Shown: piece by piece, positions 1-60,242 of the stretch
Numbering within the stretch: position 1 is the stretch's first letter
How the letters are laid out: each line of letters opens with the position of its first letter
Origin: a virus
IMG/VR virus record: IMGVR_UViG_3300025127_000033
Location: 1-60,242 of that record
Length of the DNA stretch: 60,242 nt
Reading direction: 5' to 3' (one strand)
The notes under the pieces: model-generated
What the model was told of the DNA's origin: nothing
The model's database searches: none
The model's input: only the letters and a program-made list of their open reading frames with translations
Translations under genes and position numbers: made by a program

Positions 1-97
1 TCAGCTACCTGATGATGAGTTTATTATCAGCAAATACACTTACACTGTAGATGGTCAATTCGTTGTTTACTCAGGATGGGTGGATGAAGAGGATTAA
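1..97 (+). CDS. 3' end of small unknown protein (partial; full copy near right end)
   Basis: This is the last 31 codons of the 87-residue protein whose complete copy lies at 59204-59467; the reading frame enters the window at base 2. The stop is at 95-97 and the last residues are VDEED instead of VDEEV in the right-hand copy. The downstream gene starts inside it at 84 in another frame, giving a 14-nt overlap typical of this phage. Function unknown; its neighbours are tail proteins and lysis genes. Confidence 0.8.
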   Translation, partial: QLPDDEFIISKYTYTVDGQFVVYSGWVDEED

Positions 98-806
98 CTG
101 GAACGAAGCGATACCATATATGTTCTGTATATTCCTTGCGTTTATGCTATTAAACAAGTGTGAGCAAGAGAAGGAGTATAAGCAGGAGATACAGCGAATC
201 AATAATAATAATGTTGCGCTACTAGACACTATCCGAAACTACATGGATGACGATGGAATGTACGCTGCTGATATCAGGGCACTGAACTTAAAGCTGGATG
301 AGCTAGGCGACAGCATATCAGTAGACAGATCTCAACCACCGGTAACCATAACCAATCAGACAACAGAGATACGAGAGACTATTGAAGTCCCTGCGTTTAT
401 ATATGACACCATTACTATAGTAAACACCGACACGTTCTATAAGCAGATATATGTGGAGCGCACAGATACGTTCGGCAAGAGCAACAGATCCATCGAGGTG
501 ACTATACCTACTGATGGCGTAGTAGTGGCAGATGCTATAATAAACTTGGAGCAGGACATATGGGTTGAGAACACGGTAGAGCAGAACAATAAGACAGGCG
601 AGGTATTCTTTAGAATGAGAACTGACTACCCAGGAGTTACGTTCAATAATGCCAACGCTATACTAGTAGAACCGAAGCAACTCGTTAAGGTACGAAAATC
701 ATTTGGCGTTGGTTTTCAGACAGGCATAGGCATCACAACAACGGGCAAACCAAGGCATTACATAGGTGTGGGTATACACTATTCGCCTAAGTTTTTACAA
801 TGGTAA
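84..806 (+). CDS. membrane-anchored spanin-like protein, left copy
   Basis: A 240-residue protein with one N-terminal membrane segment (about residues 8-22, AIPYMFCIFLAFMLL), then a charged coiled-coil-like stretch (about 25-80). The C-terminal part is rich in beta strands and ends in a Gly/aromatic pattern (GVGFQTGIGI, YIGVGIHYS). This layout matches the membrane proteins encoded beside holins in Bacteroidetes phages (DUF6808/DUF6549-like, from memory), which fits an inner-membrane spanin or lysis accessory role. I chose ATG 84 rather than 51 because it removes an extra 11 residues and leaves a short overlap with the upstream stop. The copy at 59454-60176 differs at about 14 residues. The spanin role is inferred from topology and location only. 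Confidence 0.65.
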   Translation: MKRINWNEAIPYMFCIFLAFMLLNKCEQEKEYKQEIQRINNNNVALLDTIRNYMDDDGMYAADIRALNLKLDELGDSISVDRSQPPVTITNQTTEIRETIEVPAFIYDTITIVNTDTFYKQIYVERTDTFGKSNRSIEVTIPTDGVVVADAIINLEQDIWVENTVEQNNKTGEVFFRMRTDYPGVTFNNANAILVEPKQLVKVRKSFGVGFQTGIGITTTGKPRHYIGVGIHYSPKFLQW

Positions 807-827
807 AAAAGTATTAATTTTAAGGGC

Positions 828-1088
828 ATGAAACTGATAACGAAAGAGACCGTTGTCGGCATGCCAATGTCAACCTTTGTATGGATAATGGGAATTATAT
901 TCTCAGTATTCGTGGCATACTTTGAATTGAAAGCTGAAATAGATGAGGCCAAGAAGTTGCCTCCTCAAGAAGTATCCGCTGAAGAGATTAAAGTTTCTCT
1001 TGACGGAATTCAAAGACAGCTTGATGTAATGAATACTAAAATCGACAAACTAGATGAAAGACTTTACGAGCTCAATTCTGGAGAGTAA
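828..1088 (+). CDS. small coiled-coil membrane protein, possible holin/antiholin partner
   Basis: 86 residues with one hydrophobic segment (about 17-33, TFVWIMGIIFSVFVAYF), then a charged alpha-helical tail (residues about 34-84) with heptad-like leucine/isoleucine spacing, probably a coiled coil. It lies between the spanin-like gene and a holin-like gene and overlaps the latter by 35 nt, so it is probably part of the lysis cassette. No catalytic residues are visible. The first 45 bases are repeated at the right end of the window. Confidence 0.6.
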   Translation: MKLITKETVVGMPMSTFVWIMGIIFSVFVAYFELKAEIDEAKKLPPQEVSAEEIKVSLDGIQRQLDVMNTKIDKLDERLYELNSGE

Positions 1089-1308
1089 AGGTTGGGAGAT
1101 GTTTCGTGCTGGCTGGAGACCGACTATAGGTTGGGTGTGCGGGTTGGCACTTTTATACAACTTTATCGCTAGAGATATTATTGTTATCTTCACAGAACGC
1201 TTGGGAGAGCCTGTGCAGATGGACCATTTAATAACTGTCCTTGTAACAATGCTTGGTCTAAGCGGAATGAGAACATACGAAAAAGTAAAAAATGGGGAAA
1301 ATATCTAA
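1054..1308 (+). CDS. holin-like protein (3TM/WRP type)
   Basis: 84 residues. The sequence FRAGWRPTIGWVCGLALLYNF followed by a second hydrophobic stretch (ITVLVTMLGLSGMRTYEK) matches the 3TM holin family, in which a WRP motif precedes a GW..G membrane helix and the protein ends in a G.R..EK segment. Holins permeabilise the inner membrane at the end of infection. The start could also be ATG 1099, which would drop 15 residues and remove the overlap with the upstream gene. The stop overlaps the next start by 17 nt. The family call rests on motif resemblance. Confidence 0.72.
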   Translation: MKDFTSSILESKGWEMFRAGWRPTIGWVCGLALLYNFIARDIIVIFTERLGEPVQMDHLITVLVTMLGLSGMRTYEKVKNGENI

Positions 1309-2344
1309 CACTTCAAAGTATCCAACGGTAACACCTGCTAGTGCAGATTACATGGTTGCAACAGACGTTAGTGATGAAAACAACACTAAGACAGTAACGG
1401 TAGGGTCTATGGCGACTCCAATGTTGGGAGCACTATCATCTGATACTCCAGCTATAGACGACAAGTTGATTGGGTTAGATACTAGCGATAGTGATAACGC
1501 TAAGAAGTTTGTGGTATCAGATGTGTTAAAGACTCCTGTTTCTGCTACAGCGGCTATAGATGACAAGTTAATTGGTTTAGATACAAATGACAGTGATACG
1601 CCAAAAAGATTAACGGTGTCTGATGTTTTGAAATCTCCTGTTTCTGCTACAGCAGCTATAGATGACAAGTTAATTGGTCTAGACACAAATGATAGTGATA
1701 CACCAAAAAGACTTACAGTATCAGATGTGTTAAAGACTCCTTCGGCTGTTACGGCGGCAACAGACGATTTTTTATTATCTCTAGACACTAGCGACAGCGG
1801 AAACCCCAAGAAAGTATTAGTTTCAGACTTAACGGCATTATCCTTAGCACAAGGATATGATTCAACATTTGCTGCTAGCACTAATGTTAATCAAGTTTTA
1901 GCCCCTGGACTTACTTCAGGAAATGCTCAAGTTCTTTTTGGTTCTGTTCAAACAACAACCAATGTTGATTTAGCAGCCGATGGAACAATAACTATAAAAA
2001 CAGGTGGGGATTATTTTATCAACTTGTTTTTTCAGGTAGGTAATGTTAGTAGCACGGCCTCTACAATACATGTGTTGCAAGAATATGGAGGTGTTTCTTC
2101 GACTACGTCTCATTCATTCACTAAAATATTACCCGCTTCTACTGTCTTGGACCCCGTTAAATTATCTTTCTTTCTTAAAGTTCCATCAACAGGTTCAGGA
2201 GCAGCTCCAAGAACACTAAAGTATTTCATCGCTGCTGAAGCTGCGTCAAATGCAGGATTTATTTCATCATCTACAACTGCGTTTGCTCATGGTGGCACAT
2301 CTGTTTCTCCTGCTGTAAGTATTGGCATTTTCAAGAAGCAGTAA
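1292..2344 (+). CDS. tail fibre with four tandem 34-residue repeats
   Basis: 350 residues. The N-terminal part has motifs typical of phage fibres (YMVATDVSDENNTKTVTVG). It is followed by four head-to-tail copies of a 34-residue unit containing IDDKLIGLDT.DSD..K...VSDVLK, each beginning about 102 bp after the last. The C-terminal ~140 residues (about 210-350) look like a beta-sandwich, similar in texture to C1q/TNF-like or jelly-roll tips that trimerise and bind receptors. It probably forms a trimeric fibre with a beta-repeat shaft. Stop and next start overlap as TAATG. Confidence 0.7.
   Translation: MGKISNTSKYPTVTPASADYMVATDVSDENNTKTVTVGSMATPMLGALSSDTPAIDDKLIGLDTSDSDNAKKFVVSDVLKTPVSATAAIDDKLIGLDTNDSDTPKRLTVSDVLKSPVSATAAIDDKLIGLDTNDSDTPKRLTVSDVLKTPSAVTAATDDFLLSLDTSDSGNPKKVLVSDLTALSLAQGYDSTFAASTNVNQVLAPGLTSGNAQVLFGSVQTTTNVDLAADGTITIKTGGDYFINLFFQVGNVSSTASTIHVLQEYGGVSSTTSHSFTKILPASTVLDPVKLSFFLKVPSTGSGAAPRTLKYFIAAEAASNAGFISSSTTAFAHGGTSVSPAVSIGIFKKQ
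1451..1858 (+). repeat. 4 x 102-bp tandem repeat inside the tail fibre gene
   Basis: Unit starts fall at 1451, 1553, 1655 and 1757, an exact 102-bp (34-codon) period. Units 2 and 3 are nearly identical at DNA level, unit 1 is close, and unit 4 has diverged. Exact in-frame spacing and near-identity of the central units suggest recent expansion by recombination. Confidence 0.9.
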
Positions 2345-2562
2345 TGCAAATCAGAAAAATTTCAATAGGGGCGGACTACAAGAGTAGTGCGATGCACTAT
2401 ATCCTTGGACAGGATGTGCTAGGTGGTGGATATAAAATACATCTTATAGACTTGGAGGGTGCTGAGTATAAGATATGGATTCAAAGGGGTGACGAGGTTC
2501 TGCTTTGGAAGTCTTTTGGGCCAACAATGCCTGTGTCCGTAGAATATAATATAAATTTTTAA
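2344..2562 (+). CDS. conserved small protein before terminase, unknown function
   Basis: 72 residues with several beta-strand-like stretches (YKIHLIDLEGAEYKIWI) and no membrane segment. It sits in a tight rightward run: its start overlaps the fibre stop (TAATG) and its stop is directly followed by the next start. I recall similar small proteins next to terminase genes in other Bacteroidetes phages but cannot assign a function. Confidence 0.6.
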   Translation: MQIRKISIGADYKSSAMHYILGQDVLGGGYKIHLIDLEGAEYKIWIQRGDEVLLWKSFGPTMPVSVEYNINF

Positions 2563-3132
2563 ATGCAATCAATTCATTCGTTTTTAGTTAAACCTAAAGG
2601 CGGACGGAGATACAACAACACAAAGAAGATAGGTGACGTTGATTTTATTTTAAGTATATCTCCTGAAGACCATATGGTTACAAACAGAGAGGCAGAGGTT
2701 CTCTCCGTTCCAATAAATTATGATGGCGACGTAAAGGTCGGTGATACTATCTTGGTGCACCACAATGTTTTCAGAACATACTACGACATGAAGGGTAACC
2801 ACAGGAGTGGTAAGAGTTTCTTCAAGGACGACCTATTCTTGGTTGACCACGATCAGTTTTTCTTATACCATGATGGCGTTGACTGGAAGTGTCCAGGCAA
2901 ATATTGCTTCATACAGCCGGTAGGACCTGAGCAATCTTGGCTATTTAATCCGCTCTCACATCAGCCACTTATTGGTAAGATTAAGTATATTAATAAGGAG
3001 CTCGTTGACTTAGGTCTTAGCGTTGGGGACAGGATATCTTTTGAGCCTGATAGCGAATATGAGTTTAAGATAGATGGTGAGGACCTGTACAGGATGTTTA
3101 CCGAGAACATTACGATTCAGTGGAAAAAGTAG
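2563..3132 (+). CDS. unknown protein with possible GroES-like beta modules
   Basis: 189 residues. Two stretches have the pattern of a GroES-fold roof: VKVGDTILVHHNVFR around residue 60, and VGDRISFEPDSEYEFKIDGEDLYRM near residue 150. No mobile-loop sequence is evident, so a co-chaperonin role is speculative; a beta-rich structural or assembly factor is equally possible. It lies two genes upstream of terminase. The typical GroES of this phage is encoded elsewhere (54097). Confidence 0.5.
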   Translation: MQSIHSFLVKPKGGRRYNNTKKIGDVDFILSISPEDHMVTNREAEVLSVPINYDGDVKVGDTILVHHNVFRTYYDMKGNHRSGKSFFKDDLFLVDHDQFFLYHDGVDWKCPGKYCFIQPVGPEQSWLFNPLSHQPLIGKIKYINKELVDLGLSVGDRISFEPDSEYEFKIDGEDLYRMFTENITIQWKK

Positions 3133-3299
3133 AAAGGTGGCTTCAATGCGGATGCAAATTGAAAAGAATAAAAGGAAAGTACAGATGGCAGAGATGCCCT
3201 GATGCAATATGGATTTATGAGCAATTCGAAAAAACAGGAGATTGGAGCTGGGACAAAAAGTACAGCGAACACTTCAGAGATAAAGAAAAAAATTATTGA
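3120..3299 (+). CDS. possible small Cys-containing protein, GTG start, overlapping
   Basis: A 59-codon frame from GTG 3120 to TGA 3297-3299 fills the gap between the 2563 gene and the next gene, overlapping both. Its product begins VEKVERWLQCGCKLKRIKGK and contains CGC plus a later RC, with five tryptophans; the Trp/Cys-rich composition looks more like protein than chance. It has no ATG, and the downstream gene uses part of the same DNA in another frame, so it is only a candidate. Confidence 0.45.
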   Translation: MEKVERWLQCGCKLKRIKGKYRWQRCPDAIWIYEQFEKTGDWSWDKKYSEHFRDKEKNY

Positions 3300-3528
3300 T
3301 GCAGGTTATAAGGCCGTGCAACAACTCATCAAGGTGGCTGAGGAAAATATCATCAAGCCAGATCCTGATGATGAACTTGCTGCTGACAGGCTGAAGAATG
3401 CTGCCGCAACAAAGAAACTAGCCATATTCGATGCGTTCGAGATACTATCAAGAATCGAGGCAGAGAAAGAGGCACTTAACGAAGTTAAAAGTTCAACTAG
3501 AGGTTTTGCTGAACGAAGGTCAAAATAG
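3217..3528 (+). CDS. putative terminase small subunit-like protein
   Basis: 103 residues from ATG 3217 (MSNSKKQEIGAG); the frame is open from ATG 3202, but that would lie deeper inside the upstream frame. It is charged and helical, with RLKNAAATKKLAIFDAFEIL followed by a Glu/Lys-rich helix. It sits directly upstream of and overlaps the terminase large subunit gene, the usual place of the small subunit. No DNA-binding motif is certain, so the assignment is by position and helical character. Confidence 0.5.
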   Translation: MSNSKKQEIGAGTKSTANTSEIKKKIIDAGYKAVQQLIKVAEENIIKPDPDDELAADRLKNAAATKKLAIFDAFEILSRIEAEKEALNEVKSSTRGFAERRSK

Positions 3529-5749
3529 TTTATATCGAGTTGTAGACTCAGGCATCCCCAAGCAAGTCATAAGACAGAAGAACAAGGGGAAGAGCTGGAA
3601 GTATGGCTACGATGAGAAGTATGATATTATAATCATCTCAAAAGATGGTACGCTAGGGGAGGTTTACAATATTAATGGACTTATTATAGGTCTACCCGAA
3701 CAACCCAAGAATGTATACTCTAGGAGCAAAAAGAAAGACGAGCAGTATTGGGAACGCAAGGAATATCCTAGACAACTGCATAGAATAAAGTCAATCTTCC
3801 AATGGAATGAGATGTTGTCCGACTTTAAGTCGATGTGGGTTGACTATATCGAGCAGGAGTTTGACAATCGGGAGAATGGTTTTTGGTATATGAACCATGG
3901 TGAGCCAACCTATCTTACAGGTTCTCATTACATGTACTTGCAGTGGACTAAGATTGACGTTGGGTATCCTGACTTTAGGGAGGCCAACAGAATATTCTAC
4001 ATATACTGGGAGGCCTGCAAGGCGGATAAGAGATGTTTTGGAATGTGCTATTTAAAGATTAGGCGTTCAGGGTTTTCATTTATGGGTGCTTCGGAGTCTG
4101 TAAATGTTGGAACGTTGGCCAAGGACTCTAGGCTTGGGGTGTTGTCAAAGACAGGAGGTGATGCTAAAAAACTATTTGTAGATAAGATTGTACCGATAGC
4201 CAACAACTATCCATTTTTCTTCAAGCCGATACAGGACGGGATGGATAAGCCAAAGACTGAGTTGGCGTTCCGTGTTCCAGCTTCTAAGATTACAAAGAAG
4301 AATATGCACGAGGTTATGGATGACGATATGGATGGCCTTGACACCACTATTGATTGGAAGAACACAGCAGACAACAGCTATGATGGTGAGAAACTGAAAC
4401 TACTAGTACACGACGAGAGTGGTAAGTGGGAAAAGCCTGAGAACATTCTAAACAATTGGCGTGTAACTAAAACTTGTTTGAGACTAGGTAGCCGTGTCGT
4501 TGGCAAGTGTATGATGGGGTCAACCTGTAACGCACTAAATAAAGGAGGCGACAATTTTAAGAAGCTATATATGGATTCCGACCCATCCACAAGAAACCCC
4601 AACGGACAAACGAAGAGTGGCTTATATTCTTTATTCATTCCTATGGAATGGAACTTCGAGGGTTATATAAATAAGTTTGGGTGGCCCGTGTTTGATGATC
4701 CTGTCGTTGAACTAGAGGGAGTGGATGGTGAGATGATATCTACGGGTGCTATTACATATTGGGATAACGAAGTGAAGTCTCTGAAGTCTGATGGAAATGC
4801 ATTGAATGAGTTTTATCGTCAGTTTCCAAGAACAGAGTCGCACGCTTTTAGAGATGAGAGTAAGTCATCCATATTTAATCTTACCAAGATATATCAGCAG
4901 ATAGACTATAACGATTCTGTAATAAAAGAGCATTTCGTCACAAGGGGTAAGTTCTATTGGAAGGATGGTCCTGATAGCAAAGTGGTTTGGAGCCCCGATA
5001 ATAATGGCAGGTTCTTATTGTCTTGGATTCCCCCAGCTCATTTGCAGAACAATGTAATTATAAGGGGCGGAAGAAGATACCCTGGCAACGAGCACATGGG
5101 ATCTTTTGGGTGCGACCCTTATGACATATCTGGAACTGTAGGAGGGGGAGCATCTAATGGTGCTCTTCATGGGCTTACTAAGTTTCATATGGACGAGGGC
5201 CCTTCTAATGAGTTCTTCCTAGAGTACATTGCTAGGCCACAAACAGCAGAGATGTTTTTTGAGGATGTATTAATGGCCTGTGTGTTTTATGGAATGCCAA
5301 TACTTGCAGAGAATAATAAGGCTAGGCTACTATATCATTTTAAGAATAGAGGATATAGATCATTCTCCATGAACAGGCCCGACAAGGCCTCTAACAAGCT
5401 CTCTAAGACCGAAAGAGAGATAGGGGGTATACCTAACTCATCTGAGGACGTAAAACAGGCTCACGCATCCGCCATAGAGTCGTATATTGAAAAATATGTT
5501 GGGCTTGATATGACAGGAGAGTTTAGAGAGATGGGGGACATGGGTTCAATGCCTTTTGTGAAAACTCTAGAGGATTGGGCAAAGTTTGATGTAAACAACA
5601 GGACAAAGTATGATGCGTCAATTAGTTCAGGGCTAGCTATTATGGCTAATCAAAAACACCTATATAAGCCTGAAGTAAAACAATCAAAAATAAAGATTAA
5701 CTTTGCAAGGTATAATAACAAGGGTAGTAATAGCCAATTATTAAGATAG
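3431..5749 (+). CDS. terL: terminase large subunit
   Basis: A packaging motor with ATPase and nuclease halves. Visible features: a Walker-A-like segment (KIRRSGFSFMGAS, about residue 209), a hydrophobic-DE Walker B (LLVHDESGKW, about 323), an RNase-H-like nuclease core with Asp in GCDPYDISG (about 560), and the acidic LAENNKAR and later HASAIES segments. The length (up to 772 residues) is long for TerL but usual for this type of Bacteroidetes phage. The first ATG (3431) overlaps the previous gene by 98 nt. A TTG at 3506 would give a product starting near LNEGQNSLYRVVDSG and may be the real start. It is immediately followed by the portal gene. Confidence 0.88.
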   Translation: MRSRYYQESRQRKRHLTKLKVQLEVLLNEGQNSLYRVVDSGIPKQVIRQKNKGKSWKYGYDEKYDIIIISKDGTLGEVYNINGLIIGLPEQPKNVYSRSKKKDEQYWERKEYPRQLHRIKSIFQWNEMLSDFKSMWVDYIEQEFDNRENGFWYMNHGEPTYLTGSHYMYLQWTKIDVGYPDFREANRIFYIYWEACKADKRCFGMCYLKIRRSGFSFMGASESVNVGTLAKDSRLGVLSKTGGDAKKLFVDKIVPIANNYPFFFKPIQDGMDKPKTELAFRVPASKITKKNMHEVMDDDMDGLDTTIDWKNTADNSYDGEKLKLLVHDESGKWEKPENILNNWRVTKTCLRLGSRVVGKCMMGSTCNALNKGGDNFKKLYMDSDPSTRNPNGQTKSGLYSLFIPMEWNFEGYINKFGWPVFDDPVVELEGVDGEMISTGAITYWDNEVKSLKSDGNALNEFYRQFPRTESHAFRDESKSSIFNLTKIYQQIDYNDSVIKEHFVTRGKFYWKDGPDSKVVWSPDNNGRFLLSWIPPAHLQNNVIIRGGRRYPGNEHMGSFGCDPYDISGTVGGGASNGALHGLTKFHMDEGPSNEFFLEYIARPQTAEMFFEDVLMACVFYGMPILAENNKARLLYHFKNRGYRSFSMNRPDKASNKLSKTEREIGGIPNSSEDVKQAHASAIESYIEKYVGLDMTGEFREMGDMGSMPFVKTLEDWAKFDVNNRTKYDASISSGLAIMANQKHLYKPEVKQSKIKINFARYNNKGSNSQLLR

Positions 5750-8212
5750 ATGCAGAAAGTTAATGTAGATATACCATCGGCCTATTTCCCCGACCAGTTT
5801 GTTTCTGATGAAAAGAAAGCAACCCCTGAGTTCGGTTTAAGGATTGGGCAATCAATACAATACGAATGGTTTAGGAAAGATGGTAATCGGGGTAGATACT
5901 ATGACAGGTATCGAAAGTTTCATAAAATGAGACTGTATGCTCGTGGAGAGCAGTCGATATCTAAGTACAAAAAAGAAATAGCTGTTGATGGTGACCTTAG
6001 TTATTTAAATCTAGACTGGACACCTGTTCCTATTATACCTAAGTTTGTTGACATCGTTGTCAATGGAATGACAGATAGAATCTTTGATGTAAAGGTAAAG
6101 GCTCAGGATCCTACCTCAATATATAGAAGAAACACATATCAAGAAAGATTACGTTCTGAAATGCTTGCCAAGCCTATATTAGATGAAATGGCAAATCAGT
6201 TTGGTATTAACCCTTTTACATTTAAAGACGACGAACTTCCAGAGAGCGACGAAGAACTAGACTTGATAATGCAGCTAAATTACAAGCCATCTATAGAGAT
6301 TGCTGCTGAAACTGCCATATCTACTATACTAGAAGATAATTTCTACGAGGACATCAAAAAAAGAATAAACTATGATATTGCCGTATTAGGCATGGGTGTT
6401 GCAAAGCATGAGTTTAATGAAGGATCTGGTGTTGATGTGAAGTATGTTGATCCTGCTGATGTTATACACAGTTATACTGAGGACCCGTACTTTAAGGATT
6501 GTTTCTATTGGGGAGAGGTTAAAACCGTTCCGGTAAATGAGTTGCGTAAGATAGACCCGTCCTTAACTAACGAAGATCTATCTGAGATATCAGAATATAG
6601 CTATGGCTTTTATGATTATAACAATGAGCCTAGCACTTATGGAGATGATACTTTTAGAAAAGACACTGCAACACTTCTTTATTTTAACTACAAAACAACA
6701 AACACGTTTAAGTACAAAAAGAAAGTAGGGGAAAACGGTGCTGTTAGAATGATTGAAAAACCATCTGATTTTAATCCTCCACAAGATATGATTGAGGATG
6801 GAAAGTTTGAGGTTGTAGAGAAAACTATTGACGTTTGGTATGAGGGTGTTATGGTAATGGGCACGAACATTATGCTCAAGTGGAATCTCATGGAGAATAT
6901 GGTTAGGCCTAAATCTTCATCCCAACACGCAATGCCAAACTATGTGGCTGTTGCACCTAGAGTTTATAAAGGAAATGTAGAGTCTTTAGTAAGAAGAATG
7001 ATTCCTTTTGCTGATCTCATTCAGATTACACACCTCAAGTTGCAGCAGGTTATGAATCGCATGACTCCAGATGGAGTGTTTATTGATGCCGATGGCCTTA
7101 ACGAGGTTGACTTAGGCACAGGAGCAGCTTACAACCCTGAAGATGCACTTAGGCTTTACTTTCAAACAGGATCTGTTGTTGGTCGAAGTTATACTCAAGA
7201 TGGCGACTTTAACAATGCTAGAGTTCCTATTCAACCTATTACTGGTCACTCAGGAGGTCAAAAAATGTCTGCTCTAATAAATAACTACAATCACTACCTA
7301 AGAATGATTAGGGATGTGACCGGATTAAATGAGGCTAGAGATGGATCAACCCCTGATTCAAACGCTTTGGTTGGTGTTCAAAAATTAGCAGCAGCTAATT
7401 CTAATACTGCAACAAGACACATTCTCGATGCATCTCATTTTGTTACAAGAGAATTATCTCAGGCCATATCAATACGTCTTTCCGATGCTATGGAGTACAT
7501 GGATCATGCTGAGGAGTTGGCTATGCAGGTTGGAAGACACAAGTCTGAAATTATAAAAGACATTTCAGATTACTATATGTATGACTTTGGAATTTTTATT
7601 GATGTTGCGCCTGATGAAGAAGAAAAAGCTATGCTAGAGCAAAACATTCAGATAGCAATTCAAAAGGGGGATATTGGCCTTGACGATGCCATCGATATTA
7701 GAGAGGTTAAAAACACCAAAATAGCAAATCAACTCCTAAAGGTTAAAAAGTCAAAGAAACAGGAAAAGGAGCAGAAGAATATGGCTATGCAACAGCAAAT
7801 GCAATCTCAAATGGTCATGCAACAACAACAAGCAGCAGCTCAAATGGATGTTCAGAAAAAAGAGATTGAATCTCAAATGAGAGCAAAAGAAATGGCAATT
7901 GCAGCAAGAATTGACATGGAAAAAGCAATGCGTGAAGCAGAGATAAAATCTATGTTGATGGCAAGGCAGTTTGAATTTGACTATCAATTAGCTAACCTCA
8001 AGGAATCTAAACTTGAGGAGAGAGACAAAATGAAAGAGACTGGTAAAGAAGCTAGAATAAGCAAACAAAACACTCAGCAGTCAAAACTTATTAATCAAAG
8101 AAAAAACAATTTGCCACCAATGAACTTTGAAGATAGGCAAGCTGATGTTAAAATGAACTTCCCAAATATGATAGAAAATTTGGATATGGAAGAAAGTAGT
8201 AATTTTGAGTAA
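5750..8212 (+). CDS. portal protein
   Basis: 820 residues, starting one base after the terminase stop. Portals form the dodecameric ring at the capsid vertex through which DNA passes. The assignment rests on gene order (terminase-portal-scaffold-capsid), length, and the mixed alpha/beta body. The C-terminal ~180 residues are very rich in Gln/Met/Lys with runs such as MAMQQQMQSQMVMQQQQAA, then a long charged helix, probably the barrel or an internal coiled coil. No tail-tube protease or head-maturation fusion is evident. Confidence 0.82.
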   Translation: MQKVNVDIPSAYFPDQFVSDEKKATPEFGLRIGQSIQYEWFRKDGNRGRYYDRYRKFHKMRLYARGEQSISKYKKEIAVDGDLSYLNLDWTPVPIIPKFVDIVVNGMTDRIFDVKVKAQDPTSIYRRNTYQERLRSEMLAKPILDEMANQFGINPFTFKDDELPESDEELDLIMQLNYKPSIEIAAETAISTILEDNFYEDIKKRINYDIAVLGMGVAKHEFNEGSGVDVKYVDPADVIHSYTEDPYFKDCFYWGEVKTVPVNELRKIDPSLTNEDLSEISEYSYGFYDYNNEPSTYGDDTFRKDTATLLYFNYKTTNTFKYKKKVGENGAVRMIEKPSDFNPPQDMIEDGKFEVVEKTIDVWYEGVMVMGTNIMLKWNLMENMVRPKSSSQHAMPNYVAVAPRVYKGNVESLVRRMIPFADLIQITHLKLQQVMNRMTPDGVFIDADGLNEVDLGTGAAYNPEDALRLYFQTGSVVGRSYTQDGDFNNARVPIQPITGHSGGQKMSALINNYNHYLRMIRDVTGLNEARDGSTPDSNALVGVQKLAAANSNTATRHILDASHFVTRELSQAISIRLSDAMEYMDHAEELAMQVGRHKSEIIKDISDYYMYDFGIFIDVAPDEEEKAMLEQNIQIAIQKGDIGLDDAIDIREVKNTKIANQLLKVKKSKKQEKEQKNMAMQQQMQSQMVMQQQQAAAQMDVQKKEIESQMRAKEMAIAARIDMEKAMREAEIKSMLMARQFEFDYQLANLKESKLEERDKMKETGKEARISKQNTQQSKLINQRKNNLPPMNFEDRQADVKMNFPNMIENLDMEESSNFE

Positions 8213-8222
8213 AATTTAATTT

Positions 8223-9335
8223 ATGGAAATCAAAGTAAGAGACCTTGGCTCTGAGGAGGCAAAGTCAAGTCAACAGATTGAGCAGGAGCTATTAGATAAG
8301 CATGAGCAATCTTTGAATGAAGAAAAACCGGTTGCAGAAACTGTTGAAGTTGTAAAAGAAGAGGTGGAGGTTCAACAGGAAGAGCAACCAAAAGAAGAAA
8401 AGTCACTTAGTGACGAAGATGTTCTTTCATATATATCTGAAAGATATGGCAAAAAAATAGACTCTTTTGATGAGTTAGTGACTGAAAGAAGCGAATCGCC
8501 AGATTTGCCTGAGGATATTGCGGCATACTATAAGTACAAGCAAGAAACAGGTCGGGGAATGGATGATTTTGTTAGATTAAATAAATCTTCTGACGATATG
8601 GATGATGATGATTTACTTCTTAGTTACTACATGGAAACAGAAGAGGGACTTGATCGATCTGACATTGAGGATATGATATATGATAAGTTTCATATGGATG
8701 AGGATACGATGGAAGAAAGAGAAATTAAGTCTAAAAAAATAGAAAGGAAAAAAGAACTCGCTAAAGCCAAAAAACACTTTAATTCTCAAAGGGAAAAATA
8801 CAAAGCACCGCTTGAGTCAAGCGCATCTTTGTCTGATGAGGATAAAAAAGCTTTAGAGGATTATAGAGAGTATCTTAATAGTGCCAAAAACGAGAAACAG
8901 GAAGCGGAAAGGCGAGCCGAGTGGTTTACCAAAAAAACTTCTGAGGTTTTCAGTGATGATTTCAAAGGTTTTGATTTTAGCATTGATGAAAAGGCCTACA
9001 CGTTTTCTCCAGGTAACGCAAAGGATTTGAAAAAGGCTCAGTCTGATATATACAACTTCATTGGTAAGTTTATAGGCGATGATGGGTTAATTAAAGATTC
9101 TTCGGGTTATCACAAAGCACTATCAGTAGCCATGAATCCTGATAAATTCGCCAAGTTCTTTTATGAGCAAGGGCGAGCCGAGGCTATAGAAGGTGACGCA
9201 AAGCGTGCGAAAAACATCAAAATGGATGTTCGTCAAACGCCAAAGGTAACTTCTGACGGAGGATTCAAAGTTCGTGCTGTAGACTCAGGTCGAAGCAGGG
9301 GCTTAACGATAAAAAGTATTAACAAAAAAACCTAA
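8223..9335 (+). CDS. putative scaffolding protein
   Basis: 370 residues, highly charged and Glu/Asp/Lys-rich, with predicted long helices (EEVEVQQEEQPKEEKSLSDE; KSKKIERKKELAKAKKHF) and almost no cysteine. Position directly between portal and major capsid genes, acidic N-terminal half and basic C-terminus are the usual marks of capsid scaffolds, which fill the procapsid and bind the coat protein through a basic end. No protease motif was seen. Confidence 0.68.
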   Translation: MEIKVRDLGSEEAKSSQQIEQELLDKHEQSLNEEKPVAETVEVVKEEVEVQQEEQPKEEKSLSDEDVLSYISERYGKKIDSFDELVTERSESPDLPEDIAAYYKYKQETGRGMDDFVRLNKSSDDMDDDDLLLSYYMETEEGLDRSDIEDMIYDKFHMDEDTMEEREIKSKKIERKKELAKAKKHFNSQREKYKAPLESSASLSDEDKKALEDYREYLNSAKNEKQEAERRAEWFTKKTSEVFSDDFKGFDFSIDEKAYTFSPGNAKDLKKAQSDIYNFIGKFIGDDGLIKDSSGYHKALSVAMNPDKFAKFFYEQGRAEAIEGDAKRAKNIKMDVRQTPKVTSDGGFKVRAVDSGRSRGLTIKSINKKT

Positions 9336-9345
9336 AACCTAAAAT

Positions 9346-10791
9346 ATGGCTGGTTCATTACAGGCGGGGTCTGTTGCATTAACCCCACACGGTAGTAAAG
9401 TTGCTTTGGCATCTAACTACATCAACGATTTCAAATTCTTAGATCAGTATCTACCTGATACTTATGAGAAAGAATTTGAGAGATATGGAAACAGAAGCGT
9501 TGCTTCTTTTATGAGAATGGTAGGTGCTGAGATGCCAACTAACTCTGACCTTATCAAATGGGCGGAGCAGGGTCGTCTCCACGTTAAATTTGAAGGTGCT
9601 ACTGCTAACAACTTTGTTAGTGCTGGTACAACTAGTGCAAGATTTGACATTGTTGTAGCTGGTTCTCCTTCATCTGTTCCGGTAAGAGTTGGACAAACTC
9701 TTGTTGTTGCTGATGAGGCTGCTGGCTCTAGCAAAACTGATAAAGTTATTGTAACTGGTGTATCTGGTGCTACGATTACTGTTGCTGCTTATGCTGCTAC
9801 TCCTTCAATCACTACCGGTTCTACAGTAACTGCATTCATCTATGGTTCTGAGTTTGGAAAAGGAAGCACAGGAATGGATGGCTCTATTGAAGCTGAAGAT
9901 AACATCTTCGAAAACAAGCCAATCATTCTAAAAGACAGATATGCTGTCAACGGTTCTGACATGGCTCAAATCGGATGGGTAGAGGTTACAACTGAGAATG
10001 GTGCTACAGGTTACCTATGGTATCTAAAATCAGAGCACGAAACAAGACTTCGCTTCGAAGATTACTTGGAGACTGCTATGGTTGAGGCTGTTCCTATGGA
10101 AACTGGTTCTGGTGCTACAACAGCTGTAACTCCTAATACTACTGCATACTCTTCATTACCTGCTGGATCTTCATTAGCACAAACAGGTGGTTCTGAAGGA
10201 TTATTCCACGCAGTAGAGAATAGAGGAAACGTTTGGAGCGGTGGTAACCCAACTACCCTTTCTGACTTTGACTCTATCATTCAGGTTCTTGACAAGCAAG
10301 GTGCTATCGAAGAAAACGTATTGTTCTTAAACAGACAATTTTCTTTCGACATCGATGATATGCTTGCTGCTCAGAACTCTTATGGTGTAGGTGGTACTTC
10401 TTACGGTCTTTTCGACAACGACGAAGAGATGGCATTGAACCTCGGATTCACAGGATTCCGCAGAGGATATGACTTCTACAAGTCTGACTGGAAATACCTC
10501 AACGATGCCACTATGAGAGGAGGCGTAAAAGCTGGAAACATCAACGGTATTCTTGTACCTGCTGGTTCTACAACTGTTTACGACCAAATTCTTGGCAAAA
10601 ACGCTCAGCGTCCGTTCTTACACGTAAGATATCGTGCGTCTGAGTCTGAGGACAGAAGATATAAAACTTGGATGACTGGTTCTGCTGGTGATGTAAGAAC
10701 TTCTGATCTTGATGCAATGGAGGTTCACTTCTTATCAGAGCGTGCGCTTTGTGTTATGGGAGCGAACAACTTCGTTATCTTTAAGAACTAA
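9346..10791 (+). CDS. major capsid protein
   Basis: 481 residues, abundant in Ala, Gly, Thr and Ser, with well-adapted codons. It is followed by a strong intrinsic terminator and preceded by the scaffold-like gene. An inserted beta-rich region (about residues 95-170, TLVVADEAAGS to TVTAFIYGSE) resembles the surface insertion domains of HK97-fold capsids. The C-terminal region (ERALCVMGANNFVIFKN) fits a final beta strand. The call rests on gene order, composition and terminator context. Confidence 0.82.
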   Translation: MAGSLQAGSVALTPHGSKVALASNYINDFKFLDQYLPDTYEKEFERYGNRSVASFMRMVGAEMPTNSDLIKWAEQGRLHVKFEGATANNFVSAGTTSARFDIVVAGSPSSVPVRVGQTLVVADEAAGSSKTDKVIVTGVSGATITVAAYAATPSITTGSTVTAFIYGSEFGKGSTGMDGSIEAEDNIFENKPIILKDRYAVNGSDMAQIGWVEVTTENGATGYLWYLKSEHETRLRFEDYLETAMVEAVPMETGSGATTAVTPNTTAYSSLPAGSSLAQTGGSEGLFHAVENRGNVWSGGNPTTLSDFDSIIQVLDKQGAIEENVLFLNRQFSFDIDDMLAAQNSYGVGGTSYGLFDNDEEMALNLGFTGFRRGYDFYKSDWKYLNDATMRGGVKAGNINGILVPAGSTTVYDQILGKNAQRPFLHVRYRASESEDRRYKTWMTGSAGDVRTSDLDAMEVHFLSERALCVMGANNFVIFKN

Positions 10792-10807
10792 TATTTCTTA
10801 ATTAATG

Positions 10808-10831
10808 GGGGGAGGCAACTCCCCCTTTTTT
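10808..10831 (+). terminator. intrinsic terminator after the capsid gene
   Basis: A 7-bp GC stem (GGGGGAG/CTCCCCC) closed by a GCAA tetraloop is followed by six T. It starts 17 nt after the capsid stop, so it would end or attenuate transcripts and keep capsid mRNA high relative to downstream genes. Confidence 0.93.
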
Positions 10832-10844
10832 AAATTCTAATCAA

Positions 10845-11576
10845 ATGAAAGATAAAATATACGTGCTGACGCAAGATAGAGCACCACTAAACTTCTTGTT
10901 GGCTTCAAGACACACACACCGAAGTCCTTTGTTACATTTTGACGGAACAACAAACAGAGCCCTTAGATATGCTCGCAACCAAAAAAGCCCATTCGAAGAT
11001 GAGCAAGATGGCAACGCTATTTTAGAACCAATCATCTTCAAGGATGGCTTTCTACATGTTCAATCTACAAACCCTGTTCTTCAACAATTTATGGAGCTTC
11101 ACCCAGGCAATGGAGAGATATTTATGGAGCTTGATAACGAGAAAAACGCTCAAGATGAGCTAGACGTTATAAATGCCGAGGTAGATGCCTTAATAGCTGC
11201 TAAGACCCTTGATATTCAAACAATGGAGACATTGGGTCGAGTATTCTTAGGCCTTAACACGGATAAAATGTCATCTGCTGAATTGAAGCGAGATGTGATT
11301 TTGTTTGCTAAAAATAACCCTGTTGAGTTCTTGGAGGCATTAGAGGATCCTATGCTTGAGATTCAAGATATAGTAGCTAAGATTTTTGAGGAAGGATTGT
11401 TGTCTATGCGTAACAAGAACAAAGACATTTACTTCAACCTTCCTGGAAACAAAAAGAAACTTACTAGCGTTCCTTATGGAGAAGACCCACAGCACATTGT
11501 GGTATCATTACTTCAGCAGGATGGTGAGCTTTTAAATATGTTCGAAAAACAATTATCTAATAAAAAGGGTGAATAG
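10845..11576 (+). CDS. head-region protein of unknown function
   Basis: 243 residues. The N-terminal third has the segment LLHFDGTTNRALRYARNQKS, then FEDEQDGNAILEPIIFKDG, a pattern I recall from proteins next to capsid genes in Bacteroidetes phages. The middle is Asp/Glu/Ala-rich helix. The C-terminus contains YGEDPQHIVVSLLQQDGE. It may be an internal head protein or assembly factor. It lies between two intrinsic terminators, so it can be expressed as a single-gene unit. Confidence 0.6.
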   Translation: MKDKIYVLTQDRAPLNFLLASRHTHRSPLLHFDGTTNRALRYARNQKSPFEDEQDGNAILEPIIFKDGFLHVQSTNPVLQQFMELHPGNGEIFMELDNEKNAQDELDVINAEVDALIAAKTLDIQTMETLGRVFLGLNTDKMSSAELKRDVILFAKNNPVEFLEALEDPMLEIQDIVAKIFEEGLLSMRNKNKDIYFNLPGNKKKLTSVPYGEDPQHIVVSLLQQDGELLNMFEKQLSNKKGE

Positions 11577-11590
11577 TAAATATTTATTTA

Positions 11591-11598
11591 TATATTTG
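11591..11598 (+). promoter_or_regulatory. TAnnTTTG promoter box just before a terminator
   Basis: TATATTTG matches the Bacteroidetes -7 consensus TAnnTTTG. It lies 15 nt after the preceding stop and 32 nt before a strong terminator. If active it would make an RNA of only about 45-50 nt. No clear TTG box is seen at the usual upstream distance, so activity is uncertain. Confidence 0.4.
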
Positions 11599-11629
11599 AC
11601 TCGATAGATAGTTCATAATTATTGTTTAG

Positions 11630-11653
11630 AGAGCCCTCCGGGGCTCTTTTTTT
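11630..11653 (+). terminator. intrinsic terminator
   Basis: A perfect 7-bp stem AGAGCCC/GGGCTCT with a TCCG (UNCG-type) tetraloop and a run of seven T. It lies about 54 nt after the stop of the 10845 gene. Confidence 0.93.
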
Positions 11654-11659
11654 ATTTAT

Positions 11660-11667
11660 TATATTTG
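11660..11667 (+). promoter_or_regulatory. TAnnTTTG promoter, probably leaderless
   Basis: TATATTTG ends 4 nt before ATG 11672. In Bacteroidetes transcription starts a few bases after this box, so the mRNA would begin at or next to the start codon. The box follows directly on the terminator T-run, insulating this gene from upstream transcription. Confidence 0.65.
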
Positions 11668-11671
11668 AGCT

Positions 11672-12289
11672 ATGGAAAAATATTTACGTATAAACTCACT
11701 AGCTATAGCCAAGGGCACAGGCACGAGCACTGCCCCTGACACAAACAATGAATTAAAAGGTGCAGCGGGCACTGATTTTACAGCAATGGGTGTTGAAGCA
11801 GGAGACTTTGTCTTAACTTCAACAGGAAAAGACAATGGACCTGCATATGCTCTTGATAAAGTAGTAAGCGTAACTGACGCTGACGAATTAATACTAAACA
11901 CACATAGTACCTTTGCGATACCTACAGACAACCAGTTTACAGTATACGACAAGGATACTCGAAGAGATACCATTATTAGATGTAGTGACATTGCATCTAT
12001 AGTTCAGGTCGGAGGACCAAGAGAATTCGCTGCGGGATCTCCAATTGTTTGCTTGGTATATAATGGCATTGAGATTCAGTATGCGAGCGGGGCTATGTTA
12101 ACGATTGTATTTGAAGGTAACGACCCAAGCGAAGCAAAAGCAGGGGCTTTTTATGATGCTCTTATTAATCAGATAGAAACACACTTGCAGTCTAAATCAA
12201 CTGAGGTAATGGCAGACTTTGTCATTCCTCAAGGCTCAGAAGAGTTTGTAGCTATACAGAGGGGTTCAGCATCGGTTGTAGTTTCTTAG
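11672..12289 (+). CDS. small virion (head decoration/completion-like) protein
   Basis: 205 residues, Ala/Thr/Gly-rich and beta-like. The N-terminal half contains DFTAMGVEAGDFVL, a module also found in the 57292 protein (DFVALGVKSGDIVK) and in looser form in other virion proteins here. The C-terminal half (YNGIEIQYASGAMLTIVF, then a helix ending IETHLQSK) resembles the whole of the next protein (12332). It has its own promoter box and probably a leaderless mRNA. A decoration, head-completion or tail-adaptor role is likely but unproven. Confidence 0.6.
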   Translation: MEKYLRINSLAIAKGTGTSTAPDTNNELKGAAGTDFTAMGVEAGDFVLTSTGKDNGPAYALDKVVSVTDADELILNTHSTFAIPTDNQFTVYDKDTRRDTIIRCSDIASIVQVGGPREFAAGSPIVCLVYNGIEIQYASGAMLTIVFEGNDPSEAKAGAFYDALINQIETHLQSKSTEVMADFVIPQGSEEFVAIQRGSASVVVS

Positions 12290-12297
12290 TATATTTG
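12290..12297 (+). promoter_or_regulatory. TAnnTTTG promoter box
   Basis: TATATTTG begins one base after the stop of the upstream gene (stop ends at 12289) and 34 nt before the box-to-ATG gap closes at 12332. The leader carries two copies of a TTTTTTTTACCAT sequence; the second one includes the ATG of the next gene. Confidence 0.6.
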
Positions 12298-12331
12298 CAG
12301 AGTATTTTTTTTACCATAAATTTTTTTTACC

Positions 12332-12640
12332 ATGGATACAAAGTATTTAGAAGTAACTGTCAAGAACGAGCAAACTCAGTTGGTTCGTATCAATGACATT
12401 ATTATTGTAGAGCAGGCAAGCACTGCTAAAGTTGAAATCACCTATGTTGGTGGCAAGAAAGTGACTATTAATCACGACGCTATGGCTGCTAACAACGAGG
12501 AGGTTAGAGATAGAGTTGAGTCAACAATTGTTGATGCGTTGCAAACAAAGTGGAGAGATATTGTTCATCCTCTTTCTTTAGCAGGAATTGCTGACGCTGG
12601 AGGTGCTGTACCTGAAGTAACATCTATTGATATTGCTTAA
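12332..12640 (+). CDS. small virion protein related to the C-terminal half of its neighbour
   Basis: 102 residues. The pattern VRINDIIIVEQ...VEITYVGGKKVTINH followed by a helix VRDRVESTIVDALQTKW aligns by eye with the C-terminal half of the 11672 protein, suggesting gene duplication. It lies between its own promoter box and an intrinsic terminator, so it is a monocistronic unit likely to be highly expressed. Probable capsid decoration or minor head protein. Confidence 0.6.
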   Translation: MDTKYLEVTVKNEQTQLVRINDIIIVEQASTAKVEITYVGGKKVTINHDAMAANNEEVRDRVESTIVDALQTKWRDIVHPLSLAGIADAGGAVPEVTSIDIA

Positions 12641-12665
12641 TAAACTATATTTTTAGTTTTAACTA

Positions 12666-12689
12666 GGGGTCGGTTTCGACCCCTTTTTT
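12666..12689 (+). terminator. intrinsic terminator
   Basis: A 7-bp stem GGGGTCG/CGACCCC with a GTTT loop followed by six T, 25 nt after the 12332 gene stop. Confidence 0.93.
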
Positions 12690-12695
12690 ATTTTG

Positions 12696-12703
12696 TATCT
12701 TTA
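12696..12703 (+). promoter_or_regulatory. TAnnTTTG-like promoter, probably leaderless
   Basis: TATCTTTA (one change from consensus at the last base) ends 5 nt before ATG 12709. It directly follows a terminator and so would start the long connector-nozzle-ejection operon. Confidence 0.55.
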
Positions 12704-12708
12704 CCGTT

Positions 12709-13692
12709 ATGATTAATGAGGTTCGTCAAACTGTACTCGCATTAGCGAATAAAAATAATTACGGATACATCTCAAGAAGGGACTTCAATCACTTTGCAAG
12801 ACAAGCCCAGCTAGAGATTTTTAAAGAGTATATGTATGATTACAATACTCACATTGATAAGCAAAATAAAAGAGTTGCAGCCAATGCTGGTGTCGCCACA
12901 AGTATAGCTAGTAATGAAGACTATGCCAACATAGCTGAAAGAAAAAGACAGGTCATAGAGATATTTTCAACTCTAGCCCCACTAGGTAACGCTACCGATG
13001 GGCATGTGTATGATAAGCCTAGCGACCTGTATCTTCTTAATAAACTCTTTTTTTATGATACTGAAAGGATATCGGGCACAAAGGAGAGTGCAGTTAGTAC
13101 AAATAAACTAGTAGACCCTTCACTTACGGGGTTATCTGCATTTGGCAACACAGCTTCTGCGGGTGACTTGGTTGTGAACACTGACGATAACACTTTGGCT
13201 TTTGTGGTGGAGGTAGAGAGTGGGACTTCACTAAAGATTACCGATGACATTTTTGGAGCGGGAGCACTTAAGTACAAGATATTTAATCCTACTAAGTATA
13301 GTGAGATTGAGATACAAGACCCGTCTCAAATATTTAATCTAGCGGCATCTACGTTAGTTAATCCATCTACTATGTTCCCATCTTGCCTGATGCAGGCTGA
13401 CAACATCATAATGTATCCTAACACCATAACAAACCCCGGCAGCGTAATAGCTCAGTATGTTAGGAATCCCAAAGACCCTAATTGGACGGGTGTTACTGTA
13501 ACGGGTGCTGCAAACCCACAAGAGGTGCTTAATGCATCTGCTGCGGACTTTCAAGACTTTGAGTTGCCTAAATCAGAGATTCCCTATCTTATATCAAAGA
13601 TTTTATTGTTAGCCGGAATGTCAATAAGGGAAATAGATATTACCCAGTCAACAGCAGCACTAGCTGTTATGAACGCAAACGAAAATAGATAA
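12709..13692 (+). CDS. head-tail connector / ring-like structural protein
   Basis: 327 residues. The N-terminus (ARQAQLEIFKEYMYDYN) is helical, and a central beta module (NKLVDPS...ASAGDLVVNTDDNT) resembles the adhesive beta modules of other virion proteins here. The C-terminal helix contains LISKILLLAGMSIREID. Order after capsid genes and before the nozzle gene matches connector or ring proteins of Bacteroidetes podoviruses (crAss-like phages have a comparable gene). It overlaps the next gene by one base. Confidence 0.62.
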   Translation: MINEVRQTVLALANKNNYGYISRRDFNHFARQAQLEIFKEYMYDYNTHIDKQNKRVAANAGVATSIASNEDYANIAERKRQVIEIFSTLAPLGNATDGHVYDKPSDLYLLNKLFFYDTERISGTKESAVSTNKLVDPSLTGLSAFGNTASAGDLVVNTDDNTLAFVVEVESGTSLKITDDIFGAGALKYKIFNPTKYSEIEIQDPSQIFNLAASTLVNPSTMFPSCLMQADNIIMYPNTITNPGSVIAQYVRNPKDPNWTGVTVTGAANPQEVLNASAADFQDFELPKSEIPYLISKILLLAGMSIREIDITQSTAALAVMNANENR

Positions 13693-14615
13693 TGCCATAT
13701 TTAACAGGATATCAATACTATGAAAATGCAGGAGCAGTTCCTGAAAATGCCAACTGGGGATCGTATCAGTATGTGCCGCTAAAGGACATTGTCAACAATT
13801 TCATGATGATGTACACGGGTAACAACGAGATCCTAGCCAATGTATCTAGGGCTCAGGTTATATTTTACGCTAAGCGTGGCATTCAAGAATTAAACTATGA
13901 TGCATTTAAAGAGATAAAAGCACTTGAGTTAGAGGTTTGTGATAATCTGAGGTTTGTATTACCTCCTGACTTTGTCAATTGGATAAGAATATCTTTATAT
14001 CAAGATGGAGCTTTGTTCCCATTAACAGAAAATATTCAAGCCAACAGCGCAATATCTTATTTGCAAGATAATGATTGCAGGATTTTGTTTGACGAAACAG
14101 GAGAAATATTACAGCCTGAGCAATCTGAATTGGACTTAGACAGGATAGCTGGTGTTGAAAGAACTTTATACCTAAATGAGGGTAGTAGGTTTCACGGAAG
14201 AGAAGGTATGTTTATTGATGGGAGGTGGTATTTTGATTATAATATTGGGGCTAGGTTTGGCCTTAACTCTGAAACGGCAAATGCTAATCCAACATTCAGA
14301 ATCGATAGAAGATCTGGAGTTATAAATTTCTCGTCTCACATGGCTAATGAAACTTGCTTATTGGAATATATTTCTGATGGCATGGAAGGCGGAGATGACT
14401 CCTTAGTGAGTGTGAACAAGCTATTCGAGGAGTATATATACGCATACATAAAATATATGATAGTCAACTCTAGGGTGGGTATTCAAGAGTATGTTGTCAG
14501 GAGGTCTAAAAAAGACAAGACTTCTTTGCTTAGAAACGCTAAAATACGATTGAGCAATATTCACCCAGGAAGGCTACTAATGAATTTAAGGTCTCAGGGT
14601 AACGTAATTAAATGA
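13692..14615 (+). CDS. head-tail connector / tail-tube-like structural protein
   Basis: 307 residues. It starts MPYLTGYQYYENAG and contains VIFYAKRGIQELNYDAFKEI, then a beta-rich body. The C-terminus is basic (RRSKKDKTSLLRNAKIRLS). Similar proteins occur upstream of the P22 gp10-like nozzle protein in Bacteroidetes podoviruses, where they form the adaptor or tail hub. It is tightly coupled to both neighbours (1-nt and 4-nt overlaps). No enzymatic motif. Confidence 0.62.
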   Translation: MPYLTGYQYYENAGAVPENANWGSYQYVPLKDIVNNFMMMYTGNNEILANVSRAQVIFYAKRGIQELNYDAFKEIKALELEVCDNLRFVLPPDFVNWIRISLYQDGALFPLTENIQANSAISYLQDNDCRILFDETGEILQPEQSELDLDRIAGVERTLYLNEGSRFHGREGMFIDGRWYFDYNIGARFGLNSETANANPTFRIDRRSGVINFSSHMANETCLLEYISDGMEGGDDSLVSVNKLFEEYIYAYIKYMIVNSRVGIQEYVVRRSKKDKTSLLRNAKIRLSNIHPGRLLMNLRSQGNVIK

Positions 14616-17600
14616 GAGAACGTAGGGAATTTACCGCAGGTAAAATGAACAAGGGGTCGGATGAAAGAATCGTCCCTGCAAGTCAATATACAGATGCAAT
14701 GAATGTCAGGGTCAATAGTTCGGGTGACTCTGGCGAACTTGGTGCTGTGCAGAATGTTGAGGGTAGCCGTAGGCTAACTGAACTTGAGTTTGCAGGCACT
14801 AGGCTTTCTTTTGATACGGTGTGCTTGGGTGCTTTTGCTGATGACGCAAACGAAACCATATATTGGTTTGTCCACGATCCGGGAGGCACTAACAATACAG
14901 GTGCTACGACCACGCCAATGGATATGATTGTTTCGTACAATATGAATACGGAGCAGTTGTTGTATCATGCCATATCTGTAAGCGTGCTAAACTTTAGTGC
15001 TTCTCATTTAATAAATGGCGTAAGTAAGATTGGAGACTTGCTGTTCTTTACAGACGACTTCAATCCACCGAGAAGAATCAACGTAACAAGGAACTATCCT
15101 TTTCCTAGTGGTGGGACTTTAGCTGATAACGTTACAGAGGATGATTTTAGCGTTATACAAAAGCCACCATCAAGTGCTCCAACTATTAATATGCTCAAGA
15201 CGGGCACTGATGAGAACTTTATAGAGGACAAGTTTATAGCATTTGCATACAGGTTTAGATACAGAGACGGAGAGTATAGTGCGTTGTCTCAGTTTAGCGA
15301 GGTGGCATTTGAGGGTAATAAGTTTGACTTCGATAGGGGATCTTATGATAATGAGGGGATGCTTAATAGATTTAACTCTGTTGAGGTAACCTTTAATACG
15401 GGAGACAAGAGGGTAACAGACATACAACTATGCTACAAGATTAGCGACACAAATGTTGTAAACGTAATACAGAACTATGACAAAGCTGAGTTTGGATTAC
15501 CAGATAATATTGACCACACAATTACGTTCGACAATAGTAAGATATATACCGCACTGCCTCAAAGCCAGCTGCTGAGACTATTTGATAACGTACCTAGATT
15601 TGCTAAGGCGCAAACCATTATTGGTGGAAGGCTAGTTTATGGCAACTACGTTGATGGGTTTAATCTGCTAGATAGCGATGGGGCCAAGGTTAAAATGACT
15701 TACACCGCTGAAAGGAGGGAACTACCTATTGTAACAACGGTTAATGAGACGGGGTCAGAAATTACGCTGTCAAATTTAAACTATAACATTAGTGGCGGGT
15801 CGGTAACTGTAGATAATGCTCAGGCAACTGTTGACTTTTCGAGCCAACCTTTGACTCAAGGGTCAATTTTTAGTTTGGTGTTTAACTTTTCTAGAGAGGC
15901 ATCGTCTACTTATGTAGCTACTTCGTCTGAGCCAAGCACGTTTTCTTTTGAAATGTTTTACGAACTAACAAAAGACTACAGCTCAGTATATGACTTATTT
16001 AACAGTGCCGAGTTTAAATTGGCCTTGGGGTTTGATATAACCTCCCAGGGTTACACCAATATAACGAACATAGACACTTCTAAGTCTGTGACGGACAATA
16101 ATTTCTGTAATACAACAGACAACTTTACAGAGCAATATATGTGTGCTTATGAGAGCACAAGAAGCAGAACGGGAATGTCCATAGTTGCAAACGGGATTGA
16201 GGCTATTGGAACAAGCATAAGCAGTCTAGTTGAAACAAGACAGATACAGGTTACACCCACGCTAGGCAGTAATGATGTAACATTTAAGTTTCCTGCGTTC
16301 AAGTTAAATCATTCTAGTTTAGACTTTTTTGAATATTTCACCATAGCCACTATGGATTACTCTGCGTTCGAGGCTGATTCGGGCAAGAAGTCTTTACATA
16401 GTAACAGGGACTATACTGTTGGGATAGCCTACATGGATGAGTATAATAGATCTTCAACGGTATTGACTTCACAGAACAATGACTTTTTTGTTTCACCATC
16501 TAATAGTAATGAAAGGAATGCCGCAAGAGTGAGAATACCTGTCACTCAAAAGCCACCAACATGGGCTAGCAAGTACAAGTTTTTTATGAAAAGCTCTAGT
16601 GGTGACCACGAAACCATATATAGCGATATAGTATACTTGGATGACACTAACGGCACAGCGTATTTTAGGCTGGAGGGTGACAACCAAAACAAAATGAAAG
16701 AAGGGGATAGACTTATTGTTAAGTCTGACTCAGCAGGGGCTTTAGATAACTTGGTTGAGTGCACCGTTTTGGGTGTTGAGTCGTTTGAGGAAAATGGTCT
16801 CCCTGTATCAGTTAACACTCCTGCGGGGCTTTATATGTCCATTAAACCTGATGGAGACTTTGATGTTAGTAGTGCGGAGACATCTGTTATAAATATAGAG
16901 CCCAAGCCTAATGGCGTTCAAACAAAAAACAACAAGCAAGACCCATTAAGATTTAAACTATTTACATCTGGAGGAAACGACATACCTATCACTACAGGTA
17001 GTATCATATCTATGAAGATAAAGCACCACAGAGAGGGGTCCTCTGATAACTGTAAAGGGTTTTTTGATGAATACATAATGGATGAGTTTGTTGCTCAATC
17101 CGACTACGCAAACTTTAAAGAGTTTTTCGACGGGCATTTGGGTGGTATAAGTTTCGAAAACCTAAAAGTATCTTCCGGTGAGATAGCACTTAATACAAGA
17201 TACGACCCGTCGATAGGGGATTCTTTCTTTCAGTCGGGAACAAACAACATATTTGGCAGTGATCCTAACGGAGAGCATGAGTTTCAGTTTATAAGACAAT
17301 CTAATGGCGGATTAGAACTACATACTCGTGCTGGTAGAAAGGGTTGTACTAGTGGTAAAAAAGCAAAAAGTAAAGGCGTTATCACTATTATAAGTTCTAA
17401 TGGAACTTTCATATTTGAAACAAAGCCAATAGAAATAAACGATGATATATATTTTGAGGGTAACCAAACTTTTGATATAGGCGTTGATGGTACTGGCAAA
17501 AGAATTCACAAGGGTAATACGCAAGATCAGAATACAGCAACAAGTGCTGATGCTATATGTGACTTAAATTTCTTCAATTGTATAATGTTTCCTAATGGAG

Positions 17601-20488
17601 CAGAATCTATGAAGGCTAGCGACAGGCAGGTTGCACATAAGATTGTTTTAGGAGAAAGAGTTTCTTCTGTATCTGAAACGGAATACAAGGAGGAGGATAG
17701 GTTTGCTTCGCTCACATTCAGTGATATTTTTGTTCAAGAGACAAATCTTAATAGACTAAATGAATTCAACCTTGGAGTGGGCAACTTTCAAGATCTTGAC
17801 AGGGTGTTTGGTGAAACTATGGTTTTGTCTGACATTGGAAACGACCTCTTGGTTTTACAAGAGGACAGGGTGTCTCACGTCGTAGTAGATAAAACGCTAG
17901 TAACAACATCTTCAGGTAATGTGGTATTAACTGCCGAGGGGGACAAGTTCTTGGGAACTCAAGTGGCTAGGGTTGAGGAGCATGGGATAAGCAGAAACGC
18001 AGAAAGCTTTTCAAGGCATGGATCTGATTATTTCTTTACTGATGCCAAGAGGGGTGCTGTAATACGATTAAATGGAACTACTTCAAACAATCTCCAAATG
18101 GTCGTTATATCAGATGCAGGACTTCGGTCTTACTTTAGAGATAAACTCAAGGCAAACATAAACACGCAACATATTGGAGGTTTTGATGAGCATTCAGATG
18201 AGTATGTATTGGCGGGAACTGATGTGGCTTTGCCTGAAAGAACCGTGATAGAACCTTGCGATATAATCGTAACTAGAAAACTAGAGGCCGTGAACAGCAC
18301 GTCTGCTACAACTAGAAAGACAGAGGTTGACTTTGGAGACACTGTTGGGGATATAGCAATTACCATAGAGGTGGATGATATTGCTCAATTTGTTTCCGAG
18401 GGGTCATCAACCAACAACCCAACAATAAAGAAAACGGGAACAGCAACAGGCACAGCTACAAACAAATTGATAGATTCAGGAGGTTTTGGTGGTGTATTGG
18501 TTAATGACCAGGTTAGAATAGACGGAAACATAGCAACAGTGTCTAACCTAGATTCCGACACTCAACTTACGATAAGTTCAGACATTGCATCAACCGGGAA
18601 AAGATATGAGATTTATGCTTTTGCTGAGGGAAGGAAACTCATAGACACTAACGCCACCTTTGTAACGGATGGTGTTGCCACCAATGATGTTATTGTAAAC
18701 AAAACAACGGGAGCTACTGGAAGTGTAAAGTCTATTAACTCTGAAACAGAGATTGTACAAAATGGGGGCGGGGTTGTTTCATTGGCTGACGGATATACAA
18801 TTAAGAGAACCTCTGCGGGTAACATAACGCCAACTATTACTTGGGATGGCTCTACTAGAGGTGGTAGCGGCTCTGCTATAAACAGTGATACAACCTTCAA
18901 CTTTACGAAGAGTAAGTCTAAGCCAAACAACGTTACGATTGACATATCTTATCCTCAGGCTGTGATGGGTGAGTTTATAATTAAAGCTCCTTGTCCAGAT
19001 CCAACACTATTGAATGTGGTGTATGTTGTTCTTAACAGCAATGAAAGTGATGGACAACAAGTGGGGTATGCATTTTCAAGAATAGAAAGCGGAGGGTACT
19101 CAGACTTAGAAGGGGGGCAGTTTGTTTTAGGAACAGGAACAGACGCTACTGTCGTGAGTAGTTTTATTCAGAAGGCAGGATTGCCTGGAGAGGGGATTAT
19201 ACCCGTCAGTGGCGATACGGTAAGAATGGCTGCGTTTAATAATGGGTCATTTGTTTTAGATGATATGACTGCTGCTGACCCTGTCCATAGGTTTAGAATA
19301 CTCGAGACATCCGTGCAGTATACGGCATCTCAAATTCAAACAATACTAGCTGACTCTGAACTGAAGCCACCATTGTCTGTTTCCGCAAACAGCGCAGGTA
19401 ATGGATACTTTGCTGACTTTAATTATGTAAGAGAGAGCGGAGAAAACTACTTGTATCTAATATGGGATTTAAGGAATGTAAACAGGCCAGCTGATTTTAA
19501 TGTGGTTTCTCCTGTAAGTTCATTTGATGACAACCTAAATACCGTGTGTTGCAATACAGGTAGCACACAGCTATATATTGATGCGGATGATCCATTGAAG
19601 GTTAAGGGAGTGTTTACGGATAGGGACTTGGCGAACATTGCAAACGACGGCCTGTACAGTAGAGGTAATGGAGTGGCTTATCACATTAATGGTGGTGGAT
19701 TGTCTGAAATAGTTGACTGCCCTGTTTGTGCTACCGCTTGCGCTACGTCGGCATCTACTCCATTTGTGCCAGCTCAAGTATTTTCAAACCAAGAGTTGTA
19801 CAGGTTCCCTGTTGAACTTGGAAGTGGAACGGGTGCTGTTACCATAAGAATAAAACCTAATGTTGATTTGTCTGGAGCTTTGTCGGCTACGGATCACGCA
19901 GGTATGTTGATAGCTAGTTTAGGAACAAGCACATTTAACTCGTACACTTCATCCGTGGATGGGTTTGTTGAAAAGTTTTGGTCTCATAGCGGCAAGATTG
20001 CTCCACTACCTTCTTCGGGTTCTGCTTCAGTTCCGTTTACGGTTATAGACTATAACGGGTCTTCATATACTAACGATGGTGTTCAGAATGTGTCAATAGA
20101 TACATCAGAAGTAACTGCTGCTACAAATGTGGCCGAGTATGTAATGATTGTTCCCAAGACATCAGCATCTCCATCTAGGTTGTTGCTAAACTTCTTCTGC
20201 GTCAAGGCAACTCTGTTCCAAATAACAGCAAGCTGCGCTGCTGCACTTCCATCGTTTACAGGATTCTTTAATGCATCAAGTTCTGTTACAGCATGTGCGG
20301 GAACGCCTGGGACGACATACTACCACTCAACATTTAGCGGTGGGTCTGGAGGTACACCTGTGCTACACGATATTATATTTACTAATTCTAATGGCTCAAC
20401 AAGAGCGTCAGCAGGTTTCTACAAGGTAGGTACTGATGTACTGACTGTTGATTCTAATGGAGTCGTAACAAATAAATCATCATGCTAA
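14612..20488 (+). CDS. giant tail nozzle/stabilisation protein (P22 gp10 / T7 gp12-like N-terminus)
   Basis: 1,958 residues. The N-terminus (REFTAGKMNKGSDERIVPAS, then YTDAMNVRV and GAVQNVEG) has the hallmark pattern of podovirus nozzle proteins, which seal the tail tip and attach fibres. Most of the rest is beta-rich and low in lysine. Around residues 1270-1420 there are two or three modules of the type NKLIDSGGF.GVLVNDQVRI and KLIDTNATFVTDGVATNDVIV. The C-terminal ~400 residues contain several Cys (VCCNTGS, CPVCATACATS) and a Gly/Ser-rich tip. It is far longer than T7 gp12, so it may combine nozzle and receptor-binding parts. Confidence 0.75.
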   Translation: MRERREFTAGKMNKGSDERIVPASQYTDAMNVRVNSSGDSGELGAVQNVEGSRRLTELEFAGTRLSFDTVCLGAFADDANETIYWFVHDPGGTNNTGATTTPMDMIVSYNMNTEQLLYHAISVSVLNFSASHLINGVSKIGDLLFFTDDFNPPRRINVTRNYPFPSGGTLADNVTEDDFSVIQKPPSSAPTINMLKTGTDENFIEDKFIAFAYRFRYRDGEYSALSQFSEVAFEGNKFDFDRGSYDNEGMLNRFNSVEVTFNTGDKRVTDIQLCYKISDTNVVNVIQNYDKAEFGLPDNIDHTITFDNSKIYTALPQSQLLRLFDNVPRFAKAQTIIGGRLVYGNYVDGFNLLDSDGAKVKMTYTAERRELPIVTTVNETGSEITLSNLNYNISGGSVTVDNAQATVDFSSQPLTQGSIFSLVFNFSREASSTYVATSSEPSTFSFEMFYELTKDYSSVYDLFNSAEFKLALGFDITSQGYTNITNIDTSKSVTDNNFCNTTDNFTEQYMCAYESTRSRTGMSIVANGIEAIGTSISSLVETRQIQVTPTLGSNDVTFKFPAFKLNHSSLDFFEYFTIATMDYSAFEADSGKKSLHSNRDYTVGIAYMDEYNRSSTVLTSQNNDFFVSPSNSNERNAARVRIPVTQKPPTWASKYKFFMKSSSGDHETIYSDIVYLDDTNGTAYFRLEGDNQNKMKEGDRLIVKSDSAGALDNLVECTVLGVESFEENGLPVSVNTPAGLYMSIKPDGDFDVSSAETSVINIEPKPNGVQTKNNKQDPLRFKLFTSGGNDIPITTGSIISMKIKHHREGSSDNCKGFFDEYIMDEFVAQSDYANFKEFFDGHLGGISFENLKVSSGEIALNTRYDPSIGDSFFQSGTNNIFGSDPNGEHEFQFIRQSNGGLELHTRAGRKGCTSGKKAKSKGVITIISSNGTFIFETKPIEINDDIYFEGNQTFDIGVDGTGKRIHKGNTQDQNTATSADAICDLNFFNCIMFPNGAESMKASDRQVAHKIVLGERVSSVSETEYKEEDRFASLTFSDIFVQETNLNRLNEFNLGVGNFQDLDRVFGETMVLSDIGNDLLVLQEDRVSHVVVDKTLVTTSSGNVVLTAEGDKFLGTQVARVEEHGISRNAESFSRHGSDYFFTDAKRGAVIRLNGTTSNNLQMVVISDAGLRSYFRDKLKANINTQHIGGFDEHSDEYVLAGTDVALPERTVIEPCDIIVTRKLEAVNSTSATTRKTEVDFGDTVGDIAITIEVDDIAQFVSEGSSTNNPTIKKTGTATGTATNKLIDSGGFGGVLVNDQVRIDGNIATVSNLDSDTQLTISSDIASTGKRYEIYAFAEGRKLIDTNATFVTDGVATNDVIVNKTTGATGSVKSINSETEIVQNGGGVVSLADGYTIKRTSAGNITPTITWDGSTRGGSGSAINSDTTFNFTKSKSKPNNVTIDISYPQAVMGEFIIKAPCPDPTLLNVVYVVLNSNESDGQQVGYAFSRIESGGYSDLEGGQFVLGTGTDATVVSSFIQKAGLPGEGIIPVSGDTVRMAAFNNGSFVLDDMTAADPVHRFRILETSVQYTASQIQTILADSELKPPLSVSANSAGNGYFADFNYVRESGENYLYLIWDLRNVNRPADFNVVSPVSSFDDNLNTVCCNTGSTQLYIDADDPLKVKGVFTDRDLANIANDGLYSRGNGVAYHINGGGLSEIVDCPVCATACATSASTPFVPAQVFSNQELYRFPVELGSGTGAVTIRIKPNVDLSGALSATDHAGMLIASLGTSTFNSYTSSVDGFVEKFWSHSGKIAPLPSSGSASVPFTVIDYNGSSYTNDGVQNVSIDTSEVTAATNVAEYVMIVPKTSASPSRLLLNFFCVKATLFQITASCAAALPSFTGFFNASSSVTACAGTPGTTYYHSTFSGGSGGTPVLHDIIFTNSNGSTRASAGFYKVGTDVLTVDSNGVVTNKSSC

Positions 20489-21360
20489 TAAGAAAAGGAG
20501 ACAAAGGAGAAGAAGTAAGACAGATTCAGAGAGAGCTCGATATCGAGGCTGATGGCATTTTTGGCCCTGTAACTGAGTCTGCTGTGATGAGGTTTCAGGT
20601 TGAAGAACATTTAGATGTAGATGGCATAGTAGGGCCTAAGACTTGGGCCGCTTTATTTGGATTGACCACAGACATTCAAGAGTCACTAGACAGTCAACAC
20701 GGAATTGTTATTAACCATCACATACTACCAAAGGGTCAATACCTTAAAGGACCAACTAAAAAAGAATGGCTGTTCTTACACCACACAGCAGGATGGCATA
20801 ACCCATATCGCACTATTGACCATTGGGGCAGAGACAGCAGGGGCAGAATCGCAACCGAGTTTGTTTTAGGCGGGCCATCTATATTTAACGATGATTCGCA
20901 ATACGATGGTGAGATTGTAAAGTGTATTCCTGATGGGGGATATGCTTGGCATTTAGGAAGGAACGGATTCCAAGAGATGCATACAAATAGTGTGGGCATA
21001 GAGGTGTGCAACTTTGGATACCTAAAAGATGGGAAGACTTATGCCGGTCACACTGTGCATCCAGATCATTGCGTTGAGCTAGCAAAAGAGTTTAAGGGGT
21101 ATAAAAATTGGCACAGATACTCTGACGTTCAGATTGAGTCTTTGCGTAAGCTAATATTGTTTATTGCAGACAGAGACAACATAGATGTCAGAGAGGGCCT
21201 CCCTGCCCTTATAAAAGAAAAAGGAGCTGATGCCTTCGAATGGAACGAGAAAGCCTACTACGGGCAAGTTAGGGGCCTTCTATCGCATTCTAACACCAAT
21301 AAGGGTAAGAGTGATATGTTCCCACAGGAAGAATTATTAACCATGCTAACAGAACTATAA
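20482..21360 (+). CDS. endolysin: peptidoglycan-binding domain plus N-acetylmuramoyl-L-alanine amidase
   Basis: 292 residues. Residues 1-60 form a PG_binding_1 domain (RKGDKGEEVRQIQREL, DGIFGPVTESAVMRFQ, DGIVGPKTWAAL). From about residue 95 there is an Amidase_2 fold with a zinc-ligand motif LHHTAG (His 100-101), AWHLGR (about 155-160) and VGIEVCNFG (about 171-179). The enzyme would cut the amide bond between MurNAc and the stem peptide. It sits between nozzle and virion genes rather than beside the holin, so it may act as a virion-associated or lysis enzyme. It overlaps the nozzle stop by 7 nt. Confidence 0.87.
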   Translation: MLIRKGDKGEEVRQIQRELDIEADGIFGPVTESAVMRFQVEEHLDVDGIVGPKTWAALFGLTTDIQESLDSQHGIVINHHILPKGQYLKGPTKKEWLFLHHTAGWHNPYRTIDHWGRDSRGRIATEFVLGGPSIFNDDSQYDGEIVKCIPDGGYAWHLGRNGFQEMHTNSVGIEVCNFGYLKDGKTYAGHTVHPDHCVELAKEFKGYKNWHRYSDVQIESLRKLILFIADRDNIDVREGLPALIKEKGADAFEWNEKAYYGQVRGLLSHSNTNKGKSDMFPQEELLTMLTEL

Positions 21361-22205
21361 TGGCGTACACAGTAACATATAGCCCTAGTTTACCAGAGAG
21401 AGGGGGATGGCCTTCATTTTATGGATACAATCCTGAATTTATGATTGGGATGAATAGCGACTTCTTTACGTTCAAGAATGGCAACATTAACATACACAAC
21501 CAAAAGGCAAGCCTAAGGTCTACGTTTTACTTAGAGGAAAGCATTGATGGTGACACAAGCATTACTCCATTTACTACGCCATATGTAGAAACCGTGTTTA
21601 ATGAAAAGCCACTAGAAACAGATGTTTACAAAGCCTTAAGAGTTAGTGCCACCGTTCCTATTGGAGGAAACCTAGCGGCAACTACAACTACTGATCTTCA
21701 CAATGGTACTGTGGGGTCTGACCAGTTTGAAAAGAAAGAAAACTCATTCTACTCATACATAAGACAGCCCATAACAGACACTCAAGTGGATATGCGGTTT
21801 GCTCAAGGGATAGGTGTTTGTAATGCCAATACTGTAGCAAATAGTATACAATTTGACTTGGCGAGTATAAATAGTATGGTTGGGATAGGAGACAGAATAT
21901 TAACCTCTGGAACACTAACTGACCTTAACAATGATGGCAACGCTGTTGAAACGCCAAACCAAACTCCCACGTTCTTGGGAACTGTTACTGCGATTACACA
22001 ATCAGGCACGACTACCACCATAACAACAATTGGAGGTTCAGCGGCATCTAGTGGTAATTTTATATACTCTGTTCCAGATCCTGCAACAGATGACGAGTCT
22101 CACGGCATAACAGGTCACTATATGGTTACTAAAATAGACATGAACTCTCAAGCACTTATTGAGCTATACGCTGTAGAAGCAGACAAAATGAAAAGTAATC
22201 CGTAA
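21360..22205 (+). CDS. virion structural protein, possible tail stabilisation component
   Basis: 281 residues, one-base overlap with the endolysin gene. The early segment WPSFYGYNPEFMIGMNSDFFTFKNGNINIHN matches a region I recall at the end of stabilisation/nozzle proteins in crAss-like and related phages. The rest is beta-rich and Thr/Ser-rich. It may form part of the nozzle together with the 14612 product. Confidence 0.6.
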   Translation: MAYTVTYSPSLPERGGWPSFYGYNPEFMIGMNSDFFTFKNGNINIHNQKASLRSTFYLEESIDGDTSITPFTTPYVETVFNEKPLETDVYKALRVSATVPIGGNLAATTTTDLHNGTVGSDQFEKKENSFYSYIRQPITDTQVDMRFAQGIGVCNANTVANSIQFDLASINSMVGIGDRILTSGTLTDLNNDGNAVETPNQTPTFLGTVTAITQSGTTTTITTIGGSAASSGNFIYSVPDPATDDESHGITGHYMVTKIDMNSQALIELYAVEADKMKSNP

Positions 22206-22215
22206 CTTAGCGGGT

Positions 22216-22593
22216 ATGGATATTCGACTCGTTAATGACTCCGATTACGAAATGTTGTGTGATTGGTGGGAAGGTTGGGGTTGGACACCACCTCCAAAAG
22301 ATTTTTTACCCACTATAGGGGTCGTGGTGGAGGAGGTTGCAGCGGGTTTTCTTTATGTGACTAACTCCAAGGTTTCTTGGGTTGATTGGATTATATCCGA
22401 CAAAAATTATAGAGGCGAAGATAGGGATGATATAATAAACGTAGTGTTAGCGTCTTTAGAAGAAATATCAAAAGATTACGACGCTAAGTTTTTATATGCC
22501 CTAATAAAGCACAAAAAACTAATGGAAAAGTATGAATCGATGGGGTATGTGAAGGGGGATTCAGACGCAGTGGAAATGATAAAAAGTATATAA
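22216..22593 (+). CDS. GNAT-family N-acetyltransferase
   Basis: 125 residues with the GNAT layout: an N-terminal strand-helix (IRLVNDSDYEMLCDWWEGW), central strands VAAGFLYVTNSKVSWVDWIISD, a pantetheine-loop region followed by helix DIINVVLASLEEIS, and the C-terminal strand-helix (FLYALIKHKKLMEKYESMGY) that usually completes the acetyl-CoA site. The substrate is unknown; such genes are common beside podovirus ejection-protein genes. A weak TAACTTAG box lies 5 nt before the ATG. Confidence 0.75.
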   Translation: MDIRLVNDSDYEMLCDWWEGWGWTPPPKDFLPTIGVVVEEVAAGFLYVTNSKVSWVDWIISDKNYRGEDRDDIINVVLASLEEISKDYDAKFLYALIKHKKLMEKYESMGYVKGDSDAVEMIKSI

Positions 22594-22594
22594 T

Positions 22595-23347
22595 ATGCCA
22601 GGATTTACAGCAGTAGCAACAGGAATTAGTATGGCGGCAGCCTTAGGACAAGGCGCAGGAAGCGCAGCTCAGGCAGCTAAATTTAAGAAAGATCAAAAAA
22701 GAGCTGAAAGAGCCGCCGCCGCCGCAATGGCTCAAGCTAGACAAGCACTAACAAGAAATGTTCAGGAAGAACAAAGAGTCAGGACAATGGCATTTGATAC
22801 TGCTTTGCGAAGACAACAAAGCCAAACCGCACAGGCTATCGATGCACTTCAAGCATCAGGAACAAGAGGTGTGTTAGGTGGTTTACAAGCTGTTCAAGCT
22901 CAGGCCACGGAGGCTGATTTAGGAATATTAGCCGGCATGGAGGCAAGAGAGGATGCTAGAGAGCAGGCCATATTAACTCAAGAACAAGCCAATATACAAT
23001 CAGGAATAGAACTTGATAAAGCAGAGGCTCAAGGAGCAGCGGCAGCAGCAGCAGCGGCTGAATCGGCAAGGGCAAAAGCAATTAGTTCTGCTGTTCAAGG
23101 ATTTGGAGCAGCGGCAGTTAAAGCCACAGACTTTGCTGCCTTATACGACACCACGGCATCGGAAAGGCTTGGAGCGGAGGTCTTTTCTATGGGAGACGAG
23201 AGTATGTTTGCCACACTATTGGGAGATAGTTATTCTGAAGACATGACTGATAATCAGTTGAAGGACGCTCTTATGGGGCTACCGGCAGGAACGTTGAGAT
23301 CAGAACTTCGTAATAGAAGAAGAACAAATACATTATTAAACAGATAA
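22595..23347 (+). CDS. internal virion/ejection protein, T7 gp14-like
   Basis: 250 residues, extremely rich in Ala and Gln, with an N-terminal Gly/Ala hydrophobic segment (AVATGISMAAALGQGAGSAA) and long helices (AAAAAMAQARQALTRN; EAQGAAAAAAAAES). Short Ala/Gln-rich helical proteins directly upstream of two longer internal proteins are the T7 gp14-gp15-gp16 arrangement, which forms a DNA channel through the cell envelope. The assignment rests on composition and gene order. Confidence 0.65.
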   Translation: MPGFTAVATGISMAAALGQGAGSAAQAAKFKKDQKRAERAAAAAMAQARQALTRNVQEEQRVRTMAFDTALRRQQSQTAQAIDALQASGTRGVLGGLQAVQAQATEADLGILAGMEAREDAREQAILTQEQANIQSGIELDKAEAQGAAAAAAAAESARAKAISSAVQGFGAAAVKATDFAALYDTTASERLGAEVFSMGDESMFATLLGDSYSEDMTDNQLKDALMGLPAGTLRSELRNRRRTNTLLNR

Positions 23348-23358
23348 ATTATTAGATA

Positions 23359-24888
23359 ATGGCTAAAAGTTATTTCGGATTTGAACAACTTACTGGGTAC
23401 TCCCCTGTTATAGACTTTCAAACAGTACGTGAAGGAATTGATAAAGAACTCACGGAAATAGGCAAGGAAAGGGAGGAGAAGAAAAGGGTAATTGAAGAGA
23501 ACACCAAGGCCGCAATGGACGCTATTAATGAGGACAAGGGCACAGGTGAGTTAACAGATTTAAACAGAAGTCTTCATAATGTTGCAGATCAAATAAAGGA
23601 TCAAATTTTAGTTCAATATGATTTAATGAGAACCGGCAAAGTAAGGCCGTCTGCATTCAATAAGTTTGTGGAGGGAAGTAAAGCCTCTATAAGCAACATA
23701 AGGACAATGTCTGAGTCATATCAGCAAAGAGCACTTGATATACAAAAGCCTGGAGTAGCTGCATTAGAAGTTCATCTAGCTCAAGATGTTTTAGATTTAA
23801 ACTTTTTCTCGGAAAACGCATTCTTTTCAAACCCATCGACAGGCGACATATACTTAGCAGCCATTAATGAAGATGGAAGCATAAAACTTGATGAAAAGGG
23901 CAATATAGTCAATAAGAAGTCTCCTTATTATATGCAAAGCACAAGGCAAACTACTCTTATGGAAACAGACTTCGATAGCGAGGTAAATGAAATAGTTCAG
24001 CAATATGGTATTGATGCGACTACTGCTCCAGGAGAAGTTAGTGGACTTGTTGATGCGGCATACAAAGATATACAGACTAGGGTACATGCTTTAGATAACC
24101 TAGAGGTGGGAGACTTGCTGTCTCAGATGTTACCTGATAGCAGATTTTCTTATACCGATAGTAAAGAGGAAGCACAGCAGTCTGTTCAACAATGGAGCGA
24201 TTTAAACAGCAGATATTCGGAACAATATTTAATTGTTCAAAATGAAGACTCAACTGACGATGAAAAGGCGGCTGCTCAAAATCAAATGAGGATAATTAAA
24301 CAGGAAATGGACAATGTAAAGCTTTTTATGTATGCAGCGACTCCTGAGTCGGGCTCTCCTGGTATTATTGACATAGAGGTTGATGACGTTCACAGATTGA
24401 TAGCCCATGATGTTTATGAGACTATGTTCAGGTCTAAGATAGGCACTGCTACAAATGCAGAATTAGTTCAGCAAAGAGATCAGGGTAGAAGCGATGATCG
24501 AAACCTAGCAAACAACTATTATAGACAAATGAAGGATGCTTGGACAATGATAAATAGTGGTGATGCTCAACAAATTCAGTCTGGAGTTAGTAAAATGGTT
24601 TCTATATATAGAGGTTTGGGAACTAATGTTGTCACTGGAGCTGTGACAGCTAATGGCTATTTTGAACTTACAGATTCGGATGGTAAGCAATTTATTGCTG
24701 CCAATCTTAAGCAAGAAAATACGGCTATAAATGGATTTAACTCGCTCATAGTTGGACTAGGTGGAACTAGATTAGGAACTCACTTTAGTAATAAAACTAC
24801 TGACAGATCTCCGTTTTCTTTTGAGTGGTCAGCACCTCCAGCTGGTGTGGAGATAGGAACTACACAAGAAGCGGTTGTAACTAAATAA
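23359..24888 (+). CDS. internal virion/ejection protein, T7 gp15-like position
   Basis: 509 residues, mostly charged helices (GIDKELTEIGKEREEKKRVI) with no signal peptide. It lies between the gp14-like protein and the giant 2,884-residue protein, matching the middle ejection protein in podoviruses. No enzymatic motif is visible. It is followed after 3 nt by the giant gene. Confidence 0.6.
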   Translation: MAKSYFGFEQLTGYSPVIDFQTVREGIDKELTEIGKEREEKKRVIEENTKAAMDAINEDKGTGELTDLNRSLHNVADQIKDQILVQYDLMRTGKVRPSAFNKFVEGSKASISNIRTMSESYQQRALDIQKPGVAALEVHLAQDVLDLNFFSENAFFSNPSTGDIYLAAINEDGSIKLDEKGNIVNKKSPYYMQSTRQTTLMETDFDSEVNEIVQQYGIDATTAPGEVSGLVDAAYKDIQTRVHALDNLEVGDLLSQMLPDSRFSYTDSKEEAQQSVQQWSDLNSRYSEQYLIVQNEDSTDDEKAAAQNQMRIIKQEMDNVKLFMYAATPESGSPGIIDIEVDDVHRLIAHDVYETMFRSKIGTATNAELVQQRDQGRSDDRNLANNYYRQMKDAWTMINSGDAQQIQSGVSKMVSIYRGLGTNVVTGAVTANGYFELTDSDGKQFIAANLKQENTAINGFNSLIVGLGGTRLGTHFSNKTTDRSPFSFEWSAPPAGVEIGTTQEAVVTK

Positions 24889-24891
24889 GAT

Positions 24892-27800
24892 ATGGCATTA
24901 ATATCGACAAAAGTAAAGGAGCTTCATACGTTTTTATATAACGCAGGGCTCACTGACCTAACAGAATCTGTTTTCAGAAAAGAATTTGAGGATGTTAGGT
25001 TTCAAGATGAGGTGTTTTTAAAAATGACATCCACTGACCCTCCCGCATATGTAGGCTCAAAGGAGCACTTTATTGCCAACTATGTTGTTACAAGTGAAGA
25101 CCGGTTGCCTGAAAAATTAAGTACGTCTCAAATATCTATTTACGATGATGATGGGGTTGAGCAGACTTTAAAAAGAAGGTCAGACAGAATTGCTCAGTCA
25201 AGGGATGTGACTAATGCCATTAATGGACTAAGAACCACGTTGTCAGACATGTCAACCAATAGTGCTTTTTCAGATAGAGCAAAAGAGGCAGCTAGTGGTT
25301 TAAGTATTACAGGATCAGGCGATTTATATAATATAGTAGATGCCAATGGAGCAACAATTTCTACGATAGATTATTCTGGGTTTACTTCATATAGTGAAAG
25401 ATCAAATATTCTAAATAATGCTTTGACAGATGTTTCAGACTACCTTCAGCAGTTTGATATAGATGCTTATAAAAATTTGATGGGTGGTAATGGTCTTAAT
25501 TATTCCTATGTAGGGCCTAACTCTAGAAGGGTTAGGCTTAAAAAGGCTGGAGACTTTGAACTTACTGAGCTCCCTCCTGCTCCAGCCAAAGGAACAAGAC
25601 TTTCAAAAGCTGGAGACTTTGAACTTACCACTGTATCAGACATTGTAGAAGAGCAGCAAGAACTAGAGGAAGAGGGAGGTAGTTTAGTTGCTGCGCCAAC
25701 GATGACCGGAGCCATAACCGCTGAAGACATTTCTCATTATAGCTCAAGGTTCGGCAATTTAGGTGCGAATGGATTTGAAAATATTCAGTTAGCAAAGGGT
25801 GAAGTTAGTTTTGAGTATGCAGACATTATGCTCAACAAGGGTGATTTTAGCCTAAATGAAAGAATAAAAGAAATAAATGAGGCTGGAGGCACTGAGATAA
25901 CAATAAATGGACAAGTATATAATATAGAAAGCGTTACACCAAAGGGAGAAGCAGGAGGTAATTTGTCATTGGTGCTTGTGGGTAAAACCAAACTAACAGA
26001 AAGAGAAGAGTCAAGGCTTACTACCATACAATCTGAACTAAAAGCAAGAGAGGTTGATCTTGAGTATTTTAGAAGCAATCCGGATCAAATTGATGTAGAC
26101 CAATTAAACTACCTAGAAGAACGATTTTCTGAACTAAAAGAAGAGGAAGATCAGTTATTAGATAAGTCTGAGGGGCAAAGCCAAACTATACAATTAACCC
26201 AACTAGGAGGTATTCAGCAATTTGCAATAGGGTCGGAAAGCATATCTCAGGGCGAAGGAGTAGCTGGTTCTGTTAATAGAGTTTTAGAGGGGAGTAGAGA
26301 AATAATTAACGACAGCACTCCTGAGGGAATTAGTGAATTTTCTCAAGAGGTTACAACTAAAGTTATCGAACAAGTTAATGCATTACCAGAAGATGCAGAG
26401 ATGACTATGACTCTTTATGAAAATGGAGAAACAGTTACAAGGAATGCAGAAAGCAAAGCGGAGTATTCAAACTACTTAATAAGTAGGTATTTTAATGAAG
26501 CGTATAAGGGCATAGAAAAAGTTGAAGAACTCAAAGATGTTGTTGCGTCGGTAGAAGCCGGAACATACATAAGAATAAACGGTAATGATTACGACATGGA
26601 CCCCTTTGACCAGCAATCATTCTTACTTGAGGACGCTGACTATATGCTTAGTGATTTACTTGTAGCACTAACAACTAGGGGTAAGGGCAGCGCAACTGGT
26701 ACGATATCAATGCTTTTTGCCCCCACAGATGTTCCAAAGTCAGATTTAAGAACCATAAGAGGCATAACTGACTACCGGGAATTGGAAACCTGGTATACAT
26801 TTAAAGGCGATAGCAAAGGCGAGGCTACTAATTATTATAATGATCGACAAGAAGAAATTGAAAAGTTTCAGAAAAACCTAGCCATTTATTACAACTACTA
26901 CGCTGACCTATATCAATTATCTATGCTTAATGGTGATGCTGCATCAGCAGCTAAAGCCAAACTATATGCCGATAATATAGAGGAAGTGTCTAACAATATG
27001 TTCAGCAGTGATAGGTTTAAATCTTACGTATTCGTTACAGACTACCTGGACTCTGAGAAAAAAAGAATAGAAAACTCAAGTTGGGCTACTAGAACTTTAT
27101 ACAACTCCGCAGCAACAGTTACAAATTCTGCATCAAATTTAGCTGAGAGTGTTATGAACCTTACTGCTGGCGCAGCAGGGATTGCTGGTGCTGGTGATTT
27201 CTCACAAAACCTGTACAATCTTAGTGAGGATATGGATCAGTTTTACAACACATATTCTGACTTCTCAAAAACATCTAAGTTTCAAGGAGCAGATATGGGT
27301 GGTGGTGATTATGTGGAGTATGAAGGTTACAGGGTTTATGTAGATGGAGATGGTAATCCTACAAAAGTATATACCGAGGACTTACAGCACGTTGGTCAAT
27401 TTGACAAGACACAGATTATTAATAAGATATTAGAGGATGCATCTTTTCAAGATCGAACTGTTAAATCATCAAATTGGTGGTCAGGCTCTAGTGCAACGGG
27501 ATATGTAGGTGCTGCAATGGGCTCAGTGTCTGACCTTTATTTTGCGGGTGCAGGTACAAAGTTGTTTATGGGTGCAGGTAGAATCGCTAATGTTGCGAGG
27601 CCACTGACATCAAAATTACCTAAAGCGTCTTTCCTAAGCACTAACAAAGCTATGATGGTGAAACAAAGGCTGACTCAAGCCACAGTGTTTACCGGCATGA
27701 TGTACAATGACATTAAGAATGAGGCAAGGGCTTCTGGGTTTACAGAAGAGGAGGCTAATAGATATTCTTGGGCTGTTAGTGGAAGTATAGGTGCTGTTAA

Positions 27801-30800
27801 CGCCTTAATCTTCCCGGGTACGGAGCAATTTTTCGGTGGGCTAACCAATACTACAGCAAGAACCACTATTCTTGCTGCAAGCAAAAAAATTGGTACAGAC
27901 AAACTAACGGCTGCTGGAATGAAAAAAGCTGCTGAAGTTACGATAGGTGCTAAATTAAAATCAGCTAGTAAGGGCTTTATTGTTGAGGGTGCTAAAGAAA
28001 CATTGGAGGAGGTTGTTTTTGAGAACGCAGCACAAATGCTGTATCACAACTATGCAGCTGAACTTTCTGAAAATGAGATTGAAGCCTACAAGGTTACAAT
28101 GGATGATGCTAGAAATACTGCGATTATTTCCTTTGCTGTTGGCGGTTCGGCAGGTGGCATGAATGCTAAGAGCGAAATATCCAATATAAATAATATGGCT
28201 AGGATGGATTTTGATGATCTCATGTTCGAAATAGCGAAAAAGCCATCATCAGCAAGAAGTGAAATAGAAAGACTTCAAAAGAAAGGAATTATAACTTCAG
28301 ATGTTGCAGCGGAACTTACTACAAACTTGGAATATGCTGAAAGGTCTATAAATAATATGTCGTCCAAACTGAGAGAGAAACCTTACATATCTGCTGTGTA
28401 CAGAGCTGAAATGAGGGCTCAAAGACTAGATGCCGAGGCTTCAACTGAATCAAATGAAACAATAAAAGAATATAAAACCAACCAAGCAAAATCACAAAGA
28501 GAGTTGGCCCAAGCATTAACCGTGGTTGAAGCTGCTAGGCGAACAGGAGATTCAGCTTACATATTAAATGGAAAGGTTGTTTCAAGAACTGAAATGGACA
28601 ATTTTTTCGCCAACAAAGATGCAAGCTCTCCGCTGCTCAAAAATGCCACGTATGAAATCATAAACGACAATGACTTGTCGAATGAATTGACCGCAAGGTT
28701 TGAAGAAAGCTATAAGGAAACTAATATATCTGCCATTGTTCGTCAAGGCAAGCAAACATCCACATTAAAGCTATCTAGAAGTGAAGAGATAAAACAAAGA
28801 AAAAGAGATAGAGAAAATCAGAAAAATGGCAGAATGGATGCTATTGCACAGGCGAGTCAAGAAATTGAAATCAATCAACAAAGAATAAATAGATTTGAAG
28901 ATAGTCGCCAGGAAGATGGATCTTTTGTATTTGACTCAAAGCCTGAGGATGGCATAAAGTACACTGAAAAGGAGGTTGACGGCAAGACTCAATATGTTGT
29001 CTCGAAAAGAGAGGGAGAGAAGTTCATAAGAAATACAAAGGCTGAAATATCCAAACAAGAGGGATTTATTGAGCTTAACGAGTACACTCAAAGCCTAGAA
29101 GATTCTCTTGACGAGCAGAGAGTTGATATGGGAGACGTTTCTTTTGTTGACGCATTTTTAGCAAATCAGGAAAAATTGGTTGCTGATGAAAAAGCAAAAG
29201 GCGTTAAGAATAGAAAAGGCAATTACGAATTCAAGGAAAAGCCGAGAATGCCTCACACAGAAAAAAAGAAGGGTATACTTTCTAGAAGAACTGTATATGA
29301 GGTTTCAAAGGAAGATTTTGAAGCGTATGATGGTTCAATAAACAATCAAGAGCGAACATTAATTTCTGCTCTAAAAAAGGTTTCTGTTGGAGATATTAAG
29401 GGAATGACGGATGCCGAGGTAAAATCTGCATTGGATTTTCTGAATAAGAATGGGGAGGTTGATTTAGTGAAAAAAATCAATGATGCCAGGGGAGCTGTAA
29501 CACAGCAGGGCGAGGGCGATGTGACTCAAGAAACAGCAGAAGATGCCGAACCAACCGAGGATGCCACCACGGAAGAGGCTCCAGTTAAAAAAGCAAAGCC
29601 AAAGAAAAAAGCACCTGTCAAAAAGAAGACTCCTGCAAAGAAGAAGGCAGAGCCAAAAAAAGAAGAAGAGGCTCCGGTGGATACTGAAGACATAGCTAAG
29701 TTCAAAGAAGAAACGCAAAAGATTCTTGATAGTGATAAAAGTTTGGCAGGAAAGAAAACTGCTCTATCAGCTTTGGTGAGGAAATACGCCAAAAGATTAA
29801 ACCTTGTTGGTCAAGATGCCGCCATAGTAGATCGTATCAGAAGAGCTAAATCTCAAAGGGTTATGGCTAATGCTGTAAATGATTTTTCTAATAAAGCCAC
29901 TAGAAGAGCTCAGATACCTGGAGACTCTAAGGTTGTAAACACCGCTGTAGAACTCAAGAAAAAATTAAGAGAGATAAACTCTGCAATCAGGAAGACTAAG
30001 TCGAGTGTGAACAAGAAAATGCAAGAACTTACCAAGGGCGTTAAGCAAACCTTGAAAGAATCTGGTATAGATAGTCGAAGTAAGGTTTACAAACAGATTT
30101 TAAATAAACTAGCCACTCTTAATATAAATAGCCCTAAATCAATACTTCGGTTCGAAATGTACGTTGACAAGGTTGTGGGAGACGCTAAGTTTGAGCAGAA
30201 ACTTAAGGATGCTAACATTATAAGAAAGAAGGTCAAGAGACTAGCTAGGGGAAATAGTGTAAGCGTAAACTTAACGGAGGCTGCGAAAAGTTACGCTAAA
30301 CTAGACCCATTGATGGTTGAGAATATTGACGCTCATATTGAGTTGGGTAAAAACATTGCTAAAGGTCTTGAGAACGTAAGGCTAGACAAGGAGGGTAACG
30401 TGGTTGGCAATGAAGTGTTTAATAAAAATCAAGTTGAAAATTATGTAAAGGCTGAAACATCTAGGCAAGAAGATATTAATGCAGAAGAAACGAAGATAAT
30501 TTTGGAAGCATTAGGTATAGATACCTCTAACTTAACAAACGCTCAGGCGAAAGAGATTCTTGATGCTCAAAAAGAAGTTAAGGAAACAGGTAAAGCTAAA
30601 ACAAATGATTTTATTGATAAGGTTTCTAGGGCGTTCAACCAATACAAGGTCAACCTTGTGGCAGAAGCCAAGAGGAGAGGTCTTACCAAGTCTCAAATTG
30701 ATGCCGTCAAAAGATTCTCTGAGGTTGATCTCACAATATTAAACAACGAGAATAAAAGAGAGACGGTAATCAAGGCGATGAATATCATGAATAATTTCTA

Positions 30801-33546
30801 TGAGAATGGAGATATCGCTGGAATGGATGCTATTTCTTTGGCATATGAAGGTGCTAGAAACGTCAAGGCAGACGTGAAGAGAGGTGTTTCGGGCAGAAGG
30901 TCTACTTTGATTGGTAGGTTTTACGGCAGCGTTGTCAATCAGCTTGCAATGGAGTTTGAGAGAGTTTTTGGGGGTCAAAACGAAGGGTTCAAAATATTAG
31001 AAGCGTCAGGCGTAAATAAATTAGTGTCAGGGGCTGCTAGTGCTAGAACAATCGTAAACAATTATTTTAATGAGTACAATAAACTCCGAAAGAATAAGTA
31101 TCAAACAGCAGAGAATACTTTTGAAAGAGGTATATACGCTTTTGTTGCTAGAGTTGATAGTGGCGTTGAGACCGCAGAAGCATTCAAAAGAAGAAAGGGT
31201 CTAGTAGAACAATCTTTAGAGAAGTACAAAACCACGGACGAAAAAACATATAAAGTTCTTCAGAAGGTGTATGACAAGATTCTTAAAGATGCTAATTCTT
31301 TTCAGGAAGTAGAGGCCAAGATGGATGCTGAGAACATAAAGCTTGTTAATTACTACAGGAATAAGTTCAGCGAAAACTTTTCAGAGTTTCAGGAGATGAA
31401 CCTATCGCTAAGAAACAAGAAACTTGATCCGGATCAAAACTATTTTCCCGACTTATACTTTTCTACGGAGGGAGTTAAAGTAAGTGTGGCAGCCAAATTT
31501 CATAAACTTAATTATGATTCAGAGTCATCAGCCGGTATAGAAACAGAGAGGCCATATAAACTACCTAAGGACAGGAATATAAACTTCAATTTTGATGAGG
31601 TAGCTTACAACAAGATGAACGAGATGGTGGTTGATACAAAAACAGCAGCCGCTCTCGCTCAAATTGATGCATACATGAACTCTCCTGAGTTTGAAACTAT
31701 AGCAGGAAGCGAAAAGAATGCTGCAAGGCTAAGAGACAGAGTGAATGGCTATAGAGAGAATGTCAAGGGAGACAATCATTATGTTTCGGCAATAGAGAAG
31801 GATGCTCAAACAGCCATAATGAGATATCTAGATCCAATATTTAAGCTTGGGTATGCGAAGGCGTTATTTAGCACAATGCAGCCTGTCAAGCAAGCAGCTA
31901 GTGCATTAGTGAACACGCTATTTCAGGCTCCCTTAATGTTGATGAAGCCTGATTCTGCAAAAACATTTGTTCCTGGAAGTGCAATAAATAAGGCCATCAA
32001 TAGATCGGGAATGGCAATCGCCAACAGAGGTGCAGATACTAGGTATGAGGAGAATACCGAAGAGAAAGTTGCACTTCAGTTGTCTAAGTCTAGGTCTCTC
32101 GCATCCAAGGTGTACCTTGCGTTAGGTGTGCCATCTGAAGTTGCTCTTAAGGTGTCTGTTGGTGCTGCTGACTCAGCGGCAGCTCGTGCTTCATTTATAG
32201 CATTCTATAAAAAGAGGCTTAAAAAGATGGGGTTGACACATAAAAATATCGACTGGGCCAATCACCAGTGGAATGAGGAGGCAGCCTCATATGCGGATAT
32301 GATGGTCTCAAGAAACCAAGCACCTTCAGATACTAGATTGCGAGGCGAATTATTCACAAAGAAAGGAATGGGATTGAGTCTTCTGAGAAAAACTATTTTA
32401 CCATTCTCAAACTTTATAATGGCTCAGAAGGCAAGAATGTACTCTGATGTTAGAGCTTTAACAAACCCTAGAACAACACGAGAAGACCGGGTAGCAGCAA
32501 GTGGGTCGTTGGCAGGTACTGCGGCAGAGATGGCTGTATACCACGCTATAGGATACGCAGTGGGCAGAGTCATTATGAATAAGGTGGCAGAAGTGCTTGG
32601 ATATGAAGAGGAAAAAGATGGAGAGATGGTGGACTTCTTAGGATATGCTATACCTAAAAAAGACTTTGAGCAGTTTATGGCATACAGAGGATCTACAATG
32701 TTTGCGGATGTGTTTTCTCCTATACCAATAGCAGATAATGTTGTTAAGCGAGTAGCAAACTATGTTATCGAGGAAACTACAGGAAAAGAGGATTTTATTA
32801 AGATTTGGGATAGTGAGAATCAAACAACAGATTACTTAGGTACTGCTGGAATAGCCGTTGAAGGCTTTATGGAGATGTACGACACTTATCAATTATATAC
32901 TACTGGAGAGTATGAAGATGAAGACTTGCTAGGAAATAAGGTTGTCAAGAGGATATCTCCTGAAAGTCAAAGTATTTTGAAAGATCTTTACATCTATCAA
33001 TCATTGGCTGCATTTGGATTAATACCAGTTGATGCGGAGCGATATGTTAGCAAGGTCAAGTCATACGCCAAGAGGATGGGGCCTGACCATAAATTTAGCG
33101 ATGCTTACATTGAGCAGCTGTATGGAGAGGTTATGGAGAAACACGACCTTACAGTAGATCAAATGAAGCAATATGTTTCTTACTCTGTAGATGATAACGG
33201 AAGACGATCAGGAGAATGGAATCCTAGTATTAAATACGATGACAAGACAAAAGCGTATTTACGCATCCACAATAGAGAGAAGTACCTTCTTTATCAGGAT
33301 ATTGACAATGCTATGAAGGCTGCTGAGAAGGAGAGGGTAGACTCAAGAACAATAGAAAGAGCATTGGAGTATTTTACAATAAAGCAACTATACGTCCTGA
33401 AGGAAAACGAGCCCGAGCAGTATGAGGTTATAAGAAAAAAATATGACCTCAGAGACAATCAGATAGATGACCGAATGCAAGAGTTGGTAGATGTTGAAGA
33501 CGAGATAATAATGCGAATGCAGGCTAGGAATCAAACATCACGTTAA
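24892..33546 (+). CDS. giant internal virion/ejection protein (2,884 aa)
   Basis: The largest gene in the window. The N-terminal ~250 residues carry repeated short KAGDFELT motifs. Glycine/alanine-rich, weakly hydrophobic stretches occur around residues 870-1100 and again near 2550. Residues about 1545-1600 form a Pro/Lys/Ala tract like histone H1 tails (KKAKPKKKAPVKKKTPAKKK). The C-terminal third (from about residue 2310) resembles the ends of large polyvalent phage proteins (MQPVKQAASALVNTLF; LRKTILPFSNFIMAQKARMY). I could not find a lysozyme or RNA-polymerase motif. By position it is a T7 gp16-like ejection protein. Its 3' end overlaps the convergent phosphatase gene by 23 nt. Confidence 0.65.
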   Translation: MALISTKVKELHTFLYNAGLTDLTESVFRKEFEDVRFQDEVFLKMTSTDPPAYVGSKEHFIANYVVTSEDRLPEKLSTSQISIYDDDGVEQTLKRRSDRIAQSRDVTNAINGLRTTLSDMSTNSAFSDRAKEAASGLSITGSGDLYNIVDANGATISTIDYSGFTSYSERSNILNNALTDVSDYLQQFDIDAYKNLMGGNGLNYSYVGPNSRRVRLKKAGDFELTELPPAPAKGTRLSKAGDFELTTVSDIVEEQQELEEEGGSLVAAPTMTGAITAEDISHYSSRFGNLGANGFENIQLAKGEVSFEYADIMLNKGDFSLNERIKEINEAGGTEITINGQVYNIESVTPKGEAGGNLSLVLVGKTKLTEREESRLTTIQSELKAREVDLEYFRSNPDQIDVDQLNYLEERFSELKEEEDQLLDKSEGQSQTIQLTQLGGIQQFAIGSESISQGEGVAGSVNRVLEGSREIINDSTPEGISEFSQEVTTKVIEQVNALPEDAEMTMTLYENGETVTRNAESKAEYSNYLISRYFNEAYKGIEKVEELKDVVASVEAGTYIRINGNDYDMDPFDQQSFLLEDADYMLSDLLVALTTRGKGSATGTISMLFAPTDVPKSDLRTIRGITDYRELETWYTFKGDSKGEATNYYNDRQEEIEKFQKNLAIYYNYYADLYQLSMLNGDAASAAKAKLYADNIEEVSNNMFSSDRFKSYVFVTDYLDSEKKRIENSSWATRTLYNSAATVTNSASNLAESVMNLTAGAAGIAGAGDFSQNLYNLSEDMDQFYNTYSDFSKTSKFQGADMGGGDYVEYEGYRVYVDGDGNPTKVYTEDLQHVGQFDKTQIINKILEDASFQDRTVKSSNWWSGSSATGYVGAAMGSVSDLYFAGAGTKLFMGAGRIANVARPLTSKLPKASFLSTNKAMMVKQRLTQATVFTGMMYNDIKNEARASGFTEEEANRYSWAVSGSIGAVNALIFPGTEQFFGGLTNTTARTTILAASKKIGTDKLTAAGMKKAAEVTIGAKLKSASKGFIVEGAKETLEEVVFENAAQMLYHNYAAELSENEIEAYKVTMDDARNTAIISFAVGGSAGGMNAKSEISNINNMARMDFDDLMFEIAKKPSSARSEIERLQKKGIITSDVAAELTTNLEYAERSINNMSSKLREKPYISAVYRAEMRAQRLDAEASTESNETIKEYKTNQAKSQRELAQALTVVEAARRTGDSAYILNGKVVSRTEMDNFFANKDASSPLLKNATYEIINDNDLSNELTARFEESYKETNISAIVRQGKQTSTLKLSRSEEIKQRKRDRENQKNGRMDAIAQASQEIEINQQRINRFEDSRQEDGSFVFDSKPEDGIKYTEKEVDGKTQYVVSKREGEKFIRNTKAEISKQEGFIELNEYTQSLEDSLDEQRVDMGDVSFVDAFLANQEKLVADEKAKGVKNRKGNYEFKEKPRMPHTEKKKGILSRRTVYEVSKEDFEAYDGSINNQERTLISALKKVSVGDIKGMTDAEVKSALDFLNKNGEVDLVKKINDARGAVTQQGEGDVTQETAEDAEPTEDATTEEAPVKKAKPKKKAPVKKKTPAKKKAEPKKEEEAPVDTEDIAKFKEETQKILDSDKSLAGKKTALSALVRKYAKRLNLVGQDAAIVDRIRRAKSQRVMANAVNDFSNKATRRAQIPGDSKVVNTAVELKKKLREINSAIRKTKSSVNKKMQELTKGVKQTLKESGIDSRSKVYKQILNKLATLNINSPKSILRFEMYVDKVVGDAKFEQKLKDANIIRKKVKRLARGNSVSVNLTEAAKSYAKLDPLMVENIDAHIELGKNIAKGLENVRLDKEGNVVGNEVFNKNQVENYVKAETSRQEDINAEETKIILEALGIDTSNLTNAQAKEILDAQKEVKETGKAKTNDFIDKVSRAFNQYKVNLVAEAKRRGLTKSQIDAVKRFSEVDLTILNNENKRETVIKAMNIMNNFYENGDIAGMDAISLAYEGARNVKADVKRGVSGRRSTLIGRFYGSVVNQLAMEFERVFGGQNEGFKILEASGVNKLVSGAASARTIVNNYFNEYNKLRKNKYQTAENTFERGIYAFVARVDSGVETAEAFKRRKGLVEQSLEKYKTTDEKTYKVLQKVYDKILKDANSFQEVEAKMDAENIKLVNYYRNKFSENFSEFQEMNLSLRNKKLDPDQNYFPDLYFSTEGVKVSVAAKFHKLNYDSESSAGIETERPYKLPKDRNINFNFDEVAYNKMNEMVVDTKTAAALAQIDAYMNSPEFETIAGSEKNAARLRDRVNGYRENVKGDNHYVSAIEKDAQTAIMRYLDPIFKLGYAKALFSTMQPVKQAASALVNTLFQAPLMLMKPDSAKTFVPGSAINKAINRSGMAIANRGADTRYEENTEEKVALQLSKSRSLASKVYLALGVPSEVALKVSVGAADSAAARASFIAFYKKRLKKMGLTHKNIDWANHQWNEEAASYADMMVSRNQAPSDTRLRGELFTKKGMGLSLLRKTILPFSNFIMAQKARMYSDVRALTNPRTTREDRVAASGSLAGTAAEMAVYHAIGYAVGRVIMNKVAEVLGYEEEKDGEMVDFLGYAIPKKDFEQFMAYRGSTMFADVFSPIPIADNVVKRVANYVIEETTGKEDFIKIWDSENQTTDYLGTAGIAVEGFMEMYDTYQLYTTGEYEDEDLLGNKVVKRISPESQSILKDLYIYQSLAAFGLIPVDAERYVSKVKSYAKRMGPDHKFSDAYIEQLYGEVMEKHDLTVDQMKQYVSYSVDDNGRRSGEWNPSIKYDDKTKAYLRIHNREKYLLYQDIDNAMKAAEKERVDSRTIERALEYFTIKQLYVLKENEPEQYEVIRKKYDLRDNQIDDRMQELVDVEDEIIMRMQARNQTSR

Positions 33547-34234
33547 TAGCAGTGTGTCCTCCTATGACAACGCCACAGGCGATAGCTGGCTTCTTATAGT
33601 TGCGAGCATAGGCTTGAGAATACGAGTCCCTATCTATGCCACAACCCACCTGCATGGCAAAAATATTTTTGTGCTGTCCGCATAGATGCTCGACGTAGCA
33701 CTGCGTATGAATGTGCCCTTGAACACAGCTAATCATATCGTTCTTAACTCTAGTACGGGCAGTCCCCCCCTCGCCATGTACGTATTGCACGCCATCAATA
33801 ACAAAGCGGGGCTGCCAATCCCAGTTAGTGCCAAGCACTTCATTGTAGGATTTAATCCAAGCTTTTGGTATGTTAGATGAGAACGCTTTCCGGGCTATGA
33901 GCCGGTCATGATTGCCTATACAAACCGTGGCGGTCTTAAATGCTTTGCTCCACTCCTGAACCTTCTCTATTGCAAAGTCAAGCTCCATCCCTCCTGAGAG
34001 TCCATTTGGGTCTGTCTCATGGTATGAGGCATAGTGATTATCGATGATGTCCCCACAGAAGTGTACGGCATTACAGTTAAATTTTTGATAAGTCTCTACG
34101 CAGAAATCAAGATATCCTGGAGCGCAAAAAGGCTCGTGAATATCTCCTACGATTAACAAACGTTTCTCTTTGCTTGTAAGGTTGTTGTAGGCGGCTAGTC
34201 TTTGCCCACTCAGCCTAGGTCTAACTTCAGTCAT
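33524..34234 (-). CDS. calcineurin-like metallophosphoesterase
   Basis: 236 residues with the full set of metallophosphatase motifs: GDIHEP (residues 30-35), GDIIDNH (61-67), GNHD (107-110), a later His in YVHGEGG, and GHIH (173-176). These bind two metal ions and cleave phosphoester bonds; the substrate could be nucleic acid, nucleotide or protein. It is the last gene of the long leftward array and overlaps the upstream 40-residue gene by 8 nt and the convergent giant gene by 23 nt. Confidence 0.9.
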   Translation of the reverse strand: MTEVRPRLSGQRLAAYNNLTSKEKRLLIVGDIHEPFCAPGYLDFCVETYQKFNCNAVHFCGDIIDNHYASYHETDPNGLSGGMELDFAIEKVQEWSKAFKTATVCIGNHDRLIARKAFSSNIPKAWIKSYNEVLGTNWDWQPRFVIDGVQYVHGEGGTARTRVKNDMISCVQGHIHTQCYVEHLCGQHKNIFAMQVGCGIDRDSYSQAYARNYKKPAIACGVVIGGHTAINVMFDS

Positions 34235-34349
34235 TGTCTATGGATTTAAGTATTTCAGTGATTTCTTCTACTATCTCTTCAACCACATCGTACTCTTCGT
34301 CCGCCCAGGCTTCGTAAAGACTATTGACCAGATCATGAAGTTCTTCCAT
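34227..34349 (-). CDS. very small acidic protein, unknown
   Basis: 40 residues (MEELHDLVNSLYEAWADEEY...), strongly acidic with a single amphipathic helix. It fills the gap between two leftward genes, and its stop overlaps the phosphatase start (8 nt), the coupling used throughout this array. It may be an anti-repressor, DNA mimic or adaptor, but there is no direct evidence. Confidence 0.6.
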   Translation of the reverse strand: MEELHDLVNSLYEAWADEEYDVVEEIVEEITEILKSIDND

Positions 34350-34390
34350 CGTCGTCAATATGTGTAGAAACCTGTGTGCGTGTCGTATCA

Positions 34391-34633
34391 TTACCTATCC
34401 ATTGCCCTCATCATAGTATCGCCAAGCGTCTTATCTATCTTGCTTATACCCCTGTATATGCGTTTAGACATCATCTTGACGTTTCTTTTTTCTTCTAAAG
34501 TAGAGTCGATTCCAAGGTTTGTGTACATAACACAATCCATTTCTAAAAGGGCATCAATCTTGCGTCGGTCTGCCCAGGTTTTATATCCGATTATCTTTTC
34601 GATTTTATTTTCAAGTTTCGGATTCATTGTCAC
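34391..34633 (-). CDS. small basic helical protein, unknown
   Basis: 80 residues from ATG 34633, or 78 from the second ATG at 34627 (MNPKLENKIEKIIGYKTW). Rich in Lys, Arg, Met and Ile and helical throughout. It overlaps the end of the DnaA-like gene by 23 nt. No recognised domain. Confidence 0.6.
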   Translation of the reverse strand: MTMNPKLENKIEKIIGYKTWADRRKIDALLEMDCVMYTNLGIDSTLEEKRNVKMMSKRIYRGISKIDKTLGDTMMRAMDR

Positions 34634-35060
34634 AATTTATTGACTTATTGTCAAAAGATTCTAGCAACTTTTCAACAAACATTATTTTTTTGCCTATTGT
34701 TGTAAACGATTCTATTGATTCTAGGATGCTTATAGCCCTATTTCTTGAGCTTGTTTGTTGTCCATTTTGAACCAAACTTTCCGTGTGGCCGTATTCGCTA
34801 ACATACGTTTCATCAGTAGCAAGTAAACTTTTATGAGTTTCTAATCCATGTATGATGGTTGCGTGGTGTCTTCCAAAAATTCTACCTATTTGACTCAGGC
34901 TCGCACCATACTTGTAATACAATATGTTGTACGCCATGCATCTAACTCTAACCAGCTCATGCTTTCTTGTTTTACTTAATAGACTGTCTACATCTACATT
35001 GTTAATCTCCGCAATTTGATTCTTTATTGCCTCGAATGTTCCCGTTCTGTTCGATTTCAT
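34611..35060 (-). CDS. DnaA domain-IV-like DNA-binding protein
   Basis: 149 residues. Residues about 32-76 follow the DnaA C-terminal helix-turn-helix pattern: RKHELVRVRCMAYNILYYK, then LSQIGRIFGRHHATIIHGLETH, which matches the DnaA signature (IG..F..RDHTT..HA). DnaA domain IV binds DnaA boxes at origins. The AAA+ ATPase domain is absent, so the protein could bind an origin, act as a decoy or serve as a transcription regulator. It sits in the replication operon, overlapping both neighbours. Confidence 0.75.
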   Translation of the reverse strand: MKSNRTGTFEAIKNQIAEINNVDVDSLLSKTRKHELVRVRCMAYNILYYKYGASLSQIGRIFGRHHATIIHGLETHKSLLATDETYVSEYGHTESLVQNGQQTSSRNRAISILESIESFTTIGKKIMFVEKLLESFDNKSINCDNESET

Positions 35061-35412
35061 TTATAGTTTTGTTTAGGTTTAAGTAATCTAAATATTCGTC
35101 TGATGTTATCTCATTAATATCTAGTATATAAAAAGGGTCTATGCCGTCATTATAATATTCTAGCTCCATGAACATGTCTTCGCTGTTTTGATCCTTTACT
35201 ATGAATCCCACTGAGTTAGGCTCTTCTATAGTAATTGGAAGTTCTTCTGCGTTTGACATAACCATGTTAACTGTAGATTGTCTTATGTCTCTTGGTAAAT
35301 CAACTAGCCTCTCAATAAGGAAGTCATTTATCTGGACCATATACCTCGGTCCTGCATCCGTGTCGCTCAAGTTCTCTGAGTCTGTATTCTTGTAGTTTTG
35401 ATAGTTTCCCAT
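35002..35412 (-). CDS. unknown acidic protein of the replication operon
   Basis: 136 residues from ATG 35412 (MGNYQNYKNTDSEN); the frame is open further upstream, but that region belongs to the nuclease gene. ATG 35340 (MVQINDFLIERLV) would reduce the overlap with the nuclease gene from 89 to 17 nt and is also plausible. Acidic, with the pattern NSVGFIVKDQNSEDMFMELEYY. It overlaps the DnaA-like gene downstream by 59 nt. Function unknown. Confidence 0.6.
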   Translation of the reverse strand: MGNYQNYKNTDSENLSDTDAGPRYMVQINDFLIERLVDLPRDIRQSTVNMVMSNAEELPITIEEPNSVGFIVKDQNSEDMFMELEYYNDGIDPFYILDINEITSDEYLDYLNLNKTINEIEQNGNIRGNKESNCGD

Positions 35413-35569
35413 TTTTAGTTTTAATTTCAGAAAATAATACATCCGCTCCAGGTGGTATCGCAATGAGATCAGGAATGCCATTCTTATTCGTTTTTATAAG
35501 TTTTATAACGTAATAACCATCAGCTTCGAGTTCTTTGATTCTTTTGAATTGGATTTGTTGCTCTCGCAT
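35324..35569 (-). CDS. VRR-NUC nuclease
   Basis: 81 residues, the usual size of standalone phage VRR-NUC proteins. The PD-(D/E)xK core is visible: NKNGIPDLIAI (Pro33-Asp34), SEIKTKNGKLSKLQ (Glu48, Lys50) and Gln60. Such nucleases are thought to cut branched DNA and are associated with phage replication genes. A TATCTTAA box lies just before the ATG, possibly a weak promoter. Confidence 0.87.
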   Translation of the reverse strand: MREQQIQFKRIKELEADGYYVIKLIKTNKNGIPDLIAIPPGADVLFSEIKTKNGKLSKLQEYRLRELERHGCRTEVYGPDK

Positions 35570-35610
35570 ACTTTAAGATACTAAAGTCCGAAGTAAATAA
35601 AATCAACTGA

Positions 35611-36093
35611 CTATTTAATAAAGCAGACCCAATGCGTTTGCATTTTCTTGCCTGACTTGTGTCCGTACAATGGCTTCTTGTCGGTAAGCTTTAAGATGTC
35701 CTTAATTGGGAACTGAACCTCATTCCATTTAAATATCAAAGTTCCATTTGGCTTTAATACCCTGAAGCATTCCTTAAACCCTTGCCTAATCATATCCTGC
35801 CAATCATCTTGCAGAGAGCCATACTTCTTAGTTATTTGAGATTGTGACTTCTGTTTAATATGTGGGGGGTCAAAGACAACGTGATAAAATGAGTTGTCAG
35901 GTTGTTTAATATCTGTGAAATCTCCTATTATATCAGGATTAATAATGTTGGTTTTTGTACCACAAGGATAGTGGTCAATGTGAGTTTCACATCTTCTGTC
36001 AAGATACAAAGCTCTTTCATCGTGCTTATCAAACCACATCCCTTTAGGGCCACAACATACATCCAATACTATCTTTTCTTTATTTATATTCAT
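35611..36093 (-). CDS. SAM-dependent methyltransferase (class I)
   Basis: 160 residues. A short Rossmann-type motif I (VLDVCCGPKGMWFDK) is followed by DPPH (VVFDPPHIKQ), resembling the DPPY/W motif of amino-methyltransferases, and by the motif LKPNGTLIFKWNE. The target could be adenine in DNA, RNA or protein. The ATG overlaps the helicase stop as ATGA. The protein lacks an obvious DNA-recognition domain. Confidence 0.8.
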   Translation of the reverse strand: MNINKEKIVLDVCCGPKGMWFDKHDERALYLDRRCETHIDHYPCGTKTNIINPDIIGDFTDIKQPDNSFYHVVFDPPHIKQKSQSQITKKYGSLQDDWQDMIRQGFKECFRVLKPNGTLIFKWNEVQFPIKDILKLTDKKPLYGHKSGKKMQTHWVCFIK

Positions 36094-37322
36094 AAAAAAT
36101 CCTTTTTAAAGTGTGATAATGTGTAGTCCTTCTTGCCACTAACCGTCTTGTAAATCTTTGTCTCTATGCCCTTCTCAGCAAAGACCCAATAGATATCATT
36201 CTTGAGTCTGTCTTTTGTGGTCATCCTATCCCTAGATTGCCAGTACGATGTCGCACTGAAGTCTATGTTGTAATATACTAAAGCATCCGCCTCTCGCAGG
36301 CTTATGCCCTCCCTACCACTTACAATCTGTAAGGCGATGTTCTTATCGCTTCCATTGAAGTCGTCAAGTTCAGTGCATAGGCTGTCTCCAAATATTTCTT
36401 TCAAGGCATTCAGCTCTTCCTTGAATTTGTAGAAGATACCTATCTTCTTATCCTTGAACCTTTCTTTGATAAACTCAGCCTTATTGTAGTCCAGGACCAT
36501 ACTATTGCCGCTTTCAAACTTAACAGTTCCGCTGCACATCTGATGAATCTTGCTCATTAACTTGACAGCAGTATCTGCAAGAATAACCTCTTCTGATCCC
36601 TCAATGACCAGATCACGCTTTAGTCTGTGCATTAGGTCATATGTACTGTCGCACATCTTAACCCTTAGAACATTCTCTTGGGTATCAACCTCGAAACCAG
36701 CGTCTTTCTGAGAAAACGATATCATATACGGCTTCATAAGTTCCATAGTACCCTTGGTTGCTCCACTGTAGTCCTTAACTCTGTGATGCCCTAGGTTTCG
36801 CTCCTTGATTATAACATACCTATCCGCAAACCTGTAGAAGTTCTTGAACTCTGAAAATGGGTTGCCGGGTATACCATAAACCTGATGAAACATCTGTGAA
36901 TAGGATTCGGGGGTTGGCGTACCTGATAACAGGATTACCTTCGCCCTCGTCTTTTTGATGAGTGTGAACACACCCTTCGCCCTCTTGGATGGTTTAGGGA
37001 ATGCCCCAAGCCCGTGAGCCTCATCCAAAACCACAACATCCCATTTGGTTTGAGGTGCTTTGTGCATCGACTCGTAGTTAATAACTGTGATGTCGTAACC
37101 GGGTGCATACATATTGTAGTCACCTTGTATTGAGCTGATTGCTTTCTTCTTGGTCAAGAACAGAACGCTCTTTGCCCCAAGCTCCTTGCATATGCCTAAA
37201 CTAGTAAGTGTCTTCCCCGTCCTGACCTCCATCGCCAAATACACAAAGCCGTATTGATTTATCTTCTCTACAGCACTATGTATTATCTCTTCTTGGTAGT
37301 GCCTAAAACGGAACATCGTCAT
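36090..37322 (-). CDS. SF2 helicase (SNF2/DEAH-like)
   Basis: About 410 residues. Motif Q-like start (FRFRHYQEEII), Walker A (EVRTGKTLTS), DEAH Walker B (VVLDEAHGLG), motif III (LLSGTPTPES) and motif VI region (SYWQSRDRMTT) are all present. ATP-driven DNA or RNA unwinding or remodelling during replication or recombination is likely. The frame extends to ATG 37337; I chose 37322 (MTMFRFRHYQ) to limit overlap with the primase gene. It lies between the primase and a methyltransferase. Confidence 0.9.
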   Translation of the reverse strand: MTMFRFRHYQEEIIHSAVEKINQYGFVYLAMEVRTGKTLTSLGICKELGAKSVLFLTKKKAISSIQGDYNMYAPGYDITVINYESMHKAPQTKWDVVVLDEAHGLGAFPKPSKRAKGVFTLIKKTRAKVILLSGTPTPESYSQMFHQVYGIPGNPFSEFKNFYRFADRYVIIKERNLGHHRVKDYSGATKGTMELMKPYMISFSQKDAGFEVDTQENVLRVKMCDSTYDLMHRLKRDLVIEGSEEVILADTAVKLMSKIHQMCSGTVKFESGNSMVLDYNKAEFIKERFKDKKIGIFYKFKEELNALKEIFGDSLCTELDDFNGSDKNIALQIVSGREGISLREADALVYYNIDFSATSYWQSRDRMTTKDRLKNDIYWVFAEKGIETKIYKTVSGKKDYTLSHFKKDFL

Positions 37323-39699
37323 TCTTTTCATTTCCAAACAAAATCCACTTACCCTCCATGTCCTTGCCTTCCTCTACATTGGAATACTTGAACGTTCCAT
37401 ATGCCCTGAGCCACCGATGGAACTTTATCCTGGACACAGACATCTTGGCCTTAGGTGCGAAGTCGGGATAGTCATCAGTAAACCTCATGTACAACTCATT
37501 AGCACGCAGCCTAATGTTAGGCCTTATTAGGTCTGATGGCTTTGCCCCGTCTATCAAGCCACACCATTCAATGAACTCGTGGCAGGTCTCAGCACTGAGC
37601 TTACGTATGGCAAGGTTAACGAACTCACTCTTGATAAGGCCATCTTTCATATACATCTGTAGGCACGATATCATGTAGTTGTCGAAGTCACACCACTCAT
37701 CATCATCCCAATCCCCGAACATCAGCTTTCCGAACTCATCTAGTGGAGTGAAGTCCTTGCTATAATGCTGATGAAGTTCTAACTCCCACTTACGTCGCTC
37801 AAAGGAATTACCCTTACCCTTGATGGCGTAGTTGGTTGTGATGGCAATCTTGGGCGACCTCTTAAAGGGTATCTTGATGGCATCCTTGTTCTTCTTCTCT
37901 AGAGTTAGCCCCTCAGTAACCACCGAGAACAGCCGCTCAAAGTTAAACGCCTTGCGTACATCATCGAAGCATAGTATCTGAGTGTCCGCTGACACCAATT
38001 GATATGCAAACGAACGCTCGAACGTAAATGACTTACCATCAATAGTGACTAGCTTCTTCATTTGAGATAGGGCATTCATTACGATACCCTTTCCCGTTCC
38101 ACCCTCAGGGTTATCGCTTATCACCTCGTCATTTAATATGACTGCTGGGCAGTACGACATGTTCTTGTATCCATGCATAAGGAAGCCAATGGTAGACTCC
38201 ATAGATAGAATACGATTCTCGTCCTTGCCACATATGTTATGAATGAACGTCTTGTAATCGCATTCCCTAGGCTTGCACATCAGGAAGTTCCTATCAATTA
38301 CGTGGTCTTTCCAAACGTATCCGCCCAGATCCATATAGTCGATAGGTATTATCTCCTTTGGCGTAACCTTTACAGCACAATTACGATAGTACAGGTAGCT
38401 TGAGTCCTTCTCGTCCTCAATGAAGTATACATCGATAGATGATAGCAAGGTCAGGAACTCCTCTCGGAAATACTTAACGCTCTCAGCAAAGTAGTTGTAC
38501 ACCGACAAGTCCTCCAGGTCTAGCACGTAATTCAGAACGAAGTCCTTTATCTCCTTCTCTGAGGTGTGGTCAATCAGGTTGTTGGTCACCTTTACAAAGA
38601 CATAGTTCTTACTACCCTCAGGGTTGTACTTATAGAACCCGTTATCTTCCAGGAACAGTTTAAACGACAGAGGTACGATGCTCACCTTACCCTTATCCGA
38701 TTTAGTCCAGAACATCTGCTCCTCTTGTTCTTGCTCAACCGACTTAAGGATGCCATCAATATCCACCCCTTTCTCCTCTAATGGCTCAAGCTGGCATCGT
38801 ATATCTTTTTTTGATACACCCGACCTCATCTTGTCTCTGACGTACTGCATCTTGTCTTGGTCTTCGTAGTATCGACTACCGAACTTTGCCGTGTGACTAT
38901 ATGCCGAAACAATGGTGGCCATGATTTCCTCCTCATTGAAACCTTCTGCTGCATATTGACGTAAATAAAACTCGGCAAGACTCCTATTTATTCCAAAATC
39001 ATTAAACGCAGCCGCTAATATGTAAACGTTATGATTCCTTTGCCCCTCGACCATTGGGTACTTCTTCTCCCACCACTTCACCAGTATGTCAATGATTTTG
39101 TTTTCATCCGTGATTGGTATCGAGGGCTTGTCCCTGTTCTTCATCAGCTCCGTGTAACTATCTTCCTCGACCTTATCCCAAACGGAACTATTCTCATTGA
39201 TATGGATCAAAGGGTCATAGGACTCGTAGCATACACGACTAACGTTCTTGCACGTCTTATCAAACTTATCGGACTTGAAGTATTTCTCAAGGCTATTGAA
39301 ATAGTTCTTGTGATTGCTTTCATCAGCTGGAACTTTCACCAATACTTTAAGACCCTTGCCCGATGGAGAAAGGAATACTGAGTATACAAACTTGTTTTGC
39401 TTGAACTTCTCCTTATCCTCTAGCAGGTCCTTTTGCCTGTCGTAGCCATCGAAGTCTAAACACATAAGGCCACTATGCTTAATCAAAGCGTTGTCTGCTC
39501 TCTTCTTGAAAGTCCCGGAGAAACATATAGCTGGTAAATCCTGCTTCAATTGATTTCTCCTTGACTTGTCTCGCTCCCCACGAATGTCCTTTATTACATC
39601 CCTGGAAGCCCCCTCCCTGATTCTTTCTAAGATGTGCAGCACATCCCTCTCAAAGGGTTGTGTTGTATCTTTTATGTTCTTAAATATAGAAATTGTCAT
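37303..39699 (-). CDS. AEP-type primase fused to SF3-like helicase
   Basis: 798 residues. The N-terminal ~180 residues match the BT4734/VirE N-terminal primase-like domain (GLMCLDFDGYD with paired Asp, then SPSGKGLKVLVKV). The middle is a linker (to ~300). The C-terminal part is a helicase with Walker A NPEGGTGKG (about residue 530), Walker B ILCFDDVRKAF (about 575) and sensor AITTNYAIKG. It would lay primers and unwind the fork. As no DNA polymerase was found, this protein may define the replisome together with host polymerase. The 64-bp regulatory element lies directly upstream. Confidence 0.87.
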   Translation of the reverse strand: MTISIFKNIKDTTQPFERDVLHILERIREGASRDVIKDIRGERDKSRRNQLKQDLPAICFSGTFKKRADNALIKHSGLMCLDFDGYDRQKDLLEDKEKFKQNKFVYSVFLSPSGKGLKVLVKVPADESNHKNYFNSLEKYFKSDKFDKTCKNVSRVCYESYDPLIHINENSSVWDKVEEDSYTELMKNRDKPSIPITDENKIIDILVKWWEKKYPMVEGQRNHNVYILAAAFNDFGINRSLAEFYLRQYAAEGFNEEEIMATIVSAYSHTAKFGSRYYEDQDKMQYVRDKMRSGVSKKDIRCQLEPLEEKGVDIDGILKSVEQEQEEQMFWTKSDKGKVSIVPLSFKLFLEDNGFYKYNPEGSKNYVFVKVTNNLIDHTSEKEIKDFVLNYVLDLEDLSVYNYFAESVKYFREEFLTLLSSIDVYFIEDEKDSSYLYYRNCAVKVTPKEIIPIDYMDLGGYVWKDHVIDRNFLMCKPRECDYKTFIHNICGKDENRILSMESTIGFLMHGYKNMSYCPAVILNDEVISDNPEGGTGKGIVMNALSQMKKLVTIDGKSFTFERSFAYQLVSADTQILCFDDVRKAFNFERLFSVVTEGLTLEKKNKDAIKIPFKRSPKIAITTNYAIKGKGNSFERRKWELELHQHYSKDFTPLDEFGKLMFGDWDDDEWCDFDNYMISCLQMYMKDGLIKSEFVNLAIRKLSAETCHEFIEWCGLIDGAKPSDLIRPNIRLRANELYMRFTDDYPDFAPKAKMSVSRIKFHRWLRAYGTFKYSNVEEGKDMEGKWILFGNEKNDDVPF

Positions 39700-39702
39700 T
39701 TC

Positions 39703-39766
39703 TTATGATGATTTTATGACGATAAAAGTTATATATATCAAAGGTTATGACGACCTGACGACTTTA
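39703..39766. promoter_or_regulatory. 64-bp shared element, copy 1 (ATGACGA repeats)
   Basis: This stretch aligns without gaps to 52336-52399 with 50 of 64 positions identical. It holds TTATGATGA, TTATGACGA, TTATGACGAC and TGACGACTTTA units, and an inverted GTCGTCAT lies at 39836-39843. It begins 4 nt upstream of the primase ATG on the leftward side, and a leftward TAACTTTT box (39724-39731) lies within it. It is probably an operator/promoter, or a set of binding sites for a phage regulator or origin protein. Confidence 0.75.
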
Positions 39767-39854
39767 CATCCCAAAATATTCGTTGTAAAAACAAATTCAG
39801 ATATAAAAAATATTATTAGTGTTGGTAACCAAAAAGTCGTCATATGGTTGTCCT

Positions 39855-39878
39855 AAAAAAGGGGAGCCGTAGCCCCCC
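39855..39878 (-). terminator. intrinsic terminator (leftward)
   Basis: Read on the minus strand: a 7-bp stem GGGGGGC/GCTCCCC with one G-U pair, a TACG loop, then six T. It lies 24 nt after the stop of the 39902 gene and separates it from the primase operon. Confidence 0.9.
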
Positions 39879-39901
39879 TTGCTTTAGAAAGATGAGCTTT
39901 T

Positions 39902-40132
39902 TTAAAAAGGTTGCTCCTCCTTTACTTTAGGCTCGTAGGTATCTAGTTCCACATAATAACTGCCACCCTTGCTTTGATTGATGTTGAGGTTTACCCAACC
40001 ATTCTTTGTACGGTCTTTAATAAACTGGATAGCATCTTCTGCTTTCAAGCTCATACGTCCGACAACGAAGTCAGGTGCGTTCTCATTACGTTTGAATGAG
40101 AATCCGTTTGCGAAAATTTTCTCTTTTGACAT
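39902..40132 (-). CDS. small beta-rich protein, possible ssDNA-binding
   Basis: 76 residues: GFSFKRNENAPDFVVGRMSL, then VNLNINQSKGGSYYVELDTYEP. The alternating strand pattern and acidic Phe C-terminus (KEEQPF) resemble small single-stranded DNA-binding proteins, whose acidic tails contact replication enzymes. It sits right after the exonuclease gene in a recombination/replication block and has its own terminator. No OB-fold signature was confirmed. Confidence 0.55.
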   Translation of the reverse strand: MSKEKIFANGFSFKRNENAPDFVVGRMSLKAEDAIQFIKDRTKNGWVNLNINQSKGGSYYVELDTYEPKVKEEQPF

Positions 40133-40143
40133 TTTAATTAGAT

Positions 40144-40881
40144 TTAAAGTTCCTCCACAATATAATGATTCTCGATTGATTCGGTGGAGGATTCCCCGAA
40201 AAATCGATTATAAATTTCTGAAGCCTCCTTCACCTTCTGCTCTCCAGATCGCAGAAATTCATCAGAACAATGGAACTGACCCATTGCCAGCGTGTTCTTA
40301 TCGATAACCCAAAACTCCATAGGCACACCAAACAGGTGCTGATATATGTAGGCTTGGCTATCGTAGTTGAACTTGTATGCTGAGTTCCTGAAGCTGCTGA
40401 TGCCCGAAGTAGTCTTTAGATCAATGATCCTGTTGCTACTCAAAATGTCAGCCTTACCCTTCCAAGGTAGACCAAATAGACTACCAACCTCAGGAGTCTC
40501 GAATATGTTGCCATCCTCGTATATGCCCTCGAAAAAGTCGAAGTTACTCTTGATGGCCTTAACCATCTCATCCACCTGGTCTTTCTCATGGCATAGCATA
40601 GCGATATTGCCGTCTCTCGTGGCCTCCTTGTACACCTTAGTAGACCTTGTGGTTGCTTCTACACAAGTAATCGTTTCAGCCTTCTCAGGCTCAAGTATAG
40701 CCCAATGGAAGTAACGTCCCATAATAAGAGCCTTGCTGTCTGACTTACCCTTGCGAAACATCGCTGGGTTGTTCAGTAGTGTAGAGATGTCGGAGTTGGA
40801 CAGCCACTTCTGCCCAAACTCTCCATAGTACATCTCATCATTCTTGAGCTTTGATACTGCACTCATATGACCCCTAGACAT
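40144..40881 (-). CDS. PD-(D/E)xK exonuclease, RecB/YqaJ-like
   Basis: 245 residues. The nuclease core is visible: GRYFHW (His59), GKADILSSNRIIDLKTT with Asp145, Asp154 and Lys156, and QAYIYQ (Gln176, Tyr180), as in RecB-family and lambda-exo-like phage exonucleases. These degrade one strand of double-stranded DNA so that an annealing protein can act, and the annealing protein gene is directly upstream (8-nt overlap). ATG 40866 is a possible later start. Confidence 0.85.
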   Translation of the reverse strand: MSRGHMSAVSKLKNDEMYYGEFGQKWLSNSDISTLLNNPAMFRKGKSDSKALIMGRYFHWAILEPEKAETITCVEATTRSTKVYKEATRDGNIAMLCHEKDQVDEMVKAIKSNFDFFEGIYEDGNIFETPEVGSLFGLPWKGKADILSSNRIIDLKTTSGISSFRNSAYKFNYDSQAYIYQHLFGVPMEFWVIDKNTLAMGQFHCSDEFLRSGEQKVKEASEIYNRFFGESSTESIENHYIVEEL

Positions 40882-41455
40882 TCTTCTTGAGTTCTTTGAT
40901 TACCGCCTGAGACAACTTAGCATACTTGGTTTCAAGATTAGATACCAATTCATCAAACTGAACCTTGCCTTTGTTTGCATTTACATACTGCTCAACCTTT
41001 CCCCAATTGGAATCACCAACCTTTAGCGTTGGCTTCTTGTTGGTCTTCTTAGGTGGATCATCTTGATTATCTCCAGGTAAGTCCTCACCTGTCCACAACT
41101 GCAATCCCAATCCATGCATGGCAATCGCCTTAGCAGTTGATCTTTGGATTGTTTTGTTGACATCGAATGCCGTCATGGTATCTACAGATATAGCCTTGTT
41201 CCGGTAGTCCATCACGGGAAGCATATCAATATGCTCTAGCCCATCAATGGTAATCCCGACCTTGACATATGCCGTATGCCCATCACTGAAGAAGTTCAAC
41301 CCAGTATGCTCATGCTCGTACACTGTACGCTGTGCATCAGGATAATGCTTCTTAATTAATGACCAGGCATCTGCCCATGACACATAATTTAACTGACCCT
41401 TTCTCTTTACCCGGTCCTTAATTGGTATACTACTTAATTTCTGGAAAACGTTCAT
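40874..41455 (-). CDS. single-strand annealing protein, Sak3/DUF1071-like
   Basis: 193 residues. The N-terminal region RKGQLNYVSWADAWSLIKKH and the following TVYEHEHTGLNFFSDGHTAY...VKVGITIDG pattern match the DUF1071 (Sak3) annealing proteins, which coat ssDNA and pair complementary strands. The last ~60 residues are a Lys-rich tail. Paired with the downstream exonuclease it forms a two-component recombination system. Confidence 0.85.
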   Translation of the reverse strand: MNVFQKLSSIPIKDRVKRKGQLNYVSWADAWSLIKKHYPDAQRTVYEHEHTGLNFFSDGHTAYVKVGITIDGLEHIDMLPVMDYRNKAISVDTMTAFDVNKTIQRSTAKAIAMHGLGLQLWTGEDLPGDNQDDPPKKTNKKPTLKVGDSNWGKVEQYVNANKGKVQFDELVSNLETKYAKLSQAVIKELKKNV

Positions 41456-41828
41456 AAAATCTATTTAATTTATTATTAGCAAATAAAGCCCACTTATCAT
41501 CTGACCTTTCCGCCAAATCGTGGTACTTGTTTAAATATAGTTGTTTAACTCCTGCTACCCAACCATTTTTCAATAAAAGTTCAATGGACTCCTCGGTTGC
41601 TGGACGATAGTTTGACCTGCTATGTGAGCCCGTTTCTACTACACTTACCTCGCCATCCTTGTTTTTACTGATCTTGTATCCTGCAAAAATGCAGGCGTTG
41701 TCAAAATGAATACCTTCAGAGGCATCCATTGCTTCTAGGTACAAATCATTAATTACTCTCCCCATATGATATATCTTATCAGTGCAGCAGCATATGTAAT
41801 TAGGCCCAGTATAACCACACCATGGCAA
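41430..41828 (-). CDS. conserved phage protein, unknown
   Basis: 132 residues from the first ATG, but MGRVINDLYLEAMDAS at ATG 41765 is a plausible start; the extra N-terminus has a cluster of cysteines (YICCCTD) and no clear support. The core (GIHFDNACIFAGYKISKNKDG; NGWVAGVKQLYLNKYHDLAE) resembles a small protein family I recall in Bacteroidetes phages. Overlaps the annealing protein by 26 nt. Confidence 0.6.
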   Translation of the reverse strand: MPWCGYTGPNYICCCTDKIYHMGRVINDLYLEAMDASEGIHFDNACIFAGYKISKNKDGEVSVVETGSHSRSNYRPATEESIELLLKNGWVAGVKQLYLNKYHDLAERSDDKWALFANNKLNRFYERFPEIK

Positions 41829-41838
41829 TATACATCTA

Positions 41839-42150
41839 CTAACTGCATTCGTTAACTATTTCGTTTATCATATCATTCAGGTCGTCGCTATTCTTAGCCA
41901 AGACATGAACCTTCTCAATGGCGTACCCGATAGAGTTGTACACTGGAGACATCTTGCCGTCAGTAGCCATAGTTATATATGGTATGATGTAGCTTATGCC
42001 CATCCCCATACGATGACAACTGTAATACAATAGATGCCTTGCATCAACTACGGGCTTTGCCCTAGCTCCTGATAGAATCTTCTTCTCGGGAACTCCTGTA
42101 CGCCTGGACACAACTCCAACGCACCGATCAAACTTCTCTTTATGATTCAT
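41839..42150 (-). CDS. second DnaA domain-IV-like protein
   Basis: 103 residues. VSRRTGVPEKKILSGARAK then PVVDARHLLYYSCHRMGMG has the DnaA domain IV layout (basic helix RK.E...AR.....YL) but the final HTT-like motif is replaced by ISYIIPYITMATDGKMSPVY. It may be a divergent origin-binding or regulatory protein. It lies upstream of the recombination genes, about 7 kb from the first DnaA-like gene. Moderately sure. Confidence 0.6.
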   Translation of the reverse strand: MNHKEKFDRCVGVVSRRTGVPEKKILSGARAKPVVDARHLLYYSCHRMGMGISYIIPYITMATDGKMSPVYNSIGYAIEKVHVLAKNSDDLNDMINEIVNECS

Positions 42151-42333
42151 TTAATTTGATTTGCGCTCAACGTCTTGAGCGTTTACATTAACGTCATCAG
42201 ACTCGTCAGTCTTGAGACGACCAGCATACATGACAGCTGCGTGGTGCAGGTCATCATTGAGTGTCTTTACGAATTGCATATACCTTACGTAGAAATCTAT
42301 CGTTGCATCTACCTGTGCTTTACTCATTTTCAT
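42151..42333 (-). CDS. small protein, unknown
   Basis: 60 residues, helical N-terminus (TIDFYVRYMQFVKTLNDDL), acidic tail. Its start follows a TTAAGTAA stretch and its stop abuts the next start (42150). Part of the leftward array; no known domain. Confidence 0.55.
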   Translation of the reverse strand: MKMSKAQVDATIDFYVRYMQFVKTLNDDLHHAAVMYAGRLKTDESDDVNVNAQDVERKSN

Positions 42334-42543
42334 TTACTTAATTTCAAATTGCCATTTACTCGCCATAAGAATTGCATTGAGCTCATCCTTGACATTACTA
42401 ATATTATCTCGAATCTCTAACCTAGTATCGTTATCCATGACATCCATCAATTGATACATGTCTAGTAGGTTATCCTTTATGATGCCAACGTGTTGCATTA
42501 TGCTTGTCATCCTTTCTTTCTTCTGATGTTTACTTAATTCCAT
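42334..42543 (-). CDS. small helical protein, unknown
   Basis: 69 residues, amphipathic helices (MQHVGIIKDNLLDMYQLM). It lies between the methyltransferase and the 42151 gene with no gap to the latter. No recognised domain. Confidence 0.55.
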   Translation of the reverse strand: MELSKHQKKERMTSIMQHVGIIKDNLLDMYQLMDVMDNDTRLEIRDNISNVKDELNAILMASKWQFEIK

Positions 42544-42561
42544 TTAAATTATTGAGGTTAA

Positions 42562-43431
42562 CTAATCCAATCTTTCGATTGCTTTGAATATGGGATACAC
42601 TACCTGCGGTACTATTGCGTTGCCGTATCCTTTGATTGATTCTTTTCTCCACTTAGGAAAGGTGATACCGTCCAATTCACGGGGAATCCCATCATCTCCG
42701 CACAGAACAGGGGGTTGAGATGGGAAGGAGTCCCAGTGCGTTGATATCCGACCTCTGCCATCTCCTCGCCTAGATTGCTCTTGCCCCTGTCCCTCAGTGC
42801 ATGGCGTTCGTCCTGAACCTTGGGTGTTGGCAACATCATGCTGCTTACTTGGGTAGCTAAATTCGGCATAGTCGTTCCGTTGGGATACTTCTCCATCCGC
42901 TTTTGAAATGTCTCCAAGTTTACTACGTCCTCCCTGGTCGTTGGCGTGAGCAACAAACCATACCCTATCTCTTTTGTGCGGGGCGTTGACGCTTGCAGCT
43001 GGAAGTATAAACGAGATGACTTCGAAGCCTTCATTTTCCAAGTCAGCTTGCACCTCATCGAAAACCAATCCTCCATTCCAACTAAGCAGTCCACGAACGT
43101 TTTCGCCCACGACGTACCTTGGTTTAATTTCTCGTATTGCTCTAAGCATTTCCGGCCAGAGGTGTCTATCGTCGTTTTTACCTTCTCTCTTACCTGCGAC
43201 GGAGTAAGGTTGACAGGGGAATCCCCCTGAGAGGATGTCGATTTGTCCCCTGTGAATAGTAAAGTCTGTTTTTTTAATGTCTCCATATGATACTGATTTA
43301 GGAAAATGATGTTTTAATATTTTGCGTGGGAAATCTTCCCATTCGCAGTGGAATACGTTCTGCCAACCCATCCATTGAGCTGCCAGATCAAACCCACCTA
43401 TACCTGAAAATAAACTACCATGTCTCATCAT
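42562..43431 (-). CDS. DNA cytosine-C5 methyltransferase
   Basis: 289 residues from ATG 43431 (MMRHGSLFSGIGGFDLAA); the open frame extends to 43548 but that segment overlaps the upstream gene and lacks support. All key motifs are present: motif I LFSGIGGFD, catalytic PCQ (FPCQPYS, residues 71-77), ENV (VVGENVRG, 110-112), and the QRR-like KRDRV (153-157). The C-terminal motif GYGNAIVPQV positions the N- and C-terminal lobes. It methylates cytosine in DNA, probably to evade host restriction. A second gene is nested in another frame (42612-43286). Confidence 0.93.
   Translation of the reverse strand: MMRHGSLFSGIGGFDLAAQWMGWQNVFHCEWEDFPRKILKHHFPKSVSYGDIKKTDFTIHRGQIDILSGGFPCQPYSVAGKREGKNDDRHLWPEMLRAIREIKPRYVVGENVRGLLSWNGGLVFDEVQADLENEGFEVISFILPAASVNAPHKRDRVWFVAHANDQGGRSKLGDISKADGEVSQRNDYAEFSYPSKQHDVANTQGSGRTPCTEGQGQEQSRRGDGRGRISTHWDSFPSQPPVLCGDDGIPRELDGITFPKWRKESIKGYGNAIVPQVVYPIFKAIERLD
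42612..43286 (-). CDS. nested overlapping gene in the methyltransferase, different frame
   Basis: A 224-codon frame lies fully inside the C5-methyltransferase gene on the same strand. Its product (METLKKQTLLFTGDKSTSSQ ...) contains RLYFQLQASTPRTKE, LLLTPTTREDV, MLPTPKVQDERHALRD and LNPLFCAEMMGFPVNWT. I recall the last motif (LNP..VE.LMGFP.GWT) and the PTP/T-rich middle from a widespread phage protein often annotated beside or as a cytosine methyltransferase. This suggests a truly dual-coding region, perhaps an associated specificity or accessory protein. It may also be translated from an internal start. Confidence 0.6.
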   Translation of the reverse strand: METLKKQTLLFTGDKSTSSQGDSPVNLTPSQVREKVKTTIDTSGRKCLEQYEKLNQGTSWAKTFVDCLVGMEDWFSMRCKLTWKMKASKSSRLYFQLQASTPRTKEIGYGLLLTPTTREDVVNLETFQKRMEKYPNGTTMPNLATQVSSMMLPTPKVQDERHALRDRGKSNLGEEMAEVGYQRTGTPSHLNPLFCAEMMGFPVNWTVSPFLSGEKNQSKDTATQ

Positions 43432-43798
43432 CCTCCTCGTATTTGTCTTGACAGAAATAACCTTGGTCAGGGCACGTTTGATTGTGCTCTCCAACCCAAG
43501 GCGAATCATACTGCTCGTTAAGTGTCGGTGATATGAATGGATTATCACTAAACGCCAAGTCTATACCAATCTGCCGATCATTGTTCACATCACCCGTCAA
43601 CCCCTCAACGCGATTCATCTCTGCGAGCAACTGATAAAAGTCCTTGCCACCGAACACACCATACCCATCGTACTCATGCTCTGTCCACACGTTCCCCTTC
43701 TGGTCTCGCATATACACTGTCCGTGGCTTGTAGCCCTCAGCGTGTCTGTTGCGGATACTTCTTCCCGTATCCATTGTAATCCAACTAAACATTCCCAT
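43415..43798 (-). CDS. conserved phage protein, unknown
   Basis: 127 residues. The segment MFSWITMDTGRSIRNRHAEG then TVYMRDQKGNVWTEHEYDG, YGVFGGKDFYQLLAEMN recalls a conserved phage family of unknown role. Acidic C-terminus. Its stop overlaps the methyltransferase start by 17 nt. Confidence 0.7.
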   Translation of the reverse strand: MGMFSWITMDTGRSIRNRHAEGYKPRTVYMRDQKGNVWTEHEYDGYGVFGGKDFYQLLAEMNRVEGLTGDVNNDRQIGIDLAFSDNPFISPTLNEQYDSPWVGEHNQTCPDQGYFCQDKYEEDDETW

Positions 43799-43803
43799 AA
43801 ATT

Positions 43804-44118
43804 CTATTTTAAGTTTTCAATTAAATAATCCTTGACGAAATCTTCTAGGTATCCGTCTCTTACCTCATCCCAAAAATCAACCTTCCACACTCTGTCATAC
43901 GAAGAATCAAGGTGTGATGGCCCTAACAACTCACGATGGTCTAACCCCTCGTCGTAGTAGAACTGCTCTATATTTTCCATTGGTATTAACTTCTTTTGCC
44001 ATTTGATAGGCACTGCGGTATCATCGAGCGTGAATACAACCTCCAAGTCCACCAGGTTACCCCTAGCAATCTCTTTGATTTCTTCAATCCAAAAATCTTT
44101 TAAGTGTAGTTTATTCAT
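43804..44118 (-). CDS. unknown protein, Asp/Glu-rich
   Basis: 104 residues, Trp/Asp-rich (KDFWIEEIKEIARGN ... WKVDFWDEVRDGYLEDFVKD). The leader contains a GAGTG/CACTC hairpin and the ATTCACACTCACTA sequence shared with the 48232 gene leader. No recognised domain. The 94-bp gap upstream (44119-44212) holds only that leader and AT-rich sequence. Confidence 0.55.
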   Translation of the reverse strand: MNKLHLKDFWIEEIKEIARGNLVDLEVVFTLDDTAVPIKWQKKLIPMENIEQFYYDEGLDHRELLGPSHLDSSYDRVWKVDFWDEVRDGYLEDFVKDYLIENLK

Positions 44119-44212
44119 AATTTAATTTTAGTGAGTGTGAATGCACTCTTTTTGAAAGTAATTTTAACAATTTTACAAATAATAATTTGCAATAACAAAT
44201 TTTTAACATCTG

Positions 44213-44563
44213 TTAACATTCTGCTTCAAAGGATAGGTAGTCCTCCTTTGGATTGTCATCAAACCACTGCTTGATTTTCATACCCATTCGGTAGTCAGCA
44301 TAATCTTCTAAGTCTCTCCTTTCTGGAGTCTGAGCGAAATGCGATTTCGGCTCGTAGCCTTCTCTCATTATTGCCTCCGCTCTCTCTAAGCATCCGCTCT
44401 TCTCAATAGACTTGAGCTCCTTTACGATGTCATCGTAACATCTCCTAGATACTGAATAACTTATCACATTACTTTCAACTGCACCGAATCGTTCTCCAGC
44501 GTCGCTGCCTTGAACACCGAACATAAACTTACCTTCTATATCTCCTGTATAATATCTTCCCAT
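44213..44563 (-). CDS. conserved unknown protein
   Basis: 116 residues from ATG 44563 (MGRYYTGDIEGKFMFGVQ), chosen because it follows the previous stop closely and matches the start I recall for this phage family; an ATG at 44608 would overlap the upstream gene. It contains AGERFGAVESN and a helical LERAEAIMREGYEPK. Function unknown. Confidence 0.65.
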   Translation of the reverse strand: MGRYYTGDIEGKFMFGVQGSDAGERFGAVESNVISYSVSRRCYDDIVKELKSIEKSGCLERAEAIMREGYEPKSHFAQTPERRDLEDYADYRMGMKIKQWFDDNPKEDYLSFEAEC

Positions 44564-44568
44564 AATTT

Positions 44569-44808
44569 CTAATTTAATTCCTTTGCTATTTTTAACATTG
44601 TACTCCACAATAGAGTGTTATCCTCCTTACTCATGGCATCCCACCACTCTGAGTTGTCGTCGAGAAACTCGTCAAAGTCAAACGACAATGCCGTTGGGCA
44701 GTTAAGATCTGGTGTACCATCTTTGTTTGCCGGGTAGACTATAGAGTTTATAACGTCTACAAAACTCCCAACTGATTTAAGTTCTACTAAGTGTCTTTTG
44801 TACTTCAT
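44569..44808 (-). CDS. unknown small protein
   Basis: 79 residues with an acidic central run (CPTALSFDFDEFLDDNSEWW). Two short gaps (5 nt each side) to its neighbours support its reality. No recognised domain. Confidence 0.55.
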   Translation of the reverse strand: MKYKRHLVELKSVGSFVDVINSIVYPANKDGTPDLNCPTALSFDFDEFLDDNSEWWDAMSKEDNTLLWSTMLKIAKELN

Positions 44809-44813
44809 AATTT

Positions 44814-44927
44814 TTATTTTAGATTATATTTTTTTTCAAATTCTTGTTTAGTCATCTTGCCCTCAAGTAGGGCAAGGTAATCACGAGTTATATCCTCGCC
44901 AGTCTTAGTGTTTATTACTTGCATCAT
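44814..44927 (-). CDS. small protein of unknown function (short start chosen)
   Basis: 37 residues from ATG 44927 (MMQVINTKTGEDITRDYLAL); the long frame to 45047 is not used because it overlaps two small membrane-protein genes (44930-45016 and 45019-45108). The start follows the upstream stop after 2 nt in an AT-rich leader (TTAAATTAGAA). Helical C-terminus. Confidence 0.6.
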   Translation of the reverse strand: MMQVINTKTGEDITRDYLALLEGKMTKQEFEKKYNLK

Positions 44928-44929
44928 TT

Positions 44930-45016
44930 CTAATTTAAAAGTGCTGCCCAAATCCATAGTATAATAGTTACTACGGCTACCCATTTCCAATCTATTATTT
45001 CTATCCTGTGTTTCAT
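44930..45016 (-). CDS. tiny single-pass membrane protein
   Basis: 28 residues (MKHRIEIIDWKWVAVVTIIL, then WIWAALLN), one hydrophobic helix with a positively charged N-terminus. It fills the space between two other tiny genes with gaps of 2 nt on each side, the same packing as the rest of the array. Function unknown; possibly membrane or anti-host. Confidence 0.6.
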   Translation of the reverse strand: MKHRIEIIDWKWVAVVTIILWIWAALLN

Positions 45017-45018
45017 AA

Positions 45019-45108
45019 CTATAAAATGATAAATGATAAAATCCCAAGTGCTACGATTGCGAAGCATATGGCTGTCATAAAAATGTCGAATAATGTTTCT
45101 TCACTCAT
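45019..45108 (-). CDS. tiny single-pass membrane protein
   Basis: 29 residues (MSEETLFDIFMTAICFAIVA, then LGILSFIIL): acidic N-terminus then one hydrophobic helix. Its ATGA start overlaps the stop of the 45105 gene and it ends 2 nt before the 44930 gene, so it is part of the translationally coupled string. Confidence 0.6.
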   Translation of the reverse strand: MSEETLFDIFMTAICFAIVALGILSFIIL

Positions 45109-45299
45109 GATTCCTTCTTTAATTGTTGTGAAATAATTTGCTGATTGCGAATGGATAGGTCTTCAATCGCCACAACCTCTTCGTTTCCGTACAAATCATC
45201 AATAGCTTCTTGCTTATTGCCGTAGATGATTACCTCTCCACTCTTTTCGAAGCGTAACATTGTATCGTTGGCTCTGTCGTAAATAATATAATCTTTCAT
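45105..45299 (-). CDS. small protein, unknown
   Basis: 64 residues (MKDYIIYDRANDTMLRFEKS, then EVIIYGNKQEAIDDLYGN), a compact alpha/beta pattern with a helical Gln-rich end. The leader GGAATC(ATG) is shared with several neighbours. Confidence 0.6.
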   Translation of the reverse strand: MKDYIIYDRANDTMLRFEKSGEVIIYGNKQEAIDDLYGNEEVVAIEDLSIRNQQIISQQLKKES

Positions 45300-45553
45300 G
45301 ATTCCTTGTATTTATATTCTAAAAATTCACACCTATCAATTACGCGTTCATCGATTATGTCACACACCTCGTTGTACACGTCATTCAATATATCCTTGGC
45401 GTCCTCCTCTGTACACTCGTACCGATCAGTGACGGTGCATATGTGACAAACATCTATCACGTACCCTAAATCCTCAAGCGTTTTCTTGGCTTGACTAAAC
45501 TGCTCTGTCTCAGTACTGAGCAGCGTTACTATTCTTGCTAAAAGTTTCTTCAC
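45296..45553 (-). CDS. small protein with GTG start, unknown
   Basis: 85 residues. The start codon is GTG (45553-45551) preceded by AAGGAATC, a box also seen before its neighbours, supporting this start. Mainly helical, two Cys-containing segments (VCHICTVTDRYEC and VCDIIDERVIDRC). It overlaps both neighbours by 4 nt. Confidence 0.6.
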   Translation of the reverse strand: MKKLLARIVTLLSTETEQFSQAKKTLEDLGYVIDVCHICTVTDRYECTEEDAKDILNDVYNEVCDIIDERVIDRCEFLEYKYKES

Positions 45554-45738
45554 GATTCCTTATTTATGTTAACTAATACCCACTCGTGTGAGCCTTCCTT
45601 CTTAAACTCTTCAATTTCTTTTTCATCCTCAAGGTAGAAGAAGATGTCATCGTCATCCCAGCCTACCTCTCCAATCTTCATAACTACATCTTGAATGTTT
45701 CCGTTGTCAATCCATCTTATTGTTGCATTATATCTCAT
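45550..45738 (-). CDS. small acidic protein, unknown
   Basis: 62 residues (IRWIDNGNIQDVVMKIGEVG, then DDDIFFYLEDEKEIEEF). Strongly acidic, with alternating strands. Overlaps the GTG-start gene by 4 nt. Confidence 0.6.
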   Translation of the reverse strand: MRYNATIRWIDNGNIQDVVMKIGEVGWDDDDIFFYLEDEKEIEEFKKEGSHEWVLVNINKES

Positions 45739-45752
45739 ACTTCCTTATTTAA

Positions 45753-45974
45753 TTATCCTAATTTTATAAACTCACCTTTCCATTCGTATCTTAAAGCCAT
45801 TGGCTCATCGCCTATATCATAACCTATGGTGCGAATATTATCTCTCTTCTCACTGAGTATTTTTTTTAGTTGTTTCCATGCCTTTGTGGACGCTGGACGG
45901 TAGCAATGCTGCGTATGAAAATGATACCTCTTACCCTCATAGGTCTCGTAATAAAATATTGTTAAGTAGCCCAT
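45753..45974 (-). CDS. small protein, unknown
   Basis: 73 residues with a Tyr/His-rich N-terminus (MGYLTIFYYETYEGKRYHFH) and a Lys-rich helix. The start overlaps the stop of the upstream 45974-46090 gene (TAATG). Confidence 0.6.
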   Translation of the reverse strand: MGYLTIFYYETYEGKRYHFHTQHCYRPASTKAWKQLKKILSEKRDNIRTIGYDIGDEPMALRYEWKGEFIKLG

Positions 45975-46090
45975 TATTTCTCTTCTGTTAGTTTATTAAG
46001 TAATTCGATATGCTCTCCCCAATCATCGCCATATTGTTCATTATCCATTAGAAATGAAATAACTTCGTTCAATAATTTATTGTCTTTCAT
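45974..46090 (-). CDS. tiny acidic protein, unknown
   Basis: 38 residues (MKDNKLLNEVISFLMDNEQY, then GDDWGEHIELLNKLTEEK). Acidic helices; its TAATG stop-start overlap with the next gene fits the array. It is too short for most gene finders. Confidence 0.6.
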   Translation of the reverse strand: MKDNKLLNEVISFLMDNEQYGDDWGEHIELLNKLTEEK

Positions 46091-46098
46091 AATTATAT

Positions 46099-46848
46099 TT
46101 AAGAGTTAAAAATAAATGGGCTGTCTACTACAAAGCCAAGTTGAATGCCCTCCTCCAACCTAGCCTTAGTTCCTTTGAACCGAAGTCCGAGTATGTACTT
46201 ACCTCTCTTGCCAATCATAATGTCATCCGCCACGTCACCATCCACGACATCGAACCCTCGCCAGGTCTTCGGCAGTGCTTCACCTTTCTTGAGGTTGAAC
46301 ACCACAGACACAGGCGTATTATAATCTGTCATCGATGTCTCTGCATCATCCCAATTCTGCCCATCGTAACTGAACGTCAGTAGGTAGTTAGTACCTGCGA
46401 AACGCTTGACACGATTTGGATTCTTGGTGTAGTCATAGAACTGAAGATTCTTGTACTGCAATACGTCAACCTTCTGCATTGCTCGCAGCATAGACACGAA
46501 GTCCAAGTCACTTGTGCCGTTCATACGCACGGCAGTCGTGTGTTTTCGTTTGGCTAGTCGCTCCAGATCATTGTTCAGCTGAGTAAGGAACGCACGTTTG
46601 TCACTGAAGAAAAAGTTTGTCTTGTTCCTCCGAGCCACACGTACACTACTGAACTTGCCACGCCCCGCCTCAGATAGGCAGGGCTTCATACAAGTCTTGG
46701 CATGTGAACAGACGTTCCGTCCGAAGTCATTGTCCTTATACGGGGACATATACATAATGGCAGTAGGCGTTTCACTTTTGGATGTCTTCGCATTCGTACT
46801 GCCTGGTTTGAGTAAGCGATTCCGCTTGTAGTATTCTACGTAATTCAT
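46099..46848 (-). CDS. Gp88/DUF7227-like phage protein
   Basis: 249 residues. A conserved core: SKSETPTAIMYMSPY, then VCSHAKTCMKPCLSEAGRGKF (three spaced cysteines), VRVARRNKTNFF, AVRMNGTSDLDF, LQFYDYTKN and YLLTFSYDG. This is the pattern of mycobacteriophage gp88-like and related phage proteins whose function is unsettled; the cysteines could bind metal or an iron-sulfur cluster. Recognised from memory. Confidence 0.7.
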   Translation of the reverse strand: MNYVEYYKRNRLLKPGSTNAKTSKSETPTAIMYMSPYKDNDFGRNVCSHAKTCMKPCLSEAGRGKFSSVRVARRNKTNFFFSDKRAFLTQLNNDLERLAKRKHTTAVRMNGTSDLDFVSMLRAMQKVDVLQYKNLQFYDYTKNPNRVKRFAGTNYLLTFSYDGQNWDDAETSMTDYNTPVSVVFNLKKGEALPKTWRGFDVVDGDVADDIMIGKRGKYILGLRFKGTKARLEEGIQLGFVVDSPFIFNS

Positions 46849-47117
46849 TGCTCTCTTTTTTGGACGATAAAATAAATTCGCTCCTTCTCTGAAATGTCGA
46901 AGTCAATATCAAACTCTTGATTGTCTTTCTTGACATGATGCATCATATCAATCAGTTCTGAAACTGATTCATCTTCCAATTCAGAATCACCATACCACTT
47001 ACCCCATCCTCTGATACAGCATACTAACTCATTGTCGTCTTGAGAATAAAACTCAAGGTCACGTTGGTAGACAGGATGTAGTCTACGTCTAATCGAATAA
47101 AAAACTTGTCTCATCAT
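46845..47117 (-). CDS. unknown protein, paralogue of next gene
   Basis: 90 residues. Contains CIRGWGKWYGDSELEDESVS, then IDMMHHVKKDNQEFDIDFDI and SEKERIYFIVQK. The same pattern occurs in the 47114 product, indicating tandem duplication. Overlaps both neighbours by 4 nt. Confidence 0.6.
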   Translation of the reverse strand: MMRQVFYSIRRRLHPVYQRDLEFYSQDDNELVCCIRGWGKWYGDSELEDESVSELIDMMHHVKKDNQEFDIDFDISEKERIYFIVQKREQ

Positions 47118-47416
47118 ATCGTTTTTATAATTATAAAATCAATCCAATTCTTCTCACTCATGTACCAATGGACATTGAAGGCTGGGTACTTGTTGTGAAT
47201 GTGCTTTACTATGTCTATCATAGCAGACCTAGAACTATCACATAGAACCATATCACCATCACCACCTTCTTCCCAATCGTAATCCCAATTACCCCAATGT
47301 CTGATTGAACATTCAATTTTACTTGGACTTGAATCATTTATTGCAAGGTCTTGCCCGACCTCACGTCTCAGTGAATTAAAAACCTCTCTCCACTCTAGTA
47401 TATAAGACTCTCTCAT
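47114..47416 (-). CDS. unknown protein, paralogue of 46845
   Basis: 100 residues with the shared pattern CSIRHWGNWDYDW, IDIVKHIHNKYPAFNVHWYM and SEKNWIDFIIIK. Conservation of these motifs between two adjacent genes argues they are real and functional, but no function is known. Confidence 0.6.
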   Translation of the reverse strand: MRESYILEWREVFNSLRREVGQDLAINDSSPSKIECSIRHWGNWDYDWEEGGDGDMVLCDSSRSAMIDIVKHIHNKYPAFNVHWYMSEKNWIDFIIIKTI

Positions 47417-47448
47417 ACTTTACTATTTAACATTAACAAATTGAACTT

Positions 47449-47949
47449 CTAGTTCTTACCAATAATTCCGATTTCATCAATCGTATTCCAATCGCACACT
47501 CTCAGTGCGCCTGCATCGTTACCCTCATCGTCTCGCTGTGGCATAATACACATTCCGTTACTCAATACGAGCACGACTGGCGAACCACTCCAATCACGAG
47601 GCATGTCATTTGGGTTGAGCCAAATTACCCTCTGAATCATCTTACCCACTAAGGACTGTGCAAGGTTGTCTGTTTTCTTCTGCTCCCTTCGCTCCTTGAT
47701 GATTGCTCTATGAACCTTTGGGTCTTCGAGGTATGTCTCCGCTAAGTCCCCAGCCGCATACTTGTTCTTCGCCACCTTTTCTATCAACCCCTCGCTAATC
47801 CACTTGGCAAGTTGTTGGTCATAGAAAGGTTCACTTTTGTATATCTTTTCCCTAGCCCACCACACGAACCCATAGAAGTCTCTGCGTGTGAAAAATTTGC
47901 CGTGTGATACGGCTTGTTCGATAATTTCGTATTTGTATGTATTTTTCAT
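47449..47949 (-). CDS. unknown protein, possible winged-helix
   Basis: 166 residues from ATG 47949, whose start overlaps the upstream membrane-protein stop. The N-terminal ~70 residues (YEIIEQAVSHGKFFTRRDFY, then YDQQLAKWISEGLIEKVAKN) have a winged-helix-like pattern; the C-terminal part is strand-rich and repeats VVLVLSNGMCIMPQRDDEG. Could regulate transcription, but no family is certain. Confidence 0.55.
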   Translation of the reverse strand: MKNTYKYEIIEQAVSHGKFFTRRDFYGFVWWAREKIYKSEPFYDQQLAKWISEGLIEKVAKNKYAAGDLAETYLEDPKVHRAIIKERREQKKTDNLAQSLVGKMIQRVIWLNPNDMPRDWSGSPVVLVLSNGMCIMPQRDDEGNDAGALRVCDWNTIDEIGIIGKN

Positions 47950-48143
47950 TGTTCTCCTTTTAAGATTAATAAACTGACAACACGGAAGTATTGCCCTGCC
48001 ATAAGAATGAGGAATCCATTGAAGGCTAAAGTCTTCAACTCCTCCATATTTTCGCAAAAGTCAATATTGCCCAACACCATAAGACAGGCGCAGACAATAC
48101 AGACATAGTTCAGCGAATTAAAAAAACGTGCTATATTATACAT
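47946..48143 (-). CDS. small two-pass membrane protein
   Basis: 65 residues with two hydrophobic stretches (YVCIVCACLMVLG about 12-25 and LAFNGFLILMAGQYF about 38-53). Its TGA overlaps the ATG of the 47449 gene. It lies directly 3' of the first tRNA-like minihelix. Role unknown. Confidence 0.6.
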   Translation of the reverse strand: MYNIARFFNSLNYVCIVCACLMVLGNIDFCENMEELKTLAFNGFLILMAGQYFRVVSLLILKGEQ

Positions 48144-48178
48144 AGATTATGATTTATAACGCACACCATTGTACGTTG

Positions 48179-48222
48179 AACCACGCAGAGGAATCGAACC
48201 TCTATTTATTCCAAACGTGGTT
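48179..48222 (-). ncRNA. tRNA-like acceptor/T-arm minihelix 1
   Basis: On the minus strand: AACCACGT and GCGTGGTT pair as an 8-bp acceptor-like stem, joined through an 11-nt linker to a 5-bp AGAGG/CCTCT stem closing a canonical TTCGATT T-loop; total 44 nt. There is no D arm or anticodon arm. It starts 9 nt after the stop codon of the small gene 48232-48414. The second copy at 48933-48976 has the same length and shows compensatory changes. RNase P can act on such minihelices, so this may be an RNA-processing signal. Confidence 0.65.
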
Positions 48223-48231
48223 TTGGTACGC

Positions 48232-48414
48232 CTAAACGTCCCATTCGACTAGACCTAATTCGCCTAAGTCTACTTCGCCTATTTGTTCCATAAGCATGGC
48301 AATCTGGCGATCTGCTTCTTCACGGATTTCCGCCAGGCGAGTCTCCCTTGCTTCTTCAAGGATGTCTAAATGTCTGTTCAACTGAACAGAACTTGAGAAA
48401 ATAAAATTTGTCAT
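48232..48414 (-). CDS. small coiled-coil protein
   Basis: 60 residues from ATG 48414 (MTNFIFSSSVQLNRHLDIL, then EEARETRLAEIREEADRQIA). Strongly charged coiled coil. The longer frame to 48504 is not used because it runs through the terminator. It lies between a terminator upstream and minihelix 1 downstream. Confidence 0.6.
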   Translation of the reverse strand: MTNFIFSSSVQLNRHLDILEEARETRLAEIREEADRQIAMLMEQIGEVDLGELGLVEWDV

Positions 48415-48475
48415 AGTAATAAATAGTGAGTGTGAAAATGATTTCACGTTAAAAAATCCCCTAACTATAGGGCAT

Positions 48476-48499
48476 AAAAAAAGGGACATAAATGTCCCT
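48476..48499 (-). terminator. intrinsic terminator (leftward)
   Basis: Minus strand AGGGACA/TGTCCCT stem with a TTTA loop followed by seven T, about 30 nt after the stop of the 48529 gene. A second weak CCCTA/TAGGG hairpin with TTTTTT follows within 25 nt. Confidence 0.9.
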
Positions 48500-48528
48500 A
48501 TCAAAAAATCATCTGAAGTCTGGCAGTC

Positions 48529-48894
48529 TTACTTTTTCTTAGCAACTTTTTTGCTTTCGATAAACTTACCAATCGCTTGAATAAAGAAGTACATGGAGAT
48601 TGCATCTTTGCGCTTTCCGTCTTTTGAATTCTTGCGGTATTCAGACATGAATTCCATTATCTTATTTGGATTTCCTTTACCTAATATTTGCTCTACCGTT
48701 ACTGATGTACCAAATTTTTCGTTTCTATCTTTTACAATAGCACGAATGGCTTTTTTACCAAGTTCATCATGAATGAAATATTTCATGTGACCACTCGGTG
48801 AAAGGTAGGTCTTGTTAATGAAATCTCTATGCTCTTTTGTGAGAACAGAAGTTAATGAAACGGTTTTCTTTGTGTTTGTCTTAATTTTTGACAT
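48529..48894 (-). CDS. basic protein, first gene of the leftward array
   Basis: 121 residues, Lys-rich (KIKTNTKKTVSLTSVLTKEH; RKNSKDGKRKDAISMYFFIQ), helical, ending SKKVAKKK. It is the first coding sequence after the structured RNA and the tRNA-like minihelix 2, and a 14-bp palindrome lies directly upstream of its ATG. It could be an early regulator or nucleic-acid-binding protein. Confidence 0.6.
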   Translation of the reverse strand: MSKIKTNTKKTVSLTSVLTKEHRDFINKTYLSPSGHMKYFIHDELGKKAIRAIVKDRNEKFGTSVTVEQILGKGNPNKIMEFMSEYRKNSKDGKRKDAISMYFFIQAIGKFIESKKVAKKK

Positions 48895-48916
48895 GATAAA
48901 TAATTAAATAATTAAA

Positions 48917-48930
48917 GTGCAATATTGCAC
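48917..48930. promoter_or_regulatory. 14-bp perfect palindrome before the 48894 start
   Basis: GTGCAATATTGCAC is a perfect palindrome, 22 nt upstream of the ATG and just after minihelix 2 on the transcript. It could be a dimeric operator or an RNA stem sequestering sequence. Confidence 0.6.
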
Positions 48931-48932
48931 AG

Positions 48933-48976
48933 AACCGTGCTAAAGAGTCGAACTTTAGTAAAGACCGTCCACGGTT
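48933..48976 (-). ncRNA. tRNA-like acceptor/T-arm minihelix 2
   Basis: Minus strand: AACCGTG pairs with CACGGTT (7 bp), an 11-nt linker follows, then CTAAAG/CTTTAG (6 bp) closing a canonical TTCGACT T-loop; total 44 nt, the same as minihelix 1. Acceptor positions AC vs GT and T-stem AGAGG vs TAAAG change together with their partners, so the helix is probably conserved. It forms the 3' end of the structured RNA region. Confidence 0.7.
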
Positions 48977-49491
48977 TTAAGACCTAAGAAATAATTTTCT
49001 TTCGATGCGCTATTCTAAGTAACAGATAAACTTAACCCCTAACTTTCGTGTTGGGTGTTCCTTTTCGGATGTTGCCGCACATTGGCTATCTTGTGAATGA
49101 CTATTAGCGCCGCCTTCATTCGTCACAAGCGCCGTACACTTTCCCATTGATAATTTACTCCTACCTAATTGGCGAAATACTTTTCGTAAATCTTTTCCCT
49201 TTTATCTGTTGGGTTCTCCCCCAACAAACGCAACCATTCAAACCATTTGACATAGCCCTTGCGTGACTATAGACCCGAATGATATCGATAAAGTACTTCA
49301 TATTTCCCAATACCGAAATGCCCTTGCGTGACATATTGGCTTAGATTTCGTTCTCCTAACGTGTACTATTCAAGATGTTAAATAACGATATTACTTTCTC
49401 CATGAATGAGTGGTGAGTAATAACCCTTGTAGATATCAAAAGAAATAATATCAAGATTATTAGAGCACCTTGCCATTCCCACCGCCGTAAT
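48933..49491 (-). ncRNA. putative structured noncoding RNA with tRNA-like 3' end
   Basis: About 560 nt on the minus strand without any credible ORF, directly after a TATCTTTG promoter. Hairpins visible: TGTTGGG/CCCAACA at 49207-49226; a two-part stem CTTGT-GAATGA/TCATTC-ACAAG with a 3-nt bulge at 49090-49129; CCC-AAC/GTT-GGG with one bulged base at 49037-49055; AATAAT/ATTATT at 49444-49461. A 13-nt sequence GTCACGCAAGGGC occurs twice, 65 nt apart (49255-49267 and 49320-49332). The 3' end is minihelix 2. It does not match tmRNA, RNase P or group I intron cores that I know. The exact ends are guesses. Confidence 0.65.
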
Positions 49492-49497
49492 ACAATA

Positions 49498-49505
49498 CAA
49501 AGATA
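49498..49505 (-). promoter_or_regulatory. leftward TAnnTTTG promoter
   Basis: TATCTTTG on the minus strand matches the Bacteroidetes -7 box. A TTG lies 21 nt upstream at the expected -33 region. It points into the structured RNA and the long leftward gene array, and so is probably a main early promoter. Confidence 0.75.
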
Positions 49506-50046
49506 TACGAATACTTTTTACTTATGCAACTATTTTGCAAAAAAAAATTTCAAAAACTATAGGGCAGTCGGTGTAATCCTTTGGCATTCAATCAATTATG
49601 AAGTAAAAAAAATTTCAAAAAAATGCATATATATTGACTGGGGAGAGCAAAAATGTACACGTATACGCATAGAATGTGGTTATACTATGTCGCAAAATGT
49701 GCGAAGAAAAAACGTAAAACTTCGAAGTAAAATTGAATGGAATTTGTGCTGAACTTTTAGGTCATGATTTACGTAAAACTTTGGCGTAAATCTTTGGTGA
49801 AATATGAACGTAAAACGTCGAAGCGTTGCGTATACAAAATTTACAGGACATAGACAAAAAAAGATATTAACATATTAACATAGGGTAGTAATAAAAACGG
49901 CAAAAAATTGACCAAACGTTTGTTTGGTAAAAAGCAAAAACAAGGCAGGGGGTCATTTTATTAATTATAAAAAAATTACAAAACGCTATAGAACCCGAAA
50001 CCTACAGGTGTCTCGTGAATTTTATACTTTTACAAAAACAAAGACA
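49506..50046. other. AT-rich intergenic control/origin candidate region with repeats
   Basis: No gene is credible here. It contains three direct repeats ACGTAAAAC (49712-49720, 49771-49779, 49808-49816) plus a related GCGTAAATC, two long AAAAAAATTTCAAAAA stretches (about 49541 and 49606), a repeated ATATTAACATATTAACAT (about 49864) and a palindrome at 49911-49928. It lies between divergent gene blocks, so it may combine promoters, operator sites and a replication origin. Confidence 0.6.
49911..49928. promoter_or_regulatory. inverted repeat ACCAAAC-GTTT-GTTTGGT
   Basis: A 7-bp inverted repeat with 4-bp spacer that also contains the palindrome CAAACGTTTG. Arms of this kind suit a dimeric repressor or activator. 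It lies upstream of the rightward gene 50047 (the TTG-started longer frame begins within it). Confidence 0.5.
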
Positions 50047-50226
50047 ATGGAAGGATTACGAATTCAGAACGGCAGGTTAATCAATGACAGACCTGATTCA
50101 ATTACAGGGTTGCAGAGAATGGCCCGCATGAAGAAGGCTATTAAGAGACAAGAGAAGATCTCTATGATGGTAGATGCAATGCGTCGCAAAGACATGCTGG
50201 ACGATATTAAATCACTGAGCAAGTAG
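50047..50226 (+). CDS. small basic protein, unknown
   Basis: 59 residues from ATG 50047 (MEGLRIQNGRLINDRPDSIT), then a basic helix (MARMKKAIKRQEKISMMVDA). A TTG-started extension upstream is rejected. Its end overlaps the convergent 50207 gene by 20 nt. Only rightward gene of this intergenic block. Confidence 0.6.
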   Translation: MEGLRIQNGRLINDRPDSITGLQRMARMKKAIKRQEKISMMVDAMRRKDMLDDIKSLSK

Positions 50227-50857
50227 TATAGAAGTAGTTATCACTATCTTCGGTTATCCACTTCTCGTGCCCCTCAGCATTGTATGTCTGGGTGCATACC
50301 TTGTAGTCAGGCTTCTTGGGGAAATCTTTCGTGGTGAATGATGGTTCGATCCATCGCACCCTATTGTTAGGTTGCAGAGCAAAGCACCCATTATCTAGTA
50401 TTATTATGTGATGCGACTTATGTTCGTGCGGAGTCTCACTTAGTGTGAGGTCAGCATTCTCATTTGTCTCACATGCCCATTGTATTGTACATAGGTATTC
50501 ACCATCGTACCATTTACGGTCCTTCATAAACACCGATGCTGTCGCATCTGCTATATATGCCAACTCCACAACGGAGAACGTCTTACTAAAACTATTCCAT
50601 AGACACAGCTGGTGAAACGGCATATGTGGCACATCATGAGGATTAGCATCCTTATCTATCAATGCAGAGCACGGAAGTTTATCTCTCATTACGCCATTCT
50701 CAAGAAGAACCTGGAACAGGGGCACTTGACCCGGCAAGCATCTAACGGATACAATCCGCCCTAGTAAGAACTCACCGTGATGAGATTTCATATCGTATAA
50801 GTATTCAGCACGTACCCACACATCTACAGGTGGGAAACTAGATTCTATGTAAGCCAT
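50207..50857 (-). CDS. conserved unknown phage protein
   Basis: 216 residues. The start MAYIESSFPPVDVWVRAEYL, then LPGQVPLFQVLLENG, HKSHHIIILDNGCFALQPNN and RVRWIEPSF follow a conserved phage protein found in cyanophages and pelagiphages, of unknown function. Many His/Trp/Cys. It is the last gene of the second leftward block. Confidence 0.72.
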   Translation of the reverse strand: MAYIESSFPPVDVWVRAEYLYDMKSHHGEFLLGRIVSVRCLPGQVPLFQVLLENGVMRDKLPCSALIDKDANPHDVPHMPFHQLCLWNSFSKTFSVVELAYIADATASVFMKDRKWYDGEYLCTIQWACETNENADLTLSETPHEHKSHHIIILDNGCFALQPNNRVRWIEPSFTTKDFPKKPDYKVCTQTYNAEGHEKWITEDSDNYFYTTCSVI

Positions 50858-51020
50858 TTATATAGTTTATTATTAAGTTAATCGCTTGCCTATCGTCTTT
50901 AGACTTGCTTATGATATCATTAATCTTTGCTGCAATATAATATCTTTCAGACGATGCAGCCCTGTTTTTGGCCGACTGTATAAACGGAGTTATACTTTCG
51001 TCCCATCTTGGATTTTGCAT
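50838..51020 (-). CDS. small helical protein, unknown
   Basis: 60 residues, helical with basic and acidic patches (IQSAKNRAASSERYYIAAKI). Overlaps both neighbours. No domain. Confidence 0.5.
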   Translation of the reverse strand: MQNPRWDESITPFIQSAKNRAASSERYYIAAKINDIISKSKDDRQAINLIINYINGLHRI

Positions 51021-51190
51021 GATACTAGTTTATAGGTTGTATTATTATCAGAGTTCCTGTTGAGTATGTTAACCAGCTCCATCGCTTCGCTAGCCCTCTC
51101 AATCTGAAGCACCTCACTCATTCCATTTAGCATATACACGTTTATGGACTTTGGCCCTACGTATACTTCCTTTAATATCTTATACCCCAT
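50990..51190 (-). CDS. small alpha/beta protein, unknown
   Basis: 66 residues: YKILKEVYVGPKSINVYMLN, then VLQIERASEAMELVNILNRN. Overlaps neighbours by 31 and 11 nt; part of the same operon. Confidence 0.5.
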   Translation of the reverse strand: MGYKILKEVYVGPKSINVYMLNGMSEVLQIERASEAMELVNILNRNSDNNTTYKLVSCKIQDGTKV

Positions 51191-51824
51191 AGTCGTATCT
51201 ATCTTTTATTAATGTCAATGTATCTCCTTTTACTAGGTCAGGGTCTATAGGCACACCCAAGAACCGAACCTCAAAGTGGAGGTGTGGCCCTGTCGACCTG
51301 CCTGTTGATCCTATTATCCCTATCCCATCGCCTGCGCTCAAGGTGTCGCCCTCTTCTACTAGCAGTGACCAGTGATGAGCGTAGTAAGTCTCCAACCCAT
51401 TGAAGTGTCTCACCACAACTAAGTTACCGTACCCGCCATTGTACCCTCTCTGAGCATACCGAACTACTCCATCCCATACGGATCTGGAGGTGTCCCGGTT
51501 ACATCCTGCGTAGTCTATTCCGTAGTGCATCCTGCCCCATCTCCATCCATAGCCACTAGACACATGACCCGTTGAGTGGAACTCAAACGAATCTAGGTGT
51601 AGTGTTATGGAGTCAACGGTGCTGTCGTGCTGGTAGTGTATATACGGACAATAGTCATTGTACATGGTGTCCAAAAAAAGAGGAGGCTCTTCAACCTGAA
51701 CGGTATCCGTAACCTCCTCCCCTACACATAAAAAAGAATCCGTTGTAAACTTATCTCTATTATGAAATAGTATGGCAATATCAATCAACAATATTCCCAC
51801 AGCTATGGTTAGTATATTATTCAT
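51180..51824 (-). CDS. membrane-anchored M23 (LytM-type) peptidase
   Basis: 214 residues with an N-terminal membrane helix (about 5-20), then a linker and an M23 domain with the zinc and catalytic residues MHYGIDYAG (His100, Asp104), YYAHH (about 137-141) and HLHFEVR (171-177). The enzyme would cut peptide cross-links in peptidoglycan from the periplasmic side. It may act in entry, spanin-like lysis or superinfection control. The adjacent 51817 gene encodes a lipoprotein-like partner. Confidence 0.85.
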   Translation of the reverse strand: MNNILTIAVGILLIDIAILFHNRDKFTTDSFLCVGEEVTDTVQVEEPPLFLDTMYNDYCPYIHYQHDSTVDSITLHLDSFEFHSTGHVSSGYGWRWGRMHYGIDYAGCNRDTSRSVWDGVVRYAQRGYNGGYGNLVVVRHFNGLETYYAHHWSLLVEEGDTLSAGDGIGIIGSTGRSTGPHLHFEVRFLGVPIDPDLVKGDTLTLIKDRYDYGV

Positions 51825-52065
51825 CTTCTCTATATATTATATATGATGGCAGCTTTGAGTTTGGATCATAGGCTACCCTTATCGTGCCCCAGTCATTTGT
51901 AAGCGTATAGACTATCGTGCTGTCTATCAGCTGAGTCATAACCCTATATCCGTCACGCTTAGATTCCTTCATAAGTTGCTCTTGCGTCAATCCAAAATAC
52001 GAATGTTGCCCGTAACAACAAGACGTAAGTAAAAAAATATTAATTACCTGAAAGATGCATTTCAT
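51817..52065 (-). CDS. lipoprotein-like secreted protein
   Basis: 82 residues. The N-terminus (MKCIFQVINIFLLTSCCYGQ) has the shape of a lipoprotein signal peptide with a possible lipobox before Cys16/17. The mature part is strand-rich (LIDSTIVYTLTNDWGTIRVA). It overlaps the peptidase gene by 8 nt, so it may be its partner in the envelope. Confidence 0.65.
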   Translation of the reverse strand: MKCIFQVINIFLLTSCCYGQHSYFGLTQEQLMKESKRDGYRVMTQLIDSTIVYTLTNDWGTIRVAYDPNSKLPSYIIYREDE

Positions 52066-52222
52066 AGTGATGACATGCTTCAGTGAGTAAGAAATATACT
52101 TCTTGATCCTCCCTCATTGCAGAATACAATATATCAATAAGTTGACTCCTAGTTCCGGTAAACTGAAAGGACATTAGTCCTCCAGTTTCGCCTTCGATTA
52201 AAATTGTTACTTTATCCTCCAT
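52040..52222 (-). CDS. small protein, unknown
   Basis: 60 residues (VTILIEGETGGLMSFQFTGT, then a helix DILYSAMREDQ). Overlaps the lipoprotein-like gene by 26 nt and starts 14 nt downstream of tRNA-Arg. No domain. Confidence 0.5.
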   Translation of the reverse strand: MEDKVTILIEGETGGLMSFQFTGTRSQLIDILYSAMREDQEVYFLLTEACHHYEMHLSGN

Positions 52223-52235
52223 ATTTTTCTTTTAG

Positions 52236-52309
52236 TACTCCCATCAGGACTCGAACCTGAAACCTACTGCTTAGAAGGCAGTTGCTCTATCCAGTTGAGC
52301 TATAGGAGC
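52236..52309 (-). tRNA. tRNA-Arg, anticodon UCU
   Basis: A complete cloverleaf can be folded: acceptor 7 bp (two G-U pairs), D stem GCTC/GAGC, anticodon stem ACTGC/GCAGT with loop CTTCTAA (anticodon TCT, reads AGA), T stem TCAGG/CCTGA with loop TTCGAGT. Length 74 nt, CCA not encoded. AGA codons are frequent in these phage genes, so it may aid late translation. A leftward TAACTTTC box (52321-52328) lies 11 nt upstream. Confidence 0.92.
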
Positions 52310-52335
52310 AGTATTATGACGAAAGTTATCATATT

Positions 52336-52399
52336 TTATGACGACTTTATGATGATAGAATCCTTATATATCAACATTTATGACAAGATGACGACTTTA
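52336..52399. promoter_or_regulatory. 64-bp shared element, copy 2 (ATGACGA repeats)
   Basis: Aligns without gaps to 39703-39766 (50/64 identical). Contains TTATGACGAC, TTATGATGA, TTATGACA, GATGACGACTTTA; another TTATGACGAA lies just before it and an inverted GTCGTCAT at 52478-52485. It is placed between the leftward tRNA-Arg operon and rightward groEL, and so could control one or both. Confidence 0.75.
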
Positions 52400-52523
52400 G
52401 TAGTCAAAAAATTAGTATTAAAAAAATATTTGAAGAATAAATATATAAGAGAGTATATCGTGGAAAAAAGTTGTCAGGTCGTCATGTTTTATTTCTATAT
52501 TAGTGGCATAAATTAAATCTAAT

Positions 52524-54113
52524 ATGAATTACCAACCAAAGAACCTGTGCTTTGACCAGGAAGGACGTGAACGTCTAGTTAGTGGCATAGAACAGATCGC
52601 TAAAGCGGTCAAGTCAACTCTCGGTCCGAGAGGTAACACAGTACTGATAGAATCTAACGAGCATACGCATGGCATTACAGTCACGAAGGACGGAGTCACC
52701 GTGGCTCGCTCCATCGACCTCCTCGACCCTGTCGAGAATCTCGCTGTTCGCATTGTAAGGGAAGCAGCCGATAGGACGGCCCTATCGTCTGGTGATGGAA
52801 CTACAACAGCCATCGTCCTTACGGAAGCCATAGTGAAAGAGGGACTAAGGCTGATTGAGCCCCACCATAATGTGACTGAAGTTCTAAGAGCCCTTAACAA
52901 GAAGGCTGAGGAGATAATAAAGTCGCTAGATAAGGAGTCAATTAAGGTAAACCAAAAGAAATTGCAGGATGTGGCTACTATATCCGCCAACAATGACGAA
53001 GAGATAGGCAAGGTTATTGCCGACACCTACAAGAAGGTAGGGTTGAAGAACGGAGTTGTTACCGTAGAGAAGAGTCAGACATCAGATACTACCTCAGAGG
53101 TCACCCACGGAATCCAGCTTGATAGAGGATACACCTCTCCGTTGTTTGTGAACGACCAAAGAAGGGACGAGTGCATACTAGAAGACGTGCATGTTCTTGT
53201 AACAGACCAAGAGATATCGAATCTGATAAGCATAGAGAACGTTTTGAAGCAGATTATTAACGATCAGAAGAAACTTTTGATTATTGGAACGTGCTCACAG
53301 AACGTTATTAACACCTTAGCAGCCAATGTAGTCAGAAATGGACTAAAATTCTGTAATATCATACCACCTGACTTCGGATATCGTAAGCATGAGCTCATGG
53401 GAGACATTGCATTGGCTCTTGGGGCTACATATTTGTCTGAACAGACGGGTGATAACATACAATTTGCGAATTATGGCGACTTAGGGCACGCAGAAAAGGT
53501 TATTGTGGGTCGTGATAAGACAATTATCATAAGAAGCGAAGAGTATAACGACGAAATCAAGCAGAGAGTAGAAGAATTAGAGGTTCAAAGAGAGGAAGCA
53601 CATAAAAAACAGGACAAGGACTTCATTTCTAAGCGTATTGCGGGGCTCCAAGGAGCCATTGGGGTGATTTATGTGGGTGGTAACTCGGATTTAGAGCAAA
53701 AAGAGCTCTATGACAGGGTAGATGATGCTGTATGTGCGGTTAAGTCAGCCCTAGAGGAGGGAATATTACCTGGTGGAGGGGTTGCGCTGTACAATAACTA
53801 CTGCGAGGTTGATGGGGATGATGAGGCTAGTGTAGCATGTAAGATTATGTGCAACTCGCTTACGGCTCCTATCACTCAGATACTAGAGAATGCAGGGTAC
53901 GACCTAGACGACATTATTGATGGCGGATTCTTTGGAGGTGTGCAGGGGTACGACGTAAAGAACAATCAGTATGGAGATATGATTGATATGGGGATTGTTG
54001 ATCCGGCAAAGGTGACGAAGAACGCATTGCGTAACGCAGTGTCGGTTGCCACAACAATACTTAGTACAAATGCAATAATAACTTTAGCAAGAACATATGA
54101 AAGCGGTGAATAA
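52524..54113 (+). CDS. groEL: GroEL-type chaperonin
   Basis: 529 residues, close to the normal 540-550. Equatorial and ATP-binding motifs: LGPRGNTV (34-40), DGVTV (56-60), GDGTTTAIV (90-98). The apical substrate-binding strand RGYTSPLFV and the hinge region are present. The ATP-hydrolysis Asp lies in DRVDDAVCA (about 400), followed by EEGILPGGGVAL. The C-terminus lacks the GGM tail. It probably folds capsid or other phage proteins with the GroES below. The regulatory element and about 120 nt of AT-rich leader lie upstream. Confidence 0.95.
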   Translation: MNYQPKNLCFDQEGRERLVSGIEQIAKAVKSTLGPRGNTVLIESNEHTHGITVTKDGVTVARSIDLLDPVENLAVRIVREAADRTALSSGDGTTTAIVLTEAIVKEGLRLIEPHHNVTEVLRALNKKAEEIIKSLDKESIKVNQKKLQDVATISANNDEEIGKVIADTYKKVGLKNGVVTVEKSQTSDTTSEVTHGIQLDRGYTSPLFVNDQRRDECILEDVHVLVTDQEISNLISIENVLKQIINDQKKLLIIGTCSQNVINTLAANVVRNGLKFCNIIPPDFGYRKHELMGDIALALGATYLSEQTGDNIQFANYGDLGHAEKVIVGRDKTIIIRSEEYNDEIKQRVEELEVQREEAHKKQDKDFISKRIAGLQGAIGVIYVGGNSDLEQKELYDRVDDAVCAVKSALEEGILPGGGVALYNNYCEVDGDDEASVACKIMCNSLTAPITQILENAGYDLDDIIDGGFFGGVQGYDVKNNQYGDMIDMGIVDPAKVTKNALRNAVSVATTILSTNAIITLARTYESGE

Positions 54114-54375
54114 CTACGTAATAATCGAGAAGATTCAGGAAGAGCTCAAGAACGAGAGCGGTTTATTATTGTCTGAGGACGATGCGTTGCACTTCAGATA
54201 CAACAAGGGTGTCGTTCTAGGAGCTGGAGACAAAGTCACCTGCGTAAAGGAGGGTGATGTTATATACTACGACAAGAGCGCAGGTCATGATGCCATGTTT
54301 GACGGAATGGTTATTACCGTTATACGTGACCGTGACGCTGTAATTGTATGCGCTCCTGATTCAGCTTCTCAATAA
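54097..54375 (+). CDS. groES: GroES-type co-chaperonin
   Basis: 92 residues. The N-terminus (KAVNNYVIIEKIQEELKNES), the loop SGLLLSEDDALHFRYN, then GVVLGAGDK, VKEGDVIYYDKSAGHD and a C-terminal ITVIRDRDAVIV fit the GroES 10-kDa fold. It would cap the phage GroEL. The gene order (groEL then groES, 17-nt overlap) is the reverse of the usual bacterial operon. Its 3' end overlaps the convergent 54320 gene by 56 nt. Confidence 0.9.
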   Translation: MKAVNNYVIIEKIQEELKNESGLLLSEDDALHFRYNKGVVLGAGDKVTCVKEGDVIYYDKSAGHDAMFDGMVITVIRDRDAVIVCAPDSASQ

Positions 54376-54742
54376 ACCTACGATATCTTTTGGCTTGGTA
54401 ACCAGCGTCATTACGGTAGAGGGCGTTCGACTCGTCGAACACCTCTCCGTTAAGGCGTTTGTACATTTCATTTATAGCCAACTTGCCCTTTACTGTCATT
54501 CGGTAGGTAGTGTCTTTAATCTTCTTACCCTTCATAATCATCTTGATCCAACCGCTATCCATAAGCCGGGCTTGTCTTGATTTATCCCACGATAATAGTT
54601 TGCTGAAGTTTTTGATGTCGGACTGCTTGAATGTTCCCTCGTCATAAAGGAATAGAAGCATATCTAAATCGGCTTGTAGTAATCCATGCTTGGCTTTCAT
54701 CCATTCTCGAACAGGCTTCCAGTACTTAAGTGTATTTTCCAT
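54320..54742 (-). CDS. winged-helix DNA-binding protein (MarR-like)
   Basis: 140 residues: helix-rich N-terminus, then TFKQSDIKNFSKLLSWDKSR and ARLMDSGWIKMIMKGKKIKD, YRMTVKGKLAINEMYKRL, a typical winged-helix pattern. It is likely a transcription regulator. Its start codon overlaps the divergent promoter box of the 54757 gene, so it may regulate that promoter. A convergent overlap with groES exists at its 3' end. Confidence 0.68.
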   Translation of the reverse strand: MENTLKYWKPVREWMKAKHGLLQADLDMLLFLYDEGTFKQSDIKNFSKLLSWDKSRQARLMDSGWIKMIMKGKKIKDTTYRMTVKGKLAINEMYKRLNGEVFDESNALYRNDAGYQAKRYRRFIEKLNQERIQLQRHGHV

Positions 54743-54749
54743 ATCTTTG
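54742..54749 (+). promoter_or_regulatory. TAnnTTTG promoter for the small basic gene cluster
   Basis: TATCTTTG lies 7 nt before ATG 54757, a leaderless arrangement, and shares its first base with the divergent winged-helix gene start. Confidence 0.7.
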
Positions 54750-54756
54750 CTAAGAT

Positions 54757-54999
54757 ATGAGTAGAACCTCAGAATATTATAAGAAAAACCCTAAGGCTCG
54801 CAAGAAAAGGCTTGAGTACCAAAGAGAGTACAACAAGCGAAAGAAGGAGAAGAAGAAAAGGAGCTTGCTTAATAAGGAGAATAGGAAGAGGGGTACTTAC
54901 GGCAATGGCGACAAGAAGGATGTATCTCATAGAAAAGATGGATCCACGTTCTTGGAGGCGCAGAGTAAAAACAGAGCAAGAAACAGATCAAGAGCATGA
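54757..54999 (+). CDS. small Lys/Arg-rich conserved protein
   Basis: 80 residues, about 40% Lys/Arg. Starts MSRTSEYYKKNPKARKKRLE and ends with KDGSTFLEAQSKNRARNRSR, a pattern I recall in marine phages. It could bind nucleic acid or pack in the virion; the conserved GTYGNGDKKDVSHRKDG segment may bind metal or act in an HNH-like way. No proof. Confidence 0.6.
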   Translation: MSRTSEYYKKNPKARKKRLEYQREYNKRKKEKKKRSLLNKENRKRGTYGNGDKKDVSHRKDGSTFLEAQSKNRARNRSRA

Positions 55000-55262
55000 A
55001 AAACGAAGAACCGAAAAGTAAACCAAACTTACCTAAGTACAGAAAGGTAAAGGGAACATCTTATGATTTTAAGAAGGACCTTGAAATGAGTACGGGCTCA
55101 TTAGACCAACCTTATATTGTTTATGACATGCACTTTAAAAGCAAACCATCAAAGAAGCATATTGATAAGATAAAGGCAAACACTTCAATGCGAAACACTT
55201 TTATTGATAAACTTATTAATAATTTCTATGAAGGAGAAGCCTTTAAAAATTCTTTGAAATAG
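54996..55262 (+). CDS. small basic protein, unknown
   Basis: 88 residues, Lys-rich with moderately acidic segments. Overlaps the previous gene by 4 nt. No known domain. Confidence 0.55.
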   Translation: MKNEEPKSKPNLPKYRKVKGTSYDFKKDLEMSTGSLDQPYIVYDMHFKSKPSKKHIDKIKANTSMRNTFIDKLINNFYEGEAFKNSLK

Positions 55263-55280
55263 ATATTAACCTTAACAACT

Positions 55281-55517
55281 ATGGCAAACGGAAAGAAAAG
55301 AACGGCAAAGACCATCGAGACAGGTGGCATAAAGAAAAGTCCACTTATAAATCCAATTGATTATGAATCTATTAATTTTAGGAACGCGGATATTCGTAGG
55401 CTAACGGAAGCAAAACCCGTTACAGGTAAGCTAACAAAAGCTCGTAGGCTAACGGAAGCAAAACCCGTTACAGGTAAGGTGTCTTCGAATTATGGTCTAG
55501 CTCCAAAATATAGATAA
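55281..55517 (+). CDS. small basic protein with duplicated motif
   Basis: 78 residues. The motif RRLTEAKPVTGK occurs twice because of a 37-bp perfect DNA repeat. The N-terminus is Lys/Arg-rich and the C-terminus (SSNYGLAPKYR) differs. Its stop overlaps the next ATG. Confidence 0.6.
   Translation: MANGKKRTAKTIETGGIKKSPLINPIDYESINFRNADIRRLTEAKPVTGKLTKARRLTEAKPVTGKVSSNYGLAPKYR
55394..55478 (+). repeat. 37-bp direct repeat, twice
   Basis: Copies at 55394-55430 and 55442-55478 are identical over 37 bp with a 48-bp (16-codon) period, inside the 55281 gene. The frame is kept, so the protein is extended by one repeat. Confidence 0.9.
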
Positions 55518-55681
55518 TGGCAAAAGGTAGAACTAAAAAGAAAGGAAACAAAATTTGTCCCGCAGGCATAGCGTGGGCTAAGAGAACGTTTGACACATAC
55601 CCATCAGCGTATGCGAATATGGCGGCCTCTAAGTATTGTAAAGACCCGAACTATGCTAAGGGTGCAAAAGGTAAGAAGTAA
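55517..55681 (+). CDS. small basic conserved protein with CPAG...CK motifs
   Basis: 54 residues: basic N-terminus (MAKGRTKKKGNK), then ICPAGIAWAKRTFDTYPSAY and ANMAASKYCKDPN, a motif seen in small marine phage proteins; the spaced Cys could bind zinc. TAATG overlap with the next gene. Confidence 0.65.
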   Translation: MAKGRTKKKGNKICPAGIAWAKRTFDTYPSAYANMAASKYCKDPNYAKGAKGKK

Positions 55682-55806
55682 TGGACGCTAAAAAATTAAG
55701 AGAGATATCATCTCAACTAAAGAAAGCATCAGCGATGCATAAGGGTCAGGCTGCGAAGATTGACCGAATGTTAAAATCATTATCTAAAGCTAAAAAGAAG
55801 AAATAA
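55681..55806 (+). CDS. tiny basic helical protein
   Basis: 41 residues (MDAKKLREISSQLKKASAMH then KGQAAKIDRMLKSLSKAKKK). Lys-rich amphipathic helix. TAATG overlap with both neighbours, so it is part of a coupled operon. Confidence 0.6.
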   Translation: MDAKKLREISSQLKKASAMHKGQAAKIDRMLKSLSKAKKKK

Positions 55807-55973
55807 TGCCAACAGTAAAATACAAGTGCCCTGATACGGGTAAAAACATGACGGTTAAGTTTCCATACACTGCTACAGGCAAGGCTCAGGCTAGTGCGCT
55901 AGCAGACTTAATGAAAGGAACAAAAAAGGATAATCCAGGTTACGGCATGGAAAAAAAGTCAATGGGATACTAA
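55806..55973 (+). CDS. small basic protein, unknown
   Basis: 55 residues (MPTVKYKCPDTGKNMTVKFP). The KYKCPDTGKNMTVKFPYTA segment resembles a small zinc-ribbon-like strand pair, but only one Cys is seen. TAATG overlap upstream. Confidence 0.55.
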   Translation: MPTVKYKCPDTGKNMTVKFPYTATGKAQASALADLMKGTKKDNPGYGMEKKSMGY

Positions 55974-55974
55974 T

Positions 55975-56106
55975 ATGAAAAAGTTAACACCAGCACAGCA
56001 AAAGATTGCTAAGATGGCAAAGCCATACGACAAGATCACATCTGAAGATTTCAAGGCTCTACGCAAGAGCAACAGAAAGAAGAAAAAGAAAAATGGGAGA
56101 GCTTAA
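55975..56106 (+). CDS. tiny basic protein, unknown
   Basis: 43 residues (MKKLTPAQQKIAKMAKPYDK, ending KSNRKKKKKNGRA). Helical, very basic C-terminus; such proteins recur in phages beside virion genes. Overlaps the next gene by 14 nt. Confidence 0.6.
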   Translation: MKKLTPAQQKIAKMAKPYDKITSEDFKALRKSNRKKKKKNGRA

Positions 56107-56344
56107 AAAATGGAGGGAACAGAAATGGGTAAGGATAGGAACGGACGGGTCGATATTGGGAGCTTGCGGAACGAGCAAAGACAAGAAGAACCCAGACCGC
56201 TGTCTTCCTCTAAAGAAAGCTCGAAGCATGAGCAAGGCGGAACGTGCTGCCACTGCAAGGAAAAAGAAACGTGCGGGTGCAAAAGGGAAGACTGTGGTTG
56301 CAAACACTCGTGCAGGAAGAGTGACTAAAAAGTATACTAGATAA
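56093..56344 (+). CDS. small basic conserved protein (DUF5872-like)
   Basis: 83 residues from ATG 56093 (MGELKKWREQKWVRIGTDG). The pattern WVRIGTDGSILGACGTSKDK, KNPDRCLPLKKARSMSKAE and RAATARKKKRAG matches a family I believe is DUF5872, found in phages and large algal viruses. The ORF upstream of this ATG belongs to another gene's frame. Function unknown. Confidence 0.65.
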   Translation: MGELKKWREQKWVRIGTDGSILGACGTSKDKKNPDRCLPLKKARSMSKAERAATARKKKRAGAKGKTVVANTRAGRVTKKYTR

Positions 56345-56346
56345 GT

Positions 56347-56640
56347 ATGCCTAGAAAAAAGAAAGACCCTAGAGTGGGGACAGGCAAAAAGCCTAAGGGT
56401 TCAGGTAGAAGACTATATACAGATGAAAATCCGAAAGATACTGTCAGAATTAAATTTGCGACTCCTAGTGATGCTCGTGCTACTGTTGCTAAGGTTAAAA
56501 AAATTAAGAAGCCGTTCGCAAGAAAAATTCAGATACTAACCGTAGGAGAGCAGAGAGCCAAGGTTATGGGCAAGTCTGAGGTCGTCAGAATATTTAAGAG
56601 AGGTAAAGAAGCCATAAGGCGGAAACATAAAAAAACATAA
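56347..56640 (+). CDS. small basic conserved protein, unknown
   Basis: 97 residues: MPRKKKDPRVGTGKKPKGSG then RRLYTDENPKDTVRIKFATP and TVGEQRAKVMGKSEVVRIFK. The conserved GTGKKPKGSGRRLYTDENPKDTV core is common among marine phages. Role unknown. Confidence 0.62.
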   Translation: MPRKKKDPRVGTGKKPKGSGRRLYTDENPKDTVRIKFATPSDARATVAKVKKIKKPFARKIQILTVGEQRAKVMGKSEVVRIFKRGKEAIRRKHKKT

Positions 56641-56644
56641 TCAC

Positions 56645-56652
56645 TATCTTTA
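56645..56652 (+). promoter_or_regulatory. TAnnTTTG-like promoter
   Basis: TATCTTTA ends 4 nt before ATG 56657, giving a probably leaderless transcript. Confidence 0.5.
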
Positions 56653-56656
56653 GGGT

Positions 56657-56830
56657 ATGAGAAAATTAAACGAAATATTAAAATGGGCTACTGGCGACTT
56701 AGCGGTAGCAGTGTATGCTGCAATAATTGCAGGAGTTTTATTGGCTAAAGGCGTAACAATTATAGGTGGTGCTGGACTAGGTATCGCATCTGTTAAACTT
56801 TGGTCAGCAGTAAAGTCACTTATAAAGTAG
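56657..56830 (+). CDS. small hydrophobic membrane protein, holin-like
   Basis: 57 residues (MRKLNEILKWATGDLAVAVY, then AAIIAGVLLAKGVTIIGGAG and LGIASVKLWSAVKSLIK): one or two membrane segments with basic ends. The size suits a small holin or membrane-active peptide. It has its own promoter box and lies within a virion-associated cluster. Its TAG is immediately followed by the next ATG. Confidence 0.55.
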   Translation: MRKLNEILKWATGDLAVAVYAAIIAGVLLAKGVTIIGGAGLGIASVKLWSAVKSLIK

Positions 56831-57121
56831 ATGGCCGATAAATCCAAAATGGCATGTAATAAACCTAGACCCTCGGACAGGGCTGGGAAGAAGAAGATGG
56901 TTAAGGCTTGCTCAGGGGGCAAAGAAAAGCTAATCCATTTTGGTGCTAAGGGATATGGTCACAACTATTCTGCTGCGGCAAGGAAGTCGTTTAGAGCAAG
57001 ACATAAATGCTCTACAGCAAAAGACAAACTGACTGCTCGATATTGGGCATGTAAAACTCTTTGGGCTGGTAAAGGCGGATCAACGAAGTCTTCACCAAAG
57101 AGTAGAAAAGGAAAGTACTGA
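56831..57121 (+). CDS. small basic Cys/His conserved protein
   Basis: 96 residues with MACNKPRPSDRAGKKKMVKA, then KEKLIHFGAKGYGHNYSAAA and RKSFRARHKCSTAKDKLTAR. Four cysteines and several histidines suggest metal binding; similar small proteins occur in marine phages. Ends with a one-base overlap with the next gene. Confidence 0.65.
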   Translation: MADKSKMACNKPRPSDRAGKKKMVKACSGGKEKLIHFGAKGYGHNYSAAARKSFRARHKCSTAKDKLTARYWACKTLWAGKGGSTKSSPKSRKGKY

Positions 57122-57282
57122 TGAAGTCAAGAGGATTAGGAGATAGCATAGAGAAGTTCACTAAGGCCACGGGGATCAAGAAGGTTGTCGAAAAGGCATC
57201 TGAGGTAACAGGTAAACCTTGTGGATGTGGTGAGCGTAGAGATACACTGAACAGGCTATTCCCTTACAAGAAAAATAGTTAA
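57121..57282 (+). CDS. small CGC-motif protein
   Basis: 53 residues (MKSRGLGDSIEKFTKATGIK, then KVVEKASEVTGKPCGCGERR). The ending PCGCGERRDTLNRLFPY is a conserved short motif in many phages and may bind a metal. The stop overlaps the promoter box of the next gene. Confidence 0.65.
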   Translation: MKSRGLGDSIEKFTKATGIKKVVEKASEVTGKPCGCGERRDTLNRLFPYKKNS

Positions 57283-57287
57283 CTTTG
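57280..57287 (+). promoter_or_regulatory. TAnnTTTG promoter, leaderless
   Basis: TAACTTTG ends 4 nt before ATG 57292; TAA of the previous gene is part of the box. Confidence 0.7.
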
Positions 57288-57291
57288 CGCT

Positions 57292-57858
57292 ATGGCATAC
57301 CAAAAATTACAAACAGAAAGAGCGATAGACGTAATACCTACTACGGGCTCAACAACAATAATTCCAGACCCAGGTAAGTTAATAACTTCAAATCTTACAG
57401 GAGTTGACGCATCAACAGCAGCAGCGACTGGTTCAGCATCAAATGATGCAACTTTAACTGATACGGGAAAAGACTTTGTGGCCTTGGGAGTAAAATCAGG
57501 AGATATCGTCAAGATAGCAATTGCTGCTGGTGACACAAAATATTACACCATTAAGTCTGTGGCGACAACAGTTTTAACTTTGCTTAGTGGAACTGGAGCA
57601 CTTGATGAAACTTTGGCGACGAAAACAGCTGGACTGCTCAACGTTATTTATAGTGTATTTTCTGGCGAAGGCACTGAGCCTTGTGTTTTATACGTAGGTG
57701 GGGCTGGTAATATTACTGTAGAGACCGCTGGAGGTGACGAAGTAACTTTCAAGGGTGTCCCCGCAGGAACATTTATTCCCGTACAGGTCACTAAGGTTTT
57801 TAATGTAAACTCTGGGGCTCCAACAACAACCGCCACTGACATCATAGCTCTACGATAA
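57292..57858 (+). CDS. virion protein with shared beta module
   Basis: 188 residues, Thr/Ala/Ser/Gly-rich. Contains LTDTGKDFVALGVKSGDIVK, the module shared with the 11672 head protein, and ends in a beta-rich region EVTFKGVPAGTFIPVQVTKV. Likely decoration, tail or fibre-associated protein. One-base overlap with the next gene. Confidence 0.6.
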   Translation: MAYQKLQTERAIDVIPTTGSTTIIPDPGKLITSNLTGVDASTAAATGSASNDATLTDTGKDFVALGVKSGDIVKIAIAAGDTKYYTIKSVATTVLTLLSGTGALDETLATKTAGLLNVIYSVFSGEGTEPCVLYVGGAGNITVETAGGDEVTFKGVPAGTFIPVQVTKVFNVNSGAPTTTATDIIALR

Positions 57859-59204
57859 TGATAGCCAACGCCATATATATTGGCAGGAGAGTTCTTGCAG
57901 CCATATCGTCTGGTGTAAGTGTAAGTGGAGTTGGTAACGCTGGTACGCAATCAAATATCATAACTGGAGATATCGATGCCAACATAAATGGTAGAGGTGT
58001 TGAACTTCAATTAGGTCGATATGTATATATATTCGCACAAGCAGGCAACGCAGACAACCAAGATTTAACAGCGATTGGTGTAACGCAAAGTGGTTCAACT
58101 CTGACCACTAGTTCATCCACTACAGCCGTTTTTAATGGCACAGCTGACTTTGACCCTTACGCTAGGGGACAAGCTTTTGGTATGATTAGATTAACAGACT
58201 CTAAATGTGTTATGATATGTCCCGAAGTAGGAACAGGGAACGTATTTAAGGTGTGTACATATAATGGTGGGACAAATAACGTAACCATAGACTTCACAGT
58301 CAATGATGGAGACACAAACAACTATATAGATAGGCTACCTAAATTTGCAGTTATAAATAAGCCAAGTGCCAATGTGTATACAATTGCATCCGTTGGTTTA
58401 ACAAAGGCAGGTGCGTTTCCTTATGCGAGGGTTTGGGATTTAGACATAAGTTCACAAACAATTACAAGTCGAGGTATACTTTACCCAATGGGCACAGGTC
58501 CAGCCGCTGGTAATGGTATGAGTCAGCTAGTCAACTTAGGAACGGTAGGAGGCAAGCATTGCTTTGCTATATTTTACGTAAAGTCAGCAACTTCGTCAGG
58601 TCTATTGTATTACGCTGTATACGAGTACAACGCAAGCACCAATACGCTTGTAGAGGCTATAGGTGATACCCTATATAAAAGCGGCTCTAATCACCCTATG
58701 CTTGATGCTCCTTGGAGCATAGAAGATGGTAGGGCTCCTTTAGCGTATTTAGATAGGATTAACTATGATGTAGAATTAACTACTTGTATTTGGGATGGCA
58801 CTACTTTAACTATCGGTACACCTGCAAGTTTTGGTGACAGTAACAGGCGAGGTCTTGAGCATACTTTGCGTAAATATTATAATGGCCAAGAAGACAGTAA
58901 AACTCAATACATAATGGGACTCGGCTTTTGGAATAGTGGTTCAAGCACAGGTGATGTTGAAGTATTTCCTGTGTACTATAATTCAAGTGCAAATACCTGG
59001 GACGTATCAAAATACAACTCATCTGATTCAGATATTGTATTAGAAGACACAAGCAATCCAACAAGTGGGCACTCAATGCGACAGCCATTTGTAGGTCAAG
59101 CTGACACAGGCCACGGAATAGCCTTAGCTGCTTTTAGAACACAAGGTATAGGTACACAATTTAGAGGTGTAGTAATGAATAACTTTGAAATAACAAATTC
59201 GTAA
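57858..59204 (+). CDS. putative tail spike/receptor-binding structural protein
   Basis: 448 residues, Gly/Thr/Asn/Ser-rich, repeated strands with Trp/Tyr at regular distances (IYIGRRVLAAISSGVSVSGV near the start, then repeated LPKFAVINKPSANVYTIASV, SRGILYPMGTGPAAGNGMSQ). The layout resembles a beta-propeller or beta-helix fibre protein. It is next to the lysis block and another virion protein. Function inferred from composition only. Confidence 0.55.
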   Translation: MIANAIYIGRRVLAAISSGVSVSGVGNAGTQSNIITGDIDANINGRGVELQLGRYVYIFAQAGNADNQDLTAIGVTQSGSTLTTSSSTTAVFNGTADFDPYARGQAFGMIRLTDSKCVMICPEVGTGNVFKVCTYNGGTNNVTIDFTVNDGDTNNYIDRLPKFAVINKPSANVYTIASVGLTKAGAFPYARVWDLDISSQTITSRGILYPMGTGPAAGNGMSQLVNLGTVGGKHCFAIFYVKSATSSGLLYYAVYEYNASTNTLVEAIGDTLYKSGSNHPMLDAPWSIEDGRAPLAYLDRINYDVELTTCIWDGTTLTIGTPASFGDSNRRGLEHTLRKYYNGQEDSKTQYIMGLGFWNSGSSTGDVEVFPVYYNSSANTWDVSKYNSSDSDIVLEDTSNPTSGHSMRQPFVGQADTGHGIALAAFRTQGIGTQFRGVVMNNFEITNS

Positions 59205-59467
59205 TGAAATTTTTAGTAACAGAATCAGACAGACAGATTTGCTTAATAGCAGATAATATTATACTAGAGGATGATGGCGTGTACTATGCCTGGAATGACG
59301 CTACCCCACATAAAGTTCAGAGAGCTAACTCGACGGATACGCTAGAAATAGTTGACGTTCCTGAGGGCACTCAGCTACCTGATGATGAGTTTATTATCAG
59401 CAAATACACTTACACTGTAGATGGTCAATTCGTTGTTTACTCAGGATGGGTGGATGAAGAAGTTTAA
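59204..59467 (+). CDS. small unknown protein (complete copy)
   Basis: 87 residues, acidic with aromatic strands (MKFLVTESDRQICLIADNII). Its 3' end equals the fragment at 1-97. It overlaps the fibre-like gene by one base and the spanin-like gene by 14 nt. No known domain; it could be a fibre-associated or chaperone protein. Confidence 0.6.
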   Translation: MKFLVTESDRQICLIADNIILEDDGVYYAWNDATPHKVQRANSTDTLEIVDVPEGTQLPDDEFIISKYTYTVDGQFVVYSGWVDEEV

Positions 59468-60176
59468 TTGGAACGAAGCCATACCATATATGTTCTGCAT
59501 ATTCCTTGCGTTCATGCTACTAAACAAGTGTGAGCAGGAGAAGGAGTATCAGCAGGAGATACAGCGAATACAAAACAACAACGTTGCACTATTAGACACT
59601 ATCCGAAACTACATGGATAGCGATGGGCTATATGCTGCCGATATCAGGGCACTGAACTTAAAGCTAGATGAGCTAGGTGATAGCATAGCAGTCAATAGGT
59701 CTCAGCCACCTGTAACCATAACCAATCAGACAACAGAGATACGAGAGACTATTGAAGTCCCTGCGTTTATATACGACACGATCACAATAGTGAACACCGA
59801 CACGTTCTATAAGCAGATATATGTGGAGCGCACAGACACGTTCGGCAAGAGCAACAGGTCCATCGAGGTGACCATACCTACCGATGGTGTGGTAGTGGCG
59901 GATGCCATAATAAACCTAGAGCAGGACATATGGGTTGAGAACACGGTAGAGCAGAACAAGAAGACAGGTGAGGTGTTCTTTAGAATGAGAACTGACTATC
60001 CAGGAGTTAGGTTCAACAATGCCAACGCTATACTAGTAGACCCGAAGCAACTCGTTAAGGTACGAAAATCATTTGGCGTTGGTTTTCAGACAGGTATAGG
60101 CATCACAACAACGGGTCAAACAAGGCATTACATAGGTGTGGGAATCCACTATTCGCCTAAGTTTTTACAATGGTAA
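59454..60176 (+). CDS. membrane-anchored spanin-like protein, right copy
   Basis: 240 residues from ATG 59454 (MKKFNWNEAIPYMF). Differs from the left copy (84-806) at about 14 residues, for example KKF/KRI near the start, QNNN/NNNN, SDGL/DDGM, AVN/SVD, NKK/NNK, GVR/GVT and TTGQTR/TTGKPR, with many silent differences. Same membrane helix and beta-rich end. Confidence 0.65.
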   Translation: MKKFNWNEAIPYMFCIFLAFMLLNKCEQEKEYQQEIQRIQNNNVALLDTIRNYMDSDGLYAADIRALNLKLDELGDSIAVNRSQPPVTITNQTTEIRETIEVPAFIYDTITIVNTDTFYKQIYVERTDTFGKSNRSIEVTIPTDGVVVADAIINLEQDIWVENTVEQNKKTGEVFFRMRTDYPGVRFNNANAILVDPKQLVKVRKSFGVGFQTGIGITTTGQTRHYIGVGIHYSPKFLQW

Positions 60177-60197
60177 AAAAGTATTAATTTTAAGGGC

Positions 60198-60242
60198 ATG
60201 AAACTGATAACGAAAGAGACCGTTGTCGGCATGCCAATGTCA
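60198..60242 (+). CDS. 5' end of small coiled-coil membrane protein (partial)
   Basis: First 15 codons of the protein whose full copy is at 828-1088. The window ends here; the start is at the same relative position (828 + 59370). Confidence 0.8.
   Translation, partial: MKLITKETVVGMPMS

Follow-up and report, generated by a model that had tools for sequence, protein, structure and literature searches.

The window, the whole 60,242-nt stretch of viral DNA analysed here, holds a series of small ORFs on the minus strand for which PHROG and Pfam gave no match, and two short tRNA-like minihelices, TLS1 and TLS2, lie among them (Table 1). TLS1 is built from the acceptor strand AACCGTG, the linker GACGGTCTTTA, the T-arm CTAAAG-TTCGACT-CTTTAG and the acceptor 3' strand CACGGTT, with a conserved C directly after the helix at 48932. 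TLS2 follows the same plan with AACCACG, TTTGGAATAAA, TAGAGG-TTCGATT-CCTCTG and CGTGGTT, its conserved C lying at 48178. The two 44-nt minus-strand minihelices that the first-pass annotation had placed at 48222-48179 and 48976-48933 were thus recovered letter for letter. Refined against relatives, both have a 7-bp acceptor, an 11-nt linker carrying GG at offset 3 and a 6-bp T-stem, giving 13 continuous base pairs over the entire helix. The 11-nt linker of that annotation holds once the T-stem is taken as 6 bp; its 5-bp T-stem does not, as this implies a 12-nt linker and one unpaired base. It had also passed over the linker GG, the C after the helix and the second hairpin behind TLS1 and TLS2.

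Scanning the window for a TTCRANY loop on a paired stem combined with a paired acceptor yielded TLS1, TLS2 and a genuine tRNA-Arg (52309-52235), and nothing else. When the 60-kb window was shuffled 200 times with its dinucleotides preserved, and both strands were scanned, such a structure was found zero times, compared with two in the real window, which rules out a chance origin of TLS1 and TLS2. On minimum free energy folding, TLS2 taken by itself forms a GGAAU/AUUCC pairing in preference to the T-stem, in a calculation that leaves tertiary contacts aside.

Table 1. Features around the two minihelices, in window coordinates.
Feature	Position	Strand	Remarks
Minihelix 1 (TLS1)	48933..48976	-	44 nt; read directly and by motif scan
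Second hairpin behind TLS1	48917..48930	-	GUGCAAUAUUGCAC
121-aa ORF	48529..48894	-	ATG 38 nt past TLS1; no PHROG/Pfam match
Terminator-like hairpin and T-run	48482..48499	-	between 121-aa ORF and following ORF
60-aa ORF (internal ATG)	48232..48414	-	stop codon 9 nt ahead of TLS2
Minihelix 2 (TLS2)	48179..48222	-	44 nt; read directly and by motif scan
Second hairpin behind TLS2	48158..48177	-	AACGUACA-AUGG-UGUGCGUU, 8 bp
65-aa ORF	47946..48143	-	ATG 35 nt past TLS2

The minihelices had been described as bracketing two small genes, which is true as stated; a better description is that each lies just upstream of one gene. Upstream of TLS1, about 600 nt of the minus strand (49000-49640) contain only tiny ORFs and several stem-loops. 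This stretch, for which Rfam gave no match, is possibly a longer non-coding RNA. Near-identical, non-identical 251-aa ORFs are located at both ends of the record (51-806 and 59421-60176) and may be tandem paralogues or a variable terminal repeat. The window terminase shares 72% identity with that of MW202828.1 (Manatee Spring) and about 44% with those of Flavobacterium elemo phages, and because of this resemblance a host in Bacteroidota is plausible.

Two near relatives of the window phage, L002 and L003, carry two minihelix copies each. L002 holds an identical copy of TLS2 at 10673, and at its TLS1 locus identity is 91-92% in the flanks but drops to 62% in the element, whose helix is kept. 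A search with the 121-aa ORF returned one contig as the sole relative, and one with a GP88-like ORF returned 79 loci, among which the minihelix is confined to near relatives. In MW202828 the minihelix is absent, and two degenerate tRNA-like sequences are found instead. These stand in tandem (520-740 of the MW202828.1 locus, L082) and are followed by a terminator-like hairpin; one has an odd, long middle, the other a D arm and no anticodon arm. The Flavobacterium phage elemoF likewise showed no minihelix over its initial 32 kb.

Pattern scans of IMG/VR revealed the minihelix far beyond the near relatives of the window phage, in more than 40 contigs. The widest scan, in which AAC..G/C..GTT and a portion of the T-arm were the sole fixed positions, returned 44 contigs, and most viral matches are fully paired at the seven base pairs that the pattern left free. 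When 257 Gb of genomes from bacteria and archaea were scanned in a similar way, with a shorter linker allowed, nine matches emerged, only four of which pair; this contrast between viral and cellular sequences is valid for the AAC...GTTC class only, because the pattern is limited to that class. At least one of these four (L187) has neighbours that appear phage-like from a reading of their ORFs. BLAST of single minihelices against phages returned mostly tRNA T-arm matches, and the intergenic ones pointed to PSonyx, ObLaDi, Indlulamithi and D_HF2_7; S-RIP1 and Sarma624, matched by a partial T-arm, were left uncounted as carriers. Among cultured phages, the carriers infect Mycobacterium (Papyrus, MrMiyagi, Cuke and Indlulamithi), Gordonia (ObLaDi and Morgana) and Corynebacterium (PSonyx). 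For L222, all matches in a search with its DnaB-like protein fell below 60% identity and indicated no host. Absence from every other phage was the outcome that the first-pass annotation had set against its own reading; dozens of other phages with the motif were found.

A covariance model was seeded with ten sequences, among them TLS1 and TLS2, whose scores of 54.8 and 64.5 bits are high by construction because both belong to the seed. The model matches all 51 virus records tried, a few of them only weakly or partially, and finds at most seven full-length copies in a record. When 79 distinct matches were aligned, 97.7% of pair cells hold versus 64.2% on shuffling, and 328 cells are changed on both sides where 83 are expected. 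The covariation score of the same alignment, which is biased in its own favour by being fitted to the model, reaches 0.827 versus 0.180 when shuffled, and still falls to 0.10-0.17 when the helix is slid. Selection on structure, first proposed from two sequences, is thus strongly supported by 79, and we are virtually certain that the minihelix family is real, structured and intercistronic.

The conserved anatomy comprises an acceptor helix, a T-stem stacked on it and a TTCRANY T-loop, as expected of a tRNA. The D and anticodon arms are absent, as had been stated, and in most copies a short linker of 9-16 nt takes their place; a minority carries one inserted hairpin there (L003, L155, L159, MrMiyagi and Cuke). 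Over the family the helix measures 11 to 13 bp. In class I, to which the window copies belong, the 13-bp helix is closed by A1:U72 and followed by C; in class II, found in actinophages, a helix of 11-12 bp is usually followed by A and C. All 72 copies examined have the C after the helix, which the covariance model favours and which a free scan without a C requirement recovers too. GG occurs at linker offset 2-4 in 71 of the 72 copies and could contact the T-loop in the manner of tRNA G18 and G19. No copy has G, a potential pairing partner of the post-helix C, directly before the helix. A second hairpin (at least 5 bp, within 8 nt downstream) follows 52 of the 72 copies versus 14% of shuffled flanks. 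The 3' RCCA of bacterial RNase P substrates, which pairs with the P15 loop of the enzyme, is absent from most copies: C74 is invariant, R73 is present in class II only, C75 is rare, and so is a full CCA, which occurs in PSonyx and one Indlulamithi copy. In class I, A(-1) pairs with U73.

Several variants were observed. The PSonyx minihelix with an encoded CCA (L241, 15781-15867) directly precedes a gene for an RtcB-like RNA ligase. In an orthologous copy shared by MrMiyagi (L245, 2369-2472) and Cuke (L246, 2082-2182), TGCGAGT replaces the TTCRANY loop, with acceptor and stem kept. Longer tRNA-like sequences with an inserted arm occupy the minihelix position in gaps of Indlulamithi (L240, 13955-14105) and MrMiyagi (L245, 4817-5018), and are perhaps intermediates between tRNA and minihelix.

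Many copies are arranged in arrays between genes. Locus L223 carries seven within 3.3 kb, one behind each of several consecutive small genes, and L224, L225, L226 and L229 carry four or five each. The richest genomes hold 8-11 copies; the model scores 10-11 matches, some of them partial, in each whole genome of Papyrus, MrMiyagi, Cuke, ObLaDi and Morgana, and about a dozen in Indlulamithi, an unfiltered listing of its gaps showing the T-loop in nearly all that bear the element. In such genomes the minihelices occupy most, in the richest nearly all, of the ~90-nt gaps within operons, just past the stop codon and on the gene strand. Where genes are annotated, the order is stop codon, usually about 5-15 nt, minihelix, (A)C, hairpin, a Shine-Dalgarno-like GAGGATGG or similar sequence, and start codon. 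At five annotated actinophage loci, 27 of 30 matches fall in gaps versus 5.1 expected (p 4e-18), and all 30 lie on the gene strand. In PSonyx (L241, 25024-28620), several gaps between small genes lack the minihelix and contain another recurrent hairpin, GAGCGCACACCACAAACCACGCTC in form, in its place.

Neither Rfam 15 nor ARAGORN detected a member of the family, which rules out an ordinary tRNA, a tmRNA or a known Rfam RNA. Against the tRNA family (RF00005), only the window tRNA-Arg and a tRNA-Gln of Indlulamithi (L240) score, the minihelices staying below the gathering score, and ARAGORN finds no tmRNA with a tag reading frame. Weak Rfam matches, for example to fstAT and Plastid-ycf2, far under their gathering scores, were rejected. 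The suggested membership of a mascRNA-type group found no support, as even a permissive cmscan of 48100-49950 gave no mascRNA match. The minihelices are not listed as intrinsic terminators on the gene strand, and an integrase attachment site is disfavoured by the pairing of the 5' acceptor strand. The phage records examined annotate no feature at the minihelices, and we found no description in open-licence PMC papers; an earlier report elsewhere is possible. Judged by sequence and predicted fold, this is a previously unlisted phage RNA family of armless tRNA look-alikes.

Given their placement and strand, we argue that the minihelices would act in cis on the transcript, and their tRNA mimicry points to a tRNA enzyme as the reader. 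We propose that the acceptor/T-arm helix, by keeping the elbow parts of tRNA (a TTCRANY loop and GG in a D-loop-like linker), would be read by a host enzyme of tRNA-precursor processing, with RNase P acting 5' of the helix and/or RNase Z 3' of it. The cut would divide the polycistronic transcript into per-gene messages, and each downstream message would then begin with a protective hairpin. RNase P is known to cut phi80 M3 RNA, P1/P7 C4 antisense RNA and T4 gene 32 mRNA, as well as some polycistronic mRNAs (PMC11143913). The bacterial enzyme pairs with the 3' RCCA, a contact that cells of E. coli and B. subtilis cannot do without (PMC11143913), and a small pseudoknot substrate was cleaved by RNase P only when given RCCA (PMC12710915). 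As RCCA is mostly missing here, RNase P would have to manage with C74, alone or together with R73; otherwise the reader would be RNase Z or some other factor. The A(-1):U73 pair of class I could shift or hinder cleavage. Of the mechanisms considered, the RNase P/RNase Z cutting points of the first-pass annotation fit best with the intercistronic, gene-strand, per-gene placement, and fit less well with the scarcity of RCCA and a helix of 11-13 bp rather than a fixed 12.

Because RCCA is mostly missing, we put cleavage of polycistronic phage mRNA at the minihelices by RNase P or RNase Z at an even chance, and keep in play, as possible but doubtful, a cis element that is bound and left uncut. A phage or host tRNA-binding protein would here tune termination, re-initiation or stability gene by gene, candidate host partners being EF-Tu, TruB, TrmA or a synthetase. 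The fixed stop-to-start geometry, with the second hairpin, the Shine-Dalgarno sequence and the start codon directly behind, suits such an element, as does the T-loop, given the known recognition by T-arm enzymes, and RCCA would not be required. The occurrence in otherwise unrelated phages speaks against a phage-specific protein partner. One could also envisage a trans-acting decoy: once released, the minihelix would occupy enzymes that act on tRNA, or defence nucleases directed against it. tRNA enzymes are known to bind helices reduced to acceptor and T-arm, and each genome may hold multiple copies; however, a decoy needs neither one copy per gene gap nor a position just past stop codons on the gene strand, and most known tRNA-cutting defence nucleases target the anticodon arm, which the minihelices lack. 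The decoy role suggested at first pass squares poorly with single copies per gene gap whose spacing from the stop and start codons is constant, and we consider it improbable.

An element acting on transcription, either a put-like antiterminator or a terminator, seems more improbable still. HK022 put RNA consists of two stem-loops in a row, and the hairpin behind TLS1 was weakly flagged as terminator-like, but most copies have no T-run behind the minihelix, and the conserved T-loop, linker GG and C would be out of place in a terminator. That the copies lack a function, being tRNA genes in decay, scars of recombination or mobile palindromes, is very hard to credit. Some do retain extra arms or near-CCA ends, and MW202828 carries degenerate tRNA-like copies; yet placement and strand are fixed, and the copies differ throughout their stems while staying paired, where decay would break pairs that covariation keeps.

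Returning to cleavage or reading by host tRNA machinery, the broader proposal is that arrays of armless tRNA mimics, one behind each operon gene, serve tailed phages with no other relationship as a general punctuation code that has gone unnoticed in well-studied mycobacteriophages; we regard this as evenly balanced between right and wrong. If true, it would represent a new phage strategy in which tRNA mimicry serves to split long transcripts and tune them, would account for many of the regular gaps of ~90 nt that carry no annotation in published phage genomes, and would supply a short RNA module open to immediate testing in laboratory phages such as Papyrus. The minihelix may further offer a minimal natural elbow, a T-loop and GG without a D stem, for studies of RNase P, RNase Z and T-arm enzymes. 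Whatever the mechanism, a covarying family in cultured phages that Rfam and tRNA finders overlook aids annotation.

Compared with known systems, the minihelices are reminiscent of several tRNA-like RNAs. The MALAT1 mascRNA and the NEAT1 tRNA-like element, which are cut by RNase P and RNase Z, likewise keep the acceptor and T-arm and have a reduced anticodon arm. However, they are eukaryotic, lie at the 3' end of long non-coding RNAs and have a small D arm. The tRNA-like domain of tmRNA shares a stemless D-loop whose GG meets the T-loop, whereas its CCA, long body and tag frame have no counterpart in the minihelices. M3, C4 and T4 gene 32 are also phage transcripts recognised by a tRNA-processing enzyme, but they are single cases with demonstrated cleavage, whereas the minihelices form a repeated intercistronic family with putative cleavage. 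In the early region of phage T7, RNase III sites likewise place structured RNA between consecutive genes, where the minihelices too could divide a long transcript, although the T7 sites are long bulged duplexes without a T-loop. In mitochondrial tRNA punctuation, too, tRNA-shaped elements separate successive genes and lie on the same strand as these. There, however, the punctuation marks are functional tRNAs, whereas the minihelices dispense with the D and anticodon arms and their processing is putative.

Follow-up and report, generated by a model that had tools for sequence, protein, structure and literature searches.

Anticodon-less elements of 45 nt, each corresponding to the top half of a tRNA (without anticodon arm and without D stem), recur in phage genomes: besides the two copies of the window (the whole stretch of DNA analysed here, a tailed-phage record of 60,242 bases), more than 100 distinct copies were found in other phages, many of them unrelated, and the analysis shows that the family is real, that its members fold and that they lie at gene junctions. 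From their fold and placement we hold, with moderate confidence, that these elements may act as mRNA punctuation in phage operons, where they would be cut by host RNase P. Furthermore, the gene-free stretch of the window that contains the first of its two copies codes for an RNA of about 520 bases with genuine structure.

The gene-free stretch and its structured RNA

The terminase of the phage displays 72% identity to that of MW202828 and about 44% to those of Flavobacterium elemo phages, and because of this resemblance its host is considered to be probably a member of the Bacteroidota. In the ORF list of the window no credible gene occupies positions 48895-50046: the only listed ORF reaching into them (49924-50226, plus strand) starts with TTG and has an in-frame ATG at 50047, which bears out the 1.15-kb gap described in an earlier, sequence-only reading of this DNA. 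The whole region is present at the matching place of the only close relative, L003 (IMGVR_UViG_3300037961_003462). The features needed below are the following:

49529-49498 (-): putative Bacteroidota-type promoter (TTG 49529-49527, 21 nt, TATCTTTG 49505-49498; from the sequence)
49497-48977 (-): structured non-coding RNA of about 520 nt, its multi-branched fold including long-range helices (RNAalifold with L003; no coding frame; no Rfam match)
49332-49320 (-): first copy of GTCACGCAAGGGC (exact match; conserved in L003)
49267-49255 (-): second copy of GTCACGCAAGGGC (closing helix changed from A-U to G-C in L003)
48976-48932 (-): putative tRNA-like punctuation element 1 (acceptor 48976-48970/48939-48933, linker 48969-48959, T arm 48958-48940, C74-like C 48932; model R2)
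48930-48917 (-): short hairpin GTGCAATATTGCAC immediately past element 1; most family members have one there (sequence and family statistic)
48894-48529 (-): 121-aa gene following element 1, without a family match; its ATG lies 37 nt past the element
48499-48459 (-): two terminator-like hairpins (48499-48482 and 48472-48459) after this gene
48414-48232 (-): short gene of about 60 aa, with a gap of 9 nt between its end and element 2
48222-48178 (-): putative tRNA-like punctuation element 2 (AACCACG UUUGGAAUAAA UAGAGG UUCGAUU CCUCUG CGUGGUU C; model R2)
48177-48158 (-): 8-bp hairpin directly after element 2
48143-47946 (-): gene downstream of element 2, 65 aa; ATG (48143) 34 nt past the element

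Both parts of the leftward promoter-like signal proposed earlier (the box, and the TTG 21 nt upstream of it) are present, and the box is conserved in L003; the frequency of the pattern TTG-N19-22-TANNTTTG lies near chance (5 sites in the window vs 3.7 expected). Leftward transcription of the 520-nt RNA would probably begin at this putative promoter. Upstream of the RNA, an AT-rich stretch (49700-49830, minus strand) carries repeated words such as GTTTTACGT / GACGTTTTACGTT, with similar words in related phages (L004:2260-2370, and L005 and L006 near 11110-11125); these are possible origin or regulator sites.

Along the 520-nt RNA the window and L003 are about 90% identical (53 differences over 521 columns, no indel). 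Their joint RNAalifold structure, which was selected on the same two sequences on which it is scored and draws its support from one relative (L003), comprises 149 pairs, with 12 double-compensatory and 0 broken ones, while the identically refolded controls reached at most 5 double-compensatory pairs in 100 random-substitution alignments (the same number and kind of substitutions as between window and L003, placed at random) and at most 4 in 100 column-shuffle alignments. The joint-fold energy of -115.7 kcal/mol compares with a minimum of about -100 kcal/mol across these 200 control alignments, and four double changes fall within the helix that joins alignment columns 188-199 with 319-331. Folded as a single sequence, the region is barely beyond shuffles (z -1.0), yet the two-sequence fold far exceeds its controls, and the hairpins seen in the sequence-only reading thereby gain comparative backing; its 13-nt repeat GTCACGCAAGGGC does occur exactly twice. 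Compared with L003, the frames within 49497-48977 show mostly nonsynonymous changes (in all but one short frame) and several contain stops; since nonsynonymous changes predominate and stops break several frames in L003, the region is not coding, and a coding function was rejected. The claim of a long structured phage RNA accordingly withstood comparison with L003, in which compensatory changes were found and a conserved ORF was sought, none being credible.

The suggested comparison with GOLLD and ROOL fared worse. Searching Rfam with the region up to E 5 gave no match (two near-matches, to animal RNA families, lie far under the cut-offs and are meaningless), which leaves kinship with GOLLD or ROOL unsupported and sets aside tmRNA, RNase P RNA and intron identities as well; for tmRNA, neither ARAGORN nor Rfam gave a match in the window. 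What likens the 520-nt RNA to GOLLD/ROOL is that it is a large structured phage RNA, and what separates it from them is the missing Rfam match. Further homologues were found neither by blastn (phages, plasmids) nor by DNA patterns or nhmmer, the extra pattern matches being chance hits without wider similarity, and the next-closest phages (L004-L006) share the neighbour gene and lack the RNA. As to its job, our guess is a trans-acting phage RNA (a regulator, decoy or structural RNA).

A family of tRNA-like elements at gene junctions

The plan of the elements consists of a 7-bp acceptor, an 11-nt linker (typically YUUGGARNNNN), a 6-bp T stem with loop UUCGANU, the returning acceptor strand and a C. 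They thus present the top half of a tRNA (a T arm with loop UUCRANY on which a 7-bp acceptor stacks) and no cloverleaf with anticodon arm, and in 27 loci no ARAGORN or tRNA call fell on an element. In IMG/VR a pattern of common letters retrieved 27 stretches (26 of which form the 7-bp acceptor), and a looser pattern combined with a structure filter retrieved 67 copies, distributed over 61 loci, whose helix sequences are fully variable. When only the loop letters TTTGGAA and GTTCGATTC were fixed, 97 distinct contexts were recovered, in which the acceptor pairs at all 7 positions in 74 and at 6 in 11 more, and all 6 T-stem pairs form in 86; both helices are formed in 85 of the 97 (thresholds of at least 6/7 acceptor and at least 5/6 T-stem pairs), and two further contexts have a 12-bp stack and are shifted in register by one base. 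In the unfiltered set (61 sequences, only loop letters fixed) 88.7% of the cells pair, as compared to 45-54% with slid partners, and G-U pairs are scarce (about 2-3% of cells).

Wherever GG had not been selected for, it was found in all distinct linkers (23/23; shuffled 0.54), and we infer that it stands in for the D-loop G18-G19 and docks on the T loop to form an elbow. A C74-like C follows the acceptor in 79/85 unselected copies; the full CCA is present in few copies, only C74 being constant. In one contig (L245, IMGVR_UViG_3300011339_001202, 57-66 kb) CCA stands directly after most array elements, which looks like an encoded tRNA 3' end. The stack from T loop to acceptor base measures 12-13 bp, and in many copies 13 rather than 12. 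No Rfam family covers the element (antisense near-matches to the Plastid-ycf2 5'UTR are far under the cut-off and on the wrong strand), and blastn with single copies against phages returned only T-arm fragments of tRNAs and short matches.

The acceptor/T-arm minihelix noticed earlier before the 48894 gene is indeed present and scores 25.9 bits (E 6.7e-5) with covariance model R2, which was trained without the window or L003 copies; it is, however, not a private 3' end of the long RNA, being one copy of a phage-wide intergenic element whose usual place is between protein genes. At this score, and with linker GACGGUCUUUA, element 1 is a weak family member, its L003 counterpart reaching 37.7 bits (E 1.9e-8, model R2) with different helix sequences and the same fold. 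Element 2, absent from the earlier description, is the stronger copy (62.5 bits, E 6.6e-16, model R2) and is identical in L003. It separates two small protein genes, and element 1 separates the 520-nt RNA from gene 48894-48529. A structure scan detected minihelices at 48976-48932, at 48222-48178 and at both matching L003 places, and 0 in 20 mononucleotide shuffles, and in the window ARAGORN and the Rfam tRNA model call only a tRNA-Arg (52309-52235), leaving elements 1 and 2 uncalled. Between 48976-48905 and L003:11882-11990 element 1 and its hairpin are swapped entirely within surroundings that are about 90% identical, and element 1 of L003 resembles element 2 of both phages; the replacement suggests cassette exchange or gene conversion among elements.

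Across 123 unique copies the end of an upstream ORF lies at most 20 nt away in 104 (median gap 8), and a same-strand ATG-ORF starts within 90 nt downstream in 113 (median 35; antisense control 33). In 71 copies the element is directly followed by a hairpin of 5 bp or more (19 expected), in most cases with the U-run missing. Thirty-one copies are enclosed by a same-strand ORF of 40 or more codons, and these ORFs are taken as mostly spurious. All multi-copy loci (at least 2 copies) keep to a single strand (19/19), and arrays of full or partial copies (10 in a contig of 69 kb, 8 in one of 23 kb) mark successive junctions of small-gene operons, so that tRNA-type folds occur, as in tRNA punctuation, at successive junctions and on the sense strand only. 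One contig is Mycobacterium phage Fowlmouth; it and MrMiyagi, Cuke and Indlulamithi contain 9-11 or more elements per genome, and of the annotated CDS gaps that measure 60 nt or more, 8/11 (Fowlmouth), 10/12 (Cuke) and 11/12 (Indlulamithi) contain an element. A crAss-like Bohxovirus has one element between two annotated genes. In the GenBank records inspected (the cultured mycobacteriophages Fowlmouth, Cuke and Indlulamithi, and the crAss-like phage) the elements are unannotated.

Mycobacterium phage Predator (L345) carries a shorter variant (5-6 bp acceptor, linker AACGGTTNNA), which the family model underscores and whose layout is that of the family: element, hairpin, ribosome-binding site, ATG. 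In L156 (1966-2010), as in many similar contigs, a subfamily of the form AAGGATG...CATCCTT separates the major capsid gene from the head gene that follows it, which suggests the use of elements in late as well as early operons; an assignment of these approximately 6.3-kb contigs to Microviridae proved wrong, L156 encoding a tailed-phage-like major capsid and head-tail proteins. Weak element-like copies (linkers of ACCGGC or CGCGGTC type) were seen in Planctomycetota MAG contigs (L228, L235-L237), perhaps in prophages. None of 197 other sampled Bacteroidota genomes has a copy at E 1e-6 (strict filters), and at this cut-off the element is not a host feature. The closest phages examined for it, elemo and Cellulophaga phages included (L004-L006, MW202828, elemoA, Gundel_1, phi13:2 and phi38:1), are without the element, phi38:1 showing two weak T-arm-only matches; as the family is patchy and absent from the closest phages, it is not essential.

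Possible processing and rival readings

According to the reading that we favour, host RNase P would recognise the elbow and the 12-13-bp coaxial helix and cleave the RNA on the 5' flank of the acceptor, a short way past the stop codon of the upstream gene, while RNase Z or exonucleases may trim the 3' side. The polycistronic phage transcript would in this manner be divided into separate mRNAs, the upstream one gaining a clean 3' end and the downstream one beginning with the folded element and/or the adjacent hairpin, a folded start that should slow its decay. Were RNase Z to cut as well, the adjoining hairpin would become the new 5' end; hairpins at mRNA 5' ends are a known kind of mRNA stabiliser. 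Cutting at element 1 would free the 520-nt RNA from the transcript of gene 48894-48529: given that the element separates the two, the same cut would release the RNA, and its release by host tRNA-processing enzymes is plausible.

RNase P is reported to cut acceptor/T-stem/T-loop model hairpins, in which it measures about 12 bp and uses the elbow and RCCA, to cut the C4 antisense RNA precursor of phages P1/P7, and to participate in processing a polycistronic mRNA (PMC11143913). Among these substrate features the elements possess the 12-13-bp stack and the T loop, and of RCCA only C74 is constant; their N-1 base (U 48%, G 4%) shows a bias that weakly fits RNase P. Since CCA is mostly unencoded and many stacks have 13 bp, cleavage by RNase P may be inefficient or displaced, and these two properties constitute the chief doubts about which enzyme or enzymes act.

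Alternatively, the elements could be tRNA mimics that stay uncut in the mRNA and act on translation at the junction, by slowing ribosomes, by letting them re-start or by attracting a protein that binds the tRNA elbow; adjacent genes would thereby be coupled or uncoupled. We regard this as unlikely: a position about 8 nt past a stop and about 35 nt before a start is within reach of a terminating ribosome, and ribosomal and tRNA-modifying factors likewise bind the features of the elbow (GG, UUCGANU), but the lack of an anticodon arm precludes decoding mimicry, the conserved C74 and the 12-13-bp ruler suit processing enzymes better, and a hairpin directly behind the element fits a new 5' end. It is quite improbable, in our estimation, that the elements protect mRNA 3' ends, with the transcript ending at, or being trimmed to, the tRNA-like fold (perhaps with CCA added) and no internal cleavage by RNase P, in the manner of the tRNA-like structures at the 3' ends of plant viruses. 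The C74-like C of the fold, the CCA encoded in some copies and the hairpins after both window copies would suit such a role; against it, the copies are operon-internal, with the next gene about 35 nt downstream, and most downstream hairpins miss the U-run, from which it follows that the elements are not transcript ends made by termination. A function at the DNA level (as attachment-like sites, as hot spots of recombination or as mobile repeats of tRNA-gene origin) is very improbable, even though integrases often use tRNA 3' ends, G-U pairs are few and element 1 was entirely swapped between the window and L003: the helix sequences vary freely while pairing is kept, which is impossible for a sequence-specific DNA site, the strand and gene-junction bias is strict, and the elbow letters are conserved.

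With respect to the 520-nt RNA itself, a tentative alternative, to which we give appreciable though lesser credence, is that it represents a structured 5' leader (riboregulator) of gene 48894-48529 rather than a separate RNA. Its location between the promoter-like box and this gene speaks for a leader, as do the two hairpins that carry the repeated GTCACGCAAGGGC; however, a punctuation element and a hairpin intervene between the RNA and the gene, and the same type of element separates units in other phages.

Known relatives in kind and biological meaning

The mRNA punctuation that we favour has its nearest likeness in mitochondrial tRNA punctuation (excision by RNase P/RNase Z), in which sense-strand tRNA-type folds stand at nearly every polycistronic junction; the phage elements differ in being 45 nt long, non-decoding, devoid of anticodon arm and D stem and located in DNA phages, and in that their cleavage is inferred. 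With the synthetic RNase P model substrates (e.g. AT1; PMC11143913) they share the helix-loop plan and the C at position 74, whereas they are natural, have an 11-nt GG linker on the 5' side, usually lack the full CCA and often have 13 bp. The tRNA-like structures of plant viruses and the tRNA-like domain of tmRNA likewise mimic the acceptor/T-arm domain; those, however, are 3'-terminal or whole molecules that are aminoacylated, whereas the phage elements are internal, repeated and too short for identity elements outside the acceptor. The SAS/ESAS of cluster K mycobacteriophages (PMC3203893) are also repeated structured sequences just before many start codons, ESAS being 17-bp inverted repeats with a sequence consensus (PMC3203893), and the ESAS phage Angelica gave no match to the element model.

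While tRNA mimicry and tRNA punctuation are known kinds, we found no description of tRNA-like mRNA punctuation in phages in the open-access literature, and anticodon-less punctuation elements in DNA phages are undescribed, to judge by Rfam and the open literature. The processing idea of the sequence-only reading would thus survive in a stronger and more general form, and its GOLLD/ROOL comparison does not. On a broader proposition we are evenly poised: that in phages of several bacterial phyla a dedicated class of anticodon-less mini-tRNAs directs host enzymes of tRNA maturation to cut the polycistronic transcripts, as a viral counterpart, in bacterial cells, of mitochondrial tRNA punctuation, and that in the present phage the same signal matures a large new structured RNA. 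As the element is absent from Rfam and from the inspected GenBank records, phage genomes as annotated miss a common RNA feature; as it occurs in cultured mycobacteriophages, the idea is testable at once. If true, the tRNA-maturation enzymes would constitute a general mRNA-processing machine for many phages, the expression of small-gene phage operons without internal promoters or terminators would be explained, and a portable 45-nt signal for mRNA cutting would be at hand.
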